A DNA stretch of 64,000 bases from a virus: the IMG/VR virus record IMGVR_UViG_3300000553_000014, positions 1-64,000 of that record, one strand, 5' to 3'. The notes under the pieces were generated by a model, which was not told the DNA's origin, searched no databases, and saw nothing but the letters and a program-made list of their open reading frames with translations. Position numbers and translations under genes: made by a program. Each line of letters begins with the position of its first letter. Position 1 is the first letter of the stretch. Shown here one piece after another: positions 1 through 64,000 of the stretch.

Positions 1-128
1 ATCTTAAGCAATGCGTATATTTATTTTGCTTAGTACCCATTGGAAAATACATAAAATAAAATATATGATTTATAATAACTTATCTTAAGCAATGCGTATA
101 TTTATTTTGCTTAGTACCCATTGGAAAT
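1..128. repeat. Tandem repeat, type A (two copies, period 81 bp)
   Basis: Two almost identical copies start at 1 and 82. Each has a core of about 46 bp in which TAAGCA and TGCTTA can pair around GTATATTTATTT, followed by CCATTGGA. The first copy begins at the window edge, so more copies may lie upstream. The core is clearly related to type C at 302-514 (shared CAAT, GTATATTTATTT and the ATGGA/TTGGA end). No ORF of note crosses it. Confidence 0.85.
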
Positions 129-180
129 GTATATTAATATGTTTTTATGTAAATATATGTTGTTATTGTTTAGTAAAAAT

Positions 181-285
181 GACCTCCAAAAAATGATATG
201 ACCATAATCCGAAGCTCCTATTGTTCAATACAAGAGTAAATCCTTTTTGCGCTTTGGAGTCCTTGGGGATATTTTCTTGGAAAGA
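181..285. repeat. Repeat type B, copy 1 (structured, possible RNA)
   Basis: About 100 bp repeated at 559-658. The ends can pair (TCCAAA near 185 with TTTGGA near 255, and a further arm TTCTTGGA near 275). Inside, CTCCTATTG and CAATACAAGAG form a hairpin. The interior from GATATGACCATAATCC to AGTAAATCC is nearly unchanged between copies while the 3' arm differs but still pairs. It is GC-richer than its surroundings. Class unknown; it matches no riboswitch or ribozyme I know. Confidence 0.7.
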
Positions 286-301
286 TATAACTTACTGTTT
301 A

Positions 302-516
302 CAATCTGTATATTTATTTCACCTAAACCATAATGGAGATTGAGATTAAATAAAATATATGATTAATATAAATTTTACCTTAACCAATCTGTATATTTAT
401 TTCACCTAAACCATAATGGAGATTGAGATTAAATAAAATATATGATTAATATAAATTTTACCTTAACCAATCTGTATATTTATTTCACCTAAACCATAAT
501 GGAGATTGAGATTAAT
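302..516. repeat. Tandem repeat, type C (three copies, period 83 bp)
   Basis: Three near-perfect copies with CAATCT at 302, 385 and 468. Each holds a possible stem CAATCT/AGATTG enclosing GTATATTTATTT and ACCATAATGG. The spacer is conserved as well, so this is a true tandem repeat and not a CRISPR. It is homologous to type A, but the pairing bases have changed. Possible origin iterons or a tandem small-RNA array. Confidence 0.85.
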
Positions 517-558
517 ATATAAATTTGGTAATTATAATGTTATACGCATTTATATTGA

Positions 559-658
559 TTTCCAAGAAATGATATGACCATAATCCGAAGCTCCTATTGT
601 TCAATACAAGAGTAAATCCTTTTGCGCTTTTGGGGCTTTGGGAGCCTTTTTCTTGGGA
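559..658. repeat. Repeat type B, copy 2
   Basis: Second copy of the element at 181-285. The 5' end TCCAAGAA pairs with TTCTTGGGA at 650-658. The central block is almost identical to copy 1, while the segment before the 3' arm differs (GCGCTTTTGGGGC against GCGCTTTGGAGTC). The two B copies bracket the type C array. Confidence 0.7.
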
Positions 659-660
659 TT

Positions 661-1040
661 GTTTAATAAATGAAAATCAAATATTTAACAAATATAAATA
701 ATTATTGATTTAACTCTGAAATGAAATAATATTCAAATTGTAAAAAATTTCAATTTTTATAAAAATTTACAAATCATAATTATTTTTTATTTTGGATATA
801 ATAACAAATATTAAATAATTTTTAAATGCTTTTTTCGCAAGTATTTTTAATATATAAACAAATTAAATATTAATTAATTTCAGAATTATAAAAATATAAA
901 TAAAATCTAAAATTGAAATAAATTGGAATTAATAAATGAAAATAAAATCTAAAATTGAAATAAATCGGAATTAATTTACAACAAAATCCGATTTATTTCA
1001 GAATAATTGCGAATTTAATAAAATTAAAATAAAAATCAAT
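661..1040. other. AT-rich non-coding zone with direct and inverted repeats (candidate origin/unwinding region)
   Basis: No gene is seen. A segment of about 36 bp (ATAAAATCTAAAATTGAAAT and following) occurs twice, near 899 and 942. A perfect 13-bp inverted repeat follows (GAAATAAATCGGA near 957 and TCCGATTTATTTC near 990). A further inverted repeat around 735-775 pairs ATTTGTAAATTTTTATAAA with its complement. Very A+T-rich DNA beside a repeat array and directly before a primase-helicase gene fits a replication origin, but this is position-based inference. Confidence 0.4.
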
Positions 1041-1067
1041 TAAGTTTATCATAAAATAGTGGATATA
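1041..1067 (+). promoter_or_regulatory. Phage promoter motif before primase-helicase
   Basis: The sequence ATAGTGGATATAAAA with GGATATA at 1061-1067 matches the motif found before most operons here, but the upstream T-rich box is weak. The start codon is 35 bp downstream. Confidence 0.55.
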
Positions 1068-1101
1068 AAAATAATATAAAAAGGATATAATTAGGGAAAA
1101 T

Positions 1102-4100
1102 ATGTTGAACAAACTATTAACAGCTCAAGACATAGATAATAACCAAAAATCAATTGAATCTCAAATAAATTTAAACGTAAGTGAATTTGTTAAAACTTTG
1201 CTCAAAAAGAAATTGAAAGAAGTTCGAGACTTAAAGAAAATTTCGGGAGAAGATGGTGGAATTTTAAGCAAAGAAGAGATAAATCACATAAAACTTGAAA
1301 TTATTTCGGGGAAAGTTGTGGAAGAGTTCCGAACCAATCAAAAACAGATTTTAGAGTCAAAACGAGATAATTACTTCATTTTGAGGCAGACCATTCAAGA
1401 TTTGAACGAACTTAACGAGTTTTCAGCTGAAATAGAGCGAAATGAGATTCAAAAGGTCAAAAATTTTTTAGATTTTCGCGGATTGACCACTAAATCTTTG
1501 GGATTTTATGAAAACTATCGAAAGGTGAACGAAATTAGAAATAAAAACATTATATTATATATTAATGAATATAAGAATAAAACACTATCATTCAAAGAAA
1601 ATGAGGAAAAATTACTCATTAATCTCCAAGAATTATATAAAATAGACAAAAGTATTGATGATATTGATTTATATGAACGTTTCAATATGGAATCTAATAT
1701 TGATATGTCAAATAAACTTGCTGATATTTATTTTCATAAATATGCTAATGGTGATAATAATTCAAATTTAATTAATAATTCAGCAACAAATTTAGATAAT
1801 CCATTAGAAAAATTAATATCAACTCAAATTATATCAAATAAAAATTTCGCATTATTATTATTATCAGGAAAACATAATCAAAGAACCTCATTTATTACAA
1901 ACAATGCTGTAACTTGTTTAAAAACTACTTACACAACAACAAAAACTAATCAATACATTTATTCAACCAGAACTTTAGGAGAACTTTTATTAGAAATAAC
2001 TAATGAAAAATTATCTTATCAACAAAAAGTTGAAAGACAACAAATTTATATAACTTATGATGGTTCACGTCCAACTGTTGATGAATATTATAAATGGAAT
2101 GGTTTACAAATTTTTGATATAGATTTAAAATTATGGAATGGAAGTATTGATTTATTGAAAAGAAAACTTTATGAATTATTACAAGATTTTCATTGGTTTC
2201 TTTGGATTTGTAAATCTGCTTCTGGAAAAGGTATACATATTTATACAAAAGTTGCTCCACCTCATCATGTTTATATAAAACCCTCTGATAATGAATATAT
2301 AACAAAATATTGGTATAATGTAAATTATGCACACAAATCATCAATTATTTATGATTGTCTCTATAGATTATCAAATGATGATTCAAACACAATAAAATTT
2401 GGTTTAGATTTTGAAAATAAATTTTTAGATAATGTTGTTGGTAGAATTACAACAGGTATTCGTTTAACTTATGATGCAAAACCATTAATTAATAATAATT
2501 TTATGGATTTACATGTTGGTTTAGGATTAAGTCAAACTTTAGATGGTTTTACATATCAAAAAACAATTAATGAAGTTTTATTTCGTGAAACACCTTTTCA
2601 TAAAAAATTAATTGAAAAAATATATGGATTAATTGTTGATGACCCTGAAAACATAATAGAAAATAAATCAGAAGAAATTGATTTAACAAAATTTATAACT
2701 TTAGGTACTGATATTTCAAAAGTAACCGCAATGCCAAGAAGTTCAATAAATTATACAGTTCGTTATAATGTTTGTAATACTCTCGCAGCTCTTTTTGGCA
2801 AAGATGGATTACCCTTAGCTCATACAATATTAGATTCAACAGTTTGTAAAAATGTTGGAGAAATAAATTCATTTTATTCTTGTGCAATTTCTAATATCAA
2901 AAAACCATCAAAAATGGGATTAGATATTTTAAGAAAATCAGGAGTTATAAAACATATTGAACCAGAAGCTAAACAAATTATTGATGATGTTTATAAAAAT
3001 CATATTAAAAAAATGATTGATAATTCGTTAGATAATAAATTAATTCGTGAACATATTATTCTTGGTAAAAATGAATATTTATCAGATAGACAAGAAATTT
3101 TATTAGACCCGAAAAAAGGTGGATTAACAAATTCCAAAATAAATATAATATTCTCACCACCAGGTTCAGGTAAAACTGAATGGATTAAAAAATTAGCTTC
3201 AGATGGGAAACGAATTCTTTTAGTTTTACCTTATATTTCAGTTATAAAAAATAAAGTTGAAATTGACCAAGAATTAATGAAAATATTTGAATGTTATTAT
3301 GGAAGTAAAGATATAAAACAAATAGAATATGGAATAAATGCAGTTACAACATTTGATAAATTTTCTCGTTCAAATTATGATAAAATTTCTAAAATGTTTG
3401 ATTATATTTTTATTGATGAATCGCATTTATTATTTACATCATCTTATAGAATCGAAGCAACTTCAAATGTTATTAAAAAAATAAAAGAATTATTTTTTAT
3501 TTCATCAAATGACCCATTTGCAGCGAAACTTTGTCTTTTAACAGGTACTGAAACAGGAGAATCATATTTTTTTGGAACTGTTGCAAATATAATAAGAATC
3601 CATAAAGAATCATTAAATAAATCAATGGAATTTCTTATTTGTGATGATTTATTAGATAGTATTACTCGCCTCGCCTGCTCGGCGGCAGAACTAATTCAAA
3701 ATAACCACCGTCTACTTATACCTACAAACAAAGGAGAAATATATTCAGAGAAATTAATTGGAATGATTAGTTCAATCCTTTCCCGTGTACCTAAATATGG
3801 ATATTATAAACGTTCAAACACAGACCAAGAAATTTGTCAATTAATTAATAATCATAATACAATTGGTGATTATGAAATTGTATTTTGTTCAAATTATCTT
3901 AGTGTTGGTGTTGATATTAATGATTACAAGCCCCTCGCCGTTGGCTCGGGAAAAACTGAATTAAATTCAAATAATAATTCTCAAAAAATTGAATTAAATT
4001 CGGGTGAAAATCAAATTAAATCTAAGAATGAATCTGAGGATTATATGAAATTTGCTTCAATTTACCTTGGACCATTTTCAGGGTATGAAATTGAACAATT

Positions 4101-5391
4101 TAATGCAAGAATTAGGAGAACTGGAATTAAATCAATTTATTGTATTCAAACACAAAAAGCAGATGGAACAACTTCTGATGAACTTTTAGAAGAACCAAAT
4201 TTACTTTTACATATAACTGATGAAGATAAAGATAATTTTTTAGATGATAAACAAATTTCAAAAGCTAAACAAGAATTTCTTGCTCAATATGACCCAATTT
4301 TACATAAAATAGTTACACCTGGGTTTAGTTTTATTAATGGTAAAATTAAATTTAATCTTGAAGAGTATGAATTAATTTCATTTGAAAATAAATATAATGA
4401 TTGTATGCAACACCCAGTGAAAGTTGCACGCGAATTATCAAAATATGGTTATAATATTAGTGTTTCAACAGAATATATTGGATTAAGTCCTGAAAAACAA
4501 GAAGAATTAAAAGCTATTGGAATTGAAGCTTCAAAAAATGAAAAAATTAAAAAACATGGATTATTAGTTGGAACTTTTTTAGAATTAATAGAACAAAATT
4601 CTTATATAAATCAACATGGATTAGAATTTACTGATGTTATTGGTTGGATAGGAAAACATCCAGATGCAATAAGAGAAGACCGTGAATTAACAAAATTTAT
4701 TGAAGATGAAAATAACCCTGGAACTAAATTAGAAGTTATAAATTATATTAAAATTGAATTTGATATATTTGCCACTCCAATTTCAGTTAGTTGCAGGAGT
4801 AAAGAAGCATTAGATTTAATGTATAAACCAGCAAAATATTTAATTTCAAAATATTCGGTTACAAAATGCCAAGAAATTATATCACAATATATTGATGAAA
4901 CAGGAATTTTAAAACAAAAACTTTTTAAACGTGCTATAAATTTATTAAAACTTGTAGATTCATCTGATGCAAATGAACTTGCAGACCCTTTAGCAAAAAC
5001 ATTAGAAAAAATGTATGATTTTGTTGATAAATTTGAAACAAATAAAGATTATCGTATTGGATATAATTTATATAAAGCAACAATTGATGAATGGACAAAT
5101 AATTACATTGATATGCTTGGAATTAAAATAAATACACAATATGGATATGATAAATTAAAAGATTCTTTAACAGAAATGTTAGCAGATATTGCAACTAAAA
5201 ATACTTCCAAAAATGGTATAAAATTTATTTATAATAAATTACCAGACCAAGATAGTAGTTCTGTTTTAAATAGAAGAAGTGTAGATTCAATGATTGAAAG
5301 AATGTTTGCAATTACTTCAGATATAATAAATGGAAATAAAGCAAATGATGCTCGAAATAAACATATCATATTAATTCAGCAAAATTTTTGA
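1102..5391 (+). CDS. Primase-helicase fusion (AEP-type primase + SF2 helicase)
   Basis: A 1,429-residue protein likely to prime and unwind DNA in phage replication. Residues about 335-460 look like an archaeo-eukaryotic primase/PrimPol core: FDIDLK (D-x-D) near 339, SGKGIH (S-x-H) near 374, and VGRITTGIRLTYD near 446. A helicase follows: Walker A SPPGSGKT near 685, IDESH near 772, and motif VI-like QFNARIRRTG near 1010. The order primase then SF2 helicase recalls herpes UL9-like origin-binding proteins; that is inference. Residues 1-130 are coiled and charged, and their codon use looks more GC-rich than the rest. Residues about 940-975 include a translated GC-rich element and a repetitive N/S/E-rich stretch, probably an inserted loop. 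It lies directly after the repeat array and one promoter. Not DnaB or DnaG. Confidence 0.8.
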   Translation: MLNKLLTAQDIDNNQKSIESQINLNVSEFVKTLLKKKLKEVRDLKKISGEDGGILSKEEINHIKLEIISGKVVEEFRTNQKQILESKRDNYFILRQTIQDLNELNEFSAEIERNEIQKVKNFLDFRGLTTKSLGFYENYRKVNEIRNKNIILYINEYKNKTLSFKENEEKLLINLQELYKIDKSIDDIDLYERFNMESNIDMSNKLADIYFHKYANGDNNSNLINNSATNLDNPLEKLISTQIISNKNFALLLLSGKHNQRTSFITNNAVTCLKTTYTTTKTNQYIYSTRTLGELLLEITNEKLSYQQKVERQQIYITYDGSRPTVDEYYKWNGLQIFDIDLKLWNGSIDLLKRKLYELLQDFHWFLWICKSASGKGIHIYTKVAPPHHVYIKPSDNEYITKYWYNVNYAHKSSIIYDCLYRLSNDDSNTIKFGLDFENKFLDNVVGRITTGIRLTYDAKPLINNNFMDLHVGLGLSQTLDGFTYQKTINEVLFRETPFHKKLIEKIYGLIVDDPENIIENKSEEIDLTKFITLGTDISKVTAMPRSSINYTVRYNVCNTLAALFGKDGLPLAHTILDSTVCKNVGEINSFYSCAISNIKKPSKMGLDILRKSGVIKHIEPEAKQIIDDVYKNHIKKMIDNSLDNKLIREHIILGKNEYLSDRQEILLDPKKGGLTNSKINIIFSPPGSGKTEWIKKLASDGKRILLVLPYISVIKNKVEIDQELMKIFECYYGSKDIKQIEYGINAVTTFDKFSRSNYDKISKMFDYIFIDESHLLFTSSYRIEATSNVIKKIKELFFISSNDPFAAKLCLLTGTETGESYFFGTVANIIRIHKESLNKSMEFLICDDLLDSITRLACSAAELIQNNHRLLIPTNKGEIYSEKLIGMISSILSRVPKYGYYKRSNTDQEICQLINNHNTIGDYEIVFCSNYLSVGVDINDYKPLAVGSGKTELNSNNNSQKIELNSGENQIKSKNESEDYMKFASIYLGPFSGYEIEQFNARIRRTGIKSIYCIQTQKADGTTSDELLEEPNLLLHITDEDKDNFLDDKQISKAKQEFLAQYDPILHKIVTPGFSFINGKIKFNLEEYELISFENKYNDCMQHPVKVARELSKYGYNISVSTEYIGLSPEKQEELKAIGIEASKNEKIKKHGLLVGTFLELIEQNSYINQHGLEFTDVIGWIGKHPDAIREDRELTKFIEDENNPGTKLEVINYIKIEFDIFATPISVSCRSKEALDLMYKPAKYLISKYSVTKCQEIISQYIDETGILKQKLFKRAINLLKLVDSSDANELADPLAKTLEKMYDFVDKFETNKDYRIGYNLYKATIDEWTNNYIDMLGIKINTQYGYDKLKDSLTEMLADIATKNTSKNGIKFIYNKLPDQDSSSVLNRRSVDSMIERMFAITSDIINGNKANDARNKHIILIQQNF
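3667..3690. repeat. GC-rich patch related to the 28-bp element
   Basis: CTCGCCTGCTCGGCGGCAG is a sharp GC-rich island inside the AT-rich primase-helicase gene, read in frame as LACSAAE. It shares CCTCGCC and CTCGG with the identical pair at 3928 and 12382 and can fold on itself. Possibly a diverged copy. Confidence 0.4.
3928..3955. repeat. 28-bp GC-rich element, copy 1 (inside CDS)
   Basis: The 28 bp containing CCCCTCGCCGTTGGCTCGGG and flanking A-runs are identical to 12382-12409. Here it sits in frame in the primase-helicase gene, translated as KPLAVGSGK, directly before a repetitive linker. Its GC content contrasts with everything around it. Confidence 0.8.
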
Positions 5392-5409
5392 ATTTCTTTC
5401 CTAATTAAC

Positions 5410-5441
5410 ATTGATTAGTATATAAATATCTATTAATCAAT
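5410..5441. other. Hairpin between primase-helicase and phosphoesterase
   Basis: ATTGATTA and TAATCAAT form an inverted repeat with an AT-rich centre that is also partly palindromic. There is no strong T-run after it, so a terminator is not certain. It may be an attenuator or a processing site. Confidence 0.35.
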
Positions 5442-5454
5442 TTATTATATTAAG

Positions 5455-7044
5455 ATGAAAAAAACTGAAATTGCTATCAGAAAAAATTTAATATCTGAAG
5501 TTTGTAAAAAGAATCCAACATTTAGTTATCGACAACTCGCATTGGAACTAATTGACACATATCCCCAATATTTTTCTAATTTAAGTAGTACCAAAATTGT
5601 AATTTTAAATTTTAAAAAAAATAACAATATACCTCAACAAACAAAAATTAAAAACCAACATAATCAAGGGACTATTGGTCAAGAAATTATTCAAAATACT
5701 AATAATTCAAATATTAAATCTAAAGAATCTGAAAAAACTGAAAATTCAAAAAAATCTGGAGATTCATTTTCACAAAAAAGTAATAATAATGAAACAGAAA
5801 TGAATTATTCCCAAAAAACTTTTGGAAATAATTCCCAGGAAATTGATGGAAATTTTACAAGTCTTGAAGAATTAATTGAAAAATCTAATATTGATACAAC
5901 TATTTGGGAATGTTATGATTTTCAAATAATTGAAGGACAATGGGATGTTGCAAGTAAAAATAGAGACCAAGACTTAACTTGGAAAATTGTCAATGATTCC
6001 AAAGGTAATCCAATTCAATTAATGGAAGGTCATGCAACACGTAAAAATGATTTTGTAATTCAAAAAAATAAAAAATATCATATTCGTGCAAAGTTTCGTT
6101 TAAAACCTGGTATATATAATAAAGATAATTTCAAATCAGAATTATTAGAAGACATAAAAAACTTAACAAAAATAGAAAATTCAAAAATAGAAATTCTAAA
6201 AATAAACCTTAATTCAAATAAAACACATTTTGCACTTGAAATTAATAGATTTGATTTACATTATGGAAAAATGATATGGGGAGAAGAAACCGCAGGAGGT
6301 TATAATTCTGAAAGTCAAGAAAATAATTATGATGTAAAAAAAGCACAAGAACTTTATAATGAAGCTGGAAAATATCTTCTCAATGAAGCACAAAAGATTT
6401 GTAAAATAGATAAAATCATAATTCCCGTTGGTAATGATTTTTTTAATTCAGATAATAGTATTCCATTTCCTATTACAACAAAAGGCACACCTCAACAAGA
6501 AGATATGAGATGGCAAAAATTATTTAGACAAGGTAGAATATTACTTGCACATGATTTAATGATAATGAAGAAATTAAATCCGAATGCTGTTATTGGTGTG
6601 CCAGTTATTCCTGGTAATCATGATTTTCAAAAAAGTTTTTATTTAGGTGATGCTTTAGAATGTATGTTTTTAAATGACCCACAAGTTGTTATTGATAATA
6701 GTCCAAACCCACATAAATATTGGCATTATGGTAACACTTTAATCGGATTTACTCACGAAGCAAAAAGTTTAAATAGATTAGGAACTACAATGCAAGAAGA
6801 AATTCCTGAAATGTGGTTTAAATCTAAATATCGTGAATGGCATTTAGGACATATTCATCATTCAAAGAAAGTTGAATTACTTACGGAAGAAGACAGACAA
6901 AGTATTACATTTAGATGGATGAGGACTTTAATGCCTTATGATGCTTGGGAAAATACGGAAAATTACAAATCTCAAAAAGGTGCTGAAGCTTTCATTTGGT
7001 CAAAAGACAAAGGATTATATCACATGATTCCTTTTAATATATAA
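5455..7044 (+). CDS. Calcineurin-like metallophosphoesterase with N-terminal extension
   Basis: 529 residues. The C-terminal half carries a metallophosphoesterase fold: D-x-H in FDLHYG near 266, VGNDFF near 324 (usual GD replaced by GND), PGNHDF near 385 and LGHIHH near 463, all metal-ligand motifs. Residues 1-60 look like a small helical, possibly HTH-like domain (SYRQLALELI), followed by an N/S/K-rich linker to about 140. Residues about 148-210 hold a small domain (WECYDFQ, EGQWDVASK) that I recall preceding phosphoesterases in other phages. A DNA nuclease or phosphatase role is likely; the substrate is unknown. It follows the primase-helicase by 63 bp with no clear promoter, so probably co-transcribed. 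Confidence 0.75.
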   Translation: MKKTEIAIRKNLISEVCKKNPTFSYRQLALELIDTYPQYFSNLSSTKIVILNFKKNNNIPQQTKIKNQHNQGTIGQEIIQNTNNSNIKSKESEKTENSKKSGDSFSQKSNNNETEMNYSQKTFGNNSQEIDGNFTSLEELIEKSNIDTTIWECYDFQIIEGQWDVASKNRDQDLTWKIVNDSKGNPIQLMEGHATRKNDFVIQKNKKYHIRAKFRLKPGIYNKDNFKSELLEDIKNLTKIENSKIEILKINLNSNKTHFALEINRFDLHYGKMIWGEETAGGYNSESQENNYDVKKAQELYNEAGKYLLNEAQKICKIDKIIIPVGNDFFNSDNSIPFPITTKGTPQQEDMRWQKLFRQGRILLAHDLMIMKKLNPNAVIGVPVIPGNHDFQKSFYLGDALECMFLNDPQVVIDNSPNPHKYWHYGNTLIGFTHEAKSLNRLGTTMQEEIPEMWFKSKYREWHLGHIHHSKKVELLTEEDRQSITFRWMRTLMPYDAWENTENYKSQKGAEAFIWSKDKGLYHMIPFNI

Positions 7045-7135
7045 AAAATTAAAACTTAATTATAATATATAATATATTACTTTTGAGATTCGCCCCTCAA
7101 AATTTTAATTACCATCTTTTTAATTTCATGCTAAC

Positions 7136-7168
7136 AAAAACCTCAGAAATTCTTCTGGGGTTTTTTTA
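7136..7168 (+). terminator. Rho-independent terminator
   Basis: CCTCAGAA and TTCTGGGG pair around a short loop and are followed directly by a run of seven T. It ends the primase-helicase/phosphoesterase unit. Confidence 0.85.
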
Positions 7169-7210
7169 TATTAATTTGAAATATATTTCTTTTGGAAAAT
7201 ATACCTTTTC

Positions 7211-7235
7211 ACTTTTTGAAATTTTCATGGATATA
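7211..7235 (+). promoter_or_regulatory. Phage promoter motif
   Basis: ACTTTTTGAAATTTTCATGGATATAAG, with GGATATA at 7229-7235, is the common operon motif. It precedes the broken gene at 7287 and the long gene run from 7540. Confidence 0.7.
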
Positions 7236-7286
7236 AGATTTTAATATGGTTAGGAATTTTCTAAAAAATTAAAGCTTAAAATATTA

Positions 7287-7532
7287 TGGCATTTTTTACA
7301 GATGAAGAAAGAAAAGAATCTTTTTCAATAATATATCCTTTTTTTTACTTTTGAAGGATTAATGGATTTATCAACAGGAATAAATATTAGTTGTAATTTT
7401 CCCAATTATAATACAAAAGATATTATTAATAAATATCCTGATAAATATACATAAAATGTTTCATTATATGGTGGACTTTAAATATTCATACAAAATTGAA
7501 TGGATTTCCTGGTTTAGATACAATTAATTTTA
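7287..7532 (+). pseudogene. Frameshifted small gene (two disruptions)
   Basis: An ORF opens at ATG 7287 (MAFFTDEERKESFS) and stops after 22 codons just past an 8-T run; with one T fewer it continues as FEGLMDLSTGINISCNF to a TAA near 7452. A second single-base shift would join KCFIIWWTLNIHTKLNG, ending near 7532. The pieces use the codon style of neighbouring genes, so this looks like one protein of about 85 residues broken twice, or two residual sequencing errors. The last part loosely resembles the W...H..(V/L)N region of Erv1/Alr sulfhydryl oxidases, but this is weak. It follows a promoter, as a first gene of an operon would. Confidence 0.55.
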
Positions 7533-7539
7533 ATATAAA

Positions 7540-8169
7540 ATGATAGAAAATTTTTTAAATGAAGTTTCGGAATATTATCCAATAGATTCGAAAGAAAAAT
7601 TTTATAACTTATATGAAAAAGGAATTTTTGGTAATAAATTAAGAAGTTGGAAAACTCTGGATGAATTTAAAAATAAATTCGAAATTCATAAAATGAATCA
7701 AAGTGTTCTACCAAAATCAGTTTCACTTCGTTCAATGCAACAAAACACTGGATTATATACAAAATATAATGTTAAGGTAAACAATATTGAAAAAAATATT
7801 GAAGAATTAATTTCATTAGGTTCAAAACGTGAATGGATTCGAATTAATGAATCTGCTCCTGATGAATTTTTATTAATTCAAGGTGAATTTGGACATTTTG
7901 AATATAATGGAAATAAAAAACCTGAATATGAATTAACTTATAATACACGAAAAGGAAAAATGAGAGATTGTATGATATATGCAAAAACTGTTAAAGGAAT
8001 ACAAGCTCGACAAATTATGGAACAATATTTAAATATTTGGTCATTTACTGATATTATGGAATTAATTGATTTATATCCTAATCATGTAATTGAATTTTCA
8101 ACATATAAATATAATTTAGGAACTTGCCCTAATCGTAATACAATAATTTGGGAAGTTCGTCAATATTAA
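7540..8169 (+). CDS. Hypothetical protein (209 aa)
   Basis: Unrecognised soluble protein with mixed helix/strand character, starting ATG right after the broken gene at 7287. It has several Trp (SWKTLDEF, REWIRINES, IWEVRQY) and no membrane segment or cysteine pattern. Spacing to the next gene is 10 bp, so it is part of the operon starting at the 7229 promoter. Confidence 0.75.
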   Translation: MIENFLNEVSEYYPIDSKEKFYNLYEKGIFGNKLRSWKTLDEFKNKFEIHKMNQSVLPKSVSLRSMQQNTGLYTKYNVKVNNIEKNIEELISLGSKREWIRINESAPDEFLLIQGEFGHFEYNGNKKPEYELTYNTRKGKMRDCMIYAKTVKGIQARQIMEQYLNIWSFTDIMELIDLYPNHVIEFSTYKYNLGTCPNRNTIIWEVRQY

Positions 8170-8179
8170 TAAATTAAAA

Positions 8180-8437
8180 ATGAAAACAAAAATAAATATC
8201 AGAATTTTTTTAATTCCAATATTATTTGGATTATTAATTTTAATGAATATTATAACTTTTCTTTATTATAAAGAAATAAACAAAAAAGTTAATAACATAA
8301 TTGAAAATCAAATTATTTTACAAAATAATCAAAATCTTATTGAAAAACAATTTAAACTTCAAATGAAAGCTGATTTAATAATTGGTCAAAATATAGATAG
8401 TTTAAATTTAATAATAAAAGGAAATCATGACAAATGA
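8180..8437 (+). CDS. Small membrane-anchored coiled-coil protein
   Basis: 85 residues: a short basic N-terminus, one transmembrane helix (about 9-29, IFLIPILFGLLILMNIITF), then an amphipathic, N/K/Q-rich helix probably facing the periplasm or cytoplasm. It overlaps the next gene by 11 bp. The shape fits an i-spanin or inner-membrane accessory protein, but no lysis genes are adjacent. Function unknown. Confidence 0.7.
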   Translation: MKTKINIRIFLIPILFGLLILMNIITFLYYKEINKKVNNIIENQIILQNNQNLIEKQFKLQMKADLIIGQNIDSLNLIIKGNHDK

Positions 8438-8687
8438 AAATAATGATGGAAATACTACGTATGACCATAAATGTCGAATTTTAATTGATGCTGAAAATAA
8501 TTCATGTTATATCAAACAAAGTGAGCATAAAATAATGAATTTTGATATGAGTTCAAGTAATATTCATAAAAAATTTAAAGAAGGATTTGAATATTTAGGA
8601 TTTGGAAATTATATTTCAGTTAAAGATAGAAAAACTGGACAAGTTTCACCTTTAAATGGAAATGCAAATTTCTTTAAAAGAAAATAA
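8427..8687 (+). CDS. Hypothetical protein (86 aa)
   Basis: Small basic protein starting at the ATG inside the end of the previous gene and ending one base into the next start (TAATG). It contains CRILIDAENNSCYIKQSEHK and KFKEGFEYLGFGNYISVK; no known domain is recognised. Translational coupling with both neighbours is likely. Confidence 0.7.
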   Translation: MTNENNDGNTTYDHKCRILIDAENNSCYIKQSEHKIMNFDMSSSNIHKKFKEGFEYLGFGNYISVKDRKTGQVSPLNGNANFFKRK

Positions 8688-9430
8688 TGAATATTAAAAA
8701 TCTCGAAATTTTTAAAATATATCAAACAAATTTATCAAAAATAAGATATGGTATTAATAAAGATGGTGGATATGTTATTCTTGATAATTTAAAATATGAT
8801 TGTTTTATTTCTTGTGGAATTGGAGATGAGGTTTCATTTGAACATGATTTTATAAAAAATAATTCAAATATTCCTATTTATTTTTTTGATGAAGTTGAAT
8901 CAGAAATTTTACCTATTACTTTAATACATATAAATGGTAAAAATAATTTATCAAAATATATTGATAAATATAATAATATTTTTATTAAAATGGATATTGA
9001 AGGAGATGAAAATTCTTGGATTGAATCTTTATCGGAAATACAATTAAATAAAATTTCACAAATTATTATTGAATTTCATAGTTTTTCAACAGCAACTTTT
9101 AAAGCAATTTCAAAATTATTAAAAACACATTATTTTGTACATATTCATGGAAATAATTGGGGCAAAATTTTGGAAATAAAAATTGAAAATATTGAAGAAG
9201 AAAATATCGAAGAAGAAAATGTCGAAGAAGAAAATGTCGAAGAAGAAAATGTCGAAGAAGAAAAATTATTAATTATGCCTCAAATTTTTGAATGTACATT
9301 TATAAGAAAAACTGAAATTAAAGGAAATGTCAAAGGAAATAAAGAAAAATTACCATCAAAATTTGATTATCCTAATAATTCAAATCAACCTGATATTGAT
9401 TTAAATTTTTACCCATTCGTTTCAATATAA
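8687..9430 (+). CDS. FkbM-like methyltransferase-related protein
   Basis: 247 residues. The order YGINKDGGYVILD, CFISCGIGDEVSFEHDF, PIYFFDEVE and IFIKMDIEGDE (about 100-110) follows the FkbM family (Methyltransf_21): a glycine-rich SAM loop, an acidic strand end and the K-x-D-I-E-G-x-E signature. Family members methylate sugars or small molecules; the substrate here is unknown. Residues about 167-194 are five tandem copies of a five-residue acidic repeat (E-E-N-[IV]-E), encoded by a 15-bp minisatellite that interrupts the fold near its C-terminal third. Could also be an inactive relative. Confidence 0.65.
   Translation: MNIKNLEIFKIYQTNLSKIRYGINKDGGYVILDNLKYDCFISCGIGDEVSFEHDFIKNNSNIPIYFFDEVESEILPITLIHINGKNNLSKYIDKYNNIFIKMDIEGDENSWIESLSEIQLNKISQIIIEFHSFSTATFKAISKLLKTHYFVHIHGNNWGKILEIKIENIEEENIEEENVEEENVEEENVEEEKLLIMPQIFECTFIRKTEIKGNVKGNKEKLPSKFDYPNNSNQPDIDLNFYPFVSI
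9186..9262 (+). repeat. 15-bp coding minisatellite
   Basis: Five copies of GAAGAAGAAAATRTY (one copy partly diverged) encode a Glu-rich tract in the FkbM-like gene. Because the unit is a multiple of three, copy changes keep the frame. Confidence 0.85.
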
Positions 9431-9439
9431 TTATAAAAA

Positions 9440-9958
9440 ATGAGAAATAAAAAAAATCCTGAATATCCTGAATTTCACACAGAAAAATTTTCTGATGGTT
9501 GGAAAAAATATGTTAAAGAAACTAAAAAAGCTGAAAGTGAAGGATTAAAATTAAAAATTCATGGGCAAAACGAAATAATTAAAAAACAAAAAAATTTAAT
9601 TGAATTGTATATTAAACAAATGGATAAATATCGCGAAACAATTAGAGAACAAGAAATTTTAATTATTAATTGTGCTAAATGTAAATTTCAAATTAAACGT
9701 GAAATTAAATTAAAATTAGAAATACCTGAAGTTGATAATTTTATTTCTGATAAAAAAGATAATTTAAAATTTTTCAATAAACTTGGAGGATTTATTGAAA
9801 CAGATTTACAGGAAATAGCTATAAAATGGTGGTGGGATTTACAAAATGCAACAAGAACTTTGTATGTGAGAATGTATTGTAAAGATGTTGATTATGCTTC
9901 ACCTGCAAAAGTTTTGGAAATATATAAAATAATAAATTTGAATCAAAATCAAAAATAA
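9440..9958 (+). CDS. Hypothetical coiled-coil protein (172 aa)
   Basis: Residues about 20-75 are a charged coiled coil (KIHGQNEIIKKQKNLIELYI). A C-x2-C pair (CAKCKFQ, near 79) lies between it and a folded C-terminus with IAIKWWWDLQNATRTLY. No domain recognised. It lies 10 bp after the FkbM-like gene and 2 bp before the next. Confidence 0.75.
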   Translation: MRNKKNPEYPEFHTEKFSDGWKKYVKETKKAESEGLKLKIHGQNEIIKKQKNLIELYIKQMDKYRETIREQEILIINCAKCKFQIKREIKLKLEIPEVDNFISDKKDNLKFFNKLGGFIETDLQEIAIKWWWDLQNATRTLYVRMYCKDVDYASPAKVLEIYKIINLNQNQK

Positions 9959-9959
9959 T

Positions 9960-10577
9960 ATGGAAAATTTAAATTTTATAGTAAATATCGACAATTGTTT
10001 TGAAACTGAAAATCCTTTAGAAAAACCACAATGGTTAAGTTATTCTCAATTTAAAATATTAAAATCAAAATTTTCTTCTAAAGAAAAAATTATTGTTAAA
10101 TTTGAAACTTCTGAACAAATTGAATATAATGTTTTATATGCCCAAAGTTTAGATAATTTTATTAAATTAAACAGTCAAAATATTCAAATAAATTTAGAAA
10201 CATTAGAAATTTTTAATGGAAATTTTAATTCAGAAATTAGAGATACTTTGTTTGCCGAAAAAGAAAAATTAAAGCAATTTAATAATTTAAATGACCAAGA
10301 AATTTGGTTTGCAAATTTACGTCATATTATACATATATTTTTTAATAGTATTAACAATGGTTCTCCAAAATTAATTAATCAAATAATAATAACAAAATTT
10401 AATTTTTATTTAAATAGTTATATTATTAAAGAAATTAAATCTGAAGAAAATACGTCAAAAGAAATTTTACAACAAATTGTAAAAATTGAAAATTTATACA
10501 AATTTCCAATGAATCAAATTTATATAACATATAATAAAGATACATTTGAAGATTATAATGAAAAATATTTAAAATGA
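9960..10577 (+). CDS. Hypothetical protein (205 aa)
   Basis: Soluble, acidic, Asn- and Ile-rich protein of unknown function. Recognisable stretches are PLEKPQWLSYSQFKILKSKF near the N-terminus and QEIWFANLRHIIHIFFNSI in the middle. Its stop overlaps the next start (AAATGAAA), indicating coupled translation. Confidence 0.75.
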   Translation: MENLNFIVNIDNCFETENPLEKPQWLSYSQFKILKSKFSSKEKIIVKFETSEQIEYNVLYAQSLDNFIKLNSQNIQINLETLEIFNGNFNSEIRDTLFAEKEKLKQFNNLNDQEIWFANLRHIIHIFFNSINNGSPKLINQIIITKFNFYLNSYIIKEIKSEENTSKEILQQIVKIENLYKFPMNQIYITYNKDTFEDYNEKYLK

Positions 10578-11281
10578 AAAAAATTTACCAAACAATAGTT
10601 GATAAAAATGAAGGTAATTGTATGCAAGCAACAATTGCTTCATTATTAGATAAAACTTTGGATGAAATTCCAGAATTGAGAGAAAAATACACTGAACAAA
10701 ATTGGTTTCATTCTATGTTTGAATTTCTTGATAATTGTGGATATAAATTAGAAGGAACTTGGTATAATAAAAAATTAATGTTATTATTAAATGATATTAA
10801 AGAATCTGATAAGGAATTTAATTTTGAAAATCAATTTGATTTAGTTAAAGATTTACCAGGGGTTAATGGATATTTTTTCGCAACAGTTTTTTCTCCAATA
10901 TATCATGATTTTACCAATATTAAAAATCCACAAGTAAAACATGCAGTTATTATTGATAAATACTTTAATATTGTTCATGACCCAAATCCATTAAATAAAG
11001 GAATTCAATCATATCCATTTCATGATTTAATTGGTTATAATGGTGTTTGTGATATTTTATTAATTTCGAAAAAAATTCAAAAATATTCTTTTATTAAAAA
11101 AGAATTTTTTGGATATTCATTATTATTTTATTGGGAAGATAATAATGGAATTGAAACTATTGAAAGATTTGAAAATTTTGTTTCAAAAGACTCAGCAAAT
11201 AGAAAAATATTTCAAGTTAATGATGAAGCTCAAGCAATTAAAATTATCAATAATAAAAAAGAATTAAAAACTTATATATGA
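10574..11281 (+). CDS. C39 peptidase-like protein
   Basis: 235 residues. The N-terminus has NCMQATIASLLD (Cys at about 16), the usual start of papain-like C39-type domains, and about 100 residues later VKHAVIID and FNIVHDPNP supply the His and the Asp/Asn of a possible catalytic triad. This arrangement is known in many phages, where the function is not established; it could be a protease or a deubiquitinase-like or inactive form. It has no ABC transporter part, so it is not a bacteriocin exporter. It overlaps both neighbours by 4 bp. Confidence 0.65.
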   Translation: MKKIYQTIVDKNEGNCMQATIASLLDKTLDEIPELREKYTEQNWFHSMFEFLDNCGYKLEGTWYNKKLMLLLNDIKESDKEFNFENQFDLVKDLPGVNGYFFATVFSPIYHDFTNIKNPQVKHAVIIDKYFNIVHDPNPLNKGIQSYPFHDLIGYNGVCDILLISKKIQKYSFIKKEFFGYSLLFYWEDNNGIETIERFENFVSKDSANRKIFQVNDEAQAIKIINNKKELKTYI

Positions 11282-11760
11282 TTGAAATATCAGAAAATAC
11301 AAAAATTTGGAAAAGTTTTAATTTATTTCATAAAGAAACAAATAAACCTGAAATAATAACAATTAGTTATGAAGATACTGAATCAGGAGATTTAATTGAT
11401 TATTGTTTTTATTCGAAAAATATTATTTATTTAGAAACTTTAGGTAAATTTTTTCTTCAAAATAGAAAAATTTCAATTATCGATTTTTGTTATACAAAAG
11501 AAAATTCATTATTTAAATTTAATGATTTGTATGAAAAAGCTGAATGTTTTAGAAATCAAAGAAAAATTTCAAGAACTCAATTTTTAAATGAATTAATATT
11601 TATTCTTGACCAAATTAAGACAAATGATTTAGTTATTACTGAAATTATAATGAAAAATAAACTTAAAAATCCTAAAATTATTTTTAATGCTTATTGGGGA
11701 AATTTAGATAAATTAATATTAATCAATACATTAGAAATGCAAAAAATTAAATCAGAATAA
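11278..11760 (+). CDS. Hypothetical protein (160 aa)
   Basis: Starts in the ATGA overlap with the C39-like gene. Soluble protein with no recognised domain; SYEDTESGDLIDYCFYSKN suggests a strand-rich N-terminus, followed by helices around FRNQRKISRTQFLNELIF. Function unknown. Confidence 0.75.
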   Translation: MIEISENTKIWKSFNLFHKETNKPEIITISYEDTESGDLIDYCFYSKNIIYLETLGKFFLQNRKISIIDFCYTKENSLFKFNDLYEKAECFRNQRKISRTQFLNELIFILDQIKTNDLVITEIIMKNKLKNPKIIFNAYWGNLDKLILINTLEMQKIKSE

Positions 11761-11762
11761 TT

Positions 11763-12383
11763 ATGGAAGAATTAAAATCACAATTATATTCAAATATTCA
11801 AAAAGAATATAATGGAAAATGTTTCTTAGTTTTTTGGAAAAATCCTAATGGAGTTATTAATATTAATGAAATATTAAAATTCGAAAAACTTGATGAAAAA
11901 AATATAATAACTGAAGTTGAATCAGAAGCAAAAGCTTGGGAATTTGTTAATAATATGGAATTATTAAAATCAAGAATTGATATAATAGAAAAAGAAAAAA
12001 GAAAAAATTCAAATAAACGATTATTAATATTATCTGGTAAAACTATTAATAAAATATTAAAAGCTTTTGAATTATGTTGTGAATTATTAACAAAAACAAA
12101 ACAATTTGAAATATTTGAAGAAAATGTAATTCAATTTGAATGTGAACATTATACAACAAAACCAAAAACATTCGTATTAATTGATAATAGAGATTATATT
12201 AGTGATTCACGTTATACATTAACTATTGATGGATTTTTAACAATTTTTTTAAATACCGAACAATATGTAAGATTAAGAAGTTTTGGGAAAAATCATTTTG
12301 AGTGGTTACAAGATATTGAAAATAATGAAACAGGAACTTTAGAATTTGTTCGGTCAGTTAATGAAATTAACAAAAATAAATAA
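11763..12383 (+). CDS. Hypothetical protein (206 aa)
   Basis: Soluble protein with mixed helix and strand, no recognised motif. Features include GKCFLVFWKNPNGVININEI at the N-terminus and a charged helical part around 70-90. It ends directly at the second copy of the 28-bp GC-rich element, whose first A is shared with its TAA stop. It is the last gene before a repeat-filled gap. Confidence 0.75.
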   Translation: MEELKSQLYSNIQKEYNGKCFLVFWKNPNGVININEILKFEKLDEKNIITEVESEAKAWEFVNNMELLKSRIDIIEKEKRKNSNKRLLILSGKTINKILKAFELCCELLTKTKQFEIFEENVIQFECEHYTTKPKTFVLIDNRDYISDSRYTLTIDGFLTIFLNTEQYVRLRSFGKNHFEWLQDIENNETGTLEFVRSVNEINKNK

Positions 12384-12409
12384 GCCCCTCGCCGTTGGCT
12401 CGGGAAAAA
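12382..12409. repeat. 28-bp GC-rich element, copy 2 (intergenic)
   Basis: Identical over 28 bp to 3928-3955. It begins at the stop codon of the preceding gene and is followed by a short tandem array. The pair CTCG/CGAG-like arms make it weakly palindromic. Confidence 0.8.
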
Positions 12410-12525
12410 TCAGATAAAATTTGATAAAATCGGATAAAATTTGATAAAATCAGATAAAATTTGATAAAATCAGATAAAATCAGATAAAATCAGATAAAAT
12501 TTGATAAAATTTGATAAAATCAAAT
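12405..12525. repeat. 10-bp tandem repeat array
   Basis: About a dozen units of ATAAAATYWG (ATAAAATCAG and ATAAAATTTG alternating irregularly), followed to 12565 by copies of TTAATAATTC/T. There is no ORF in it. It could be slippage-made DNA or a protein-binding array; it lies at an operon break, but no GGATATA motif is present, so the following genes may be read from upstream. Confidence 0.85.
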
Positions 12526-12581
12526 CAAAAATAATTCTTAATAATTCTTAATAATTTTTAATAATTTAAAATAATTTCGAA

Positions 12582-12995
12582 ATGCTTTCAAATACAATAA
12601 ACAATTCAGAAAAGGAATCTAAATTTCCAAAAACTGTCAGTTGCGAAACTGATGAATTAATTTATTCAGCATGTTTAATTAAAATAAAACAATGTTTATC
12701 TTCAGATGATTTGTATTATGGTACATATATTGATGGTGAAATACAATATGATAAATGTCATATTATTGGAAAAATGTTTGCATTTGATTATGCAAATGAT
12801 ATAATTTATTTCAAAACTATTGAAGTAAAAATATCTAAAAGAGAATCAGCTAATTTGCGAAAAATACTTGCAAAACAACAAGATTTAATTTCAGATTTAA
12901 AAGCAAATCCTGAATTAATTAATGTTTTGGAATTATTAATTGAAAATGAACCAAATCCAACTTATATTTCTCGTTTTAAATTAGGTGAAAAATGA
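12582..12995 (+). CDS. Hypothetical protein (137 aa)
   Basis: Small protein of unknown function starting 56 bp after the tandem array. The N-terminus is polar and probably disordered, then KFPKTVSCETDELIYSACLI begins a strand-rich domain, ending in a helical segment with SANLRKILAKQQDLISDLK. It overlaps the next start by 4 bp. Confidence 0.7.
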   Translation: MLSNTINNSEKESKFPKTVSCETDELIYSACLIKIKQCLSSDDLYYGTYIDGEIQYDKCHIIGKMFAFDYANDIIYFKTIEVKISKRESANLRKILAKQQDLISDLKANPELINVLELLIENEPNPTYISRFKLGEK

Positions 12996-13276
12996 AAGAA
13001 GATTTAATAAAAGCATTTAAAATTGAATTAGAAAATGCTCCAGCTCATTTTGATTTAGGAAAAGATTCATTAGGAAATGTGTATATTGGACAATTTAGGT
13101 TTAATGAAAATGATAAAGAAATATCATATAAAAATATTAAATTTGAATTAGATTCAAATAAAACACATTTACTTAATGATTTAGTTAATAAAATCAAATT
13201 TCGTAATAATAAAAGATTATCAAATCCTGAATATGCTGAAATATTATCAATAATTGAAAGAAAAAAATTCAATTGA
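12992..13276 (+). CDS. Hypothetical protein (94 aa), possibly frameshifted at its end
   Basis: Starts at ATG in a 4-bp overlap. Contains FDLGKDSLGNVYIGQFRF and a helical C-terminus. It stops just after a run of seven A at 13261-13267; removing one A would join it in frame to the next ORF, which has no ATG. Either the two are separate or they are one gene with a homopolymer indel or programmed slip. Confidence 0.6.
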   Translation: MKEDLIKAFKIELENAPAHFDLGKDSLGNVYIGQFRFNENDKEISYKNIKFELDSNKTHLLNDLVNKIKFRNNKRLSNPEYAEILSIIERKKFN

Positions 13277-13442
13277 AACTGTTTTTAGAAATATTACAAA
13301 TCAACAAATTTTAATAATTACTAAAGAATTTGAAGATATTAAATTTTCTGTTAAAGAACATAATGGAAATTTTTCAGATATAGTTTTACATCCAAATGAT
13401 ATTAAAAAAATAATTCAAACTTTAAATGTTTTAATAAAATGA
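13254..13442 (+). CDS. Hypothetical protein (about 62 aa), TTG start or C-terminal half of the previous gene
   Basis: The frame is open to the ATGA overlap with the phosphoesterase at 13439 and reads like a real protein (IETVFRNITNQQILIITKEF), but its only start options are TTG at 13254 or the poly-A junction with the gene at 12992. The coding pattern matches neighbours. I favour a single split gene slightly over a TTG start. Confidence 0.5.
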   Translation: MKEKNSIETVFRNITNQQILIITKEFEDIKFSVKEHNGNFSDIVLHPNDIKKIIQTLNVLIK

Positions 13443-14212
13443 GAAAAGATGAAGAATTAGACCATATTTGGTTTATTGCAGATACCCATTTTTTACATGA
13501 AAAGATTTTTGAATTTTTTCCTGCAAGAATTCAACAAGCATTAGAAGATAGTATTGGTAAAGATTTTGTTAATCATGACCAATGGTTAATTAATAGAATT
13601 AATTCAAAAGTAGGTAAAAAAGATACTATTTATTTTTTGGGTGATGTTTCACTTGGGTCAAAAATAAAAACAGAAGCTTTACTTGATACTATTGATGGAC
13701 GAAAAATATTAATTGCTGGAAATCATGATAAAAATCTTTTACATTCAACTCGTTTTCAAGAAATAAAACAAATTAAAAATTTCACATTTAATTCAGAAAA
13801 TATTCCGAATTTACATATAGTTTTATGTCATTATCCGATTTCAGTTTGGGAAAGAAAAGAACATAATTCATTACATTTACATGGACATACCCACGGGAGG
13901 TCTTCAGCCCTTCATAAAGAAATTGTAAATAATATAAATTCTTGGGATGTTGGTGTTGATGTGAATAATTATTATCCAATTAGTTTAAAAGAAGTTTTGG
14001 AAAAATTGAAATATAAACATATTCAAAAAATAAAAGAAAATGAATTAATTAAACAAATTAATAAAAATACTCCAATTAAACTTAATTTAGTTGGAAAAAA
14101 TGGATATGGTGAATTTAAAGATAAATTTAAATTTTGTGAATTTACAGAAAAACTTGATACAAAATGTTTTATTGAAGCAAATAATTTAAAATCTGAATCT
14201 AAAAAAGTATAA
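13439..14212 (+). CDS. Calcineurin-like metallophosphoesterase
   Basis: 257 residues; the first 185 form a compact metallophosphoesterase: IADTHFLHEK (D-x-H near 13), FLGDVSLG (GD near 66), LIAGNHDKN (GNHD near 92), LCHYPI near 130 and HLHGHTHGR (GHxH near 146). All metal ligands are present, so it should be active as a phosphodiesterase or phosphatase; the substrate is unknown. After GHTHGR the bases are unusually GC-rich (13893-13913). The last 70 residues are a Lys-rich extension. It lies between the split gene and the HD hydrolase, with 2 bp to the latter; both are typical nucleotide-metabolism genes of phages. Confidence 0.85.
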   Translation: MRKDEELDHIWFIADTHFLHEKIFEFFPARIQQALEDSIGKDFVNHDQWLINRINSKVGKKDTIYFLGDVSLGSKIKTEALLDTIDGRKILIAGNHDKNLLHSTRFQEIKQIKNFTFNSENIPNLHIVLCHYPISVWERKEHNSLHLHGHTHGRSSALHKEIVNNINSWDVGVDVNNYYPISLKEVLEKLKYKHIQKIKENELIKQINKNTPIKLNLVGKNGYGEFKDKFKFCEFTEKLDTKCFIEANNLKSESKKV

Positions 14213-14214
14213 TT

Positions 14215-14967
14215 ATGGAAAAATATGAAAATTTAAATGAAAAAAATTGTATTCGAACTCATACTGGAATTTATTTCAATGTTTTTGAACCAACCTTAGA
14301 AATGATTGATATTAAAGATATTGCACATGCTTTAAGTATGATTCCAAGATTTGGAGGGCATTTTCCATTACCTTATTCAGTTGCACAACATTCTGTATCT
14401 GTTGCGAATTTATTAGATAGAAAAAATGCTTTTACAGGTTTAATGCACGATGCTTCAGAAGCATATTTATTAGATATTCCAGCACCAATAAAACATAATA
14501 TTCCAGAGTATCAAAAAGCTGAAATAAAAATAATGCAATTGATTGCTAAAAAATATAAATTTCAATTTCCTTTTATTAATGAAATACATGAAGTTGATAA
14601 AAAATTATTAAAAAGTGAATGGAATTTTTTTGTAAATTATAATAAACAAGATAAAAGTTATTTTAAATGTTGGAAGCAAGAATATGCTGAAAAAAGATTT
14701 TTACATGAATTTTATAAATTACAAGAAATACCAATATATTTAACAAAAAAGAAATCAATGATAAATCATAACCCACTTGGTTTGGCACCTGGTGATGAAG
14801 TTATATTGGATGAAAAATTTAGAAATGGTTCAATAGTTATAATTGAAAGTATAACTTTAATGGGATTATTTTCAAATATTTATTCAAAAGAAGTTTTTGA
14901 AAGAGATAATAGAAAATCTACTTGGGAAGTAATGACAAATCGTTTAACAAAAATAAAATCAGAATAA
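14215..14967 (+). CDS. HD-domain phosphohydrolase (YfbR-like)
   Basis: 250 residues. Residues about 20-150 show the HD fold: YSVAQHSVSVANLL (first His near 60), LMHDASEAYLLD (the HD pair near 81) and VDKKLLKSEW (last Asp near 127). This order matches the YfbR/5'-deoxynucleotidase group, which removes phosphate from deoxynucleoside monophosphates, fitting a phage nucleotide pool role. The C-terminal 75 residues (LAPGDEVILDE, KSTWEVM) look like a separate small beta domain. The stop shares a base with the next start (TAATG). Confidence 0.8.
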   Translation: MEKYENLNEKNCIRTHTGIYFNVFEPTLEMIDIKDIAHALSMIPRFGGHFPLPYSVAQHSVSVANLLDRKNAFTGLMHDASEAYLLDIPAPIKHNIPEYQKAEIKIMQLIAKKYKFQFPFINEIHEVDKKLLKSEWNFFVNYNKQDKSYFKCWKQEYAEKRFLHEFYKLQEIPIYLTKKKSMINHNPLGLAPGDEVILDEKFRNGSIVIIESITLMGLFSNIYSKEVFERDNRKSTWEVMTNRLTKIKSE

Positions 14968-15959
14968 TGAAAAAAATTAATATTTGTGATGAATTAATAA
15001 TGAAAATTATTAATCAAGTAATTAATGAAATAACTGATATAAAAAATATAAAAGAAACAAATCTTAATACTTCTAAATGGATTATAAATGACCTTTTTCA
15101 TATTTATTATAAAGGTTCATTAATTATTTATAAAAATTTGGAATTTAAAATTTCAGACAAATCAATGGCACAACTTCAAAATTTAATTTTAAATAAAATT
15201 GAAAAATTAAATTTACAATCAGTTATTGAACAATATGATAAAGAACTTCCAGATTTTCATGAACTTTTAAATATAATTACAAAAGAAAAAAGTTTTAAAG
15301 AAGATTGTCAAGAAATTTGTACTTTACATGATTTAATACAAAAAAGATTGTCAACTAATTCCCAATATGTCCAACCAAAATTTGATAAACAAAATCTTCA
15401 AAATCCAAAAAATATAACAATTTTAGATAAATATTTAGAATCAACTGAAATTTGGATTTGGTGGAATGGTTTAGGATTTGAAAATCAGGAAGAATTGATA
15501 AATAAATATTTTAAATTTCCAAATAAAGAGAAAAATTTTGATTATGAAAATATTTATTGTATTTATGTTTTAGAAAAAGAAAATCAACGTAAAAATACTG
15601 AATATAAAAATATTTGTGAATGGTGGGGAAATTTATCAGAAAATGAAAAACAAAAATTGTGTAAAAAATATTATTCTGATAATAATATTAATATTTCAAT
15701 GACTTATTCTCAAATTTGGACAATTCAAGCAAAAGAATCATGTGAAAATAATATTTTACCTTCAACTTGTGGAAGAGAAAATAATTGTATTAATTGTGAA
15801 AGATATAAACCAAGTATAAAAGAAAAAATAAAATTTGCAGACGTTGATACAATAATATGGTGGGAAAATTTAATTAATTCTGAAAAATTTAAATATCGTG
15901 AAAATTTTTATTATGGTATTGAAAAAATTCAAATTGAAAGAAAATACAAATTAAAATGA
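14967..15959 (+). CDS. Hypothetical protein (330 aa)
   Basis: I take the ATG overlapping the previous stop; the frame stays open upstream with a TTG, which is less likely. Helical N-terminal half, then two related short segments with STEIWIWWNGLGF and ICEWWGNLSENEKQKLCKKY, and a third near the end (TIIWWENLINSEKFKYRENF). These W-W-x-[NG]-L units look like internal repeats of one helical motif. A C-x5-C-x2-C cluster (CGRENNCINC, near 271) may bind zinc. Function unknown. Confidence 0.75.
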   Translation: MKKINICDELIMKIINQVINEITDIKNIKETNLNTSKWIINDLFHIYYKGSLIIYKNLEFKISDKSMAQLQNLILNKIEKLNLQSVIEQYDKELPDFHELLNIITKEKSFKEDCQEICTLHDLIQKRLSTNSQYVQPKFDKQNLQNPKNITILDKYLESTEIWIWWNGLGFENQEELINKYFKFPNKEKNFDYENIYCIYVLEKENQRKNTEYKNICEWWGNLSENEKQKLCKKYYSDNNINISMTYSQIWTIQAKESCENNILPSTCGRENNCINCERYKPSIKEKIKFADVDTIIWWENLINSEKFKYRENFYYGIEKIQIERKYKLK

Positions 15960-16297
15960 AAATAATATTATTCAAAAGATTAAATTTAAAAACAGAAATT
16001 GAAATAAATTTCAATTTCAAAGTAAGAAAATTCAAATATTTATATGCAAATTTACCTAATTGGGCTGATGATGTTTGTATTAAAACTCCTGGTTCAGATT
16101 CAGGAACTTTACATAAGATTACTGAAATTCAATTAGGTTATTATAAAAATTCCCAAATAACTTTAGTTAATTTACATAATCCAAAATCAGCTGAAATTGT
16201 TTATTTAAAACCAAGAACGAAAGTTTTAAAATTTGGTAATGAGAAAAAACGCGTTAATACAACAAATAGATATTGTCAAATAAAATGTTATTATTAA
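15956..16297 (+). CDS. Hypothetical protein (113 aa)
   Basis: Small basic protein in a 4-bp overlap with the previous gene. LPNWADDVCIKTPGSDSGTL is the most distinctive stretch. No domain recognised. Probably beta-rich and soluble. Confidence 0.7.
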   Translation: MKIILFKRLNLKTEIEINFNFKVRKFKYLYANLPNWADDVCIKTPGSDSGTLHKITEIQLGYYKNSQITLVNLHNPKSAEIVYLKPRTKVLKFGNEKKRVNTTNRYCQIKCYY

Positions 16298-16307
16298 AAT
16301 ATAAAAT

Positions 16308-16943
16308 ATGCAAAGTTTAATTAGAAAATATTATTCTCAAATAACTAATAGACAATTATTGCTTAATGATAGGAATTTAGATTTACCAATAATTGCAAAA
16401 ACTTCATTACAAAATGAAATTAATATAATAACTGAATTTGTTACAGATTTAGAAAATTTAATAAAAACCGAATATTTATTTTTTGTTCATAATTCACAAA
16501 AACAATTTTTTGAAAAATATGATTTAATTTTAGTTGAAGAAGAACAAAAAGGTACAGAATTAATTCCAAAACCTTATTATGCTGTTATTAATAGATTAGT
16601 TGGAACAGATAAATTATCTATTAGTGTTGGAGGGAAAACTTGGACAATTTCTAAATATTGGGCTAAAAATATGGAATTACTTATTTGTAAAGATGAAGGA
16701 GTTTATAGAAATTTTGATTCAATTGGATATAGTCCAAAACAAAAATGTATAATTGGTTGGAGTTTTTTTGATAGTTGTTCAAATTCTGAATTAAAAAAAA
16801 TTGTTGGAATTTATCCAAAATCTTTTACAGGTTATCCAATGATTTGTAAATCATTTGCAGAAGAATGGTGTGTAAAACAAATGAATAAAATTGAATTAAC
16901 TAATTCTGAATTAGATATATTTATCATAAAACAACAGAAATAA
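16308..16943 (+). CDS. Hypothetical protein (211 aa)
   Basis: Soluble, mixed-fold protein with no recognised motif. The middle (PYYAVINRLVGTDKLSISVG) and late part (SFFDSCSNSELKKIVGIYPK) are well packed and look globular. It ends 4 bp before the upstream box of the promoter at 16972, so it is probably the last gene of the long operon from 7229. Confidence 0.75.
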   Translation: MQSLIRKYYSQITNRQLLLNDRNLDLPIIAKTSLQNEINIITEFVTDLENLIKTEYLFFVHNSQKQFFEKYDLILVEEEQKGTELIPKPYYAVINRLVGTDKLSISVGGKTWTISKYWAKNMELLICKDEGVYRNFDSIGYSPKQKCIIGWSFFDSCSNSELKKIVGIYPKSFTGYPMICKSFAEEWCVKQMNKIELTNSELDIFIIKQQK

Positions 16944-16946
16944 TTT

Positions 16947-16978
16947 TCTGCCCATAATTATTGAAATTTTCGGATATA
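16947..16978 (+). promoter_or_regulatory. Phage promoter motif
   Basis: TTCTGCCCATAATTATTG, then TTTTCGGATATATAAATT, with GGATATA at 16972-16978. Both halves of the common motif are present. It drives the small membrane genes at 17009 and 17098 and the genes after them. Confidence 0.75.
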
Positions 16979-17008
16979 TAAATTAATAAATTAATAAATA
17001 AAAATAAT

Positions 17009-17101
17009 ATGAATACAAAAATAAAAGAAATTTGGATTAGTTTAGATTTAGCTTTGGTTTCATTATTAATATTATCAATAATTTTATATTTTCAAAAATG
17101 A
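17009..17101 (+). CDS. Tiny single-pass membrane protein (30 aa)
   Basis: Reads MNTKIKEIWISLDLALVSLL and continues hydrophobic to the end, making one transmembrane helix. It starts 31 bp after the promoter box and ends in an ATGA overlap with the next membrane gene, a pattern that supports it as real despite its size. Function unknown. Confidence 0.6.
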   Translation: MNTKIKEIWISLDLALVSLLILSIILYFQK

Positions 17102-17313
17102 TGGGATTTATTAATTTTTTTATAATTGTAAGTTTTTGCCTTATAAGTATTGATTTATATGAAAAAAGATATAAAATTCGAAAAGGTCCAAATCCAGTTT
17201 TAACAGGAAAATATGCTTTTACTTTATGGCAAATAATAAAAATGTTTATTTGTGGTTGGTTAGCTCATTATATTTTTGTTTTATTATTGGATTTTATTAT
17301 TAAGTATTACTAA
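17098..17313 (+). CDS. Small membrane protein (71 aa)
   Basis: Two hydrophobic helices (about 2-18 and 46-66) around a basic cytoplasmic-type loop (EKRYKIRKGPNPVLTGKYAF). Coupled to the tiny membrane protein before it and overlapping the next start by one base. Could be a holin-like or inner-membrane accessory protein; unproven. Confidence 0.7.
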   Translation: MMGFINFFIIVSFCLISIDLYEKRYKIRKGPNPVLTGKYAFTLWQIIKMFICGWLAHYIFVLLLDFIIKYY

Positions 17314-18974
17314 TGGGAAATGATGAAAACAAAGAAATATCAAATCCGTATTTAACAGCTGAAGAAAAAGTATTAATATTACGAAATAATACTTTAATTG
17401 GACAGAAAAAAAATTATATTCCTAATATTGGTGATTTTCTTGCGGAAAATTTTAATAAAATTGATGGATTTGATTATAGATGGAGTTCATTAATAACCTC
17501 ATCACCATTATTATTTGAAGATGTTGATTATATTAGAACTAAACAATTTATAATAAATGAAATAACTCCGGAAGAAATACAAGCTTATAAAGAAGGTAAA
17601 TTACGTGAATTATATGCAACATTTGAAAATATGTTAGTTTGTAATTTACAATATTATGATAGAATTATGAATTTTTGTACAATGGTATTTTTACATTATA
17701 TACGATTGTCAGAAGATTCAATAACATCAGAATATTTAGATGAAATATCTTATGTATTAGAAATGACACCAACACAAATTTGGTGTTGTGCTTTATGTGG
17801 CGTAAATAGTACAGAATGGGAATTAAATTATGGTTGGACTTTTAATGGAATTAAACCAATTAAATTATATAAAAATTTACTTACTGGTGAAAAAAGTTTA
17901 TTAGAAATAAATTGGAATATTTTATATCAAAATAAAATATTTTCTAAATTTGTTGAATATTCATCTTTAAGAACAAATACTTTAGGATTTAGACAAACTT
18001 TTTTAGTTGATAAAACATCAAATAGAAAATTATCTTATGTTTGTGCTAAATTTACTAAAACTTCTGTAGCAATTTCTGATGAACAATTATATTCATTAAA
18101 TGAATATATTGCGGAATATGAAAATTTAAATCAAAAATTATATACAAGTTTATTTGAATGTTTGAAAAAAATATTTAATAATGATGAAACACAATTTGCT
18201 ATTTATATTTATACTGATGAATTTTATATTCATACAGCAAAATTCTCAATGAGAGTTCGAAAAGATAATGGTAAAATTTCAAAAGATTATTTATCAAATA
18301 GTTATGAATGTTTCGCAGCTGAAGAATATTTATTTGATTCAGTTAAAACTCAAATTGAATGGGTAAAATATAAATTACCAACACAATTTGAATATGATAA
18401 ACAAATATTAATTAGTTTATTAAAAGAAATGTTGAAAACTAATTATAAACAAATTATGTGTATTCGTAGAATGAATAATTATGGAGTTTTATCCAAAATA
18501 ACATTTTCAGGAATATTCCACATGGTATATATTCAAGAAGAATTAATGTTTAATAATCGGTCAATTAAAACTTCTAAAATTTGTTTATCAAAAGAAAATA
18601 CTGCAGAATATGTAATTAATCGTGGATATTATTTATTTGGACTTGAAGAAGATGTTTATAAAATATCAATAGAAGAAAAATTATCAAGACAAGTACTTAT
18701 TAATCATTATTCAAATTATTGTATACCAATTTTGCAACACATGCAAGAAGTTATAACATTACATAATATGTCAAAAAATGATATTATTGATGTTGTATGT
18801 TCAGGATTACTAAATCCAAATAAGATAAATAATGAAAATATTATGTATACAAATATTAAAGGTATTAATGATAATAAAACAGGTAAAAAATTATTACAAA
18901 ATGCTTTAGATAAACAAAATAAAAATGCTGGTGGAATTAAGAAAAATTATTGGAAAGTAACAACGGGAAATTAA
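17313..18974 (+). CDS. Large hypothetical protein (553 aa)
   Basis: One of the largest unrecognised proteins here. It starts at the TAATG junction with the membrane gene. The N-terminal 170 residues are helical and end in QIWCCALCGVNSTEWELNYG, a cysteine cluster that may bind metal. The middle and C-terminal parts are mixed and contain KQIMCIRRMNNYGVLSKITF. No nuclease, ATPase or polymerase motifs were seen. Its size and central place in the operon suggest a structural or complex-forming role, but that is only inference. Confidence 0.8.
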   Translation: MGNDENKEISNPYLTAEEKVLILRNNTLIGQKKNYIPNIGDFLAENFNKIDGFDYRWSSLITSSPLLFEDVDYIRTKQFIINEITPEEIQAYKEGKLRELYATFENMLVCNLQYYDRIMNFCTMVFLHYIRLSEDSITSEYLDEISYVLEMTPTQIWCCALCGVNSTEWELNYGWTFNGIKPIKLYKNLLTGEKSLLEINWNILYQNKIFSKFVEYSSLRTNTLGFRQTFLVDKTSNRKLSYVCAKFTKTSVAISDEQLYSLNEYIAEYENLNQKLYTSLFECLKKIFNNDETQFAIYIYTDEFYIHTAKFSMRVRKDNGKISKDYLSNSYECFAAEEYLFDSVKTQIEWVKYKLPTQFEYDKQILISLLKEMLKTNYKQIMCIRRMNNYGVLSKITFSGIFHMVYIQEELMFNNRSIKTSKICLSKENTAEYVINRGYYLFGLEEDVYKISIEEKLSRQVLINHYSNYCIPILQHMQEVITLHNMSKNDIIDVVCSGLLNPNKINNENIMYTNIKGINDNKTGKKLLQNALDKQNKNAGGIKKNYWKVTTGN

Positions 18975-18975
18975 A

Positions 18976-19194
18976 ATGGAAAATGCAATTTTAAAATGGT
19001 CTTCTGAAGTTAAATTAGAAGATATTCAATTAGATAGAGAAATTGAAATTTCTCAAAAACAATATAATATTGTAAATACTAAATGTTCTGGTTTAGTATT
19101 TCATCGAAGTGAATTAGGTAAAAAATTTTTTATTAAACTTTGTTGGGAAAAATACAAAAAAGAAGTTTTTAATATACTTAAAGAAAATGAATAG
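18976..19194 (+). CDS. Hypothetical protein (72 aa)
   Basis: Small acidic protein starting one base after the previous stop and ending with TAG in an 8-bp overlap with the next gene. KLEDIQLDREIEISQKQYNI suggests one helix and a small beta part. Function unknown. Confidence 0.7.
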   Translation: MENAILKWSSEVKLEDIQLDREIEISQKQYNIVNTKCSGLVFHRSELGKKFFIKLCWEKYKKEVFNILKENE

Positions 19195-19540
19195 AGAAGA
19201 AAAACAATTTAATGATTTAATTTATCAATATTATGGACAAAAAGATATGTTTGATAAAATAAAACATAATTTTTGGGCTGTTAGAACAAAATTATTAATA
19301 CATGATAGTTTTAGAAATTCTTTTATAAAAAAACAATTTGAAATGTGTACAACTGTTATTAATATAGCAAATCACACTTCCTTAGAATCATTAAGGCAAT
19401 TTTCAATAAGAAAAGATAAAACAGAAACTTTTGAATATTCAATTAATTTTGGGTACCAAGAACCAATTAAAATAAATTTACAATCTGCAGATGTATTTGA
19501 TGCAGATTTAATTAAAAAACAAATTTTATTAACAATATAA
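19187..19540 (+). CDS. Hypothetical protein, first of a tandem paralogous pair (117 aa)
   Basis: Similar along most of its length to the next gene: both have an N-terminal F-[ND]-[DN]-L-[IV]-Y motif, a helical middle, KKQFEMCTTVINIA (against YKYQFEICTIIITIV) and TFEYSI near the end. The pair probably arose by duplication. Function unknown; predicted soluble and helical. Confidence 0.75.
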   Translation: MNREEKQFNDLIYQYYGQKDMFDKIKHNFWAVRTKLLIHDSFRNSFIKKQFEMCTTVINIANHTSLESLRQFSIRKDKTETFEYSINFGYQEPIKINLQSADVFDADLIKKQILLTI

Positions 19541-19885
19541 ATGGCTAATTTAACAACAAAATATAAAAATAGTCGTGATATGTTATTTGATAATCTTGTT
19601 TATAAAACATATAAACATTTACCTGAAAAGGAATTTTTTGAAATTAGAAATAAATATCTTAGATGTCGCGATTTATTTTTTAATCAATTTTTTAATGATA
19701 GACTTACAACTTATAAATATCAATTTGAAATTTGTACAATTATAATAACTATTGTTCAAGATTCAATTGATGATAAATTAAATACTGATTCTGAAACAGA
19801 ATTTGAATATTCAATTTTTACTAAATATAAAATACCAATAATTACAAATATTAAAAAACAAAATAATGCTAATGAAAAACTTTGA
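19541..19885 (+). CDS. Hypothetical protein, second of a tandem paralogous pair (114 aa)
   Basis: Begins immediately after the stop of its paralog. Shared positions include FDNLVYKTY, QFEICT and EFEYSI. It ends inside the start of thymidylate synthase, so the three genes are likely co-translated. Function unknown. Confidence 0.75.
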   Translation: MANLTTKYKNSRDMLFDNLVYKTYKHLPEKEFFEIRNKYLRCRDLFFNQFFNDRLTTYKYQFEICTIIITIVQDSIDDKLNTDSETEFEYSIFTKYKIPIITNIKKQNNANEKL

Positions 19886-20795
19886 AAGACAATATGCAGA
19901 TAGTTTGCATAATTTACTCAAATTCGGTAAAAGAAAAAATAATCGTACAGGAATTACAACATTATCAATTCAACATCAATATTTTTATGTTCATCAACCT
20001 GCATTAGATTTTCCAATTTTAAAAGGTAAAAAAGTTTATCCAAAACTTGCATTAAAAGAAATGATGTGGATGTTAAATGGAAAAGATAATGTTAAATGGT
20101 TGAAAGATAGAGGAGTTAATTATTGGGATAATTGGGCTGATGAAAAAGGTTCAATTGGTAAAAGCTATGGTTATCAATTTAGACGTTGGGTAGATAATTC
20201 AAAATATAAAGGAACTGACCAAACAACATTATTAATACAAGAAATGTTAAATAATCCAGATTCAAGAAGATTAATAATAAATTTATGGAATGTTCAAGAT
20301 TTGGAAGAAATGAGATTACCTCCATGTGTTTATAATTATCAATTTGCAATAAATAAATTGAGAATTAATACATACGAAATAGATTTACATGTTTTATCTC
20401 GTTCAGAAGATTCATTTTTAGGTATGCCTTATGATATTATGGGAGCTTCTTGGTTATTGAAAATTTTTACAACATATTTATCTATGGAAACAGGAAATAA
20501 TTATGTTTGTGGAAATATACATTATACCGCAAATGATTATCATATTTATGAAAATCATATTTCACAAGCTTATGAATATTTAAGTAATATAACTAAAAAT
20601 AAAGATGGAATAATTGATGGAATTGCAAATATTAAAATAGAAATTCCTGAAGATTATAAACTTGAAAATAAGGAACTTAATGAAAGATTTGATAAAACTT
20701 TAAAATTTTGGGATGAACGAAATTATTGTGATTTTAAAATAGAAAAAAATTATAAAGAAGTTTATGGTAAAATAGAAGCTAAAGTTGCTGTGTAA
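19872..20795 (+). CDS. thyA: Thymidylate synthase (ThyA type)
   Basis: About 307 residues. It converts dUMP to dTMP with methylene-tetrahydrofolate. Family landmarks are RTGITTLSIQHQYFYV near the N-terminus, DSRRLIINLWNVQDL, the catalytic cysteine in LPPCV (about 151), SRSEDSFLGMPYDIM and GNIHYTANDYHIYENH. The residue after the catalytic Cys is Val where most ThyA have His. I chose the second ATG (MKNFERQYADSLHNLL) because it matches usual ThyA starts; an ATG 6 bp earlier is possible. It overlaps the paralogous gene before it by 14 bp and is followed by a long hairpin element at 20850-20925. Confidence 0.95.
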   Translation: MKNFERQYADSLHNLLKFGKRKNNRTGITTLSIQHQYFYVHQPALDFPILKGKKVYPKLALKEMMWMLNGKDNVKWLKDRGVNYWDNWADEKGSIGKSYGYQFRRWVDNSKYKGTDQTTLLIQEMLNNPDSRRLIINLWNVQDLEEMRLPPCVYNYQFAINKLRINTYEIDLHVLSRSEDSFLGMPYDIMGASWLLKIFTTYLSMETGNNYVCGNIHYTANDYHIYENHISQAYEYLSNITKNKDGIIDGIANIKIEIPEDYKLENKELNERFDKTLKFWDERNYCDFKIEKNYKEVYGKIEAKVAV

Positions 20796-20849
20796 TTTGA
20801 AGTGATTAATCAAATATATACAAAAGTTAGTTTTTATTAGTTTCGAAAC

Positions 20850-20925
20850 CAAAAAATATTTAATAAAGGTGTCACATTCCAGCCCTTTACAAGACCAACA
20901 GCGTGGAGCTATTAAATATTTTTTT
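20850..20925 (+). ncRNA. Long-stem structured element after thyA (RNA candidate or unusual terminator)
   Basis: A 15-bp perfect stem, AAAAAATATTTAATA (20851-20865) with its complement at 20910-20924, encloses 44 nt that are much GC-richer than the area (GGTGTCACATTCCAGCCC and CCAACAGCGTGGAGC). Inside, CCAGC can pair with GCGTGG and AAAGG with CCTTT. T-rich sequence follows, so it could terminate the thyA unit, but the large structured loop suggests a riboswitch-like, processing or regulatory RNA. It matches no class I know. Confidence 0.6.
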
Positions 20926-20936
20926 ATTTAAAAATA

Positions 20937-21137
20937 ATGGGGAATACAAATAAAAAAGTTACATTAACAATGAGTTTTGAAATAACTCAAAATGAAGCAG
21001 AAACTCAAGATTTTAAAGAATTCAAAAATTTAATAGAATCTGGACAAATGCAAAAAGAAATGAAAAGAACTGTTCCTGGAAATAATAGAGATATATTTAA
21101 ACCTAAAAAAATTAAAGCAACAATAACAATCAAATAA
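20937..21137 (+). CDS. Hypothetical protein (66 aa)
   Basis: Small basic protein starting 12 bp after the hairpin element. The first strand, KKVTLTMSFEITQNEAETQD, and the last, KKIKATITIK, suggest a small beta sheet around one helix. Function unknown; the nearby element may control it. Confidence 0.7.
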   Translation: MGNTNKKVTLTMSFEITQNEAETQDFKEFKNLIESGQMQKEMKRTVPGNNRDIFKPKKIKATITIK

Positions 21138-21141
21138 ATTT

Positions 21142-21546
21142 ATGTTACATATAGGTGGTGATTATCAAAAAAGAATAATTGACAAAAAGAATTTAATACC
21201 GAAAAATGAACCGGTTTTTTTATTAAGAGGTAAAGATAAATTAGCTCCAGCATTACTTTTAGAATGGGCTAAACAAATAAGATTATTAGGAGGAGACCCA
21301 GAAGTTGCAGAATTAGTTGAAGCTCAAGCACAAAATATGCTTGATTGGCAAAGAAGAGTTTTAAGAACTCATGGTAAATTACCTGATATGCCAGATGAAA
21401 TTAATGATAAAATTTCAAATATTGTTGAAATTGAAATTACAGAAAAAAGTAATGAAATAATTATATCAAATATTGAAGAATTGTCAATTGCTTTTGGAGA
21501 AGATAAATTAATTCAAATTGGTAAAATTTTAACTAAAATAAAATAA
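21142..21546 (+). CDS. Conserved phage/bacterial hypothetical protein
   Basis: 134 residues. The core PVFLLRGKDKLAPALLLEWA, then LGGDPEVAELVEAQAQNMLDWQR, matches a small family I recall from many phages and bacteria, always of unknown function. The last 50 residues are phage-specific. It lies 4 bp after the previous gene. Confidence 0.7.
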   Translation: MLHIGGDYQKRIIDKKNLIPKNEPVFLLRGKDKLAPALLLEWAKQIRLLGGDPEVAELVEAQAQNMLDWQRRVLRTHGKLPDMPDEINDKISNIVEIEITEKSNEIIISNIEELSIAFGEDKLIQIGKILTKIK

Positions 21547-21547
21547 A

Positions 21548-21748
21548 ATGATAAAAACAACAATAATTGAAACAAATAAATTTGTTGATATAAATAATGA
21601 ATTAAGTAATAATGAATATTTAAAAACAATAAAATTATTTGGAATTAAACTTTATCAATATTATTATAAATTAGATGTTACATTACCTGATAGAAGTGGA
21701 AATATTGTAAAAGGATTTCAAAATGAACAAAATACTGAAGAATCTTAA
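21548..21748 (+). CDS. Hypothetical protein (66 aa)
   Basis: Small soluble protein, start 1 bp after the previous stop. KLFGIKLYQYYYKLDVTLPD is its most structured part. No domain recognised. Confidence 0.65.
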   Translation: MIKTTIIETNKFVDINNELSNNEYLKTIKLFGIKLYQYYYKLDVTLPDRSGNIVKGFQNEQNTEES

Positions 21749-21750
21749 TT

Positions 21751-22140
21751 ATGAAATTACTTGAACAACATGAATTTTTACAAAAAATGAAACTTGATAA
21801 AAAAATGTTTCATTATAAAGAAGTTTGGACATGGACTGATACAAAAATTCGTTGGATATATAAAGAATATAATCCAAGAGAAAATATTGTTGTTGGTTAT
21901 ATGTTAATTAGGGTTAGAGGTGAAGGATTTTATCTTTGTAATTTTGAAAAACGAAATATTCAAGAATTTTATTATGGAATTGAATATTTTAAAGTTACTG
22001 ATAAAGAAATTGTTGATGCTTTGTTCAATTTAAGAGAATTTGTTGCTATTGATTTTGGAAACACTTCACAATTTTATGAAGATAAGGATATAGATAATTA
22101 TATAATAAAATTTTTACAAGAAAATAATATTCAAATATAA
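21751..22140 (+). CDS. Hypothetical protein (129 aa)
   Basis: Soluble and aromatic-rich (YKEVWTWTDTKIRWIYKEYN), probably a small mixed alpha/beta fold. Its last base is the first base of the next ATG, so translation is coupled. Function unknown. Confidence 0.7.
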   Translation: MKLLEQHEFLQKMKLDKKMFHYKEVWTWTDTKIRWIYKEYNPRENIVVGYMLIRVRGEGFYLCNFEKRNIQEFYYGIEYFKVTDKEIVDALFNLREFVAIDFGNTSQFYEDKDIDNYIIKFLQENNIQI

Positions 22141-22328
22141 TGAGTGAATGTTTATATTGTGGACAGAAAAATCCCAAAAAATTAAATGGATATTGTATTA
22201 AATATAGTTGTGAAAATCGTAGAAAACAAGATATTGAAAGTCAACAACAATATAAACAAACAGGATTTGATTTAGATAAAATTCATGAACAAAATTTAAA
22301 ATATAATAAAAAGTTTCAAAATAAATAA
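22140..22328 (+). CDS. Small zinc-ribbon-like protein (62 aa)
   Basis: The N-terminus has CLYCGQKNPKK, then GYCIKYSC, giving two cysteine pairs that can bind one zinc. The rest is a charged Gln/Lys-rich helix. Such proteins often bind nucleic acid or a partner protein. It is the last gene before the SbcD-SbcC fusion. Confidence 0.65.
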   Translation: MSECLYCGQKNPKKLNGYCIKYSCENRRKQDIESQQQYKQTGFDLDKIHEQNLKYNKKFQNK

Positions 22329-22344
22329 TTTTAAATAATTATAA

Positions 22345-25300
22345 ATGACTAAAATCGCACATTATGCGGACATACAAGTTAAGAACCGTGAAAAACCATT
22401 ATATAATGTTTACAGAAATACTCTGAAACAAATAGAATTTCATATTGAACAAACTGAAGTTGAAATCGCAGTACTTGCAGGAGATTTCTTTGAATATGAT
22501 ATTCCAAATGATTCTGAAAGAAAATTAATCAATAATCATTTAGCACATTTATTGAATATTAAAACATTAAAAGAAATTGTTTTAATCGCTGGTAATCACG
22601 ACTTAACTAAAGACAAAAAACAAATTGATACTCTAATTGGTTTCAATCCAATTAGTATTTTCAATGATATGATGAATACTTTAGATAAGAAAAAAGCTGA
22701 AAAAATAATTTATATTAAAGAATCAAAAATTTATCAATCAAAAGTTGATGAAAAAATTAATTATATTGGATATAGTTTAGAAGATGGATGTAATCCAGAT
22801 TTAAGTTTAATAAATCCAGATAAAATAAATATTTGTATTTTTCATGCAATGATTCGCGAATATGTTGATTTACGAAAATTACCCGTAAGAAAAGATATTT
22901 TGAATTCTTTATTTAGTTTGGAACAATTTCCAGCAAATTCATTAATTCTTGCAGGGGATATACATGAAAATTTAAAATTTGATGGATTAAATGACCAAAT
23001 ATTTTACTATCCAGGTTCAACCACGCAACATACACATAATGAAGGCTCTTTTTATAAAATATCAGATGATATTGAAATAAAAATTGGTGAAACTAAATCA
23101 ATAAAAATATTTTCTTTTGATGAACAAGAATTTGGAACACAAGATATTGAATTAGAAAATCCAATTATTTATAATACAATTTCATTAGATTTTCGTATTC
23201 CATATCCAATAATAAAAGGACATCTTGAAAATTTGGAATTAACTTATGGTACATTACAAACATATATTAAAGTTAAATCTTCAAATATTTTTGTTCAAAA
23301 AGAAGCTGAAATTTTTAAAACACTTAGTGATAAAAATGTTAAAGATAAAGTAACAATTTATTTTGAATATGATAAATTTGTTCAAAATTCTATAAGTTCA
23401 GAAAATAAAATTATTAATGAAATTATTGAAGAGAAGAAAAATTCAGTAACAATTCAAAATCCTGAACAAGAATCTACTGATTTAGTAATAAATCAAGATA
23501 ATATTGATGAATTAATTTTAAATCAAGAACAATTAAATAAATTATTTACTTCAGTTCTTGATGAAATGTTAATTTCAACTAAAAGTGAATTTGATGATTT
23601 AACTTTAGATGAAATTAAAATAGATATAATAGGATTATTTGAAAAAGAATTAAATTCAACTACAGCTTTAACAACCAAAAGATATAAAACAATTTTTAAA
23701 TCAATAAAAACTAATTGTTTTATGTCATTAGGTGAAAATCAAGTAAATCTTGATATTCCTGGAATTATTAGAATTTTAGGAACTAATGGTATTGGGAAAA
23801 CAACATTATATAATATGATTCGTTGGGTTATAACTGGATTTGTATATGATGGAATGTCAAAAAATAATGTTGTTAAAAATAATTTAATTGTTTTTAATAA
23901 AAATCTTATTGATATTGATTATGTTAATGTTGAATTATTTGCTAATATAAATAATTTAAACATTTCTATGATTAGAACAGTTGTGAGGAAATGGAAAAAT
24001 AATACAACTGATGAACAAAAAATGTCTTTAAATTGGAAAGATTATGTTGGAGGAATTGATAGAACATTTACATTAAATTTAACAACAGAATTAGGACAAG
24101 TTAAAACATATACTGGAGAACAAGCAGAAAAAAATGTTTTAATTTGGTTTGGACAAACAATTGAAAATATTTTGTTTTTAAATCAAACAAAAATTGAATT
24201 AATGTTAGGATTAAATTCAGATAAACTTAATGAATTAATACTTAATTTTATAGGTGTTGATTATTTAAATAAATTAGAAAGTAATCTTGATATTGTTAAA
24301 GGAGATTTATTAAATATTTCAAAACCAAAGAAAATTCGTGAAGATATTCAAAATGCTTTAATTGATAATAAAATCTTTTTAGAAAAAGCTGAAAAAACTT
24401 TGGAAGAAAAAGATATTGAATTAATTAAAACTCTTGAAGAAGAAAATATTGCAAAAACTTTAGTTAAAAAAATTAACACTGAATTACTTTCCATAGGTAA
24501 TATTCCAGAATTAATGGAAAATAAACAACAAGAAATTAATTTAATTATTGAAAAAATTGAAAATTTTGGAGATATTGAAGAAAAAAAGAAATTAATCGAA
24601 TTTGTAGAAATTAAACCAAAATTAAATGAATTATTAATATCTAATTTTGAAGAAAATATTAAATATAATGATAATTCTATTAATGATGAAATTGAAATTA
24701 AAACCGAATTTGAAAGAGAATTAAAAATACTTAATGAAGTTAAAATTCCTGAAATTATTTCAAATGCAAAAGAATTAATTAATTCTGATTTAAAAACATT
24801 AACTGAAGAATTTAATCAATTAATTAAAGATAAAAAAGATAAATATAATGAAATTCTTGTAATAATTGATTCAAAAGTTCAAGCACTTACAGATAAAAAA
24901 ATAAAAACCGATGAAGAAATAAATGATTATAATACAAATATTGGAGTTTTAACAACAGAAATTTCAATATTAAAAATAAAATTTGAAGATATTAATAAAG
25001 AAATAATTTCAGGAGTTTGTGATAAATGTAAAAGACCTTTTGGAACAAAAGAATCTTGGGATATTCATTTAAAAGAACTTGAAGAAAATAAAATAAAAAT
25101 AACTAAAGAAAAATCTGAAAAAGAAAAAGAAAAAGAAATTATTGATATTGAATACACAGCAAGAAAAACTTTATTATCAAAAATTACATCAGCTCAATTA
25201 TTATTGAAATATGTAAGAGATTCAGCTTTACAAGAAAATAATACTTTATTTGAACATCCTTCTTTAGTAAAATCAGAAAATGTTCAATCAATTAAACCAT

Positions 25301-26439
25301 TAATTGATGAAATTGAATTAAAAATTAATAAAAATCAAAAAGAACAAAAAGAATTTAACAAAAAATTATCTAATTTATATTATATTGAAAAAATACAATA
25401 TAATAAATATGAAGAATGCAAAGAATTAATTAAAGAAAATAATGATAAAATATTTTGGGAAAGTATTGATTATATTATTATTGACCATAAAGCTTTAAAT
25501 TTAAAAATTAAAGAATGTCAAGATAGAATTGATAAATATAATTCAAATATTCAAGATTCTAAAGATTTAATTAAATCACTTAATGATGAACATATAACAG
25601 CTTTAGAAAAATATCAAGAACTTTTTAATGCAAATATCTTAGCAAATAAAGAAATTCAAAAATATAATGATTCAATTGAATCATTTAAAAATGAAAAACT
25701 TAATTTAGAAAAAGATAAAATTCGTTTAGAAAAAGAATATTTACTTTTAGAAAATCAAACAGAAAATTATAATTCAATTAATTTAAAATTAAAAACAGCT
25801 GAAGAAAATGAAACATTAATAACAAAAAATGTTAATAATATAAAATCTGAACAAACACAACTTAAACTTAATATTGTTGAATTTAAAAATCAAAAAGAAA
25901 AAATAAATATTGAATATAAAGATTATTTGAAATATATTAAAAATAATTTAATTTGGAAAATTTATTCAAAATTAATTAAAAATAATTTCAAAGAAATTGT
26001 ATTTGAATATTATCGTAATTTTTTAAACAATACATTAAATTATTTATTAGAAGATGTTAATTTCAAATTATTTTGGAATAAAGATTCTGAATTAATTCAT
26101 CTTTCTTATAAAGATGGAAAATGTACTTTTCAACCTGTTCAACAATCTTCTGGAATGGAAACATGTTTTCTTGGATTAAGTTTAATTTATACTATGCACT
26201 TACTTAATGTAAAAAATACTGTTTCACATTTATTTATTGATGAAATTTCAGGTACTTTAAATTCGGGTAAAGAATTAACTTATGAAGCTAAAAATTATAA
26301 AGAATTATTAGTTATTTTATTATCTAAATTTAATGATAAAAGTGTTTTCATAATTGACCATAATATAGATAATTTATTTGAAACAACAACTTATGAAGTT
26401 AGACCAGAAGAATCTGGTTCTAAATATTTTCAATTATAA
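22345..26439 (+). CDS. SbcD-SbcC (Mre11-Rad50-like) fusion protein
   Basis: 1,364 residues joining a DNA nuclease and its SMC-like ATPase, which are usually two genes (SbcD/SbcC, T4 gp47/gp46). Nuclease, about 1-300: HYADIQVKN near 7, LAGDFFEYD near 43, AGNHDLT near 84, FHAMIRE near 170 and AGDIHENL near 206. The first metal motif reads D-x-Q where D-x-H is normal. A polar linker follows. ATPase: GTNGIGKTT (Walker A, near 478), long coiled coils, the zinc hook CDKCKRPFG near 892, signature QSSGMETCFLG near 1268, Walker B HLFIDEISG near 1296 and the H-loop IDHN near 1337. The expected role is end processing in recombination-dependent replication. It is separated from neighbours by short gaps and shares their operon. 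Confidence 0.9.
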   Translation: MTKIAHYADIQVKNREKPLYNVYRNTLKQIEFHIEQTEVEIAVLAGDFFEYDIPNDSERKLINNHLAHLLNIKTLKEIVLIAGNHDLTKDKKQIDTLIGFNPISIFNDMMNTLDKKKAEKIIYIKESKIYQSKVDEKINYIGYSLEDGCNPDLSLINPDKINICIFHAMIREYVDLRKLPVRKDILNSLFSLEQFPANSLILAGDIHENLKFDGLNDQIFYYPGSTTQHTHNEGSFYKISDDIEIKIGETKSIKIFSFDEQEFGTQDIELENPIIYNTISLDFRIPYPIIKGHLENLELTYGTLQTYIKVKSSNIFVQKEAEIFKTLSDKNVKDKVTIYFEYDKFVQNSISSENKIINEIIEEKKNSVTIQNPEQESTDLVINQDNIDELILNQEQLNKLFTSVLDEMLISTKSEFDDLTLDEIKIDIIGLFEKELNSTTALTTKRYKTIFKSIKTNCFMSLGENQVNLDIPGIIRILGTNGIGKTTLYNMIRWVITGFVYDGMSKNNVVKNNLIVFNKNLIDIDYVNVELFANINNLNISMIRTVVRKWKNNTTDEQKMSLNWKDYVGGIDRTFTLNLTTELGQVKTYTGEQAEKNVLIWFGQTIENILFLNQTKIELMLGLNSDKLNELILNFIGVDYLNKLESNLDIVKGDLLNISKPKKIREDIQNALIDNKIFLEKAEKTLEEKDIELIKTLEEENIAKTLVKKINTELLSIGNIPELMENKQQEINLIIEKIENFGDIEEKKKLIEFVEIKPKLNELLISNFEENIKYNDNSINDEIEIKTEFERELKILNEVKIPEIISNAKELINSDLKTLTEEFNQLIKDKKDKYNEILVIIDSKVQALTDKKIKTDEEINDYNTNIGVLTTEISILKIKFEDINKEIISGVCDKCKRPFGTKESWDIHLKELEENKIKITKEKSEKEKEKEIIDIEYTARKTLLSKITSAQLLLKYVRDSALQENNTLFEHPSLVKSENVQSIKPLIDEIELKINKNQKEQKEFNKKLSNLYYIEKIQYNKYEECKELIKENNDKIFWESIDYIIIDHKALNLKIKECQDRIDKYNSNIQDSKDLIKSLNDEHITALEKYQELFNANILANKEIQKYNDSIESFKNEKLNLEKDKIRLEKEYLLLENQTENYNSINLKLKTAEENETLITKNVNNIKSEQTQLKLNIVEFKNQKEKINIEYKDYLKYIKNNLIWKIYSKLIKNNFKEIVFEYYRNFLNNTLNYLLEDVNFKLFWNKDSELIHLSYKDGKCTFQPVQQSSGMETCFLGLSLIYTMHLLNVKNTVSHLFIDEISGTLNSGKELTYEAKNYKELLVILLSKFNDKSVFIIDHNIDNLFETTTYEVRPEESGSKYFQL

Positions 26440-26458
26440 CAAATAATACAAATTTTAT

Positions 26459-27091
26459 ATGGAACAAGAAAATAATAAAATGAATAATTTTAGAAATGAA
26501 CTTGAAATTCTTATTAATAAATATTCATTAGAAAATGGAAGTAATACTCCTGATTTTATTTTGGCACATTTTTTAACTGATTGTTTAAAAGCATTTGATG
26601 GAGCTTCAGAAGCTAAACGTAAATATTATGGGCAAGCACAAGAAGGAACAATTTATCATGAATTACATAAAAAATTTATGGAACATATTCCAGAATCATT
26701 AAAATTAAATGAATGTGGAACAAATGATAATAATTTAGAAAAAATTGTCATAACAACAGGTATTCCTGCAGGTTGTGGATTTACTGGTCAAAGTCATTCA
26801 GTTTTTGTTGAAAAAATGACAACAAATATTGCTCCAATTGAATCAACTGATATTCCTGAAATTACAATGATTAAAAAAATTCCTGATGTAATTTGTCATG
26901 AATCAACAAATGAAATTTGTCAAACTTGTCCTGAAATAATAAATTGTACTGAATGTTTTCCAAATATTGAAAATTGTCAAGTAAAAAAATTTGAAGAATT
27001 AAATAAAATTGAAAATTCTTTTGAAAAAGATTCAATTTGTAAATTTTGTAAAAACAATCCATGTATTTGTGAAGATGATTTACCATTTTAG
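26459..27091 (+). CDS. Conserved phage protein with Cys-rich C-terminus
   Basis: 210 residues, ending with TAG. Residues about 10-60 (ELEILINKYSLENGSNTPDF, then LTDCLKAFD) match a short domain I recall from many phage proteins, of unknown role. The C-terminal 60 residues hold at least three C-x2-C pairs (CQTC, CTEC, CKFC) and a final CIC, suggesting one or two zinc sites. Function unknown; last gene before a new promoter. Confidence 0.7.
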   Translation: MEQENNKMNNFRNELEILINKYSLENGSNTPDFILAHFLTDCLKAFDGASEAKRKYYGQAQEGTIYHELHKKFMEHIPESLKLNECGTNDNNLEKIVITTGIPAGCGFTGQSHSVFVEKMTTNIAPIESTDIPEITMIKKIPDVICHESTNEICQTCPEIINCTECFPNIENCQVKKFEELNKIENSFEKDSICKFCKNNPCICEDDLPF

Positions 27092-27094
27092 TTT

Positions 27095-27128
27095 TGAATG
27101 CTCATTTTATTATAAATTAATGGATATA
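27095..27128 (+). promoter_or_regulatory. Phage promoter motif (full form)
   Basis: TGAATGCTCATTTTATTATA then AATTAATGGATATAAAAATT, GGATATA at 27122-27128. This is one of the cleanest copies. The next start codon is 31 bp downstream. Confidence 0.85.
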
Positions 27129-27159
27129 AAAATTTAATAAGTAATTTAAAAATATTTTT

Positions 27160-27390
27160 ATGGAAAATTCAGATAAAATTGAATTAACTAAACATAATCA
27201 AAGAAAAATTGAATTTGGTGTTGGTTGTCATACAATTAATAAACCAGGAATGATTGTTGGAGAAGGTTCAAAAATACCTATAGGTATTTATGGACAATGT
27301 ATTGAATGTGGAAAAACTCATACAAATTATTCAAATTATTGTAATACGTGTACAGCAAAAAATTTTAATAATATAATTCTAAATAAATAA
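27160..27390 (+). CDS. Small zinc-ribbon-like protein (76 aa)
   Basis: The N-terminal half is a short beta-like domain with GVGCHTINKPGMIVGEG; the C-terminus has CIECGKTH and YCNTC, a four-cysteine zinc ribbon. Likely binds nucleic acid or a protein; unknown. First gene of its operon. Confidence 0.65.
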   Translation: MENSDKIELTKHNQRKIEFGVGCHTINKPGMIVGEGSKIPIGIYGQCIECGKTHTNYSNYCNTCTAKNFNNIILNK

Positions 27391-27392
27391 TT

Positions 27393-27692
27393 ATGATAAC
27401 AATTGACAAAAAAACTGTTGTAATTGAATTTGGCAAAAATGGAATGGGAGCAGTATCTTTACAAAGTAAAAATACAAGTAATTATGGTGGAGATGATGGA
27501 AATATTTTAACTATTCGAGATTTAGAAGAAGCAGTTAAAATTGGTGAAAATCCTGAAAAAGATTCTCCTGATTTACCTAAAGTTGTTTTAACTTTTTATG
27601 ACGAAAAATCTATTGATGTTGTAATTGAAAATTTAAAACGTATTAAACAAAATTTAAAATTTCCACAAGGAAGTTTTGCTTTAGCTTGTTAA
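27393..27692 (+). CDS. Hypothetical protein (99 aa)
   Basis: Small soluble alpha/beta protein (KKTVVIEFGKNGMGAVSLQS, then a helix and KVVLTFYDEKSIDVVIENL). No domain recognised. It lies 2 bp after the zinc protein and 4 bp before the next gene. Confidence 0.7.
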   Translation: MITIDKKTVVIEFGKNGMGAVSLQSKNTSNYGGDDGNILTIRDLEEAVKIGENPEKDSPDLPKVVLTFYDEKSIDVVIENLKRIKQNLKFPQGSFALAC

Positions 27693-27696
27693 AATT

Positions 27697-28491
27697 ATGG
27701 AAGATATATTAACAATAATTCCAATTACAAAAAGACAACTTATTTTAGAAGAAGCTTATGATGTAATTGAAAATAATTTAGAATTAAATTCATTAGATGC
27801 AATATTTGATAATTCAGTAACTTTAAAAATGTTAGAAAATTATAGAAATAATGGTTTTGTTATTACTGAAAATAAAAATGTTTTTCTTGATTATTTTCCT
27901 GAATTAAAATGTCATGATTTTTTAGCTAAAGGTAAATCAGCACTTAAAGTTATAAATTATGCAATACAATATAATATAAATACTTTAGATAATAAAGCAA
28001 CATTTGAATATGCTAACATAATGAAAAAATTAAATTTGTCAAATTATGTTACAAAATATTTAGATATATTAATTGTTGAAATTCCATTAAATGCAAGTGA
28101 ATTTGTTGTTAATGTTAATAATGAAACAAAAGAATTTGAATTAGAATTTCGAATTGAAGAAGATTCAATGCCAAGATTTGTTCATTTAAAAACTGATAAT
28201 GAATTACAAATAATTGGCAAATTTTCTGAATTATGGAAAAATAATCAAATTATTTGGGAAGATATTTTACAAAATAAAAATTATTTTTATAATGAATTTG
28301 GAGATTTTGTTAAAAAAGCAAAACTTAATTGTCAAGCATATTATCAAAAACATAAAAGTACTTTTGAAATTTCAGATAAATTTAAAACATTACCAGAAGA
28401 TTTTTTATTATTAAAAATTGGAGAAAAATCAAATGTTTTTGATAGATTTATTGAATTTGAAAATGAAGGAATAATTAATGATAATGCCTAA
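27697..28491 (+). CDS. Hypothetical protein (264 aa)
   Basis: Soluble, helical N-terminal half (ILEEAYDVIENNLELNSLDA) and mixed C-terminal half (KCHDFLAKGKSALKVINYA). No catalytic motif recognised. It overlaps the DUF4326 gene by up to 14 bp, which points to shared function or expression. Confidence 0.75.
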   Translation: MEDILTIIPITKRQLILEEAYDVIENNLELNSLDAIFDNSVTLKMLENYRNNGFVITENKNVFLDYFPELKCHDFLAKGKSALKVINYAIQYNINTLDNKATFEYANIMKKLNLSNYVTKYLDILIVEIPLNASEFVVNVNNETKEFELEFRIEEDSMPRFVHLKTDNELQIIGKFSELWKNNQIIWEDILQNKNYFYNEFGDFVKKAKLNCQAYYQKHKSTFEISDKFKTLPEDFLLLKIGEKSNVFDRFIEFENEGIINDNA

Positions 28492-28828
28492 TCAAATTGT
28501 TAATGCACATTTTAATAAATATGATGTTTATATTGGAAGACCTTCAAAATGGGGTAATCCATATTCACATTTAAAAATTAAAGGAACAATTAAAGTTAAA
28601 ACTCGAAAAGAAGCAATCCTTAAATATATTGAATATATTACAAAAGGTTCAGGAAAACCTTTGTTAAAAGATTTATCTGAACTTGAAGGAAAAATATTAG
28701 GATGTTGGTGTTATCCACAAAGATGTCATGGAGAAGTTTTAATCAAATTATTGGAATTAAAAAAACAAAATGAATTTAGAACAAATAATCAAACGAATAA
28801 AGACAATAAAAACAACAATTCAATTTGA
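28484..28828 (+). CDS. DUF4326 protein
   Basis: About 114 residues. VYIGRPSKWGNPYSH, the charged helix after it, and the C-terminal GCWCYPQRCHGEVLI are the signature of DUF4326, a small family with conserved Cys and His that is common in phages and often lies near NADAR-type genes. Biochemical function is not established. I start at the second ATG (MPNQIVNAHF), as in family members; an ATG 6 bp earlier is possible. The C-terminal 20 residues are Asn/Lys-rich and overlap the next gene. Confidence 0.85.
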   Translation: MPNQIVNAHFNKYDVYIGRPSKWGNPYSHLKIKGTIKVKTRKEAILKYIEYITKGSGKPLLKDLSELEGKILGCWCYPQRCHGEVLIKLLELKKQNEFRTNNQTNKDNKNNNSI

Positions 28829-29162
28829 TAATGATAAAGAAATTGAAATAATTATTGATAATTATGATATGTTAAATCATCCTGGTTTAAATATTCAAAC
28901 TATTAATACATTATTGGGTAGAATGATTGGAAATCCAATTGAAACTTATTGTGAAGAAAATCCAATTGAAACTGAAATGCAAAAAGCATTAAATTCAAGA
29001 GAATATAAATTATCAAGTTATACATTTGTTGATACTAAAGAAAATACTATAGGTATTTCATTATATGAAGTTAATTCAATGAAATCAAAATATTTTGAAT
29101 ATCAAACTTATGCAGATGCTTATGATGATTTAGAATTTTGTAAAAAGAAATTTAATTATTAA
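28770..29162 (+). CDS. Hypothetical protein (130 aa)
   Basis: Overlaps the end of the DUF4326 gene by 59 bp in another frame. Soluble; IEIIIDNYDMLNHPGLNIQT and YKLSSYTFVDTKENTIGISL are its structured parts. The long overlap is unusual here, but the N-terminal helix looks genuine. A later start is possible. Function unknown. Confidence 0.7.
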   Translation: MNLEQIIKRIKTIKTTIQFDNDKEIEIIIDNYDMLNHPGLNIQTINTLLGRMIGNPIETYCEENPIETEMQKALNSREYKLSSYTFVDTKENTIGISLYEVNSMKSKYFEYQTYADAYDDLEFCKKKFNY

Positions 29163-29203
29163 TGAAAATAAAAATATTTTGGAAGTGGATAATTAGGTAA
29201 AAC

Positions 29204-29237
29204 TGATTGTCCATTTTTATTTTAAATAATGGATATA
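29204..29237 (+). promoter_or_regulatory. Phage promoter motif
   Basis: TGATTGTCCATTTTTATTTT then AAATAATGGATATAATAATT, GGATATA at 29231-29237. It separates the DUF4326 unit from the NADAR unit. The next ATG is 30 bp downstream. Confidence 0.8.
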
Positions 29238-29267
29238 ATAATTAATAATAATTAATATTTACAAATT

Positions 29268-29453
29268 ATGAGTGTTGATTTAGAAGTTAATGAAAGATTA
29301 CGAAAAGCAAGAGCTTGTTTATCTAAAGCATATAATGAATTAAATATCGTTCTTAATGAAAATACTCAAGGACATGAAAATTTAACATCTCAACATCTTG
29401 AAGAAATTCAACAAGTTTCAATTGAATTAATCAAATTAAGAAAAAGAATATGA
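29268..29453 (+). CDS. Hypothetical helical protein (61 aa)
   Basis: Almost entirely helical (NERLRKARACLSKAYNELNI, then a second helix with EEIQQVSIELIKLRKRI), a helical hairpin. First gene after the promoter; its stop overlaps the next start. Function unknown. Confidence 0.7.
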   Translation: MSVDLEVNERLRKARACLSKAYNELNIVLNENTQGHENLTSQHLEEIQQVSIELIKLRKRI

Positions 29454-29731
29454 ATGTTTTAGGAACTATTGAAAAATTAAATGAGAAATTAGTATTTTTA
29501 CCAAAATTAGATATTGATATATTTTTTGACATTTGTAAACCAAATGAACAACATATAAAAGAAAATTCTTTATATTTTCTTGATTTGGAAAATATTTCTG
29601 ATTTACAAGAAAATCAAATTATTTATTGTAAATTTATTTATCTTCCATTAGAATTTGTTAATGAAAATTGGAAATATGATGTTAAAATACAAATTCTTGA
29701 TAAAAATGGACAAAAATATTTGAAAGAATGA
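29450..29731 (+). CDS. Hypothetical protein (93 aa)
   Basis: Small beta-rich protein (QIIYCKFIYLPLEFVNENWK). ATGA overlaps at both ends link it to the helical protein before it and the NADAR gene after it. Function unknown. Confidence 0.7.
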   Translation: MNVLGTIEKLNEKLVFLPKLDIDIFFDICKPNEQHIKENSLYFLDLENISDLQENQIIYCKFIYLPLEFVNENWKYDVKIQILDKNGQKYLKE

Positions 29732-30207
29732 TAACCGAATTTAAAGAAGAATATTGTTGGTTAAGTAATTTTCATCCTTGTAAAATAATTCTTAATAATT
29801 TAGAATATCCTTCAGTTGAACATGCTTATCAATCTGCCAAATCAAATGATATTGAATGGAAAAAATATTGTCAAAATTCAAATAATTATGCTGGCAAAAT
29901 TAAAATAAATTCAAAAAATATTATTAAACATAAAGATTGGGAAGACCATAAAATTACAATAATGTATTTATGTTTAATTCAAAAATTTGAACAAGAACCT
30001 TTTAAAACAAAATTAATTCAAACTAAACATGAAAGAATTAAAGAAGGAAATAATTGGGGAGATAAATTTTGGGGAATTGATATTAAAACAAGTAGAGGTG
30101 AAAATGTTTTGGGTAGATTAATAGAAAAAATTCGAACAAAACTAATACAAGAAAAAAATGGAAAATCAAAAAATACAACAAAAGAAAAATTCAGTATTTC
30201 TGAATAA
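29728..30207 (+). CDS. NADAR family protein (YbiA-like)
   Basis: 159 residues. FKEEYCWLSNFHPC near 4, YPSVEHAYQSAKS near 27, GNNWGDKFWGID near 110 and GENVLGRLI are the conserved positions of NADAR/YbiA proteins. Family members act as N-glycosidases on riboflavin intermediates or remove ADP-ribose from guanine bases in DNA, and phage NADARs are linked to NAD- or ADP-ribose-based defence. The exact role here is an inference. The C-terminal 20 residues are Lys-rich and overlap the next gene. Confidence 0.9.
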   Translation: MITEFKEEYCWLSNFHPCKIILNNLEYPSVEHAYQSAKSNDIEWKKYCQNSNNYAGKIKINSKNIIKHKDWEDHKITIMYLCLIQKFEQEPFKTKLIQTKHERIKEGNNWGDKFWGIDIKTSRGENVLGRLIEKIRTKLIQEKNGKSKNTTKEKFSISE

Positions 30208-30418
30208 ATCTTTAAATAAATATTATTTAACTGATTTAAAACTTCGTAAATTATGTGAATATAAATTTAATTTATTAAATAAAATTCAAATAATTTATAA
30301 CCAAAATGAATTTAAACTTATTTATCCAGATAATTTTGATAAAATGTTAGAATATTTTGATAAATTAATTTCAAATCGTAAACAATTTTTATTAGAAAAA
30401 TATATAAATTTGAATTAA
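30158..30418 (+). CDS. Hypothetical protein (86 aa)
   Basis: Starts within the end of the NADAR gene (50-bp overlap). Basic, helical (YKFNLLNKIQIIYNQNEFKL). A shorter start further in is possible. Function unknown. Confidence 0.65.
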   Translation: MENQKIQQKKNSVFLNKSLNKYYLTDLKLRKLCEYKFNLLNKIQIIYNQNEFKLIYPDNFDKMLEYFDKLISNRKQFLLEKYINLN

Positions 30419-30420
30419 TT

Positions 30421-30633
30421 ATGATTAAAAAATTTATTAAATGGTTTTTAAAACCAGGAAAACAATATTCTTTTACTTTGCCTCATATATTTTATTATGG
30501 ATGTAATGATTATCATTGGATAAGATTTTATAAATATACTGGGCTAAGTTTTCTTTATGGAACAACAGTTAATTTTGAAAGTTTTTTTACAATTACTTTT
30601 GATAAAAATAAAATTTTAATTGAAAAAAATTAA
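30421..30633 (+). CDS. Hypothetical protein (70 aa)
   Basis: Small basic aromatic protein (LPHIFYYGCNDYHWIRFYKY) starting 2 bp after the previous stop. It does not look like a clear membrane protein. Function unknown. Confidence 0.65.
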   Translation: MIKKFIKWFLKPGKQYSFTLPHIFYYGCNDYHWIRFYKYTGLSFLYGTTVNFESFFTITFDKNKILIEKN

Positions 30634-30635
30634 TT

Positions 30636-30908
30636 ATGAATTGTATAATAATAACATGTATAAAATGTATTAAAAGTTACGAACTTTATAAACAAGAACA
30701 ATGTGATAATTGTTCAAAATTTGAATGGATAATATTTAAAACTGAAGAACTTTGTAATGAAGAATACAAAAAACAATTTCCTGAGCAATTTAATGAAAAA
30801 GGAATTTATAAAGAAAATTTACCAAAATGTAATAAACCATTAGAAAATTGTCAAAAATTTTCAAATCATGGATTTAGTGCTTGTCCAGTTTGTCAAGAAT
30901 ATTATTAA
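30636..30908 (+). CDS. Cysteine-rich protein (90 aa)
   Basis: Contains CIKCIKSYE, QCDNCSKFEW and a C-terminal FSACPVCQEYY, a pattern of C-x2-C pairs that should bind one or more zinc ions. The central part is acidic. Possibly a nucleic-acid or protein-binding module. No family name recognised. Confidence 0.7.
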   Translation: MNCIIITCIKCIKSYELYKQEQCDNCSKFEWIIFKTEELCNEEYKKQFPEQFNEKGIYKENLPKCNKPLENCQKFSNHGFSACPVCQEYY

Positions 30909-30921
30909 TATTAAATAAATT

Positions 30922-31452
30922 ATGGAAAAAACAAAAAATCAATATTTAGCTGAAAAAATAGTTGAATATTATAAATCAATTAGTTTTGAAAAATATAAAG
31001 ATACTGAAATAGGATTAATTGAAGTTTTAGATTCATATAGTAAACAATATGATGAAAAATCTAAAAATGAAATTAAATTAGTTAAAAATATTTTGGGTCA
31101 AAATTTAGAAGATGTTAATTTAGTTATAAATAATTCAGAATTAACTCAAGCACAAAGATGTTGTAAAGATTTTTTTGATATTGAAAAACATATTGCATTA
31201 TTTAAAGAAAGAGAACATTATCGAGAAATTATTGCAGAACAATCTTATGATGTTGGAAGAAAAATTTGGCTTGAATTAGAAGTTGTTGATAAAGAAATGT
31301 CTCATTTTTTATTTAAATGGATGTATGGAAAATTTGAAGATATTTATAATATTCCTTTTGGTTGTAAATTACATGTAATATCTTGGGTTCCTCCTGGTGG
31401 TGAAGTTTTAAAAAATAAATTAATTGAGTTTTTAAATGAAAATTTCAAATAA
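30922..31452 (+). CDS. Hypothetical protein (176 aa)
   Basis: Soluble helical protein (NQYLAEKIVEYYKSISFEKY at the N-terminus, CKDFFDIEKHIALFKEREHY in the middle) with a more hydrophobic end containing FGCKLHVISWVPPGGE. No recognised motif. It lies 14 bp after the Cys-rich protein. Confidence 0.75.
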   Translation: MEKTKNQYLAEKIVEYYKSISFEKYKDTEIGLIEVLDSYSKQYDEKSKNEIKLVKNILGQNLEDVNLVINNSELTQAQRCCKDFFDIEKHIALFKEREHYREIIAEQSYDVGRKIWLELEVVDKEMSHFLFKWMYGKFEDIYNIPFGCKLHVISWVPPGGEVLKNKLIEFLNENFK

Positions 31453-31455
31453 AAT

Positions 31456-31785
31456 ATGGAAGAAAAAATTAAAAAAAATCAAATTATATCTAATAATATT
31501 TTTCGTTATTTTATTAGAATACAATTTCCTGATATTAAAGACCAGTTAACAAATGATGATTTAGATGCTTTAAATGAAGGATTTAATGAATATTTGAATA
31601 AAATACCTGAAGAAAAAAGAAATAATTTTTTACCAAATAAAGAAACTGATTTAATTGTAAATATAACTAATCCTTTATATTTTAATGGATTTCATCCAGC
31701 ATTTGTATTACATTTTACAGAATTTATTAAAACAGAACAAATGAGAATTGAATTGGAAGAAAATAAATCAGAAAATAAAAATTAA
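31456..31785 (+). CDS. Hypothetical protein (109 aa)
   Basis: Soluble; RYFIRIQFPDIKDQLTNDDL and FHPAFVLHFTEFIKTEQMR suggest a compact helical fold. Ends 1 bp before the next ATG. Function unknown. Confidence 0.7.
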   Translation: MEEKIKKNQIISNNIFRYFIRIQFPDIKDQLTNDDLDALNEGFNEYLNKIPEEKRNNFLPNKETDLIVNITNPLYFNGFHPAFVLHFTEFIKTEQMRIELEENKSENKN

Positions 31786-31786
31786 T

Positions 31787-32145
31787 ATGATAAAATCAGA
31801 TTTTAAAAAAGTTAATAAATTTTTGAAACAGTTAAATTCAACAGAATACCTTTATCTTAAACATACTATGGATGTTGTTGATATGATAAATATTCTTATC
31901 AAAAATATAAATATTCTAAAGAATTATTTTTAGAATATTTTAAAATAAATGAATTTGATTATTCTCATTTTATTTCAGGTGATTGGAATTATAAACTTAG
32001 TGATATTACAACTTGTCAATTTTTATTAAATTATTTTACTCGTCGAACTTTTGAAATTGAAATGGCAACAAAAGAAGAAAATGAAGAAAAAATTAAAAAA
32101 TGTACTGAATGTAATAATCCAAATTTAAATTGTTGTCAATGTTAA
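31787..32145 (+). pseudogene. Frameshifted gene (about 119 codons if repaired)
   Basis: An ATG ORF of 48 codons (MIKSDFKKVNKFLKQLNS) stops at 31933. A second open frame runs from about 31878 to the TAA at 32143 (YDKYSYQKYKYSKELFLEYF, ending in CTECNNPNLNCCQC) but has no usable start. Adding one base near 31878, for example GATTATG in place of GATATG, joins them into one protein with a Cys-rich zinc-like tail. So this is a broken gene, a programmed shift or a sequencing error. Confidence 0.65.
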
Positions 32146-32181
32146 TATATAATAATTATTAACATATTAAATAAATATTTT

Positions 32182-32571
32182 ATGGATTTTGGTTTAGATT
32201 TTGATGGTTCATGTGTAACAAATGATTACCCAAAAATTGGGCAAGATATTGGTGCAGTTCCAGTACTTAAAAAATTAATTGAAAATAATCATCGTTTAAT
32301 TCTTTTTACTATAAGAAGTAATTTTAATGGGAAAACAGATTTAGATGCTGCTGTTGAATGGTTTAAAAATAATGATATTCCACTTTATGGAATAAATGAA
32401 AATCCAACTCAAGCTAATTGGAACTCAAGTCCAAAAATCTTTGCAGATTTTTATATAGATGATTTAGCTGTTGGATGCCCTTTAAAACTTGATAGAAAAT
32501 TATCTTTAAATCCGTTTATTGATTGGAAAATAATGGAACAATGGTTAATTAACGCACAACTAATAAAATAA
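32182..32571 (+). CDS. HAD-like hydrolase
   Basis: 129 residues, the compact phage type of HAD phosphatase. LDFDGSCV near 5 is motif I (D-x-D-G), LILFTIRSN near 38 is motif II-like, and FYIDDLAVG near 92 is motif IV. No large cap domain. It probably removes phosphate from a small molecule or nucleotide. No promoter box is seen in the 36 bp before it. Confidence 0.8.
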   Translation: MDFGLDFDGSCVTNDYPKIGQDIGAVPVLKKLIENNHRLILFTIRSNFNGKTDLDAAVEWFKNNDIPLYGINENPTQANWNSSPKIFADFYIDDLAVGCPLKLDRKLSLNPFIDWKIMEQWLINAQLIK

Positions 32572-32575
32572 TTTT

Positions 32576-32785
32576 ATGGAATTAAAAGCATTACCTTTAA
32601 ATATTGAATATAATAATCTTAATGAAAATGAACCAGAACATCAACAAATTTGTATAGCTTCAAATGGAAAATTTAATTATATTCTTGGTTTATATGATAA
32701 AGATACAAAACATTTTGTTAATGAAAGAGGTACTGTTCCAAAAGATTTTATATATTGGATAAATATGCCAACAAATAAAAAATAA
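32576..32785 (+). CDS. Hypothetical protein (69 aa)
   Basis: Small soluble protein. ICIASNGKFNYILGLYDKDT, then a final YWINMPTN, recalls DUF551-type phage proteins (which end in W-x-P-L-P), but the match is partial. Last gene before a strong terminator. Confidence 0.65.
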   Translation: MELKALPLNIEYNNLNENEPEHQQICIASNGKFNYILGLYDKDTKHFVNERGTVPKDFIYWINMPTNKK

Positions 32786-32811
32786 ATAAATAAATTATTC
32801 AGAACTCTAAA

Positions 32812-32856
32812 GAAAAATGGGTTGAAATTTTTAAGTAAAAATTTCAACCCATTTTT
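32812..32856 (+). terminator. Rho-independent terminator, 3' arm shared with promoter box
   Basis: A 20-bp perfect stem (AAAAATGGGTTGAAATTTTT and its complement) with a 4-nt loop AAGT. The 3' arm ends CAACCCATTTTT, which is also the upstream box of the promoter at 32869. Confidence 0.9.
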
Positions 32857-32875
32857 CTTTGAGTTTTTGGATATA
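32845..32875 (+). promoter_or_regulatory. Phage promoter motif overlapping terminator
   Basis: CAACCCATTTTTCTTTGAG then TTTTTGGATATATAACTT, GGATATA at 32869-32875. It serves the membrane gene at 32902 and probably NrdJ. Confidence 0.75.
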
Positions 32876-32901
32876 TAACTTTAATTGTAAAATATTTTTA
32901 A

Positions 32902-33084
32902 ATGAAATTAATATCAAGTTTTATATTATTATTATTATTTTGGTGTTCTGTTTTTATTTTTATGATTTTAAATTTTATATTTGTTTTAATATTAAAATTA
33001 TTAAAATTATTAGGGGACTATATTATTTTGATTTTAATTATATTGATAATAATAGTATTTTTTAAATATCATTTTAATTTGTAA
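32902..33084 (+). CDS. Small membrane protein (60 aa)
   Basis: Almost wholly hydrophobic (MKLISSFILLLLFWCSVFIF, then more Leu/Ile), two transmembrane helices. Start is 26 bp after the promoter box, the usual spacing here; a longer overlapping frame from 32859 would include the promoter and is rejected. Function unknown. Confidence 0.6.
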   Translation: MKLISSFILLLLFWCSVFIFMILNFIFVLILKLLKLLGDYIILILIILIIIVFFKYHFNL

Positions 33085-33101
33085 ACAACTAATATTTTTA
33101 T

Positions 33102-35747
33102 ATGTTAATCGAAAATAAATTATTAAAATACTTTAAAGGTGATGAACTTGCATCTTTTGTTTGGGAAAGTAAATATAAGTTTAAAGATGAACAAACACCA
33201 AATGATATGTTTATTCGTCATGCTACTGAAATTGGACAAACAGAAATAAAAAGAATATCAAAATTATTACCAAAAAAATTAAATAAATTTCAAAAATTAT
33301 TTATAAAACAAAATGAAATAAAATTTGATTTATTATCTGATTATGGTAAAAGAAAATATCATTCATTAGTACAATTACATAAAAATCCTGAATTAATTTT
33401 AGATGTTTTTGTTAAATTATGTAATTATTCTAATATTGTTTTAGCTGGTTCTTTTTTACAAGGAATTGGAAGACATGAATTTTATTCTTCATTATCAAAT
33501 TGTTTTGTTCTTGGACAACCTTATGATTCTTATTCAGGAATAAATGAAAAAGGAAAAGAAATTACTGAAGTAATGAAACGTCGTGGAGGTGCGGGATTAG
33601 ATTTATCAACTATAAGACCTGCAGGGTCAGCAGTTCATAATCAATCAACTCTATCTTCAGGTGTTGTTTTATTTGCTGAAGGATATTCATCAAAAACAAA
33701 AGAAGTTGCACAATATGGCAGAAGAGGAGCTTTAATGCTTACATTAAGTATTAAACATCCTGATTCTGTTGCTTTTGCAAAAGAAAAACAAGATTTATCA
33801 AAAATAACAGGAGCAAATATTTCATTAAAAATGCCTAACGATTTTATGTTAGCTGTTAAAAATGATGAAGATTATTTTCAATGTTTTCCAATTAATAAAG
33901 AAACATATAAATTAAGATTTGAAGATTTTGAATATAATAAATTAATTGAAATAAAAACTTTAAAATATACTGAAAATATAATTAATTTTTTTAATTTACC
34001 ACAATATGTTAAAAAAGTAAAAGCACGAGATGTTTGGAAAGAAATTACTAAATGTGCCTGGACAACTGCTGAACCTGGACTTGTATTTGAAGATAACTGG
34101 ATTACTTATGGATTAGATGGAATTTACGAACAATATCGACCTATTTCAACTAATCCATGTTCAGAAATACCTATGCAAGCTTATGATGCTTGTCGATTAT
34201 TATCCAAAAATTTATATTCATTAATATCAGAACCATTTACAGAAAATGCTTCAATTGATTATGTTCAAGCATATAATATGTTTTATGAACAATTAGTAAT
34301 TGGAGATATTCTTATTGATTTAGAAATGGAATATATTGATAGAATTATTAATAAAATTAAAAATGGTAAAGACCCTCAAGAATTAAAAGATTTTGAAACT
34401 GGAGTTTGGGAAAAAATAAAAACAACTGCTTTAAAAGGAAGACGTTGTGGAGCTGGTTTTATAGGTTTAGGTGATATGCTTGCAGCAATTAATGAAAATT
34501 ATTATTCTCCTGAAATAATAACAAAATTATTTAAAATTAAAATGCAAGCTGAACTTGATGCAACAATTGATTTATCAATTCTTTATGGTAGTTTTGATGG
34601 ATTTGATTCAAAATTAGAAAGTTCATGTCCAACAGAAATGTTGAAAATGATTAAAAAAGAATTTCCTCATCAATTTGAAAAAATGATGAAATATGGTAGA
34701 CGAAATGTTTCATGGTCAACCGCAGCTCCAACAGGGTCATTATCAATACAAACTCAAACAACTTCGGGAATTGAACCATTATTTTTAGCATATTATATGC
34801 GAAGAAAAAAATGTATTGACCCTTCTGAACGAATTGATTATGTTGACCCTGCAGATGGTCAAAAGTTTACCGAATATCCCGTTTTACATCCAAAATTTGT
34901 GGAATGGTTTAAAATTGCATTAAAATTTGACCGTCAAAAAGTTGAAAGTTTTACAAAAGCTGACCTTGATTATTTTTTCAAAAAATCTCCTTGGTATGGG
35001 AATTGCGCTAATGATTTGAATTGGGAGCAAAGAGTTGAAATTCAATCAATTGTTCAAAAATATACAACACATGCAATTTCTTCAACAATAAATTTACCAA
35101 AAGATTGTAGTATTGATTTAATTGGAGATATTTACATGAAAAGTTGGGAAAGTGGTTTAAAAGGAAATACAGTTTATCGTGAAGGTTCTCGTGGTGGAAT
35201 TTTAGTAAATAATAATGATAAAATTCCAACAAAATTTGAAGCAAGACATGCTCCAAAACGTCCAAGAACATTACCAGCAATTTATCATACATTAAAATAT
35301 AGAAATAAAACTTATTCAGTTGTTATTGGATTTTTTAATGGATTTCCACATGAAGTTTTTGTTATTTCAGGTTTGGATAATTTACCTCAAAATTTTGATG
35401 AAAATGATACAATTAAAGGTTATATTAATAAAGAAGCAAAAGATTGGTATAATTTTGAATCTGAAACATTCTTATTAAAAGATATTTCAGCAATTGAAAA
35501 AGATGAAAAACTTGTATCATTAATGTTATCAGGATTATTACGTCATGGAGCTCCTTTAAAATATGTGATTAAAACTTTAAATAAAACAAATCCAATTGCT
35601 GGAAGTTTTACACATAAATTGATTAAAATAATTTCAAAATATTTAGTTGATATAAATACAGGTGATTTATGTCCTGAATGTCAAACTGAATTAAAACATG
35701 AAAACGGATGTATTTCGTGTCCAGCTTGTGGTTGGTCTAAATGTTAA
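33102..35747 (+). CDS. nrdJ: Class II (B12-dependent) ribonucleotide reductase
   Basis: 881 residues, reducing ribonucleotides to deoxyribonucleotides with adenosylcobalamin. Landmarks are RRGGAGLDLSTIRPAGSAVH near 159, STNPCSEIPM near 349 (active-site Cys and Glu), AAPTGSLSIQTQTTSGIEP near 541, and the C-terminal zinc end CPEC...CPACGW, which is typical of NrdJ. One gene does the whole reaction and needs no oxygen or radical-generating partner, so it suits an anaerobic or B12-supplied host. It follows the small membrane gene by 17 bp and ends at a composite terminator-promoter. It acts together with ThyA, the HD hydrolase and the deaminase fusion in nucleotide supply. Confidence 0.95.
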   Translation: MLIENKLLKYFKGDELASFVWESKYKFKDEQTPNDMFIRHATEIGQTEIKRISKLLPKKLNKFQKLFIKQNEIKFDLLSDYGKRKYHSLVQLHKNPELILDVFVKLCNYSNIVLAGSFLQGIGRHEFYSSLSNCFVLGQPYDSYSGINEKGKEITEVMKRRGGAGLDLSTIRPAGSAVHNQSTLSSGVVLFAEGYSSKTKEVAQYGRRGALMLTLSIKHPDSVAFAKEKQDLSKITGANISLKMPNDFMLAVKNDEDYFQCFPINKETYKLRFEDFEYNKLIEIKTLKYTENIINFFNLPQYVKKVKARDVWKEITKCAWTTAEPGLVFEDNWITYGLDGIYEQYRPISTNPCSEIPMQAYDACRLLSKNLYSLISEPFTENASIDYVQAYNMFYEQLVIGDILIDLEMEYIDRIINKIKNGKDPQELKDFETGVWEKIKTTALKGRRCGAGFIGLGDMLAAINENYYSPEIITKLFKIKMQAELDATIDLSILYGSFDGFDSKLESSCPTEMLKMIKKEFPHQFEKMMKYGRRNVSWSTAAPTGSLSIQTQTTSGIEPLFLAYYMRRKKCIDPSERIDYVDPADGQKFTEYPVLHPKFVEWFKIALKFDRQKVESFTKADLDYFFKKSPWYGNCANDLNWEQRVEIQSIVQKYTTHAISSTINLPKDCSIDLIGDIYMKSWESGLKGNTVYREGSRGGILVNNNDKIPTKFEARHAPKRPRTLPAIYHTLKYRNKTYSVVIGFFNGFPHEVFVISGLDNLPQNFDENDTIKGYINKEAKDWYNFESETFLLKDISAIEKDEKLVSLMLSGLLRHGAPLKYVIKTLNKTNPIAGSFTHKLIKIISKYLVDINTGDLCPECQTELKHENGCISCPACGWSKC

Positions 35748-35764
35748 AATAATTAAAATCAAAT

Positions 35765-35808
35765 AAAATGAGCAATTAAATCATAAAACATTTGATTGCT
35801 CATTTTTA
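35765..35808 (+). terminator. Terminator, 3' arm shared with promoter box
   Basis: AAAATGAGCAAT (35765) pairs with ATTGCTCATTTT (35795-35806), followed by T-rich sequence. The 3' arm is the upstream box of the promoter at 35820. Confidence 0.8.
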
Positions 35809-35826
35809 TTTTATTTTATGGATATA
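35792..35826 (+). promoter_or_regulatory. Phage promoter motif
   Basis: TTGATTGCTCATTTTTATTT then TATTTTATGGATATAAATAA, GGATATA at 35820-35826. First gene starts 27 bp later. Confidence 0.85.
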
Positions 35827-35853
35827 AATAATATTAATAAATAATTATCAATA

Positions 35854-36309
35854 ATGGAACAAAATAAAGAAAATTACGAAGATAAATTGTTTGAACAAAG
35901 AAAAAATGAACAATTAAGTTTAAAATTTGATAAATCAATATTAGCACGAATGTATAATAATGATATTGATTTATTTAGGGAAATGTGTATTGAAAGAAAA
36001 GAAAAAAATTTAGGATTTAAAGATACTTCAGAAACAAATCTTAAAAAAGCATTATTTGCTATTTATGAAAATACGGGAGGTGGTGGTTTATCTAATAAAG
36101 ATTCTAAATACCCAGAAGAACGTATTATGTATTATATTGAACAAGCTTTAGAAGAATTTAAACCAATAAAAATTTGGAAAATTCCTATTATTGCAAGTAA
36201 TGAAAGCGTATCAGGAAAAGTTTTTGAATTAAAAGAAAATTCTGAAATATATAATATAATATTTGAACTCAATAATGGAATAATTCCAAACAAAATTAAA
36301 TTTTTATAA
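35854..36309 (+). CDS. Hypothetical protein (151 aa)
   Basis: Soluble, helical N-terminus (FDKSILARMYNNDIDLFREM), a glycine-rich loop NTGGGGLSNKDSK near 75, then a strand-rich end. The G-rich loop is not a Walker motif. First gene of the lysis-like operon. Function unknown. Confidence 0.75.
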   Translation: MEQNKENYEDKLFEQRKNEQLSLKFDKSILARMYNNDIDLFREMCIERKEKNLGFKDTSETNLKKALFAIYENTGGGGLSNKDSKYPEERIMYYIEQALEEFKPIKIWKIPIIASNESVSGKVFELKENSEIYNIIFELNNGIIPNKIKFL

Positions 36310-36310
36310 T

Positions 36311-37093
36311 ATGGGACTAAGAAAAATACTTCAAAATTTTATATTTGGTAAAAATTTGACAAAAAATTTAGAACAAAAATTAAATCAAATAAATAATACA
36401 ATTCCAACAATTTCTGGTTTAGATGTTGAACAAATATTTTTATTTGATTTTAAAAATTATGCTTCACAGTATAATACTGGATTTGGTAATCAAGTTGTTA
36501 TTGGTAATGGAATAAATCCAGGACATGGAAATGAAGATTCTGATAATTCTCCAGATACTGATAATAAAAAATATGTTAAATTAAAAGTAAAACCTATTGA
36601 TGTTTTAAATCAATTAGAGACTATTCCAACACCTTTTGATTTAATGTTATTAGATGAAAAAATTGAAATTCTTAAAGAAAAAGAAAAATTAATTATTCAA
36701 CATTATTCTAAACGTGAAATTAACGCATTAATAATTCGTTTAGAAAATCGTAAAAAATATTCGGAATATAAAGAATTTTTTGAAAAATTTCAAAATACAA
36801 CTGATGAAAAAATTGATATTTTATTAGATAAATATGAATTAGTTATGAAAACTTCAGATATTTTTATTCCTGAATTTCCAACTGAAGCAATAAAAATAAT
36901 GACCGAATATACTGAAAAAACTATTGCAATAACAACAAAAAAACCAGTTTTTTATGTTATAGCTGAAAATTCAAAATTTCAAAAAGCTTATAAACAAAGA
37001 GACCCAATATTATTAGCTCAAAGTCCATTTGGATTTTATTGGCAAATACTTGGAGCTTGGGATAAAGAAATGTTAATATTATCTGAACTTTAA
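36311..37093 (+). CDS. Conserved phage protein (260 aa)
   Basis: The N-terminal part is helical with a Gly/Asn/Asp-rich linker near 60-85; the middle is an extended helical region with charged residues; the C-terminus has KPVFYVIAENSKF and RDPILLAQSPFGFYWQILGA, a stretch I recall from other phage proteins of unknown function. No catalytic motif. It starts 1 bp after the previous stop. Confidence 0.75.
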   Translation: MGLRKILQNFIFGKNLTKNLEQKLNQINNTIPTISGLDVEQIFLFDFKNYASQYNTGFGNQVVIGNGINPGHGNEDSDNSPDTDNKKYVKLKVKPIDVLNQLETIPTPFDLMLLDEKIEILKEKEKLIIQHYSKREINALIIRLENRKKYSEYKEFFEKFQNTTDEKIDILLDKYELVMKTSDIFIPEFPTEAIKIMTEYTEKTIAITTKKPVFYVIAENSKFQKAYKQRDPILLAQSPFGFYWQILGAWDKEMLILSEL

Positions 37094-37097
37094 AATT

Positions 37098-37643
37098 ATG
37101 GAAAATTTATTACAAATATTAAAAATTTGGTTTACACAACCAATAGTTTTAATAATAATGATTACATTTTTATTTTGGATATTAATAATAACATTATTAT
37201 TTTGGTTTTTAAAAAATTATGTTACAACACATATAAATTATCTTAATTCTTTGTCAAATGCGACTACAAAGCAATTAAGTTCAGAAATTTCAAAGTCGCA
37301 AAGATATGGTTTAATTAATAATATTAAATTTATGAAAAAATTTTTTCAAAAAATTCTTTTAATTATAACAATTGGAGTTCTTTTTGGTGGAATAACTATC
37401 CTTTGTTTAAGATACCAAGATAACGGTAAAAAAATAACAATCCAAACTCAACAAAAAACTTTGGATTCGCTTGCAAATGTTATTCGATTTAAAGACAATC
37501 AACCAAAAACATTTACAAATGACAGTTTGCTTATAAGTATTAAACAAAATAATATTGATTGTCAAGAGTTAATTAAAACTCAATTATTAATAATGAAAAA
37601 TTTAGATAGAAGAATTAGAATATTGGAGGATTATGAATATTAA
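37098..37643 (+). CDS. Membrane protein, possible holin/spanin component
   Basis: 181 residues with two transmembrane segments (about 15-40 and 87-106) separated by a polar loop, then a long charged, coiled-coil-like tail (QQKTLDSLANVIRF). It stands directly before a predicted murein-degrading enzyme and a terminator, a place where holins and spanins are found. The shape is larger than most holins, so the role is an inference. Confidence 0.6.
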   Translation: MENLLQILKIWFTQPIVLIIMITFLFWILIITLLFWFLKNYVTTHINYLNSLSNATTKQLSSEISKSQRYGLINNIKFMKKFFQKILLIITIGVLFGGITILCLRYQDNGKKITIQTQQKTLDSLANVIRFKDNQPKTFTNDSLLISIKQNNIDCQELIKTQLLIMKNLDRRIRILEDYEY

Positions 37644-37657
37644 CTAAAAATTAAATT

Positions 37658-38185
37658 ATGTCAAATTATAAATTACTTGTATTTTTTATAATAGTTGTTA
37701 TATTATTATTTGTTAATTTTGAACTTAACAAATCAGCAAAAAATACTGAATTAAAAAAGTCTGAAATTATTAAAGAAAAAACTGATTGGGATTATTTGCA
37801 AGATGCAATAATTTATACTGAAAGTCATGGAATTGATACAATAAAAGGGGAATGTCATAGTTTGGGGTGTTTGCAAATAACTCCAATTTATGTAAAACAA
37901 GTAAATATTATTTCAGGAGCTCATTATACTTTAGATGATAGAAAAAGTAGAAAAAAATCTATTGAAATGTTTGAGATTTTACAAAATCATTATAATCCTG
38001 AAAAAAATTTATTAAAAGCACTTTATTATCATAATCCTAATTATCCTAAAAAATATGAACAAAAAATATTTAGGAAAATAAATGAATTAAAATTTCAGGA
38101 TAAATGTATTAAATGGGAAAAATATAAAGATTATTATTTTCCGAAATTTAAACCAAAAGATACATGTTTTATATTTCATATTTAA
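37658..38185 (+). CDS. Membrane-anchored lytic transglycosylase-like protein (endolysin candidate)
   Basis: 175 residues. An N-terminal hydrophobic segment (about 5-23) is a signal anchor. The domain after it has AIIYTESHGIDTI (catalytic Glu near 48) and SLGCLQITPIYVKQVN, the E-S...G..Q layout of SLT/lysozyme-like folds, and a later YHNPNY. It should cut peptidoglycan after reaching the periplasm. It is the last gene of its operon, ending at a terminator 1 bp on, with the two-pass membrane protein before it. Confidence 0.75.
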   Translation: MSNYKLLVFFIIVVILLFVNFELNKSAKNTELKKSEIIKEKTDWDYLQDAIIYTESHGIDTIKGECHSLGCLQITPIYVKQVNIISGAHYTLDDRKSRKKSIEMFEILQNHYNPEKNLLKALYYHNPNYPKKYEQKIFRKINELKFQDKCIKWEKYKDYYFPKFKPKDTCFIFHI

Positions 38186-38226
38186 AAAATGGGCAATCAA
38201 AATTAAATTGATTGCCCATTTTTTTT
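38184..38226 (+). terminator. Terminator, 3' arm shared with promoter box
   Basis: AAAAAATGGGCAATCAA (38184) pairs with TTGATTGCCCATTTTTT (38209-38225), loop of about 8 nt, then T-run. The 3' arm is also the upstream box of the promoter at 38236. Confidence 0.9.
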
Positions 38227-38242
38227 CATTTTTATGGATATA
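38208..38242 (+). promoter_or_regulatory. Phage promoter motif
   Basis: TTGATTGCCCATTTTTTTTC then ATTTTTATGGATATAAAAAT, GGATATA at 38236-38242. The deaminase fusion starts 33 bp later. Confidence 0.85.
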
Positions 38243-38275
38243 AAAATTAATATTAATAACTAATTCACAATAAAT

Positions 38276-39718
38276 ATGCACATTAATAAAGATTTAATTG
38301 AAAGAATAAAAATAACAGCTAAAAAATCATTAGCAAATAAAAGAAAAGTTGGAGCAGTTTTGATTGATGAAAATAAAGAAAATCCAGAAATTTTCGTTAT
38401 TTATTCTGATGGATATAATAGAATTAATGAAAAATTATTACCTTATCCAATTGAAAATTCTAAAAATATAACATTTGATTATGTTCTTCATGCTGAAGAA
38501 GATGCAATAATGAATTATGTAAGAACATTAAAAAATAATAATGTTGGAATACGAAATTTAGTTATGTATAATACATATTCTCCTTGTTATCAATGTTCAA
38601 AAATGATTGTTGAATTAGGAATTAAAAAAGTTGTTTATCTTGAAGAACATAAATCAAATTTTATAACTCCTTCAGTTGAAGAAGGTTATTCTCCAAAAGA
38701 ATTTTTAGAAAAATCTGGAGTTGAAGTAATTCATTATAAAGAAGAAGAAATTGAAACAAAAGAAGTTGAAACAAAAGAAATTGCAATAATTTATCATTCA
38801 AAAGATGCTGATGGGTTTATGTCTGCATTTTTATTACGAAATTATTATAATTTTGATGCTTGCAATATTACATTATTTCCATATTGTTATGAAAAAGAAG
38901 CTGAATGGATGTATGGAAATTTTGATATTTATTTGTTTGGAGATATAACACCAACTATAGAATGGTTAGAAAATAATGTTGAATTATTTAATTCACATAA
39001 AAAAATTATAAAAATTTATGACCATCATGAAACAAAATTTAATGAAATATTTAAAATAATTGATAAATATTCATTAGTTATTGATTATCATTTTTATCCT
39101 GATAAATCAGGAGCAAAAATTGTTTATAATTTTTTACATCCAAATCAAAAATTTAATGAAATAATTGATTTAATATCATTATATGATACATGGCAATTTG
39201 ATGCTAAAGATTTTGACCCTGAATTAAAAGAAAATGTAATTGCATTTGATTTACAATTAAAACAATTAAATAAATCAAATACTTATTGGGAATTTGCAAG
39301 TTTAATGAATCAATTAATTGATGAAGATGAAAAAAGAATAAATCAATTTGTTATTGATTCAATTAAAAAAGGTAAAAAATTATTATCTGAAATGCAAATT
39401 GAAATTCAAAAAATAATAAATTCCGGAATTTATAATGAAACAGGATTATTTATTTATTTTGGCAAACCTGAATATTTTATAACTGAAAAAATATATCAAC
39501 AATATCCTGAAACTAAATTTATTATAGCTATGAATAATAAATTAAATGAAGATAAAATATCATTTAGTGTACGTTCTAAAAAATATAATTGTGTAGATTT
39601 TGTAAGGCGATATTCAAAAGATGGAGGAGGTCATTTAGGAGCTGCTGGATTCAATGTAGAAATGTCAGAAGGTTATCGAATAATAGAAAGTTTAAAAATT
39701 TTAACATTAAATAATTAA
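38276..39718 (+). CDS. Deaminase-DHH phosphoesterase fusion
   Basis: 480 residues. Residues 1-155 are a cytidine/dCMP deaminase fold: VLHAEEDAIMNYV (H-A-E near 72) and SPCYQCSKMI (P-C-x2-C near 103) hold the zinc and catalytic Glu. A short repetitive acidic linker (IETKEVETKE) joins residues 170-480, a DHH phosphoesterase: YHSKDADGFMSAFL (D-x-D near 177), IYDHHETKF (DHH near 249), LYDTWQFD near 300 and the DHHA1-type GGGHLGAAGF near 451. So it should both deaminate a cytosine nucleotide and cleave a short oligonucleotide or cyclic nucleotide. I know of the parts separately but not this pairing. First gene after a promoter. Confidence 0.85.
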   Translation: MHINKDLIERIKITAKKSLANKRKVGAVLIDENKENPEIFVIYSDGYNRINEKLLPYPIENSKNITFDYVLHAEEDAIMNYVRTLKNNNVGIRNLVMYNTYSPCYQCSKMIVELGIKKVVYLEEHKSNFITPSVEEGYSPKEFLEKSGVEVIHYKEEEIETKEVETKEIAIIYHSKDADGFMSAFLLRNYYNFDACNITLFPYCYEKEAEWMYGNFDIYLFGDITPTIEWLENNVELFNSHKKIIKIYDHHETKFNEIFKIIDKYSLVIDYHFYPDKSGAKIVYNFLHPNQKFNEIIDLISLYDTWQFDAKDFDPELKENVIAFDLQLKQLNKSNTYWEFASLMNQLIDEDEKRINQFVIDSIKKGKKLLSEMQIEIQKIINSGIYNETGLFIYFGKPEYFITEKIYQQYPETKFIIAMNNKLNEDKISFSVRSKKYNCVDFVRRYSKDGGGHLGAAGFNVEMSEGYRIIESLKILTLNN

Positions 39719-39735
39719 CATATAATAAAAAAATA

Positions 39736-40551
39736 ATGACACAAAACAATCAAGACAATCAAAAAGAATTTAAAAAATTTGACAGAATAGTTAAATTAGA
39801 TTTTTCAAAAATTTTAAAAGAAAAAAAATCGATTTTTGAACCAAATGTAAAAATGACACAAAAAGCTTATGATAAAATTTGTGAAATTTGGAACAAAGAT
39901 GAAAAATCTCGTAAATTTTTAAAACATATTATTTCAGCATTTTTTCCAATTAATAATTGGAATAAAGTAATGTTTAAAAAAGATACAGATATTATTAAAT
40001 GTGCAATTCTTAATCATGATTTGACAGGAATTTCAAATATATCTGAATCATTAGCTGGATATTCAATGAAAAAAATGTTTATAGATGCAAATTGTATTCT
40101 TGAAGGTGATGTAATAAATAATGAAAAGAAATCCAGACTTTATAAAAAAGAAGAACTTGATGAATTAAATTCATTAAGAAATTCATTACCAATTTCAATT
40201 CGTGAAGGGGATTTTGCATATATGTGTGAAAAATCCGATAAATTTATTTCAGGAGAAACTGCAATTGCATTACAACAATTTATTGAACTTCTAATTTTAA
40301 ATGGAGATAAAGAAATGACCAATATGATTAGAAAAATGCGAAATGAATCTATGAAAGATGAATGGAATAATGATTTAGATACAGAATTAAAAATAACTGC
40401 TCATGATTTTGAACAAAAACGTCAAAAAGAACAAAAACAAATTGCAAAAGAAATTTTAGAATCTAAAGCCCCGAAATTAAGTGATAATTTAAATACTTCA
40501 ACATTAAGTAAATTAGAAGAATTAAAATTAAAAATGCAAGAAAATGAATAA
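39736..40551 (+). CDS. Hypothetical protein (271 aa)
   Basis: Soluble, highly charged protein, helical throughout, with a Lys/Glu-rich C-terminal coil (EQKRQKEQKQIAKEIL). It contains HIISAFFPINNWNKVMF and YSMKKMFIDANCILEGD. No domain recognised. It overlaps the DNA ligase gene by 8 bp, so a replication-linked role is possible. Confidence 0.75.
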   Translation: MTQNNQDNQKEFKKFDRIVKLDFSKILKEKKSIFEPNVKMTQKAYDKICEIWNKDEKSRKFLKHIISAFFPINNWNKVMFKKDTDIIKCAILNHDLTGISNISESLAGYSMKKMFIDANCILEGDVINNEKKSRLYKKEELDELNSLRNSLPISIREGDFAYMCEKSDKFISGETAIALQQFIELLILNGDKEMTNMIRKMRNESMKDEWNNDLDTELKITAHDFEQKRQKEQKQIAKEILESKAPKLSDNLNTSTLSKLEELKLKMQENE

Positions 40552-42367
40552 TGATGAAAGAATGCAAAATATAATTGGTACACAAATGCTTGCTGATTAT
40601 GTTATTAAAGATTTAAATAAATGGGTTGAAGCTTCAAAAGAATATTATACTGGAGAAGCTATTATGTCTGACCCTGAATTTGATGAACTTCAAGAAAAAT
40701 TACTTAATTATAAAATTCCTGTAATAACAGAATTTATTCAATCAGGTATATATCGTAATGGAACAATTGAAGAAGTTACAGAATATACTCAGGAAATGAT
40801 TAGTCTTTTTAAAATTAAATATGCTGATAAATCATCGATTACAGATATTAAAAAATATTTAATTTTTGCTATTCAATCAAAAATTCCTTTATATTATGGA
40901 CCAAAATTTGATGGTGCTGCGTTAAAAATTGTATGGGAATTTTCTGAAAATATTGAAAGAATTATTCAAATTCAAAGTAGAGGTGGTTTAGATGTTACAA
41001 GATTATTTATTAATCATCCTCAAATTTTAGCAACAAAAAAATATCGTAAAAATATAATTTGTGGAGAACTTGTAATTAATAAAAGAATTTTTATTGAAGA
41101 ATATTCAGATGAATGGGAAAATCCAAGAAATTTTGTTGGTAAATTATTAAAACAAAAAACAATTGAACAATCTATTATTAATAATTTAAGTTTTATTCCT
41201 TGTACAGATGGAATAAATAAAATTAATGATAATGTTTGGAATATTTTAGAACTTCAAAATCTTTATAATCTTGAAAATATAATAAAAAATTATAAATCTG
41301 ATAATTTTCCTTTTTTATGTGATGGAATTGTTATAGCTTATGATACTGAAACTCGAATAATTAAAGATAATTATCCATTAAATATGGTTGCAATTAAATT
41401 TAAAGGTGCTCGAGTAAAAACAAAAGTTACTGGATTTGATTGGACTCAAAAGAAATCTGGAAAATTAACTCCAATGATTTTAGTTGAACATGTTCCTTTA
41501 GAAGGCATAACAATTACAAAAGCAAATGGTTATAATTATCAAAATGTTTTAGATAATCATATTGGTATTGGTTCAGAAATTGAAGTTGAAAAATCTGGAG
41601 ATATTATTCCTGTTGTTGCTAAAGTTTTATCTTATTCAAAAGAAATAAATTTACCAACTTGTGAATATATTAGAAGTGGTAAACATTTAATTGCAGTAAA
41701 TCTTGAAGAATCACGAAGATATAAATTTATTCTTGGATTAAAATTATTAAATATTGATGGTATTGGTGATACTCTTGCAGAAAAAATTGGAGAAATTGTT
41801 AATTTTGATATTATTAATTTATTTGATAATAAACATAAACCAGCAATTTTCCAAACTTTGGGTGGTGGAGCAAATTGGTTAAAATTTTGCGAATTTTATA
41901 ATATTAAATCTTTATATCTTGACCAACTTATTGCAATACTTCAATTTAATGGAGTTGGACCTATTTTAGCTAAAAAAATAGCATTATTAATTACAAAAAA
42001 ATCTAACGATACTTCAAATATGTCTTCAGATATAATATCAAATGTTTGTCGAGGTGAAGGGTTTAAAAAAATTACTGATTCAATTGAAAAATTAAAATCT
42101 GTTAATATTAAGGTTTTAACTCCAATTGAAATTAATGAAGATACTATTACTTTTGAAATGACAGGAAATCCTCCAAATATGACAAAAGAAGATTTTGTTA
42201 AAAAATTAAAAGAAAGATTTCCAAATTCAATTTATGAAGCTCTCAAAAAAGATACAAAATATTTATTTTGTGATAATTTAACATCAAATACATCAAAATG
42301 TAATAAGGCTCGAAAATATAATATTAAAACTATATTATATTCAGATGCTTTAAATGGAAAATTTTAA
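40544..42367 (+). CDS. ligA: NAD-dependent DNA ligase
   Basis: 607 residues. It seals nicks with NAD+. An N-terminal Ia-like helix pair (YYTGEAIMSDPEFDEL) comes first. The adenylated lysine is in GPKFDGAALK (K-x-D-G near 121), followed by GELVINKRIF, CDGIVIAYDT near 259, AIKFKGARVKTK near 283, an OB fold (ITKANGYNYQNVLDNHIGIG), helix-hairpin-helix segments (NIDGIGDTLAEKIG, FNGVGPILAKKI) and a C-terminal BRCT-like end (FEMTGNPPNMTKEDFVKKL). The zinc-binding four cysteines normally found after the OB fold are largely missing (one Cys in LPTCEYIR). It overlaps neighbours at both ends. Confidence 0.92.
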   Translation: MNNDERMQNIIGTQMLADYVIKDLNKWVEASKEYYTGEAIMSDPEFDELQEKLLNYKIPVITEFIQSGIYRNGTIEEVTEYTQEMISLFKIKYADKSSITDIKKYLIFAIQSKIPLYYGPKFDGAALKIVWEFSENIERIIQIQSRGGLDVTRLFINHPQILATKKYRKNIICGELVINKRIFIEEYSDEWENPRNFVGKLLKQKTIEQSIINNLSFIPCTDGINKINDNVWNILELQNLYNLENIIKNYKSDNFPFLCDGIVIAYDTETRIIKDNYPLNMVAIKFKGARVKTKVTGFDWTQKKSGKLTPMILVEHVPLEGITITKANGYNYQNVLDNHIGIGSEIEVEKSGDIIPVVAKVLSYSKEINLPTCEYIRSGKHLIAVNLEESRRYKFILGLKLLNIDGIGDTLAEKIGEIVNFDIINLFDNKHKPAIFQTLGGGANWLKFCEFYNIKSLYLDQLIAILQFNGVGPILAKKIALLITKKSNDTSNMSSDIISNVCRGEGFKKITDSIEKLKSVNIKVLTPIEINEDTITFEMTGNPPNMTKEDFVKKLKERFPNSIYEALKKDTKYLFCDNLTSNTSKCNKARKYNIKTILYSDALNGKF

Positions 42368-42704
42368 TATTATGTTAAAACAAAAATTTAAATTTGAATT
42401 AAATGTTTGGGTTACTTTTGAATTAAACAATATTACATGTATAGGTAGAACATTAATTCTTAACCTAAATGGAATTGATACAGAAATGATTGGAGCAGTT
42501 GATTCAGCTGGAATGGTTGGACACATGAAATTTACAGATGTAACAAATATTAAAAAATTAACAATTTTAAAAGAAACTGATGGAGATAGAAAATATAGAG
42601 AAGTTCAAAAAGAAGCACAAAAACTTGATGAAAATTATGATGAACATAGTGCAAAAGTATTAGATTTATTTTTAATTTTTAATAAAGATAAATTAGAAGC
42701 GTAA
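42354..42704 (+). CDS. Hypothetical protein (116 aa)
   Basis: Starts inside the end of the ligase gene. Beta-rich (KFKFELNVWVTFELNNITCI) followed by a charged helix (RKYREVQKEAQKLDE). An ATG 18 bp further in is also possible. Function unknown; last gene of the ligase operon. Confidence 0.7.
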   Translation: MENFNIMLKQKFKFELNVWVTFELNNITCIGRTLILNLNGIDTEMIGAVDSAGMVGHMKFTDVTNIKKLTILKETDGDRKYREVQKEAQKLDENYDEHSAKVLDLFLIFNKDKLEA

Positions 42705-42716
42705 TTCAAATTTTAT

Positions 42717-42751
42717 TTGATTGCTCATTTTTTCCATAAAATATGGATATA
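42717..42751 (+). promoter_or_regulatory. Phage promoter motif (full form)
   Basis: TTGATTGCTCATTTTTTCCA then TAAAATATGGATATAAAATA, GGATATA at 42745-42751. The next start is 51 bp downstream, longer than usual. Confidence 0.85.
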
Positions 42752-42802
42752 AAATATATAATGTATAAATAAATCAAAATAACTAAAAAATCTTATCAAA
42801 TT

Positions 42803-43750
42803 ATGTTTATAGCAAATTTTACACCACTCGAAAATCAAGTTTTATCATTATTTAATGAAGGAAATAAAACTTTTGATAAATTATTGGAAACAGTTTCATT
42901 TAGTGAAAAAACATTAGTTAATACTTTGGAATTATTGTTATCAAAAAATGTTTTAAAATTTAATGTTGAAAAAAATATTTATGAGTATGATAGTCCAATT
43001 AATGAAGAAATGATTGTTCTTGATGGAAATATTTTATTACCTACAACTATAATTCGAATGCCAGATAAAAATATAATGTATGTAACAAGAGGTTCATGGT
43101 ATAAATTTCCATTAGATTTTGATATTAGACGAATTATTTGGAATGTAAAAGTTCAATCAAAAACTAATTCAACATTAGTTGATTTAATTAAAACTTCAAT
43201 TTTGAAAGAAAGAAAATCAAAAATCATTCAAATGACTGAATATGATTCTTTACGAAATAAAGTTGTACCTTATTCAAATAAAATTGGATTATTGCTAAAT
43301 ACTATTGGTGAAGATGTTACAGATGTTACAATAATTTTTAAAATAAAATTATCTGAAGATGATGTTTCACCAGAACATAGAGGTTTTACTATTAGAACAG
43401 AAATTGCTACACAAGAATTACTTGAACAATTAAAAACTCCTGTTGCACAAAGAGATTATACAAAAATTAAATTAAATCATATTTTTAATTTTAGTGATTT
43501 TATTTTTTCCAAAAATGAAATACCATTAAATTTATCAAATAATGAATTAACTTATTTAAAAATAACTGGAGTTAAAAAACAATTTGAATTTACTTATTAT
43601 AAATTAAATTTTGCAGGAAATGTTCAAAAACTTGATGTTGAAACATTTGATGATTCAACTGAAGCAATTGAAAAATTAAGAGATTTATTCAATACTCTTC
43701 CAACCTTAATCTTAACCGAAAACAATTTTATGTGTGAATTAAGTGAATAA
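42803..43750 (+). CDS. Protein with winged-helix-like N-terminus (315 aa)
   Basis: Residues about 5-65 (FTPLENQVLSLFNEGNKTFD, then FSEKTLVNTLELLLSKNVL) have the helix-turn-helix and recognition-helix pattern of a winged-helix domain. The remaining 250 residues are beta-rich and unrecognised. It could bind DNA as a regulator or as a loader for the helicase two genes on. That is inference. Confidence 0.6.
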   Translation: MFIANFTPLENQVLSLFNEGNKTFDKLLETVSFSEKTLVNTLELLLSKNVLKFNVEKNIYEYDSPINEEMIVLDGNILLPTTIIRMPDKNIMYVTRGSWYKFPLDFDIRRIIWNVKVQSKTNSTLVDLIKTSILKERKSKIIQMTEYDSLRNKVVPYSNKIGLLLNTIGEDVTDVTIIFKIKLSEDDVSPEHRGFTIRTEIATQELLEQLKTPVAQRDYTKIKLNHIFNFSDFIFSKNEIPLNLSNNELTYLKITGVKKQFEFTYYKLNFAGNVQKLDVETFDDSTEAIEKLRDLFNTLPTLILTENNFMCELSE

Positions 43751-43782
43751 AATTTAAATCAATTAACTAATAAAGCCATAAT

Positions 43783-44487
43783 ATGTCTGCAATAAAAACT
43801 CTTTTAGGTGAAAAAATAGATTCACCATTATCAGCATTTAATAATTTCATGATTGATATTTCTGATGAATTTAATAATATTTTTTATCCAAATTCTAAAA
43901 AAATAAGTCAATTATTAATAAAAAATCAAATTCTTTTTGAAGATAATACCATAACATTATTTAATTTTATTAAAATAATTTATGCAAATGAAAAATTTGT
44001 ATATCAGTTTTGTGGATTAATTGATGCACATAGATGTGATTTAATTAAAATTTCACTTGAAAACAAATCAAAAATATTTCAAATATTCCAAAAATATTTA
44101 TTTATATATAACGATATTCGTAGTAATTATGATGAAACAATTTCTCAAAAATATGTTGAAAATATATATAATAAAATAATTAAAAATAAATCTGTTGAAA
44201 CTGAAATGTTTTTAATTCCATTTAAAAATAAAATAAATCATTTATATGATGTTAAAGATAAAACATTAGATAAATTATATTCGAAATATAGTTATGTAAT
44301 AACTTTTACTCATAATAAATCAATTATTGAATATAATATTATTAGGGTTTTATCTTCTGATTTAGATGAATCAAAATCAATAGAAAATACAAGATTTTTA
44401 GAAAAAGATTACATTAAAACTGATACAGTGCATTTACGAAATTTAAATCAATTTTTACTTAAACTATTTTATTACGGGGAAATATGA
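43783..44487 (+). CDS. Hypothetical protein (234 aa)
   Basis: Helical soluble protein (SPLSAFNNFMIDISDEFNNI; QFCGLIDAHRCDLIKISL). No recognised motif. It overlaps the helicase start by 4 bp and may form a complex with it. Confidence 0.75.
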   Translation: MSAIKTLLGEKIDSPLSAFNNFMIDISDEFNNIFYPNSKKISQLLIKNQILFEDNTITLFNFIKIIYANEKFVYQFCGLIDAHRCDLIKISLENKSKIFQIFQKYLFIYNDIRSNYDETISQKYVENIYNKIIKNKSVETEMFLIPFKNKINHLYDVKDKTLDKLYSKYSYVITFTHNKSIIEYNIIRVLSSDLDESKSIENTRFLEKDYIKTDTVHLRNLNQFLLKLFYYGEI

Positions 44488-46448
44488 TAGAAGAAAATTA
44501 CATAGATGAAGAATTACTTTTAGAAGACCAACAAGAAAAAGATTCATTTAAATCTTTTTATGATTTGAGTTTTGTAACAAAAGATGATATAATTGAAGCA
44601 ATTAAAGTATGTTTAAAAGTATCACCATTAATAAATGCTTCAAATACTTTAGTTAATAGTGTTTATTCAATATTGACATCTCTTTATATTGATAATAAAA
44701 AATATGTTATAATTGAAGCTCCAACAGGTAGTGGTAAAACCATTATTGGATTTATTGTTTACTTTTGTACATTATATTTACATCAAAAATTTGATAGAAA
44801 TATAATTCCTGGAGAAGCTAAACAAGAACCTTTTGAAGCTTTAACATATTTTTTAACATCATCAAAAATGTTACAAGAACAAATTGATAAAGATTTAGAT
44901 AGATTTGAATTCCGTAATCATATTTCAATGTTGAAAGGTACAGTAAATTATAATTGTATTGATGCAACAACTCAAGAAATAAAAAATCAAAAAAAATTAG
45001 CTATAGGTGGAAAATTTGTTGATTTAACAAATGTTTCTATTAAATATTCGGATAGAAGTTGTATTGGATTAAATATGGCTGAAAGAGAAATGTTTTTTTC
45101 TCATTGTAATTCAATTTGTCCTTATCAATTAGCAAGAAGTGAAGCATCTGAAAAATCATGTTCAGTTTTAAATTATGCTTATTTTTTAAATGTATTAAGA
45201 AGTGAATTTAATCCATTTTTTGGAATAAGATATTTAACAATTGCTGATGAAGCTCATTTAATTCCTGATATTGTTTGTAATATATTTAATTATGAATTTA
45301 CACAATATTTATGTAATAGAATTTTAAAAGTTTTACAAGAACTTAATTATACTTATGGAGCTCAATATATTGATGAAATTAGAGAAAAATTAACTCCATG
45401 TTTTAAATTTTTTCAAACAGAATTTGAAAATGATTCAAAACAAAATGCTTTAAAAGTTTTAATACATTTTACAACTTTAGTAGATTTTGAAAAAGAATTT
45501 TCAAAATTAAAATTACTTAAACCAGAAATATTAAATACACATAAAGTTCAATTAAGTAAAATTGATGAAGATTTAAAATCAATTATTTTATGGTTTGATA
45601 ATATTGATAAATTAATAAAAGAAAGACCAGAAGATGTTTATTATGAATCTGAACTTATTGCACATGATAAAGTTTCAGGACAAAAAGTTTATAAACATAT
45701 TGTTAAAGATTTATCTGAAGCTGAAATGGTAAAAAAATATTTTTTATCAAAATTGAATAAAGGAATTTTTATGTCTGCAACTCTTGGCAATATTGATGAA
45801 TTTGCTGAATTAATGGGAATGAAAAAAGAAGAATATTCTGGATTCAGATTAAAATCAACTTTTGATTTTGAAAAATCACCAATATCAATTACAAAATCAG
45901 GTTGGTTAAATTATGCAAATTTTGATAAAAATATTGATAAGGTTTTAATGGATGCAATAAAAATTTGTGAAAATACACATCCAAAAGAAAAAGGAATTAT
46001 TCATACATCAACATTTAAAATCTGTGATTTATTAAAACAAAAAATTCAATTAGGTATTGTTAAAGATACTGAAAGATATTTGTTTTATAAAACTTCAGAA
46101 GAAAAAGAAAATTGTGTTAAAAAATTAATGAATAGTCAAACACCTTATATTATAATTGGACCTTCTTTGTATGAAGGTCTTGATTTAAAAGATGATAAGG
46201 GTCGTTTTAATATTCTGATAAAAGCTCCGTATGCACAATTATCACCATATATTAAAAAGAAAATTGAAAGATTTCCATTTTGGTATAATAGAAATGTACT
46301 TGAAAAAATTGTTCAAGCAATTGGGAGAACAAATCGTTCAGTAAAAGATTATTCAAAAGTGTATTTATTAGATTCTTGTTTTGATAAAATAATTTACGAT
46401 TGTAATGAGGATATAACAAACCGTATAATTTATAAATCTATTTATTAG
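44484..46448 (+). CDS. XPD/DinG-like SF2 helicase with Fe-S cysteines
   Basis: 654 residues, ending with TAG. EAPTGSGKTIIGF (Walker A near 79), LTIADEAHLIPD (DEAH near 255), GIFMSATLG near 430 and VQAIGRTNRSVKDYSKVYL (motif VI near 611) make it a superfamily 2 helicase. Four Cys between motifs I and II (about 158, 193, 208 and 212, the last two in HCNSICPYQLAR) followed by CSVLNYAYFLN fit the XPD/DinG 4Fe-4S domain. The expected role is 5'-3' unwinding in replication or repair of structured DNA. It is the last gene of an operon with a winged-helix-like protein. Confidence 0.88.
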   Translation: MIEENYIDEELLLEDQQEKDSFKSFYDLSFVTKDDIIEAIKVCLKVSPLINASNTLVNSVYSILTSLYIDNKKYVIIEAPTGSGKTIIGFIVYFCTLYLHQKFDRNIIPGEAKQEPFEALTYFLTSSKMLQEQIDKDLDRFEFRNHISMLKGTVNYNCIDATTQEIKNQKKLAIGGKFVDLTNVSIKYSDRSCIGLNMAEREMFFSHCNSICPYQLARSEASEKSCSVLNYAYFLNVLRSEFNPFFGIRYLTIADEAHLIPDIVCNIFNYEFTQYLCNRILKVLQELNYTYGAQYIDEIREKLTPCFKFFQTEFENDSKQNALKVLIHFTTLVDFEKEFSKLKLLKPEILNTHKVQLSKIDEDLKSIILWFDNIDKLIKERPEDVYYESELIAHDKVSGQKVYKHIVKDLSEAEMVKKYFLSKLNKGIFMSATLGNIDEFAELMGMKKEEYSGFRLKSTFDFEKSPISITKSGWLNYANFDKNIDKVLMDAIKICENTHPKEKGIIHTSTFKICDLLKQKIQLGIVKDTERYLFYKTSEEKENCVKKLMNSQTPYIIIGPSLYEGLDLKDDKGRFNILIKAPYAQLSPYIKKKIERFPFWYNRNVLEKIVQAIGRTNRSVKDYSKVYLLDSCFDKIIYDCNEDITNRIIYKSIY

Positions 46449-46485
46449 AGTATAAATTGTTTTAAATAAATTAATTTGATTGGGA

Positions 46486-46520
46486 AAGAGGTTTCAATAT
46501 TATTTTGATTACCTTTTTTT
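46486..46520 (+). terminator. Weak terminator candidate
   Basis: AGGT-TTCAA pairs imperfectly with TTGATT-ACCT and is followed by eight T. It lies 40 bp after the helicase gene and just before a promoter, as expected for a terminator, but the stem has mismatches. Confidence 0.4.
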
Positions 46521-46529
46521 TATTTAATA

Positions 46530-46563
46530 TGAATGCTTATTTTTTATTAAAATAATGGATATA
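46530..46563 (+). promoter_or_regulatory. Phage promoter motif
   Basis: TGAATGCTTATTTTTTATTA then AAATAATGGATATATAAATT, GGATATA at 46557-46563. Next start is 31 bp on. Confidence 0.85.
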
Positions 46564-46594
46564 TAAATTATTACAAATTTTAAAAAAATATATT

Positions 46595-47020
46595 ATGTTG
46601 GATATATCAAGTAAAGGAAAACGTGTTATACAAGAAATAAGTACACATATTGCAATAGTAAGTGATAATGAAGAATTTATTGAAATTTATGAAAAAGAAA
46701 TTTCTCCATTTCCTGAAAAACATTTATTATCATTATCAATTGATAATGTTCAAGGAAGATTAAATATATTTAAAGAATTTGAAGAAACTAATCGTCAAAA
46801 TAAAGAAGAATTTTATGAGGCTGTTATTGATATGGAAGAAAATCTTAGAGAACCTTCAAAAGAAAATGGAAATAAAATGGAAATGTTTACAAAAATAACA
46901 AATAAAATTTATACAAGAGCTGATATAATTCATGCTTATACTTCTGGACATCATGATGGAAAATTTGGAATAACTCATGCAAATGGATTAAGTGCTTATC
47001 GTGAACAACAAAAATTATAA
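46595..47020 (+). CDS. Hypothetical protein (141 aa)
   Basis: Soluble. The C-terminus RADIIHAYTSGHHDGKFGI resembles the short helix-loop motif (A-x-x-A-G-x-x-x-G) seen near the ends of many small phage proteins. Helical middle with acidic stretches. Function unknown. Confidence 0.7.
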   Translation: MLDISSKGKRVIQEISTHIAIVSDNEEFIEIYEKEISPFPEKHLLSLSIDNVQGRLNIFKEFEETNRQNKEEFYEAVIDMEENLREPSKENGNKMEMFTKITNKIYTRADIIHAYTSGHHDGKFGITHANGLSAYREQQKL

Positions 47021-47023
47021 CAA

Positions 47024-47434
47024 ATGAAAAATAGTCAAATACATAATGGATTTTCACAAAAGGAAGTTCGAAATTTTTTAGCAATATCTTTAATTAAATG
47101 TTTTGAAAAATTAAATAATGAAGCAAATAATAAAACAAATATTGCACAACCAAAAACAAATGATATAAATCCATTTAAATGGCAAGTTTATCTAATTAAA
47201 AAAGAAATTGAAACTTTACAAATAAAACTCGAAATTGCTGAAGAACAAAAAGCAATTTTTTCTTTAATTATTAATAATGGATGGGAAGAATTTGATGTTA
47301 GTGATGAAACTTATAATGATTCAAAATATAAACTTATGTTGAATTTTATTGGTACAAAAAAAGAATATGAAGAATTATTAAATCATATTAATTTAGAAAG
47401 TAATAGTAATAAAGTAATAATGGGGAATGAATAA
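47024..47434 (+). CDS. Hypothetical coiled-coil protein (136 aa)
   Basis: An N-terminal helix (FSQKEVRNFLAISLIKCFEK), then a predicted coiled coil (KKEIETLQIKLEIAEEQKAI) and an acidic end. Start 3 bp after the previous stop. Function unknown. Confidence 0.7.
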   Translation: MKNSQIHNGFSQKEVRNFLAISLIKCFEKLNNEANNKTNIAQPKTNDINPFKWQVYLIKKEIETLQIKLEIAEEQKAIFSLIINNGWEEFDVSDETYNDSKYKLMLNFIGTKKEYEELLNHINLESNSNKVIMGNE

Positions 47435-47461
47435 TTTTTAATAATTTAAATAAATAATCAA

Positions 47462-48316
47462 ATGAAAAAAGTAATTTTTATCTTAGTGTTAATGTTAACA
47501 CTACAAATTAGTTATGGTCAAACTTTAAAAACCGAAAAAGAAAAATATAAAGATGGTATAATGACTTATCAAGGTTATGATAAGTCTGAAACAGGAGAAT
47601 TTATTAAACATGGAACTTTTAAATTTGTTGAAAATTTAAAAGGAAAATATGGTAGTTATAATGTTTTAGTAACAGGAACATTTAAAAATGGCTTTCGAAA
47701 TGGTTTATGGACATATTCTATAAAACAAATAGATGCTGAAAATAATAATGGTTCATTTACAACAGGAAATTTATTATATACTCAAATGTTTAAAGATGGA
47801 ATACCTAATGGATTATGTAATTATAATAATACTTATAAAACTCGAGAAATAATTTGTGATTATTATGGTCATTGTAAATGGGGAATTTATAGTAAAATTG
47901 AAAATGAATCAGCAAATTTTAATTTTAAAAATGGTAAAGCTATTGGAATAGTGAAATTTAAAATTAATGGAATTGCAAAAGTTTTGAATTTAAATCAAAA
48001 TGGAATAATAATGGATAAAACATTAAAAGTTTTAAATGGTGCAACTTGGACAATTGAAACATTTAATAATGGAAAATTAACCAGAACAATTGAAAAAATT
48101 GATGGTGGAAGTGTTTTAAGTAATTATATTCCAGATTCAATTAATGTCCGATTAGATACTGTTGGAATTAATTATTTATATACTGATGGTTTAGGTGAAT
48201 TATTTATAAATGATTATTTTAATCATTGGGGAGGTGATAAAACAATAACTGAAAGTGGATATTTGAATAGATTTTATGGTATATGTATTCGACCAAATAA
48301 AATTAAAATTGAATAA
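47462..48316 (+). CDS. Secreted MORN/YwqK-like repeat protein
   Basis: 284 residues. MKKVIFILVLMLTLQISYGQ is a Sec signal peptide of Bacteroidetes style, likely cut after SYG. The mature part has repeated G-x-[YF]-x-N-G-x-x-x-G-x-W units (GTFKNGFRNGLWTYS, then MFKDGIPNGLCNYN), as in MORN or YwqK-type antitoxin-like proteins, which form a long beta hairpin stack. It should act in the periplasm or at the outer membrane. This host-like secreted protein could alter the infected cell surface, for example by blocking superinfection; that is inference. It shares an operon with two small cytoplasmic proteins. Confidence 0.75.
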   Translation: MKKVIFILVLMLTLQISYGQTLKTEKEKYKDGIMTYQGYDKSETGEFIKHGTFKFVENLKGKYGSYNVLVTGTFKNGFRNGLWTYSIKQIDAENNNGSFTTGNLLYTQMFKDGIPNGLCNYNNTYKTREIICDYYGHCKWGIYSKIENESANFNFKNGKAIGIVKFKINGIAKVLNLNQNGIIMDKTLKVLNGATWTIETFNNGKLTRTIEKIDGGSVLSNYIPDSINVRLDTVGINYLYTDGLGELFINDYFNHWGGDKTITESGYLNRFYGICIRPNKIKIE

Positions 48317-48328
48317 TCATGATTAAAT

Positions 48329-48362
48329 TATTTGTCCATTTTATTTAAAAATGATGGATATA
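48329..48362 (+). promoter_or_regulatory. Phage promoter motif
   Basis: ATTTGTCCATTTTATTTAA then AAATGATGGATATATAAATT, GGATATA at 48356-48362. Next start 27 bp on. Confidence 0.8.
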
Positions 48363-48389
48363 TAAATTAATATAAATAATCAAAATTTT

Positions 48390-48620
48390 ATGGTAGAAAA
48401 ATCTGATGAAATAATTTCAAAAGGTCCTAATTTTTCAAAAGTTGAAAATGAGGATTTAATCTTTATATTAAAAGCAAATTTTGATAGAATAAAACGTGAT
48501 GCAAATGATTTAGATAATAAATATATTCATCAAATGTTAAAAGAATATTTAATTCGAAATCTTACTCAAAATAATGAAGTTAAAAAAATCATTGAACGTT
48601 TAGAACAATTAATAAGTTAA
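48390..48620 (+). CDS. Hypothetical helical protein (76 aa)
   Basis: Small charged helical protein (DLIFILKANFDRIKRDANDL). First gene of a three-gene operon; 2 bp gap to the next. Function unknown. Confidence 0.7.
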   Translation: MVEKSDEIISKGPNFSKVENEDLIFILKANFDRIKRDANDLDNKYIHQMLKEYLIRNLTQNNEVKKIIERLEQLIS

Positions 48621-48622
48621 TT

Positions 48623-49183
48623 ATGGAAGAAAAAATTATATCTTTAAATGATTTAGATTTTGAAAATTCAATAGCTACATTTGCTGTTAAGAAACGTTAT
48701 TTAATTAATGTAAAAAGAGAAATTTATGAATTTGGTAAGAAAAATTTATATTCAATTTATTTAACAGATAAATATTCTTTATCTTCAAACCAAGATTGTA
48801 AATTAAATGAATTTGTTGGATGGGATATTGAAGATAATGTAAATTTTGATTCAGAAGGAATTAATTTTGTATTAGAACAATTACAAACTAAACCAATTAT
48901 ATTAAAAACTCCTGATTGTCTTGAAGATGAAGATGAATATATTAAATTATCTGGTAAAAAAACATTTGCTGAAGATGTTTATTTTTCCAAAAAAGATAAA
49001 ATTAATTTAATAGCAAAAATAGCTCCAATAGCATATAAAATTGTTGCTCATGACCAATCTTCTCATAATAAAGAATTATTAAATCTTTCTGAAGATGAAT
49101 ATTATAATATTCATAGAGATTTACCAAAAGCAATTGTTTTAAAATCACTTCAAATAGTTAATGAAATTTTAAATATTGTATAA
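48623..49183 (+). CDS. Hypothetical protein (186 aa)
   Basis: Soluble protein, beta-rich N-terminal half with FAVKKRYLINVKREIYEFGK and a helical end (IAPIAYKIVAHDQSSHNKEL). No recognised motif. Confidence 0.75.
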   Translation: MEEKIISLNDLDFENSIATFAVKKRYLINVKREIYEFGKKNLYSIYLTDKYSLSSNQDCKLNEFVGWDIEDNVNFDSEGINFVLEQLQTKPIILKTPDCLEDEDEYIKLSGKKTFAEDVYFSKKDKINLIAKIAPIAYKIVAHDQSSHNKELLNLSEDEYYNIHRDLPKAIVLKSLQIVNEILNIV

Positions 49184-49184
49184 C

Positions 49185-49433
49185 ATGGCAATAATTACAA
49201 AAGTAATAAAATTAGTATTAACTCCAATTTTTAATATTGAAAATGGAAAAATTATTGATGATTTAAAAGTTCAAAAACGTCAATATAATGAACATTCAAA
49301 ATTAGAATTTGAAAATATAAAAACAAAAGAATCTCGTGAAGATACTTTAATAAATGTATCTATTTATGATGATTTGATAATTGAAGATGAAGAAAAATTA
49401 AAAATTCTATCTATGTTTACTAAACCAATTTAA
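49185..49433 (+). CDS. Hypothetical protein (82 aa)
   Basis: I start at the ATG in ACATGGCAATAATTAC, 1 bp after the previous stop, not at the upstream TTG. Short beta-rich protein (VIKLVLTPIFNIENGKIIDD). Function unknown. Confidence 0.65.
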   Translation: MAIITKVIKLVLTPIFNIENGKIIDDLKVQKRQYNEHSKLEFENIKTKESREDTLINVSIYDDLIIEDEEKLKILSMFTKPI

Positions 49434-49444
49434 AATTAATTTTT

Positions 49445-49615
49445 ATGATATTACTAATATGGTTTTTTACAGTTATTGGTTATATTATATTTATTTTTTG
49501 GAAAATTAGTTTATTTAAACAATATTCGGTATTAAAAATACTGAATAATATTCATTCACATTATAATTTTATCAAATCTCTGAGGGGTGGGAATGTGCTC
49601 AGAGATTATGGATAG
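49445..49615 (+). CDS. Possible small membrane protein (56 aa)
   Basis: Reads MILLIWFFTVIGYIIFIFWK, one clear transmembrane helix, then a basic tail, ending in TAG. It lies 11 bp after the previous gene. Its 3' half coincides with strong hairpins, so the ORF could be an accident of a structured RNA. Uncertain. Confidence 0.4.
   Translation: MILLIWFFTVIGYIIFIFWKISLFKQYSVLKILNNIHSHYNFIKSLRGGNVLRDYG
49574..49607. ncRNA. Hairpin-rich RNA candidate
   Basis: AATCTCTGAG and CTCAGAGATT form a 10-bp perfect stem around GGGTGGGAATGTG, much GC-richer than its surroundings. No T-run follows, so it is not a terminator. Downstream, AGTTAA/TTAACT near 49624-49655 makes another hairpin, and the GAGTTAACTTA string recurs at 53163. 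The region may be a structured non-coding RNA ending at the terminator at 49922. Confidence 0.45.
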
Positions 49616-49680
49616 ATAGACTGAGTTAACTTAGAAATATATTTTAACTGAACATTTATTAACATTAAAAATTGTAGAAT

Positions 49681-49857
49681 ATGTGTAGTATTTTAGATTT
49701 AGTGAATGAATTAACTTTGGTATTAGAAAATCAAATTAAACAACTTTTATGTAATGTCATTGAAATTGTGATTTTATCAACCAACATTATTTCCAAAAAA
49801 TTATATTTTATATTCTTTGAGCACAATTACACTTATTGCTCATTCGAATATGGTTAG
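49681..49857 (+). CDS. Doubtful small ORF (58 aa)
   Basis: An ATG ORF beginning MCSILDLVNELTLVLENQIK in a gene-poor region between hairpins. Amino-acid use is less like neighbours toward its end. It is the only other ORF of note in the 600-bp gap from 49434 to 50035. Confidence 0.3.
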   Translation: MCSILDLVNELTLVLENQIKQLLCNVIEIVILSTNIISKKLYFIFFEHNYTYCSFEYG

Positions 49858-49921
49858 TAGCTTATAATTTAATAGAATAAATAATTTTAAATATATAAAG
49901 AATAAAAATTTTTTAAAAATA

Positions 49922-49962
49922 AAATCCTCTGAATTTTGAAATTAAAAAATTCAGAGGATTTT
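49922..49962 (+). terminator. Rho-independent terminator
   Basis: AAAATCCTCTGAATTTT and its complement pair with a short A-rich loop, followed by TTTTCTT. It closes the RNA-like region. Confidence 0.85.
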
Positions 49963-49967
49963 CTTAA

Positions 49968-50012
49968 AAGAAATTCAGTTGGTGAATATAATGGTTCGAA
50001 TCCATTTTTCTT
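49968..50012 (+). ncRNA. tRNA-like element without anticodon arm
   Basis: AAGAAA (49968) and TTTCTT (50007) can form an acceptor-like stem. Between them TTCAGTTGGTGAA is a D-arm-like hairpin with the typical AGTTGGT loop, and ATGGTTCGAATCCAT is a T-arm with the classic TTCGAAT loop. There is no room for an anticodon arm. It may be a decayed tRNA, a processing signal or a tRNA mimic. It overlaps any upstream-extended start of the next gene. Confidence 0.4.
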
Positions 50013-50035
50013 ACAAATTAAATATCGAAAATAAA

Positions 50036-50638
50036 ATGAAACACCCAAACTCAACATATAGTGATTTTATTAATTCATTAATGAAATTAAGAAGAGATTC
50101 ATTAATATTAAAACAATCATCAAATAAAGCTATCTTAGTTTTAAATATTGATAATACTCAAATAACTTTTAATACAACACAAATGTGTTGGAAAGTTATT
50201 TCAATTAATGAAAAATTAAATTTTGAAAATTGGAATCCTGAAATTAATAAAGTAATAGAATTTCTTGATAATTTTGAAGAATACCAAATATTAATTGCTA
50301 TACAAGATTTTGAAGACCAATCAAATGAAAATTTATCAAAACTTGATGGAACAATACTTATTACAAAATGTTTACAAATATTAGATTTGTTAAAAAATCC
50401 TGAAAATGATATTATTCCAGCTCCTGAAATTAATCTCAAAACAACTGAAAATAACAATTATTCAATATTTTATGATTTTAAAACAGAAATGTATAATGTA
50501 ACAAGTGATAATGATATTGCTAATTATAGCACTCCAAATGATTTTATTCCAAATTTATTAAAACTTTGTACTTATACAGAAGTTTCAAAAGCATTAAATA
50601 ATTGTTATATTAATCAAAAAATACATATTAAACATTAA
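50036..50638 (+). CDS. Hypothetical protein (200 aa)
   Basis: The frame is open from 49979, but that part encodes the tRNA-like element, so I take ATG 50036 (MKHPNSTYSDFINSLMK). Soluble mixed protein (NKAILVLNIDNTQITFNTTQ) with no recognised motif. No promoter box is seen just before it. One base separates it from the next gene. Confidence 0.7.
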   Translation: MKHPNSTYSDFINSLMKLRRDSLILKQSSNKAILVLNIDNTQITFNTTQMCWKVISINEKLNFENWNPEINKVIEFLDNFEEYQILIAIQDFEDQSNENLSKLDGTILITKCLQILDLLKNPENDIIPAPEINLKTTENNNYSIFYDFKTEMYNVTSDNDIANYSTPNDFIPNLLKLCTYTEVSKALNNCYINQKIHIKH

Positions 50639-50639
50639 T

Positions 50640-51440
50640 ATGATAATTGAAAATGATTCTAAAGAAGGTGAAACCAAGATATTAAGATTAAAACCTTTAG
50701 TATCTTGGTGGAAATCTGCTGACCCATGTTTATACATTAATAATTGGATTAATAAACTTTCAGATATTAATATAATACAAACAAAAAGACTTTCAGATGA
50801 ATTTATTCAAATTTGTATAAAAGAAAAAAATCGAATTTTTTTACATATTAATATTACAGGAATGGGACAAACACAATTTGAACCTGCAATTCCAACAGTT
50901 AAAGAAACTTTTTTTCAAATAAAAAAATTAATAAATTTAGGATTTCCACAAAAACAAATTTTAGTTATTGTTGACCCAATTTTACCTAATGAAAATGGTT
51001 TAAGAGCTTTAAAATTATTATTACGTATTTTTACTGAACATAAAGATTTAAAATTACGATTTGTTAGATTTCGAGTATTAAATTATACTAAATTAGATGG
51101 AGATAAATTTACTATTGGAAATATTAATATTGCAAAAAGACAAGCTGTTAAAAGTGTTTTACCATATTTAACAAGTTCACAAGAATTTTGGAAAGATTAT
51201 TATAAATTAATTAATGATTATCAAACAATTATTTCTGTTGATAAAGGTGAAGAACCTTTAATTGGAATAAGAGAATTATTACCATTTGGATATAAAAATG
51301 AATGGTTTGAAAATGGTGTTAGGGAAAAAATTATTGAATATACAAATGGAAATAAATTCAAACCAATTGTAGAAATAATATCTTCAACAAAACCTGTAAG
51401 ATGTAAAAATCATTGTTTACTTTGTTATCATTTATATTAA
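50640..51440 (+). CDS. DUF1848-like protein with C-terminal radical-SAM-type cysteines
   Basis: 266 residues ending RCKNHCLLCYHLY: Cys at about 255, 259 and 262 give C-x3-C-x2-C, the radical-SAM 4Fe-4S motif, but at the C-terminus. DUF1848 proteins have this layout, and other parts fit: LVSWWKSADPCLYINNWI near 19 (their S-x-x-x-D-I-P-x-F-Y-x-x-W), HINITGMGQTQFEPAIP in the middle, and ILVIVDPILPNENG then LRFVRFRVLNY. The first motif lacks the usual R-R-T. The reaction of DUF1848 is unknown. So this is probably a SAM-radical enzyme acting on nucleic acid or a small molecule; inference. Confidence 0.65.
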   Translation: MIIENDSKEGETKILRLKPLVSWWKSADPCLYINNWINKLSDINIIQTKRLSDEFIQICIKEKNRIFLHINITGMGQTQFEPAIPTVKETFFQIKKLINLGFPQKQILVIVDPILPNENGLRALKLLLRIFTEHKDLKLRFVRFRVLNYTKLDGDKFTIGNINIAKRQAVKSVLPYLTSSQEFWKDYYKLINDYQTIISVDKGEEPLIGIRELLPFGYKNEWFENGVREKIIEYTNGNKFKPIVEIISSTKPVRCKNHCLLCYHLY

Positions 51441-51444
51441 AAAT

Positions 51445-51732
51445 ATGGATATTAAAAAACCTGAAATAAAAACAGTTGAAGTTAGGGAAAATCAAGAAAT
51501 TAAAAAAATTGAAGTTCCAATAAAAGAACTTAATTTATCAAATGATTTTAAATTTGAATTTACTAAACCTGTATATTCTTTTAAATGTTCTATATGTGGT
51601 GAATCAGAAGAAGTACAAAGTTTTTCTTATGTTGGAATTTTGATTTGTAAACAATGTTTAAAAGATTTGAAAGAAATAATTTTAGAAAAACGAATAAAAT
51701 TTATCATTAATAATATGAATTCAATTCATTAA
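51445..51732 (+). CDS. Zinc-finger protein (95 aa)
   Basis: The N-terminal half is charged and polar. The C-terminal half has YSFKCSICGESEEVQSFSYV and ILICKQCLKDLKE, two C-x2-C pairs forming a zinc finger. It follows the DUF1848-like gene by 4 bp and could be its partner. Function unknown. Confidence 0.7.
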   Translation: MDIKKPEIKTVEVRENQEIKKIEVPIKELNLSNDFKFEFTKPVYSFKCSICGESEEVQSFSYVGILICKQCLKDLKEIILEKRIKFIINNMNSIH

Positions 51733-51770
51733 TGATTTAAATTAAAAATAAATTAATTTTTTTTTCAAAA

Positions 51771-51801
51771 TCTCCCATATTATAGAAAAATAATGGATAT
51801 A
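51771..51801 (+). promoter_or_regulatory. Phage promoter motif
   Basis: TCTCCCATATTATAGAAA then AATAATGGATATAATAATT, GGATATA at 51795-51801. Next start is 54 bp on. Confidence 0.75.
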
Positions 51802-51855
51802 ATAATTAATACAAATTATATATTAATTATTTTATGTGAACTAATAATTTTTTAA

Positions 51856-52134
51856 ATGTCTAAAGAAATAAATCTATCGGAAATAGACTGGAACAAATTA
51901 TCAATTGAAGAATTTCATGCTTTAGAACAAGAATTATTAACTAAACAAAAAATTCTTAAATCATCACAAATTAAAGATAGAGTTTCAGGATTTACAAATG
52001 TAAGTATTCACGGAAATATGTACAAAATAAAAACTATAACCTATCAACGTTTAAAATTGATGAAAAGTGGAAAATCGAAAGAAAAATTAATTCAAGAAAT
52101 TATAAACACCCATGAAATAATTCCTAATATATAA
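51856..52134 (+). CDS. Hypothetical protein (92 aa)
   Basis: Small helical protein (LSEIDWNKLSIEEFHALEQE) with a basic end. Its bases are slightly less AT-rich than those of neighbours. It is followed after 47 bp by the biased-codon gene at 52182 and probably shares its promoter. Confidence 0.7.
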   Translation: MSKEINLSEIDWNKLSIEEFHALEQELLTKQKILKSSQIKDRVSGFTNVSIHGNMYKIKTITYQRLKLMKSGKSKEKLIQEIINTHEIIPNI

Positions 52135-52181
52135 AAAATAACATTTAGTAAATAATTTTAATAATTAAAAATTTTTTGGTC

Positions 52182-52769
52182 ATGTCAAAAACAAACGACG
52201 CAAATGAAAGCGAAAACGCTTTAACTGATGGTTTAGAAGCAGCTACAACAACCACAGAAACAACAACTGATGCAACAACAACTGATGCAACAACAAAAGT
52301 AAAAAAAGAACAAACTCCTGAAGAACTTGCTGTAATTACAGCCGGTATTGCAAAAATTAAAGAATTTGGAGTATCTGAAAAATTCGCAAAAGTTATGGAC
52401 ACTCTTTGTCCTGCTTGGAATGATACTGATAAAGATACTTTAACAGCAAGAAAAGAAGAAGTTATTAAGGAATTTGGTGGTTCAGAAGCTTTAAAAGATT
52501 ATGTTGACACAGATTTCCAAAAAGAATTACAAGCAATTCAAGGAACTGCAAAAGTTGCATCAATCTTAAATAACATTAAGAGTTTTTATGCAAGAAGAAC
52601 TTCTACTGGTAAGACAAAAACTGTTCAGGTTAATATTAGTGGAACATTATATAATGTTGATGCTGCATATTATGCTGAAATTTCTTCACAACCAAAAGAT
52701 GTTAAAAAGGAATTGTTACTTGCTCATGCTGGTACAGTTGAAGCAACAAACATTTGCGAAATTCTTTAA
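52182..52769 (+). CDS. Probable highly expressed protein, paralog of 60741 (195 aa)
   Basis: I start at ATG 52182 (MSKTNDANESENALTDGL). Codon use is unlike most of the window: more GAC, AAC, ATC, GCA and ACA, less GAT and AAT, typical of high expression. The first 45 residues are Thr/Ala/Asp-rich and probably disordered, then a helical domain with KFAKVMDTLCPAW and a C-terminal KTVQVNISGTLYNVDAAYYA. The gene at 60741 shares the layout: MSK start, Thr-rich acidic N-terminus, VSKKF, and VMIRGQVYSVSIT near the end. Role unknown: an abundant DNA-associated or virion protein is possible. Confidence 0.75.
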   Translation: MSKTNDANESENALTDGLEAATTTTETTTDATTTDATTKVKKEQTPEELAVITAGIAKIKEFGVSEKFAKVMDTLCPAWNDTDKDTLTARKEEVIKEFGGSEALKDYVDTDFQKELQAIQGTAKVASILNNIKSFYARRTSTGKTKTVQVNISGTLYNVDAAYYAEISSQPKDVKKELLLAHAGTVEATNICEIL

Positions 52770-52908
52770 TTCCGGGTTATTTATAATCTGCTAAATTTGA
52801 AAAAGTGATTTAATGATTGAGATAATTAATCACAAAAAATTTTTCAAAACTTGATTGGTAGTAATTTTTATTAAGCCATAATTTATATTTTATATAATCA
52901 ATCAATTT

Positions 52909-53031
52909 ATAACTTCAAATTTCTCAATTAGTTCAATCAATTTGCCTCTGGTTATTCGATTTGCATTTATCGATTTTTTGCTTGGCGTGTCATATATGTG
53001 TTATTTTAATAAACTAATTATTTGAAGTTAT
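52909..53031 (+). ncRNA. Structured non-coding RNA candidate
   Basis: A closing stem of 12 perfect pairs (ATAACTTCAAAT at 52909 with its complement at 53020-53031) continues, after a one-sided 5-nt bulge, as 8 more (AATTAGTT at 52926 with AACTAATT at 53012-53019). Inside are a CGAT/ATCG hairpin (52957-52972) and a TGCC/GGCG pairing. Twenty pairs bridging about 80 nt is far beyond chance in random AT-rich DNA. No ORF spans the region. The class is unknown; large phage RNAs such as GOLLD and ROOL occur near tRNAs, but I cannot match this to them. Confidence 0.6.
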
Positions 53032-53156
53032 TTGTTTTTAATATTTGTTTAGAATTTACCTATTGTGTATTATTCATATTGCTGCTATATTGCTGCTTGA
53101 AATTTTAAATTTATTTTGAATTTCTGAATTTTACTGGTTTATTCACTACTTATATT

Positions 53157-53217
53157 GGGTGAGAGTTAACTTAAAAAAATGTAGGACTGTGTCCTGAGTC
53201 TCTCAATAGAAATACCC
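53157..53217 (+). ncRNA. Second structured RNA candidate
   Basis: Nested pairings GGGT/ACCC (53157 with 53214), GAGAG/CTCTC (53161 with 53200) and GGAC/GTCC (53184 with 53191) form one compact fold. It lies between the candidate at 52909 and the tRNA-like element at 53239, so all may belong to one transcript that ends at the terminator at 53345. Confidence 0.5.
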
Positions 53218-53238
53218 GCAATCAAAAAGTTTTCTGGT

Positions 53239-53294
53239 TAGGGGGAAAATGGATATGGAAAATATTTTGTATGGTTCGAATCCATACTCCCTCA
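53239..53294 (+). ncRNA. tRNA-like element without anticodon arm
   Basis: TATGG-TTCGAAT-CCATA (53270-53286) is a canonical 5-bp T-arm, followed by CTCCCTC which pairs with AGGGGG at 53240-53245 as an acceptor stem. Between them AAAAT and ATTTT enclose a GG-containing D-like loop. There is no anticodon arm. The first element, at 49968, has the same TGGTTCGAATCCA. Confidence 0.4.
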
Positions 53295-53344
53295 CGAAAT
53301 TTGTATTATAATTTCTCTATCACATCCTGGTATCTGTGTAAGTT

Positions 53345-53377
53345 AAAGGAAATCAATTAATTTTGGTTTCCTTTTTT
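53345..53377 (+). terminator. Rho-independent terminator
   Basis: AAAGGAAATCAA pairs with TTGGTTTCCTTT, followed by a T-run. It closes the RNA-rich gap that begins at 52770. Confidence 0.8.
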
Positions 53378-53385
53378 ATTTTCAT

Positions 53386-53420
53386 TTGAATGCTCATTTT
53401 TTCATAAAATAATGGATATA
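53386..53420 (+). promoter_or_regulatory. Phage promoter motif (full form)
   Basis: TTGAATGCTCATTTTTTCAT then AAAATAATGGATATAAATAA, GGATATA at 53414-53420. First gene (ATG 53459) is interrupted. Confidence 0.9.
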
Positions 53421-53458
53421 AATAATATTATAAATAATAAATAAATTTAATATTCAAA

Positions 53459-53812
53459 ATGAAAAGATATAAATAATTTTCAGAAATTGAACAAGAAATT
53501 TCTGAAGAAGAAATCAAAATACAAGAAGCTTTAAAAATTCCTGAAATAATTAAATTTTTGGAAAATCTTAATATTGAAAACTTTTATTCTGACCTTGAAG
53601 GAATTTTTATTCCAGAAGTTAGAGTATTATCTGCTGATGATACTTCATTTTATTTTAATGTTGGAAAATATATTTCAAAAGATGAAACAAATTTCATCAA
53701 ATGGTATGATTCTTTAGATGAAGATTATAAATTAAATATTATCAATGAAGCTTTGACTGAAGGTATTGTAGACAAAATTAAAAAAGATTTAAATATTATT
53801 ATTGAATGGTAA
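53459..53812 (+). pseudogene. Gene with in-frame TAA at codon 6
   Basis: ATG 53459 reads MKRYK, then TAA (53474-53476), then the same frame stays open for 111 codons: FSEIEQEISEEEIKIQEALK, and on through FYSDLEGIFIPEVRVL. The start lies at the usual distance from a strong promoter and the coding pattern begins right after the stop, so a Gln or Lys codon probably became TAA. Readthrough, or reinitiation at the TTG at 53558 giving 84 residues, are alternatives. Function unknown; acidic. Confidence 0.65.
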
Positions 53813-53840
53813 ACAAATTAATAATTTAAAAATAAATAAC

Positions 53841-54491
53841 ATGGATTTCGTAGGTTATGCAAAAATTAAACAAAATGCAACAACAATTATTACTCCTGTA
53901 AATATAAATACTTTTGCAGGACATAATGTAAGAGTTATGGAATTTGCTGATGATGGTGGAATATTATGTATGAATTATGAAGCAACTGGTCTTGCCACTA
54001 TTGATAAAGAAGATATTTTAACAAGTTTTAAATGTTTTATGTTTGGAGAAATACCTGTTCCACCAAATTTAACAAATATGGTTGAACAAGGAATGTATGT
54101 TATGTATTGTAATAATCGAAAAGGTGGATATAATGATTTAGTTAGAAATATGGTTATTGAAGCAAGTTTGATGAAAGGAAAATTTTGTGATTCAATGCTT
54201 TGGCAATTACAAGATGAACAACATACTTGGAAACATCATTTTATTCCAAAATATAAAATTCAATTTTCAAACAATTATAATAAAGAATGGACTTCAGATT
54301 TACAAAAATTACAAGATTACGTAAAATCATTAAAAGCAGATTGTTTAAATATTTTTAATGCTGCTGAAATTTTAGTTGATTTTCAAGATGGAAGTCATAT
54401 TCAAAAATATGATTTAGGTAGATATATTGAAGATAATTGGGAAGAAAATTGGGATAAACCAGAAATAAAAAATCAAGAAACTAATGAATAA
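53841..54491 (+). CDS. Hypothetical protein (216 aa)
   Basis: Start taken at ATG 53841 (MDFVGYAKIKQNATTIITPV); the frame extends upstream to a TTG within the preceding gene, which is unlikely. Soluble with mixed fold; NRKGGYNDLVRNMVIEASLM and a Trp/Asp-rich end. It overlaps the next gene by 8 bp. Function unknown. Confidence 0.75.
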   Translation: MDFVGYAKIKQNATTIITPVNINTFAGHNVRVMEFADDGGILCMNYEATGLATIDKEDILTSFKCFMFGEIPVPPNLTNMVEQGMYVMYCNNRKGGYNDLVRNMVIEASLMKGKFCDSMLWQLQDEQHTWKHHFIPKYKIQFSNNYNKEWTSDLQKLQDYVKSLKADCLNIFNAAEILVDFQDGSHIQKYDLGRYIEDNWEENWDKPEIKNQETNE

Positions 54492-55032
54492 TATTTATTA
54501 TAATATGATGATAAATAATGCTAAACCTTATTTAGAATCATGTAGAGAAAAAGATGAAGAACCAGAAATATCTATTTTTAATTTCAGTGAAATTTTAGCT
54601 ATTTGTACAGGAAAATTAAAAGAAGATATTATTTATGATATATCTGGATTTAATTTTAAAACTATTGATGATGTTTCAAAACAAGAAGGTAAAATGCTGG
54701 TTATTGCTTCTTCTGATAATTTAGAAATTCCACGAGAAATTCAAATAATTGAATCAATTGAAAAATGTGAATATCAAGTAAAAAATAATAAACAAGTTTT
54801 AATTGTTGGAAATAAATCAGAATTTTTAAATAAACAAAATGTTGGAATAATGGCAAATGTTATTTTAGCTAATTGTCCTTCACCATTAAATACATTAAAA
54901 ATTGAAGACCATTCATTAATTGAACAATCTCAAATAAATATAAATTCATCTGAATGGAAAGATGGTAAAACAATACGAAGAGAGAATAGAGCAAATAAAC
55001 GTAAAAAATTGAAAAATAAAAAAATTAAATAA
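54484..55032 (+). CDS. Hypothetical protein (182 aa)
   Basis: Begins MNNIYYNMMINNAKPYLESC in the end of the previous gene. The middle (KQVLIVGNKSEFLNKQN; IMANVILANCPSPLNTLKIE) looks like a small alpha/beta fold. The C-terminus is strongly basic (RANKRKKLKNKKIK), possibly nucleic-acid binding. No known domain. Confidence 0.75.
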   Translation: MNNIYYNMMINNAKPYLESCREKDEEPEISIFNFSEILAICTGKLKEDIIYDISGFNFKTIDDVSKQEGKMLVIASSDNLEIPREIQIIESIEKCEYQVKNNKQVLIVGNKSEFLNKQNVGIMANVILANCPSPLNTLKIEDHSLIEQSQININSSEWKDGKTIRRENRANKRKKLKNKKIK

Positions 55033-55033
55033 T

Positions 55034-55666
55034 ATGGAAACCGAAGAATTAAAAAAAGCTTTAAATTGGTGGGATAATCAAATTACTCCTAAATTAAAGA
55101 AACACTTAACAATTGAAAGTATTCCAAGTAAAAAATTAAATTCATTAACAAATGAAATGATTTTAAAAATTTACAAAAAATTTATGGTTGAAGATTTAAA
55201 ATATGAAGATGAAATAGGTGTTTGTAATAAATGTGGAGCAACACAATTATTAAGTTATAATAAATGCAATTATAATGGAATTTGTAATGGAATTGTAATT
55301 CCAATAGTTTATCGAATTTGTGATTATTGTACTTCATTTAAAACTGATGAAAAATGTGATAATTGTTTGAATTATTCTAATTGGAAAGCTTGGAAAAATA
55401 TTAATGAATTAGTTATTTCAGATGCAAAAAAAATATTAAAAAATAAAGATTTTCGATTAAGAAAACTTACATATAATAAAGGAAAATCAATTATTCCTGA
55501 ATGGTATATTGAAAAGAAACAAAAAAATCAAGCAATAATTCTTATTGAAGGTCCAATTTATGATGAAATATTAGCTCATGATAAATTTGAAGAAATTATA
55601 AATAAAGCTCCTCAACAAAAATTTATTGAAATTTTAGAAAATCAAAATAAACATGTTAATAATTAA
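55034..55666 (+). CDS. Zinc-finger-like protein (210 aa)
   Basis: Residues about 63-115 have VCNKCGATQLL, YNKCNYNGICNG, RICDYC and EKCDNCLNY, four cysteine pairs that can bind two zinc ions. The flanks are helical. Likely protein or nucleic-acid binding. It overlaps the next gene by 14 bp. Confidence 0.7.
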   Translation: METEELKKALNWWDNQITPKLKKHLTIESIPSKKLNSLTNEMILKIYKKFMVEDLKYEDEIGVCNKCGATQLLSYNKCNYNGICNGIVIPIVYRICDYCTSFKTDEKCDNCLNYSNWKAWKNINELVISDAKKILKNKDFRLRKLTYNKGKSIIPEWYIEKKQKNQAIILIEGPIYDEILAHDKFEEIINKAPQQKFIEILENQNKHVNN

Positions 55667-56015
55667 ACGTGAATTATATGATAAAACTTTTCAAGAAATT
55701 GATTTATCAAATGAATTAATTCAGATAATAAAATTAAATAAATCAAATCTTAATAAAATAATTTCTTGGTCAAGTTCAAGATATGAAACTCAAAGAAAAT
55801 TTGAAGTTATTAATCAAATTTATAATAATATGATTAATAATCAAATATTAAATGATTATTTTCATTCAGGAAGTTATTGTGAAAGTGGAAGTTGTTCACA
55901 AAAAGGCACTTATTATATTGATTATGGAAAGAAACTTATTCTTGATATAATTGATAATGATAATTATAAAATTACAAAAATATTAAATATTTATCAGATA
56001 AAGTTTGAAAAGTAA
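55653..56015 (+). CDS. Hypothetical protein (120 aa)
   Basis: Soluble and helical, with SGSYCESGSCSQKGTYYIDY near 75. Its last codons and stop lie in the 5' arm of the terminator at 55997. Function unknown. Confidence 0.7.
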   Translation: MLIIKRELYDKTFQEIDLSNELIQIIKLNKSNLNKIISWSSSRYETQRKFEVINQIYNNMINNQILNDYFHSGSYCESGSCSQKGTYYIDYGKKLILDIIDNDNYKITKILNIYQIKFEK

Positions 56016-56030
56016 TTTTCAAGCTTTATC
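55997..56030 (+). terminator. Terminator overlapping gene end, next to promoter
   Basis: GATAAAGTTTGAAAA pairs over 15 positions (one G-T) with TTTTCAAGCTTTATC, loop GTAA. The 5' arm includes the last codons of the gene before it. The T-rich box of the next promoter begins 3 bp later. Confidence 0.75.
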
Positions 56031-56032
56031 CG

Positions 56033-56064
56033 TTTATTCATTTTTTCATAAATTTATGGATATA
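56033..56064 (+). promoter_or_regulatory. Phage promoter motif
   Basis: TTTATTCATTTTTTCATAA then ATTTATGGATATAATAATT, GGATATA at 56058-56064. Next start 32 bp on. Confidence 0.85.
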
Positions 56065-56096
56065 ATAATTAATACAAATTATAAATAATTAATATT

Positions 56097-56486
56097 ATGT
56101 TAACAGATGAAGGTTTTGACAGATTTCGTTTAGAATATAACGAAGCTTTAAAAGATTTGGCTGAAAGATTTCAAGTCAATATTAAAATGGAAAAAATAAT
56201 TTATGATACAATTGAATTTCATTTTAGAACAATTGTAACTCCGAAATCAATTGGAGGCAAATCGTATGACCAAGTAAATTTTGAAAAAAATTGTTGGATG
56301 TATAATTTAGAAAAAACAGATTTTGGAAAACCATTTAATCATCAAATAGGTAGTTTTAGAATTTGTGGAATAGATTCAAAAAAATCCAAATATCCAATTT
56401 TAGCAAAGAATATTCAAACAGGAAAAATTGCAAGATTTCAATCAACTTTTGTTGCAAGAGAAATTAAAAATATTGAAGAACTTTAA
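56097..56486 (+). CDS. Conserved phage protein (129 aa)
   Basis: FDRFRLEYNEALKDLAERF at the N-terminus, a strand with IEFHFRTIVTP, and FRICGIDSKKSKYPILAKNI match a small family I recall from many tailed phages, always of unknown role. Full length. First gene of its operon. Confidence 0.75.
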   Translation: MLTDEGFDRFRLEYNEALKDLAERFQVNIKMEKIIYDTIEFHFRTIVTPKSIGGKSYDQVNFEKNCWMYNLEKTDFGKPFNHQIGSFRICGIDSKKSKYPILAKNIQTGKIARFQSTFVAREIKNIEEL

Positions 56487-56497
56487 ATAATAATATT

Positions 56498-57205
56498 ATG
56501 TTAATAGAAAATATCGAAATAATTGAGGAAATTGATATTTCCATAGAAGAAGAAGTTATTGAAAACATGGCAAATGTTTTAACTTCAACTGGACTTGAAA
56601 TAAGTTTATTTGGAGATGGAAGAAATGGAAGACAAATGAAAATTTGTTCAAAATCTGAAACTATTTCAGGTTTATTTCAACTTGGTAAATTAGTTGCAAC
56701 ATTGGAAAATGTTCCATTAAAAATTTGTGAAGCAAAAAATAAAGAAAGACAAAAAGAAATTTTGAATAAATCGAAAATAATTCCAGAATCAATGAAATTA
56801 AATGAAATTTATGAATATATTAAAATTTCAAAATGGATTCGTTTAATATCTGAAGGATTTTCTTATGTTGAAGTAAGTTGGGACAAAGGATTAACATGGG
56901 TTCCTGAATATATGGAAACTGATATAAATAAACGTCTTATTCCAAAAGGTATTATAAAACTAAAAACTCCTGAAATAAAAACTTTTAAATCTCCTGAACA
57001 ACAAGAAATTGATAATGAAAATTTTCTTTTTGTTTTTCCTTATCGAATTGAATTTAATGAAAAAGAATATAAACGAATATTTATTGAAGAAAATAAAAAA
57101 GGAATTGTTGGAATTTATGAAAGTTCAGAAGTTGTAAGTAAATTTAATGTTAAAGACTTTAAATATTATATTTCTGAAAATAAAATAAAAATTATTGAAC
57201 AATGA
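56498..57205 (+). CDS. Hypothetical protein (235 aa)
   Basis: An acidic N-terminal 20 residues (NIEIIEEIDISIEEEVIENM), then a folded part with GRQMKICSKSETISGLFQLG and a late beta-rich domain. No recognised motif. Last gene before a new promoter. Confidence 0.75.
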   Translation: MLIENIEIIEEIDISIEEEVIENMANVLTSTGLEISLFGDGRNGRQMKICSKSETISGLFQLGKLVATLENVPLKICEAKNKERQKEILNKSKIIPESMKLNEIYEYIKISKWIRLISEGFSYVEVSWDKGLTWVPEYMETDINKRLIPKGIIKLKTPEIKTFKSPEQQEIDNENFLFVFPYRIEFNEKEYKRIFIEENKKGIVGIYESSEVVSKFNVKDFKYYISENKIKIIEQ

Positions 57206-57275
57206 GAAATAAAATTCAATGGAATTGTGATATAAATATCATGTTTTTTGAAAATAAATATTTTCAATTTAATTC

Positions 57276-57309
57276 TGAATGCTCATTTTTTCATAAATTA
57301 ATGGATATA
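57276..57309 (+). promoter_or_regulatory. Phage promoter motif (full form)
   Basis: TGAATGCTCATTTTTTCATA then AATTAATGGATATATATATT, GGATATA at 57303-57309. Next start 32 bp on. Confidence 0.9.
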
Positions 57310-57341
57310 TATATTATACAAATTAATAATGTTATACAAAA

Positions 57342-57620
57342 ATGGAAGCAAAAATTTATTACACTGATGGAACAACAAAAGATGTTCAACCTAAAAATGG
57401 TAAAGATTTCAAATCAGAAGAATTACATGAAATCGTTGATGGGTACTTTGAAATCGTTCAAGTTAATAACTATAAGAAATTTATGGTTTTGAATGAAGAA
57501 GGTAAATTAAATAATTTACCAATTAATAGAAATGCAACAATAATATATCAAGAACTTCATGGTCCTATTGATATTATTGTTGGAAATGTTTTAGTATGTG
57601 ATTCAAATTTAATTAAATAA
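57342..57620 (+). CDS. DUF3846 protein
   Basis: 92 residues. VDGYFEIVQVNNYKKFMVLN, then EGKLNNLPINRNATIIY and IIVGNVLVCDS, match DUF3846, a small family common in phages and plasmids with no known biochemical role. Full length. First gene after its promoter. Confidence 0.85.
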   Translation: MEAKIYYTDGTTKDVQPKNGKDFKSEELHEIVDGYFEIVQVNNYKKFMVLNEEGKLNNLPINRNATIIYQELHGPIDIIVGNVLVCDSNLIK

Positions 57621-57634
57621 TAATAAACACAGAT

Positions 57635-57853
57635 ATGTTAAAAGTTAAGCGAATTTTACCAAAAAATATTCCATTACTTGGAATTAATGATATACTTAAT
57701 CAATTAAATAGTATTGATGGTATTCATTGTACTTTAAATAATACAAATCCTGAACAATTGGAACTTAATATTGAAATTGAAAGTTCAGATATTAATCAAA
57801 TTTTACAATTGGGGATTATATTAGGAATGCTTGAATATAGAAATCAAAAATAA
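57635..57853 (+). CDS. Hypothetical protein (72 aa)
   Basis: Small soluble protein (LPKNIPLLGINDILNQLNSI, then ELNIEIESSDINQILQLGII). No domain recognised. Confidence 0.7.
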   Translation: MLKVKRILPKNIPLLGINDILNQLNSIDGIHCTLNNTNPEQLELNIEIESSDINQILQLGIILGMLEYRNQK

Positions 57854-57861
57854 TTTGAATT

Positions 57862-58038
57862 ATGAATAAAAATTTAATTAAATTTAATGATTTTCAACCA
57901 AACCGTAAAATTAATAATCGTCAAAATGCTTTAAATGTGCTTGCAAAAGCAAAAGCACAAGAAGCTCAACAACAAACAACTCAAGTATATGACTCAAATA
58001 CAAGAACAACCCGATTTATTAAGGTACAAAATAGTTAG
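57862..58038 (+). CDS. Hypothetical protein (58 aa)
   Basis: MNKNLIKFNDFQPNRKINNR, then an Ala/Gln-rich helix, ending with TAG. It lies 8 bp after the previous gene and overlaps the next by 50 bp in another frame. Basic and probably partly disordered. Function unknown. Confidence 0.6.
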   Translation: MNKNLIKFNDFQPNRKINNRQNALNVLAKAKAQEAQQQTTQVYDSNTRTTRFIKVQNS

Positions 58039-58168
58039 GGTTTACAATAAATATGGAAGGAAAAAAACCTTAAGGAAAAATATTCGTTTTTTAAATGATG
58101 CAAAATCAATAGTTAAACAATATAAAACAACTAATAAAAGTATGGTTGTTTATTGTATTCAAAAATAA
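57989..58168 (+). CDS. Small basic protein (59 aa)
   Basis: Start at ATG 57989 (MTQIQEQPDLLRYKIVRVYN). Strongly basic (NKYGRKKTLRKNIRFLNDAK) with a beta strand at each end. The 50-bp overlap with the previous ORF is unusual, but both frames look coding. Possibly nucleic-acid binding. Confidence 0.65.
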   Translation: MTQIQEQPDLLRYKIVRVYNKYGRKKTLRKNIRFLNDAKSIVKQYKTTNKSMVVYCIQK

Positions 58169-58203
58169 ATATTATTGAAAAAAATATTAATTCAAATTAA
58201 TTT

Positions 58204-58237
58204 TGAATGCTCATTTTATCGTAAAATAATGGATATA
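58204..58237 (+). promoter_or_regulatory. Phage promoter motif (full form)
   Basis: TGAATGCTCATTTTATCGTA then AAATAATGGATATAATTATT, GGATATA at 58231-58237. The next start is 41 bp on. Confidence 0.9.
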
Positions 58238-58278
58238 ATTATTAATTCAAATAATTAATAAATATAATACAAATTAAA

Positions 58279-58806
58279 ATGGAAGAATTAAGATTCACGG
58301 TAACTGATTTAAGAAACGCATTTCTTGCAGGCAGTTTACACGAAATTACAATGGGATTAATTGCGTTAGAAGGTCATAAAGACCATACCCCAATAAATTT
58401 TACTGATTATATTAAATCAGAACATAATATTGATGTTGACCAATATTATAAAGATTTAGAAGATTCTGAAAATTATAAACAACTTTGTGTTGTTCAAGGC
58501 ACTATTGTTGGTAAAGAAAATGCAAAAGAATTTGAAATGCACGTTTTAAATGAATTTGGATTTCGAATTAAGTATGAAACTGAAGTCAAAACATTACCAG
58601 ATATTGACCCAGGAACTTGTGAAACAATTCCAGGAACTGGTGGTAGAAATGATGTTTTTTGTTATATGCACAAAGATGATACAACTCCATTTGCTGTTAC
58701 AAGATTAAAAGCTGATTTTAGATGGTGGGAAGATGTTGTAAAATATAATAACGGAGCACGTTTGTATGGAAAAGAATTTGTTGCAAAATATCCATTTACT
58801 TGGTAA
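58279..58806 (+). CDS. Hypothetical protein (175 aa)
   Basis: Globular, less AT-rich than neighbours (more C-ending codons), which suggests good expression. LRFTVTDLRNAFLAGSLHEI at the start and ADFRWWEDVVKYNNGARLYG at the end. No known catalytic motif. First gene of a two-gene operon. Confidence 0.75.
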   Translation: MEELRFTVTDLRNAFLAGSLHEITMGLIALEGHKDHTPINFTDYIKSEHNIDVDQYYKDLEDSENYKQLCVVQGTIVGKENAKEFEMHVLNEFGFRIKYETEVKTLPDIDPGTCETIPGTGGRNDVFCYMHKDDTTPFAVTRLKADFRWWEDVVKYNNGARLYGKEFVAKYPFTW

Positions 58807-58823
58807 TTTAAAACTTAATTAAA

Positions 58824-59246
58824 ATGGAAAAAATTGGATTGATTAAAATCGAAGTAATTGTGGAAGGTTCTTCAGAATTTGATATAAAATCAACTTTTGA
58901 ATTTCAAGAAATTTATTTTTTAAATCATATTTATCAAAATATTCAAAATACAAGATTTACTAATGGAATAAGAAAACTTATTTCAATTGTAAAAAAACTT
59001 CAAAGGCTTGAACGAATTACTATTGCAGTTTCATATAAAACTGAAATTGAAACAAATGTTGTTGAATATTTAAGACAATCAAGATATGTTATTCGCGAAA
59101 TTCCAAAAATTGGTATTTGGCATAAAAATGATAATAGTTTTGATTTTGAACCAACTGCCCAAACTCCCGAAATATATTTGAAAAAAATGTCTGAAATAGC
59201 TAATATAAAAGCATTTGAAGAATATTTGAAAAGATTTTTTGAATAA
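58824..59246 (+). CDS. Hypothetical protein (140 aa)
   Basis: Soluble, alpha/beta pattern with IGLIKIEVIVEGSSEFDIKS at the start and two central helices (GIRKLISIVKKLQRL). No motif recognised. Last gene before a terminator. Confidence 0.75.
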   Translation: MEKIGLIKIEVIVEGSSEFDIKSTFEFQEIYFLNHIYQNIQNTRFTNGIRKLISIVKKLQRLERITIAVSYKTEIETNVVEYLRQSRYVIREIPKIGIWHKNDNSFDFEPTAQTPEIYLKKMSEIANIKAFEEYLKRFFE

Positions 59247-59278
59247 TTTGAATTTGTATAACTTTAATAAATTTGTGT

Positions 59279-59311
59279 GTAACTCCGGACTTAGTTCGGA
59301 GTTTTTTTTTA
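59279..59311 (+). terminator. Rho-independent terminator
   Basis: ACTCCGGAC and TTCGGAGT pair around a small loop, followed by nine T. It ends the unit starting at 58279. Confidence 0.9.
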
Positions 59312-59333
59312 TTTGGTCAAACTTACGTACCAG

Positions 59334-59418
59334 GAATTTTTAACATTTTTTATATTATCTTAATAGTTATCCACTTAAATTTTTCTGTTCATTTTTTGAG
59401 TAAAAATTCTGGTACGTA
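59334..59418. repeat. ACGYACCAG palindrome, copy 1
   Basis: TACGTACCAG at 59334 and CTGGTACGTA ending at 59418, with AATTTTTA/TAAAAATT extending the arms. The inner 50 bp is AT-rich and differs from the other copies. It lies between convergent genes. Confidence 0.8.
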
Positions 59419-59486
59419 AATTTGAAAAGCTAAAAAATAAGCCCGAAATTTTACAATTCCGAACTTATTTTTAGGCTCATAATTGA

Positions 59487-59906
59487 TTATAAATCAGCAC
59501 AAAAAGGACCAATACCTCTCTTAATTGACTCAGGTGTTGTTAATGTTCTTCCGCACCTGCAACAATGTCCATGATGATAAAAAACAAGTTTACTATGAGG
59601 TTTATTATTGTTTAAATAATGTTCAATAATAAATTTAATAACTTCAACAGAAGTTGGAGTTTTTGTTAATTTTTTTGATTGAACAAACTTAAATTCTGTT
59701 TTTGCTTCGTTTGTATATAAATTCCCTATAAAATTATAACTTTCATAAGCATAACAAACAGAAACAAAAAACATATTTTTATTAGTTTTGCATAAATTTA
59801 TTTTATATGTGAAACGATTTTTTGTCTCTTCACTTTCAACAGTGAAATATGCACGACCTCCCAAAATAAACTCTTTTTGGTTTTCAATAACAATATTATC
59901 TTGCAT
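59487..59906 (-). CDS. Zinc-finger protein with DUF6011-like C-terminus
   Basis: 139 residues on the minus strand. The C-terminus HGHCCRCGRTLTTPESIKRG followed by IGPFCADL is a DUF6011-like zinc motif (C-x-x-C-G-R-x-L-T...S-x-x-x-G-I-G-x-x-C), common in phage and plasmid proteins. The N-terminal 100 residues form a beta-rich domain. Function not known. It follows the 40-residue gene at 60040 in a two-gene minus-strand operon. Confidence 0.8.
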   Translation of the reverse strand: MQDNIVIENQKEFILGGRAYFTVESEETKNRFTYKINLCKTNKNMFFVSVCYAYESYNFIGNLYTNEAKTEFKFVQSKKLTKTPTSVEVIKFIIEHYLNNNKPHSKLVFYHHGHCCRCGRTLTTPESIKRGIGPFCADL

Positions 59907-59917
59907 AAATAAATTTT

Positions 59918-60040
59918 TTAATATTTGTAAATATTTCCACGAAATGCTTGACGTATGGAAGCAAAAAAATCTTGAATTATTTGTTCTTCTGTTTTTGCTT
60001 TTTTAATTTCTTTTGAATTTTTTATTGCTTTTGTTTTCAT
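59918..60040 (-). CDS. Small basic protein (40 aa)
   Basis: Minus-strand ATG at 60040 reads MKTKAIKNSKEIKKAKTEEQ and ends IYKY with TAA at 59918. The start is 31 bp after a minus-strand promoter motif, and the next gene starts 11 bp on. Lys-rich N-terminus, helical; function unknown. Confidence 0.65.
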   Translation of the reverse strand: MKTKAIKNSKEIKKAKTEEQIIQDFFASIRQAFRGNIYKY

Positions 60041-60071
60041 ATACAAAAATTATTTGATTATTCATATTATA

Positions 60072-60100
60072 TATATCCATAATTTTTGCGAAATATGAGA
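60072..60100 (-). promoter_or_regulatory. Phage promoter motif on minus strand
   Basis: Read on the minus strand: TCTCATATTTCGCAAAAATT then ATGGATATATATAAT, with GGATATA at 60078-60072. Its match with the plus-strand copies, next to the only internal minus-strand genes, supports the motif as directional. Confidence 0.8.
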
Positions 60101-60113
60101 TATTTGGAAAATA

Positions 60114-60210
60114 ACGCACCAGTAAATATAACATATATAATGTATATAAAAATTTTGTAGGTTATTACTCTTATATATTAAAAATATATTATATGTATTT
60201 ACTGGTGCGT
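60114..60210. repeat. ACGYACCAG palindrome, copy 2
   Basis: ACGCACCAGTAAAT opens at 60114 and ATTTACTGGTGCGT ends at 60210. The inner sequence can pair almost throughout, leaving a loop with TTTTGTAGGTTATTACTC. Near-identical inside to copy 3, 7 bp away, but the arms have C-G where copy 3 has T-A. Confidence 0.85.
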
Positions 60211-60216
60211 TTATAT

Positions 60217-60314
60217 TACGTACCAGTAAATATAGCATATATAATGTGTATATAAATTTTGTAGGTTATTACTCTTATATATTAAAAATATACTATATGT
60301 ATTTACTGGTACGT
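60217..60314. repeat. ACGYACCAG palindrome, copy 3
   Basis: ACGTACCAGTAAAT at 60218 and ATTTACTGGTACGT ending 60314. Tandem duplicate of copy 2 with both arm bases changed together. Confidence 0.85.
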
Positions 60315-60371
60315 ATTAGTTAATTTTATCCTGAAATTGTATAAATATTGGTATTTTGGTATTATAAGTAA

Positions 60372-60527
60372 ACGTACCAGCATATATAGATATTTAATAT
60401 TAACGTACCAGTAAAATATCTCCAAAATTATTATATATGGTATTTATCAAGGTATTTACCTTATTATAATAATATATTATATAATTTACTGGTACGTTTA
60501 TTATTATACTATTGATTACTGGTACGT
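60372..60527. repeat. ACGYACCAG palindromes, copy 4 (nested pair)
   Basis: Outer arms ACGTACCAG (60372) and CTGGTACGT (ending 60527) enclose inner arms ACGTACCAG (60403) and CTGGTACGT (ending 60497). The centre is AT-rich. The 700 bp from 60041 to 60740 contains these elements and three promoters (one minus, two plus) but no further gene. Confidence 0.8.
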
Positions 60528-60550
60528 TTGGTTTGAACTTATTTTTCGAT

Positions 60551-60581
60551 TTGCCCATTTTTTAGAAAAATTATGGATATA
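60551..60581 (+). promoter_or_regulatory. Phage promoter motif (first of two)
   Basis: TTGCCCATTTTTTAGAAAA then ATTATGGATATATATATT, GGATATA at 60575-60581. A second copy lies 91 bp downstream. Confidence 0.85.
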
Positions 60582-60640
60582 TATATTATGAGACACAACA
60601 AAATTATATAATAATAAAAATAAATAAAAATAATTTCGAT

Positions 60641-60672
60641 TTTGCTCATTATTTAAGAATTTCGTGGATATA
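60641..60672 (+). promoter_or_regulatory. Phage promoter motif (second of two)
   Basis: TTTGCTCATTATTTAAGAA then TTTCGTGGATATATATAAT, GGATATA at 60666-60672. Two promoters in tandem suggest strong expression of the gene at 60741. Confidence 0.85.
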
Positions 60673-60740
60673 TATAATATAATGTATCACACATTAAAAA
60701 TAATCAAATAAATTTTATAACAAATCAAATTTTAATTCAA

Positions 60741-61433
60741 ATGTCAAAAGCAAAAAATCAAAATGCTCAAGGAGCTGTTGAAAACGACAACACAAACGTT
60801 AATGAAGTTGAAGGAACAACTACAACAACCGAAACTATGGTTGAAGGTTTAGAAGATGCAAACACAGATGAACTTGCTCCTCTACCAACAAATGCAAATG
60901 CTCCAAAATATTCTTACAGAAAATGGTTGGAAGAAAATGAACCTACTTTTATTGAAGGTCAAGTATCAAAAAAATTCGACAAAGCTCGTGAGCCAAAAGT
61001 TCAAGCTGGTTTGAAAGTTATTTCTGAGCTAATGGGTGGCTCAATTGCTCCTTTAATCCTTTTATTAGGGAAATGGTGGGAAGTTAAACCTGCACGTGCT
61101 GAAATAAAGAAAATGATTGACGCCGAAGCAGAAAAAAATGGCAGACCTACTGACCACTACTTACAAGTTGATTTACGTGAAAATGTTGACAAGTTAGCAA
61201 CAATCCAAAATGCTACTGACAGACTTCGTTACGCAATCACTTATTTCAAACCAAGAGGTGGTTTATCTTCAAAAGAAATCTTCAAATCTGTTATGATTCG
61301 TGGCCAAGTTTACAGTGTAAGTATTACAAAATTGACCGAAATTAAAGCAGAATTTCCAAATGTTGAAGACAAAGAAAAATTATTCGATGCAGTTATTGCA
61401 TGTTCAACATTAGTAGGTGTTGACGAATTATAA
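60741..61433 (+). CDS. Probable highly expressed protein, paralog of 52182 (230 aa)
   Basis: Starts MSKAKNQNAQGAVENDNTNV; the first 55 residues are acidic and Thr-rich, then a folded domain with EGQVSKKFDKAREPKVQAGL, a short hydrophobic stretch (IAPLILLLGKWW), KPRGGLSSKEIF and VMIRGQVYSVSITKL. Codon use favours GAC, AAC, ATC and CGT, unlike most genes here. It has two tandem promoters, its own terminator and no partner gene. The layout is shared with 52182. An abundant DNA-binding or virion protein is possible; no family recognised. Confidence 0.75.
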   Translation: MSKAKNQNAQGAVENDNTNVNEVEGTTTTTETMVEGLEDANTDELAPLPTNANAPKYSYRKWLEENEPTFIEGQVSKKFDKAREPKVQAGLKVISELMGGSIAPLILLLGKWWEVKPARAEIKKMIDAEAEKNGRPTDHYLQVDLRENVDKLATIQNATDRLRYAITYFKPRGGLSSKEIFKSVMIRGQVYSVSITKLTEIKAEFPNVEDKEKLFDAVIACSTLVGVDEL

Positions 61434-61466
61434 AAAGAAATCTTCCTTTAAAATTTTGTCTATCTG

Positions 61467-61502
61467 AAAGTTCCAATGCGAAAGTGTTGGAACTTTTTTT
61501 TG
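61467..61502 (+). terminator. Rho-independent terminator
   Basis: AAGTTCCAA and TTGGAACTT pair around TGCGAAAGTG, followed by eight T. It ends the single-gene unit at 60741. Confidence 0.9.
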
Positions 61503-61515
61503 TATATATAACTTT

Positions 61516-61608
61516 ACGTACCAGTAAATAATGATATTTTCAAGATATATAAAATTGAGTGGACAATACTCAAGATACTAAAGAAAATTCAATAATTTAC
61601 TGGTGCGT
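61516..61608. repeat. ACGYACCAG palindrome, copy 5
   Basis: ACGTACCAGTAAAT at 61516 and AATTTACTGGTGCGT ending 61608; the fourth position pairs as T-G. The inner sequence has TTTTCAAGATATAT and GAGTGGACAATACTCAAG, itself a small hairpin. First part of a 184-bp unit repeated at 62160. Confidence 0.85.
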
Positions 61609-61659
61609 TTTGTTATATAGATATTTAATATAATTTGTAATAATAATATATAAAACTAA

Positions 61660-61785
61660 TCGTACCTGTAATATATTGATATAGAAGTAATCGCACCAGA
61701 AAATATTATGAAAAAATGACTCATATAATAAAAGTAAGCATATATTCAAGATAAAAGAATAAAAAGAGATAATTTGCTGGTGCGT
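61660..61785. repeat. ACGYACCAG palindrome, copy 6, with degenerate half site
   Basis: TCGCACCAG at 61691 pairs with CTGGTGCGT ending at 61785. Just before is a variant half site CGTACCTG (61661). The 439 bp from 61434 to 61872 contain only a terminator, these elements and a promoter. Confidence 0.75.
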
Positions 61786-61794
61786 TAATTATGC

Positions 61795-61827
61795 TTTTGC
61801 TCACATTTCCCAAAAATTATGGATATA
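61795..61827 (+). promoter_or_regulatory. Phage promoter motif
   Basis: TTTTGCTCACATTTCCCAAA then AATTATGGATATATATATT, GGATATA at 61821-61827. The downstream TATATATTATGAGACA is shared with the promoter at 60575. Confidence 0.85.
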
Positions 61828-61872
61828 TATATTATGAGACAACAAATTTATAAATAAATTAATACAAATCAA

Positions 61873-62130
61873 ATGTTAACAAAATTAAGTGCTGGTGTTA
61901 CTTTTAAAAGTAAACATCTTAAAAATACAAGAATTGAAGTTCTTAATATTGATATTTTGAACAATATTTTGAAGGTCAAAATTAATAAAAAGCTTGAATC
62001 TCATTTATCAGATTGGAATGAAGAATGGAATTTGCAACATACTTTATGGGTATTTGAAGATGGTACCTATGAGCTTGAAAATAATTTCGAAGGCTTTCCA
62101 CCAACTTATTATAGTAAAATTGCACATTAA
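61873..62130 (+). CDS. Hypothetical protein (85 aa)
   Basis: Small soluble beta-rich protein (KLSAGVTFKSKHLKNTRIEV, then LQHTLWVFEDGTYELEN). The last codons lie in the 5' arm of a terminator. It stands alone between two copies of the same repeat unit. Function unknown. Confidence 0.7.
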   Translation: MLTKLSAGVTFKSKHLKNTRIEVLNIDILNNILKVKINKKLESHLSDWNEEWNLQHTLWVFEDGTYELENNFEGFPPTYYSKIAH

Positions 62131-62147
62131 TTGTGCAATTTTTTTAT
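62117..62147 (+). terminator. Terminator overlapping gene end
   Basis: AAATTGCACA and TGTGCAATTT pair around TTAAT, followed by a T-run. The 5' arm encodes the last residues of the gene at 61873. Confidence 0.85.
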
Positions 62148-62159
62148 ATATTAAACATT

Positions 62160-62252
62160 ACGCACCAGCAAATAATGATATTTTCAAGATATATAAAATT
62201 GAGTGGACAATACTCAAGATACTAAAGAAAATTCAATAATTTACTGGTGCGT
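62160..62252. repeat. ACGYACCAG palindrome, copy 7
   Basis: ACGCACCAGCAAAT at 62160 and ATTTACTGGTGCGT ending 62252. The interior is identical to copy 5; the T at the fourth arm position has become C, restoring a C-G pair. Confidence 0.85.
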
Positions 62253-62304
62253 TTTGTTATATAGATATTTAATATAATTTGTAATAATAATACATAAAAC
62301 TAAT

Positions 62305-62429
62305 CGTACCTGTAATATATTGATATAGAAGTAATCGCACCAGGTATAAAGTGTATATTTTGAGTTATATGATAAAAACAAGCATATACTCAAGGAAAAA
62401 AAATAAAAAGATATAATTTTCTGGTACGT
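62305..62429. repeat. ACGYACCAG palindrome, copy 8, with degenerate half site
   Basis: TCGCACCAG at 62335 with CTGGTACGT ending at 62429, one arm mismatch. Preceded by the same half site CGTACCTG as in copy 6. The 376 bp from 62131 to 62507 hold only a terminator, these elements and a promoter. Confidence 0.75.
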
Positions 62430-62450
62430 TATTTTCGAATTAACTCAGTT

Positions 62451-62480
62451 TACTCAATTTTTTAATAAAAAACGGATATA
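62451..62480 (+). promoter_or_regulatory. Phage promoter motif (weak form)
   Basis: TACTCAATTTTTTAATAAA then AAACGGATATAACTAAT, GGATATA at 62474-62480. The base before GG is C, not T. Next start 27 bp on. Confidence 0.7.
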
Positions 62481-62507
62481 ACTAATATAATTAATAAATT
62501 TAAAAAA

Positions 62508-62945
62508 ATGAATACAAATTTAATTCAGCAATTAAAACAAACTAAGTCAAGCTTAATAACTATTGAATATTTATTAATAAATTCATATATTGAAAATTTC
62601 AATATTGATGAATTTGTTGAAAATGAAGCAGATATGTTTGAATCTAATGAAAGAAATAAAATTAATACAACAAAATTAGCATTACTGAGCAATTTCAGTT
62701 ATTATGTTTGTTGTGAAATTTTTGATATTTTTGAAGATGAAAATTTTTGGAATGAAATGTGTGAAATATTTCCAATAATAATTGGAAAATGTGACAATTC
62801 TGGAGCTACTGATACACCTATTGATATAATTCAAATTATTTTTGAAGAAGATAAAATTGAAAAAATTGAAACAATTTTATTTGAAAAAATTTTTAGTTTA
62901 TATTCAAGTTGTCTTAATAAATTAACAGAACATTTAATAAATTAA
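62508..62945 (+). CDS. Hypothetical protein (145 aa)
   Basis: Acidic helical protein (FVENEADMFESNERNKINTT; YVCCEIFDIFEDENFWNEMC). No recognised domain. First gene of a two-gene operon. Confidence 0.75.
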   Translation: MNTNLIQQLKQTKSSLITIEYLLINSYIENFNIDEFVENEADMFESNERNKINTTKLALLSNFSYYVCCEIFDIFEDENFWNEMCEIFPIIIGKCDNSGATDTPIDIIQIIFEEDKIEKIETILFEKIFSLYSSCLNKLTEHLIN

Positions 62946-62950
62946 ATCAA

Positions 62951-63181
62951 ATGGAATTTGCAATAAATGTTCAGAAAAAATCTGAAATTATTGAATTTTT
63001 TTCAGATAAAGATATTCTTTTGAATATCGATAATAAAAAACAAAAGGCTAAATTAAGTGGCTCAAAATTAGATTTTCCAATTGTTAGTACTTTAACAGTA
63101 AATTGTGAAATTAGTTGGGCTCTGGCTTTAAGATTAATGTTAAAAGTTCAAAATAATGAACAAGCGATTGTGCATTATTAA
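62951..63181 (+). CDS. Hypothetical protein (76 aa)
   Basis: Small alpha/beta protein (KKSEIIEFFSDKDILLNIDN, then VSTLTVNCEISWALALRLML). 5 bp after the previous gene. Function unknown. Confidence 0.7.
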   Translation: MEFAINVQKKSEIIEFFSDKDILLNIDNKKQKAKLSGSKLDFPIVSTLTVNCEISWALALRLMLKVQNNEQAIVHY

Positions 63182-63210
63182 AAAATAAATTATTTACGAA
63201 AATATTTTGA

Positions 63211-63241
63211 CACCCCATTTATTTATAATATAATGGATATA
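63211..63241 (+). promoter_or_regulatory. Phage promoter motif
   Basis: CACCCCATTTATTTATAAT then ATAATGGATATAAATATT, GGATATA at 63235-63241. Next start 40 bp on. Confidence 0.8.
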
Positions 63242-63281
63242 AATATTATATAAAAATAGTATTAATCAATAAAAAAATAAT

Positions 63282-63518
63282 ATGTCTGAAAAAAATAAAT
63301 GTACTGGTTGCATTTCAATAAATGATTGCGATAGTTTATGCAAAAATTGTTCAAAAAGTGATGATTGTTACCATTTTGGAGATAATGATTTTGCAGAAAG
63401 TTGTGAATTTTCTTCAAAAAATCAAAATAATGTTGAAAATGATACATTTGAGACAATTGAAAATGAAAATGAAACAAAAGAAATTTCAAATATGGATAAA
63501 TTATTAGAATCGATTTAA
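63282..63518 (+). CDS. Cysteine-rich N-terminal protein (78 aa)
   Basis: The first 50 residues hold eight or more Cys (NKCTGCISINDCDSLCKNCS and on), a likely zinc-binding or disulfide-rich module; the rest is acidic and Asn/Glu-rich. Last plus-strand gene before the strand switch. Function unknown. Confidence 0.7.
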   Translation: MSEKNKCTGCISINDCDSLCKNCSKSDDCYHFGDNDFAESCEFSSKNQNNVENDTFETIENENETKEISNMDKLLESI

Positions 63519-63555
63519 TGTTGATTTGAATTTTAATTTAATCTTAATTTGTTAT

Positions 63556-63590
63556 AAAAAGCTCAGAACTTAATTGTTTTGGGCTTTATT
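63556..63590 (+). terminator. Terminator for plus-strand genes
   Basis: AAAGCTCAGAAC pairs over 12 positions, with G-U pairs, with GTTTTGGGCTTT; T-rich sequence follows. The G-U pairs only work on the plus-strand RNA. Confidence 0.8.
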
Positions 63591-63616
63591 TGTTTAATTT
63601 TTAATTTATCATAAAA

Positions 63617-63655
63617 TAAAAAAGCTCAGAACAATTAAGTTCTGAGCTTTTTTAT
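63617..63655. terminator. Bidirectional terminator at strand switch
   Basis: AAAAAAGCTCAGAAC and its perfect complement at 63637-63651, with A-run before and T-run after, so it can work in both directions. It separates the plus-strand block from the minus-strand gene at 63672, and repeats the arm sequence of the terminator at 63556. Confidence 0.9.
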
Positions 63656-63671
63656 TTTAACTAATTTGATT

Positions 63672-64000
63672 TTAAATAAAAAATAATTTTGTATCAATGT
63701 TAATTGGTGAATCAAAAACAATTGTTATTTTATTATTTAATGTTGTTATGTTTGGATACATAATTTGACCATTTGCATTTTTAATCTGAATTATTAAATT
63801 ATCAACATTCCAACCAGAATTTGTACTATTTGTTATTTCAAATGTATATTGGTCAACACATTTAATTAAATAAGTTGTTGTTCCAATTATTTGAGAAACT
63901 GTATTTCCAATTCCAATCGTATAACTTAATAATATTGAATTTTTTTGCGTTTTGTAATTTTCTAAAACATTTGCGAATATTGTATCAATATTTGTTAAAC
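63672..64000 (-). CDS. Tail-fibre-like virion protein, C-terminal part
   Basis: Minus-strand frame open from the window edge to TAA at 63672, 109 residues of a longer protein. The end SGWNVDNLIIQIKNANGQIM, then NNKITIVFDSPINIDTKLFF, matches the common C-terminal beta domain of tail fibres (W-x-V-x-N-L, then V-x-D-x-x-G, then I-x-F and a final strand). It should be part of the receptor-binding apparatus. It marks the start of a structural block on the other strand. Start lies outside the window. Confidence 0.65.
   Translation of the reverse strand, partial: LTNIDTIFANVLENYKTQKNSILLSYTIGIGNTVSQIIGTTTYLIKCVDQYTFEITNSTNSGWNVDNLIIQIKNANGQIMYPNITTLNNKITIVFDSPINIDTKLFFI

Follow-up and report, generated by a model that had tools for sequence, protein, structure and literature searches.

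Phage T4 oriE has 12-nt iterons, and oriF and oriG consist of a middle promoter together with an unwinding element; the role of the oriE iterons is ill defined and none has been proven (PMC3016281). In the satellite PLE, a repeat-rich non-coding region is needed for replication (PMC7145576). The phage considered here belongs to a group distantly related to T4 (jumbo group 2.2, with PTm1; PMC7824862), and a limited literature search found no mapped origin for this group. The stretch of DNA analysed here (the window) makes up the initial 64 kb of a virus record of 88,302 bases that begins inside an A unit of a repeat array. This array occupies a non-coding gap of 1,373 bp before a primase-helicase gene, the largest intergenic gap of the joined assembly described below.

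Layout of the array and its genomic context

The repeats lie at positions 1–658 of the window, and the order A-A-B-C-C-C-B reported in the first-pass annotation was confirmed together with its coordinates. The units are as follows.

1..46, + strand: A unit 1; possibly an assembly variant, as contig L005 has unit U1 here
82..127, + strand: A unit 2; 46 bp identical to A unit 1, spacing 81 bp
180..280, + strand: B unit 1; imperfect dyad, GC-richer
294..376, + strand: C unit 1; left edge divergent
377..459, + strand: C unit 2
460..530, + strand: C unit 3; tail altered to AATATATAAATTTGG, with promoter-like TATATAAAT at 516-524
556..656, + strand: B unit 2
632..655, + strand: terminator-like stem-loop with a T run, closing B2; 1 found vs 0.2 expected

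The annotation had also given the periods correctly (81 bp for A, 83 bp for C), as well as the GC-richer B units of about 100 bp that flank the C array at 180–280 and 556–656. The C register starts at 294, 377 and 460 (98.6% identity over 140 bp, E = 6e-67). The proposed homology of A and C likewise holds, with CAATNNGTATATTTATTT common to both and an alignment far above that of shuffled sequence; A, C and U1, a unit seen on a second contig, are mutually homologous (z about 5 to 10 vs shuffles). B is an unrelated family, for which no alignment to A/C was found, and its two copies are 83% identical with ~58 nt invariant between them. On a larger scale, A-A-B (3–280) matches C-C-B (379–656) at 76%, and identity is near-perfect inside each block while divergence is seen from block to block (unit periods of 81–83 bp, block spacings of 124 and 212 bp). 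The A/C/U1 units carry an 18-bp core, and both this core and that of B are conserved while the flanking parts diverge. Tandem duplication followed by local homogenisation would account for A = A, for C = C = C and for the A-A-B/C-C-B repeat.

The missing left side can be read from the second contig, IMGVR_UViG_3300002933_000010 (L005, record G001, 58 kb), which ends inside C and has 366 identical bases in common with the window's record. There, a 441-aa gene is followed by a terminator hairpin and then by U1, A, B and C, with U1, composed of GTATATTTATTTCACCT and a long hairpin insert, occupying the place of the window's first A. Since the window's record starts inside the array, A-A is not the true left end, and there are two possible accounts of the window's first A, an additional copy and an assembly variant. 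Numbers of A and C units are given as assembled, and copy number is uncertain because both contigs break within the array. A minus-strand gene rich in P/T/V/E repeats is split between the two remaining contig ends, the end of L003 and the start of L017; its reading frame, which contains PVTPTE and PVEETTTA repeats, appears continuous across them. Because this one interrupted gene appears common to the contigs' other ends, we infer that the genome is a single circle of about 146 kb, and every genome-wide statement made here depends on that two-contig join. A chimera of two contigs, considered as the cause of a composition step, is unlikely in view of the 366-bp identity, the gene order common to this genome and its relatives and the frame apparently crossing the other junction.

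Several further features were seen elsewhere in the window. Positions 38276–39718 encode one protein with matches to a dCMP deaminase family (residues 15–167) and to a DHH phosphoesterase family (165–474), an apparent fusion. Two tRNA-like sequences, at 49970–50012 and 53240–53295, have a perfect T-arm GGTTCGAATCC with no tRNA called, the former reading as acceptor, D-arm and T-arm with the anticodon arm missing. Three hairpin elements (60114–60210, 60218–60314 and 60401–60500) fold strongly, with z from -5.0 to -6.6, near the convergence of two gene arms and close to the GC-skew maximum. Their arms are ACGCACCAGTAAA/TTTACTGGTGCGT or ACGTACCAGTAAA/TTTACTGGTACGT, a C-G to T-A compensatory change, and the third element has a different interior.

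Repeated boxes, unstable DNA and the adjoining primase-helicase

Between the start of the array and the end of the primase-helicase gene, the following further features were located.

15..26, + strand: GTATATTTATTT box 1
96..107, + strand: GTATATTTATTT box 2
308..319, + strand: GTATATTTATTT box 3
391..402, + strand: GTATATTTATTT box 4
474..485, + strand: GTATATTTATTT box 5
661..960, no strand: AT-rich stretch, candidate unwinding element; lowest stability of any 300-bp segment in the joined 146 kb (nearest-neighbour energy)
793..801, + strand: TGGATATAA promoter-like motif inside the unstable segment, 308 bp ahead of the start of the primase gene
956..1000, no strand: AT-rich palindrome with 17-bp arms
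1060..1090, + strand: promoter motif GGATATAA of the primase gene in two copies, at 1060 and 1083
1102..5391, + strand: 1429-aa primase-helicase

The 12-bp GTATATTTATTT has five copies in the joined 146 kb, or six with the window's first A included, all on the + strand and only within the array gap. Compared with an iteron origin, the region thus has directly repeated sites with a common core, namely five boxes in one orientation, and, by a small margin, an adjacent easily melted AT-rich segment. The stability lead of 661–960 amounts to -0.997 vs -1.003 kcal/mol per step for the next segment; among 400-bp segments, the lowest stability in the joined 146 kb belongs to the one beginning at 680. 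Helically phased repeats of 17–22 bp are lacking; classical iterons are of that size, and the 81–83 bp periods are unlike those. As to promoters, the phage motif ATGGATATAA shows strong enrichment in front of genes, and between genes it is found on the + strand only: 29 intergenic GGATATA sites (window 794–63235 and L017–L019) lie on that strand at a median of 46 bp before the start codon, against 308 bp for the TGGATATAA site at 793.

The annotation had described the neighbouring gene as a primase-helicase that resembles origin-binding proteins, a resemblance that proved generic. The product carries a superfamily-2 helicase domain (ResIII; also by fold search) and AEP-primase-like motifs, FDIDLK and SASGKGIHIY, read from the alignment. 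The fold search returned superfamily-2 helicases, with HSV-1 UL9 one of many at rank 47, and Pfam and PDB sequence searches for origin-binding homology gave generic helicase matches only. Archaeal-primase fold matches of the primase region were not significant, with a poor model (mean pLDDT 50). Relatives of the protein occur in PAU, Tenacibaculum and Chryseobacterium jumbo phages, and the phage is related to the PAU and Tenacibaculum types. A GC-rich 20-bp sequence, CCCCTCGCCGTTGGCTCGGG, is present in identical form at 3931–3950 and 12385–12404 of this 22% GC genome, one copy sitting within an in-frame insertion of the primase gene that the relatives lack.

Taking the one-orientation boxes confined to the gap, the adjoining least stable DNA, the largest gap and the primase-helicase next to it, we tentatively favour reading the array region as a lineage-specific replication control region acting at the DNA level, most likely an iteron-type origin or an origin-like site. 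We envision that the primase-helicase, or a phage protein acting with it, would bind the repeated boxes; that the AT-rich DNA of 661–1050 would then open, perhaps aided by transcription that starts at the TGGATATAA motif (793); and that the primase-helicase would load at the opened segment. The B units might serve as boundaries, B2 stopping read-through transcription from the array before the melting segment. Against an origin stand the four array-less relatives, a skew optimum about 11 kb into the window, the 81–83 bp periods, a rival repeat at 12,405–12,515 and the small stability lead.

Relatives, skew and competing readings

In the four array-less relatives, which have an orthologous primase (64–66% identical) in the same gene order, the gap measures only 86–94 bp and holds a terminator-like hairpin and no array; two of the four, L023 and L025, look near-identical at the gap. 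Gaps above 300 bp number zero in the relatives' 24–48 kb records and two, elsewhere, in a 64-kb record. In viral and in bacterial or archaeal genomes, matches to the B core came solely from the overlapping contig, and DNA matches to phage and plasmid records included none that were useful. When relatives were sought through GTATATTTATTTCACCT or CAATNNGTATATTTATTT, the matches listed were single and unrelated. Judged by these comparisons, the array region is lineage-specific. The CAATAAGTATATTTATTTCCCCTTATTG element is present in some other viral contigs, once per locus inspected. The idea that terminal inverted repeats flank the array, as in a mobile element, was considered and rejected, the flank similarity not being significant (20 and 64 of 300 shuffles).

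Cumulative GC skew, which the annotation had proposed as a check on an origin at the array, does not point there: plain GC skew has no sign change at the array and tracks gene strand, falling to its minimum at 14.5 kb of G001 (43 kb from the array, at a gene-strand switch) and reaching its maximum near 64 kb of the record. Third-position GC skew with gene strand controlled supports an origin/terminus model that 0/60 permutations reach. With all genes, its best origin lies about 11 kb into the window (favoured range 6.8–14.3 kb), and the array falls short of this optimum by about 9 log units. Leaving out the primase and nuclease genes broadens the interval to -3.7..14.3 kb and brings the array within it; this exclusion was chosen after seeing the result and therefore carries little weight. 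A step in AT skew does sit at the array, yet it is present on both strands of each contig; being common to both strands, it is uninformative on fork direction, and it may reflect gene class. None of the skew evidence localises the origin to the array. Because the skew-based estimate falls nearby, an intergenic tract of about 11 phased 10-bp repeats (GATAAAATTT/GATAAAATCA) at 12405–12515, possibly curved DNA, counts as a rival origin candidate.

The array might instead encode tandem small RNAs, as the annotation had also suggested, in the form of composite (A/C)n-B transcripts in which B would supply the body and terminator and TATATAAAT at 516 a late-type promoter before B2. B2 indeed ends in a terminator-like hairpin and T run, about 58 nt are the same in both B copies, TATATAAAT belongs to a motif type enriched upstream of genes, and the terminators of the upstream gene and of B2 bracket the array. 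Set against a promoter and terminator for each unit, one terminator and one promoter-like site were seen. B1 lacks a terminator comparable to that of B2. As single sequences, most units fold about as well as shuffles, with C3 (z -3.1) and a longer B2 segment (z -2.1) as exceptions; the A/C/U1 consensus fold has z near 0 on both strands, and that of B is only weakly better than shuffles (z -0.7 on the + strand, -1.7 on the - strand). The annotation's observation that bases in possible stems differ together is not supported by the alignment, as the CAATG/CATTG stem shows zero covarying pairs at homologous columns and the C units break two of its five pairs. Rfam gave no match for the array units at any useful score, and the confinement of the B core to the overlapping contig also speaks against this reading. 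We consider small RNAs unlikely, and the absence of RNA-structure conservation in the units fits protein-binding DNA. As between the annotation's two options, the origin gains from the DNA evidence, with the array-less relatives and the skew against it, while little beyond the B2 terminator is left for small RNAs; the array region resembles a DNA control site or an origin more than it does a group of small RNAs, neither being proven.

Lineage-specific satellite-like DNA, spread by tandem duplication and homogenisation and serving no selected function, would agree with the four relatives that lack the array, with near-perfect identity within blocks and divergence between them, and with the other repeats that the genome holds. 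It sits less well with the conservation of the 18-bp and B cores amid diverging flanks and with the placement of the array before the primase, adjoining the least stable DNA, and we regard it, too, as improbable. Control of primase transcription without origin function, with the repeats as operators, B2 terminating read-through and GGATATAA at 1060 and 1083 driving the gene, would suit the two motifs directly before the gene, the insulating B2 terminator and the terminator-like hairpin in the short gap of the array-less relatives, but the array ends 400 bp upstream of the GGATATAA promoters, far for operators, and relatives have the same gene without it, which leaves this reading rather doubtful.

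Returning to the favoured DNA-level control region, it could in its most specific form be a modular origin in which one repeat family, the A/C/U1 boxes, alternates with another, the B dyads, recently gained before a primase-helicase whose relatives initiate without the array; we give this version little credence. If it were true, origin and replication enzyme would be exchangeable separately. If the region is an origin, the four array-less relatives with the same primase could test the need for repeats in the choice of start site; if it is merely a lineage-specific control region, it is of modest interest.

Comparison with known origins and RNA loci

The array shares with phage small-RNA loci its non-coding nature and one terminator-like site; unlike them, it is without structural conservation, an Rfam family or homologues detected beyond the overlapping contig. 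With iteron plasmid origins and the RepA_N origin of the PLE satellite it has in common a repeat-rich non-coding region beside replication functions (PMC7145576), but its neighbour is a primase-helicase rather than a Rep or RepA_N initiator, and its period is much longer. Like the T4 origins, it combines direct repeats, an AT-rich unwinding candidate and a phage promoter motif; it differs in its units of 81–83 bp, in its two alternating families, in its position away from a transcription-strand switch and in being known from sequence alone. As a candidate whose membership is not established, the array thus appears closest in kind to the T4 origins and to the repeat-rich PLE origin.
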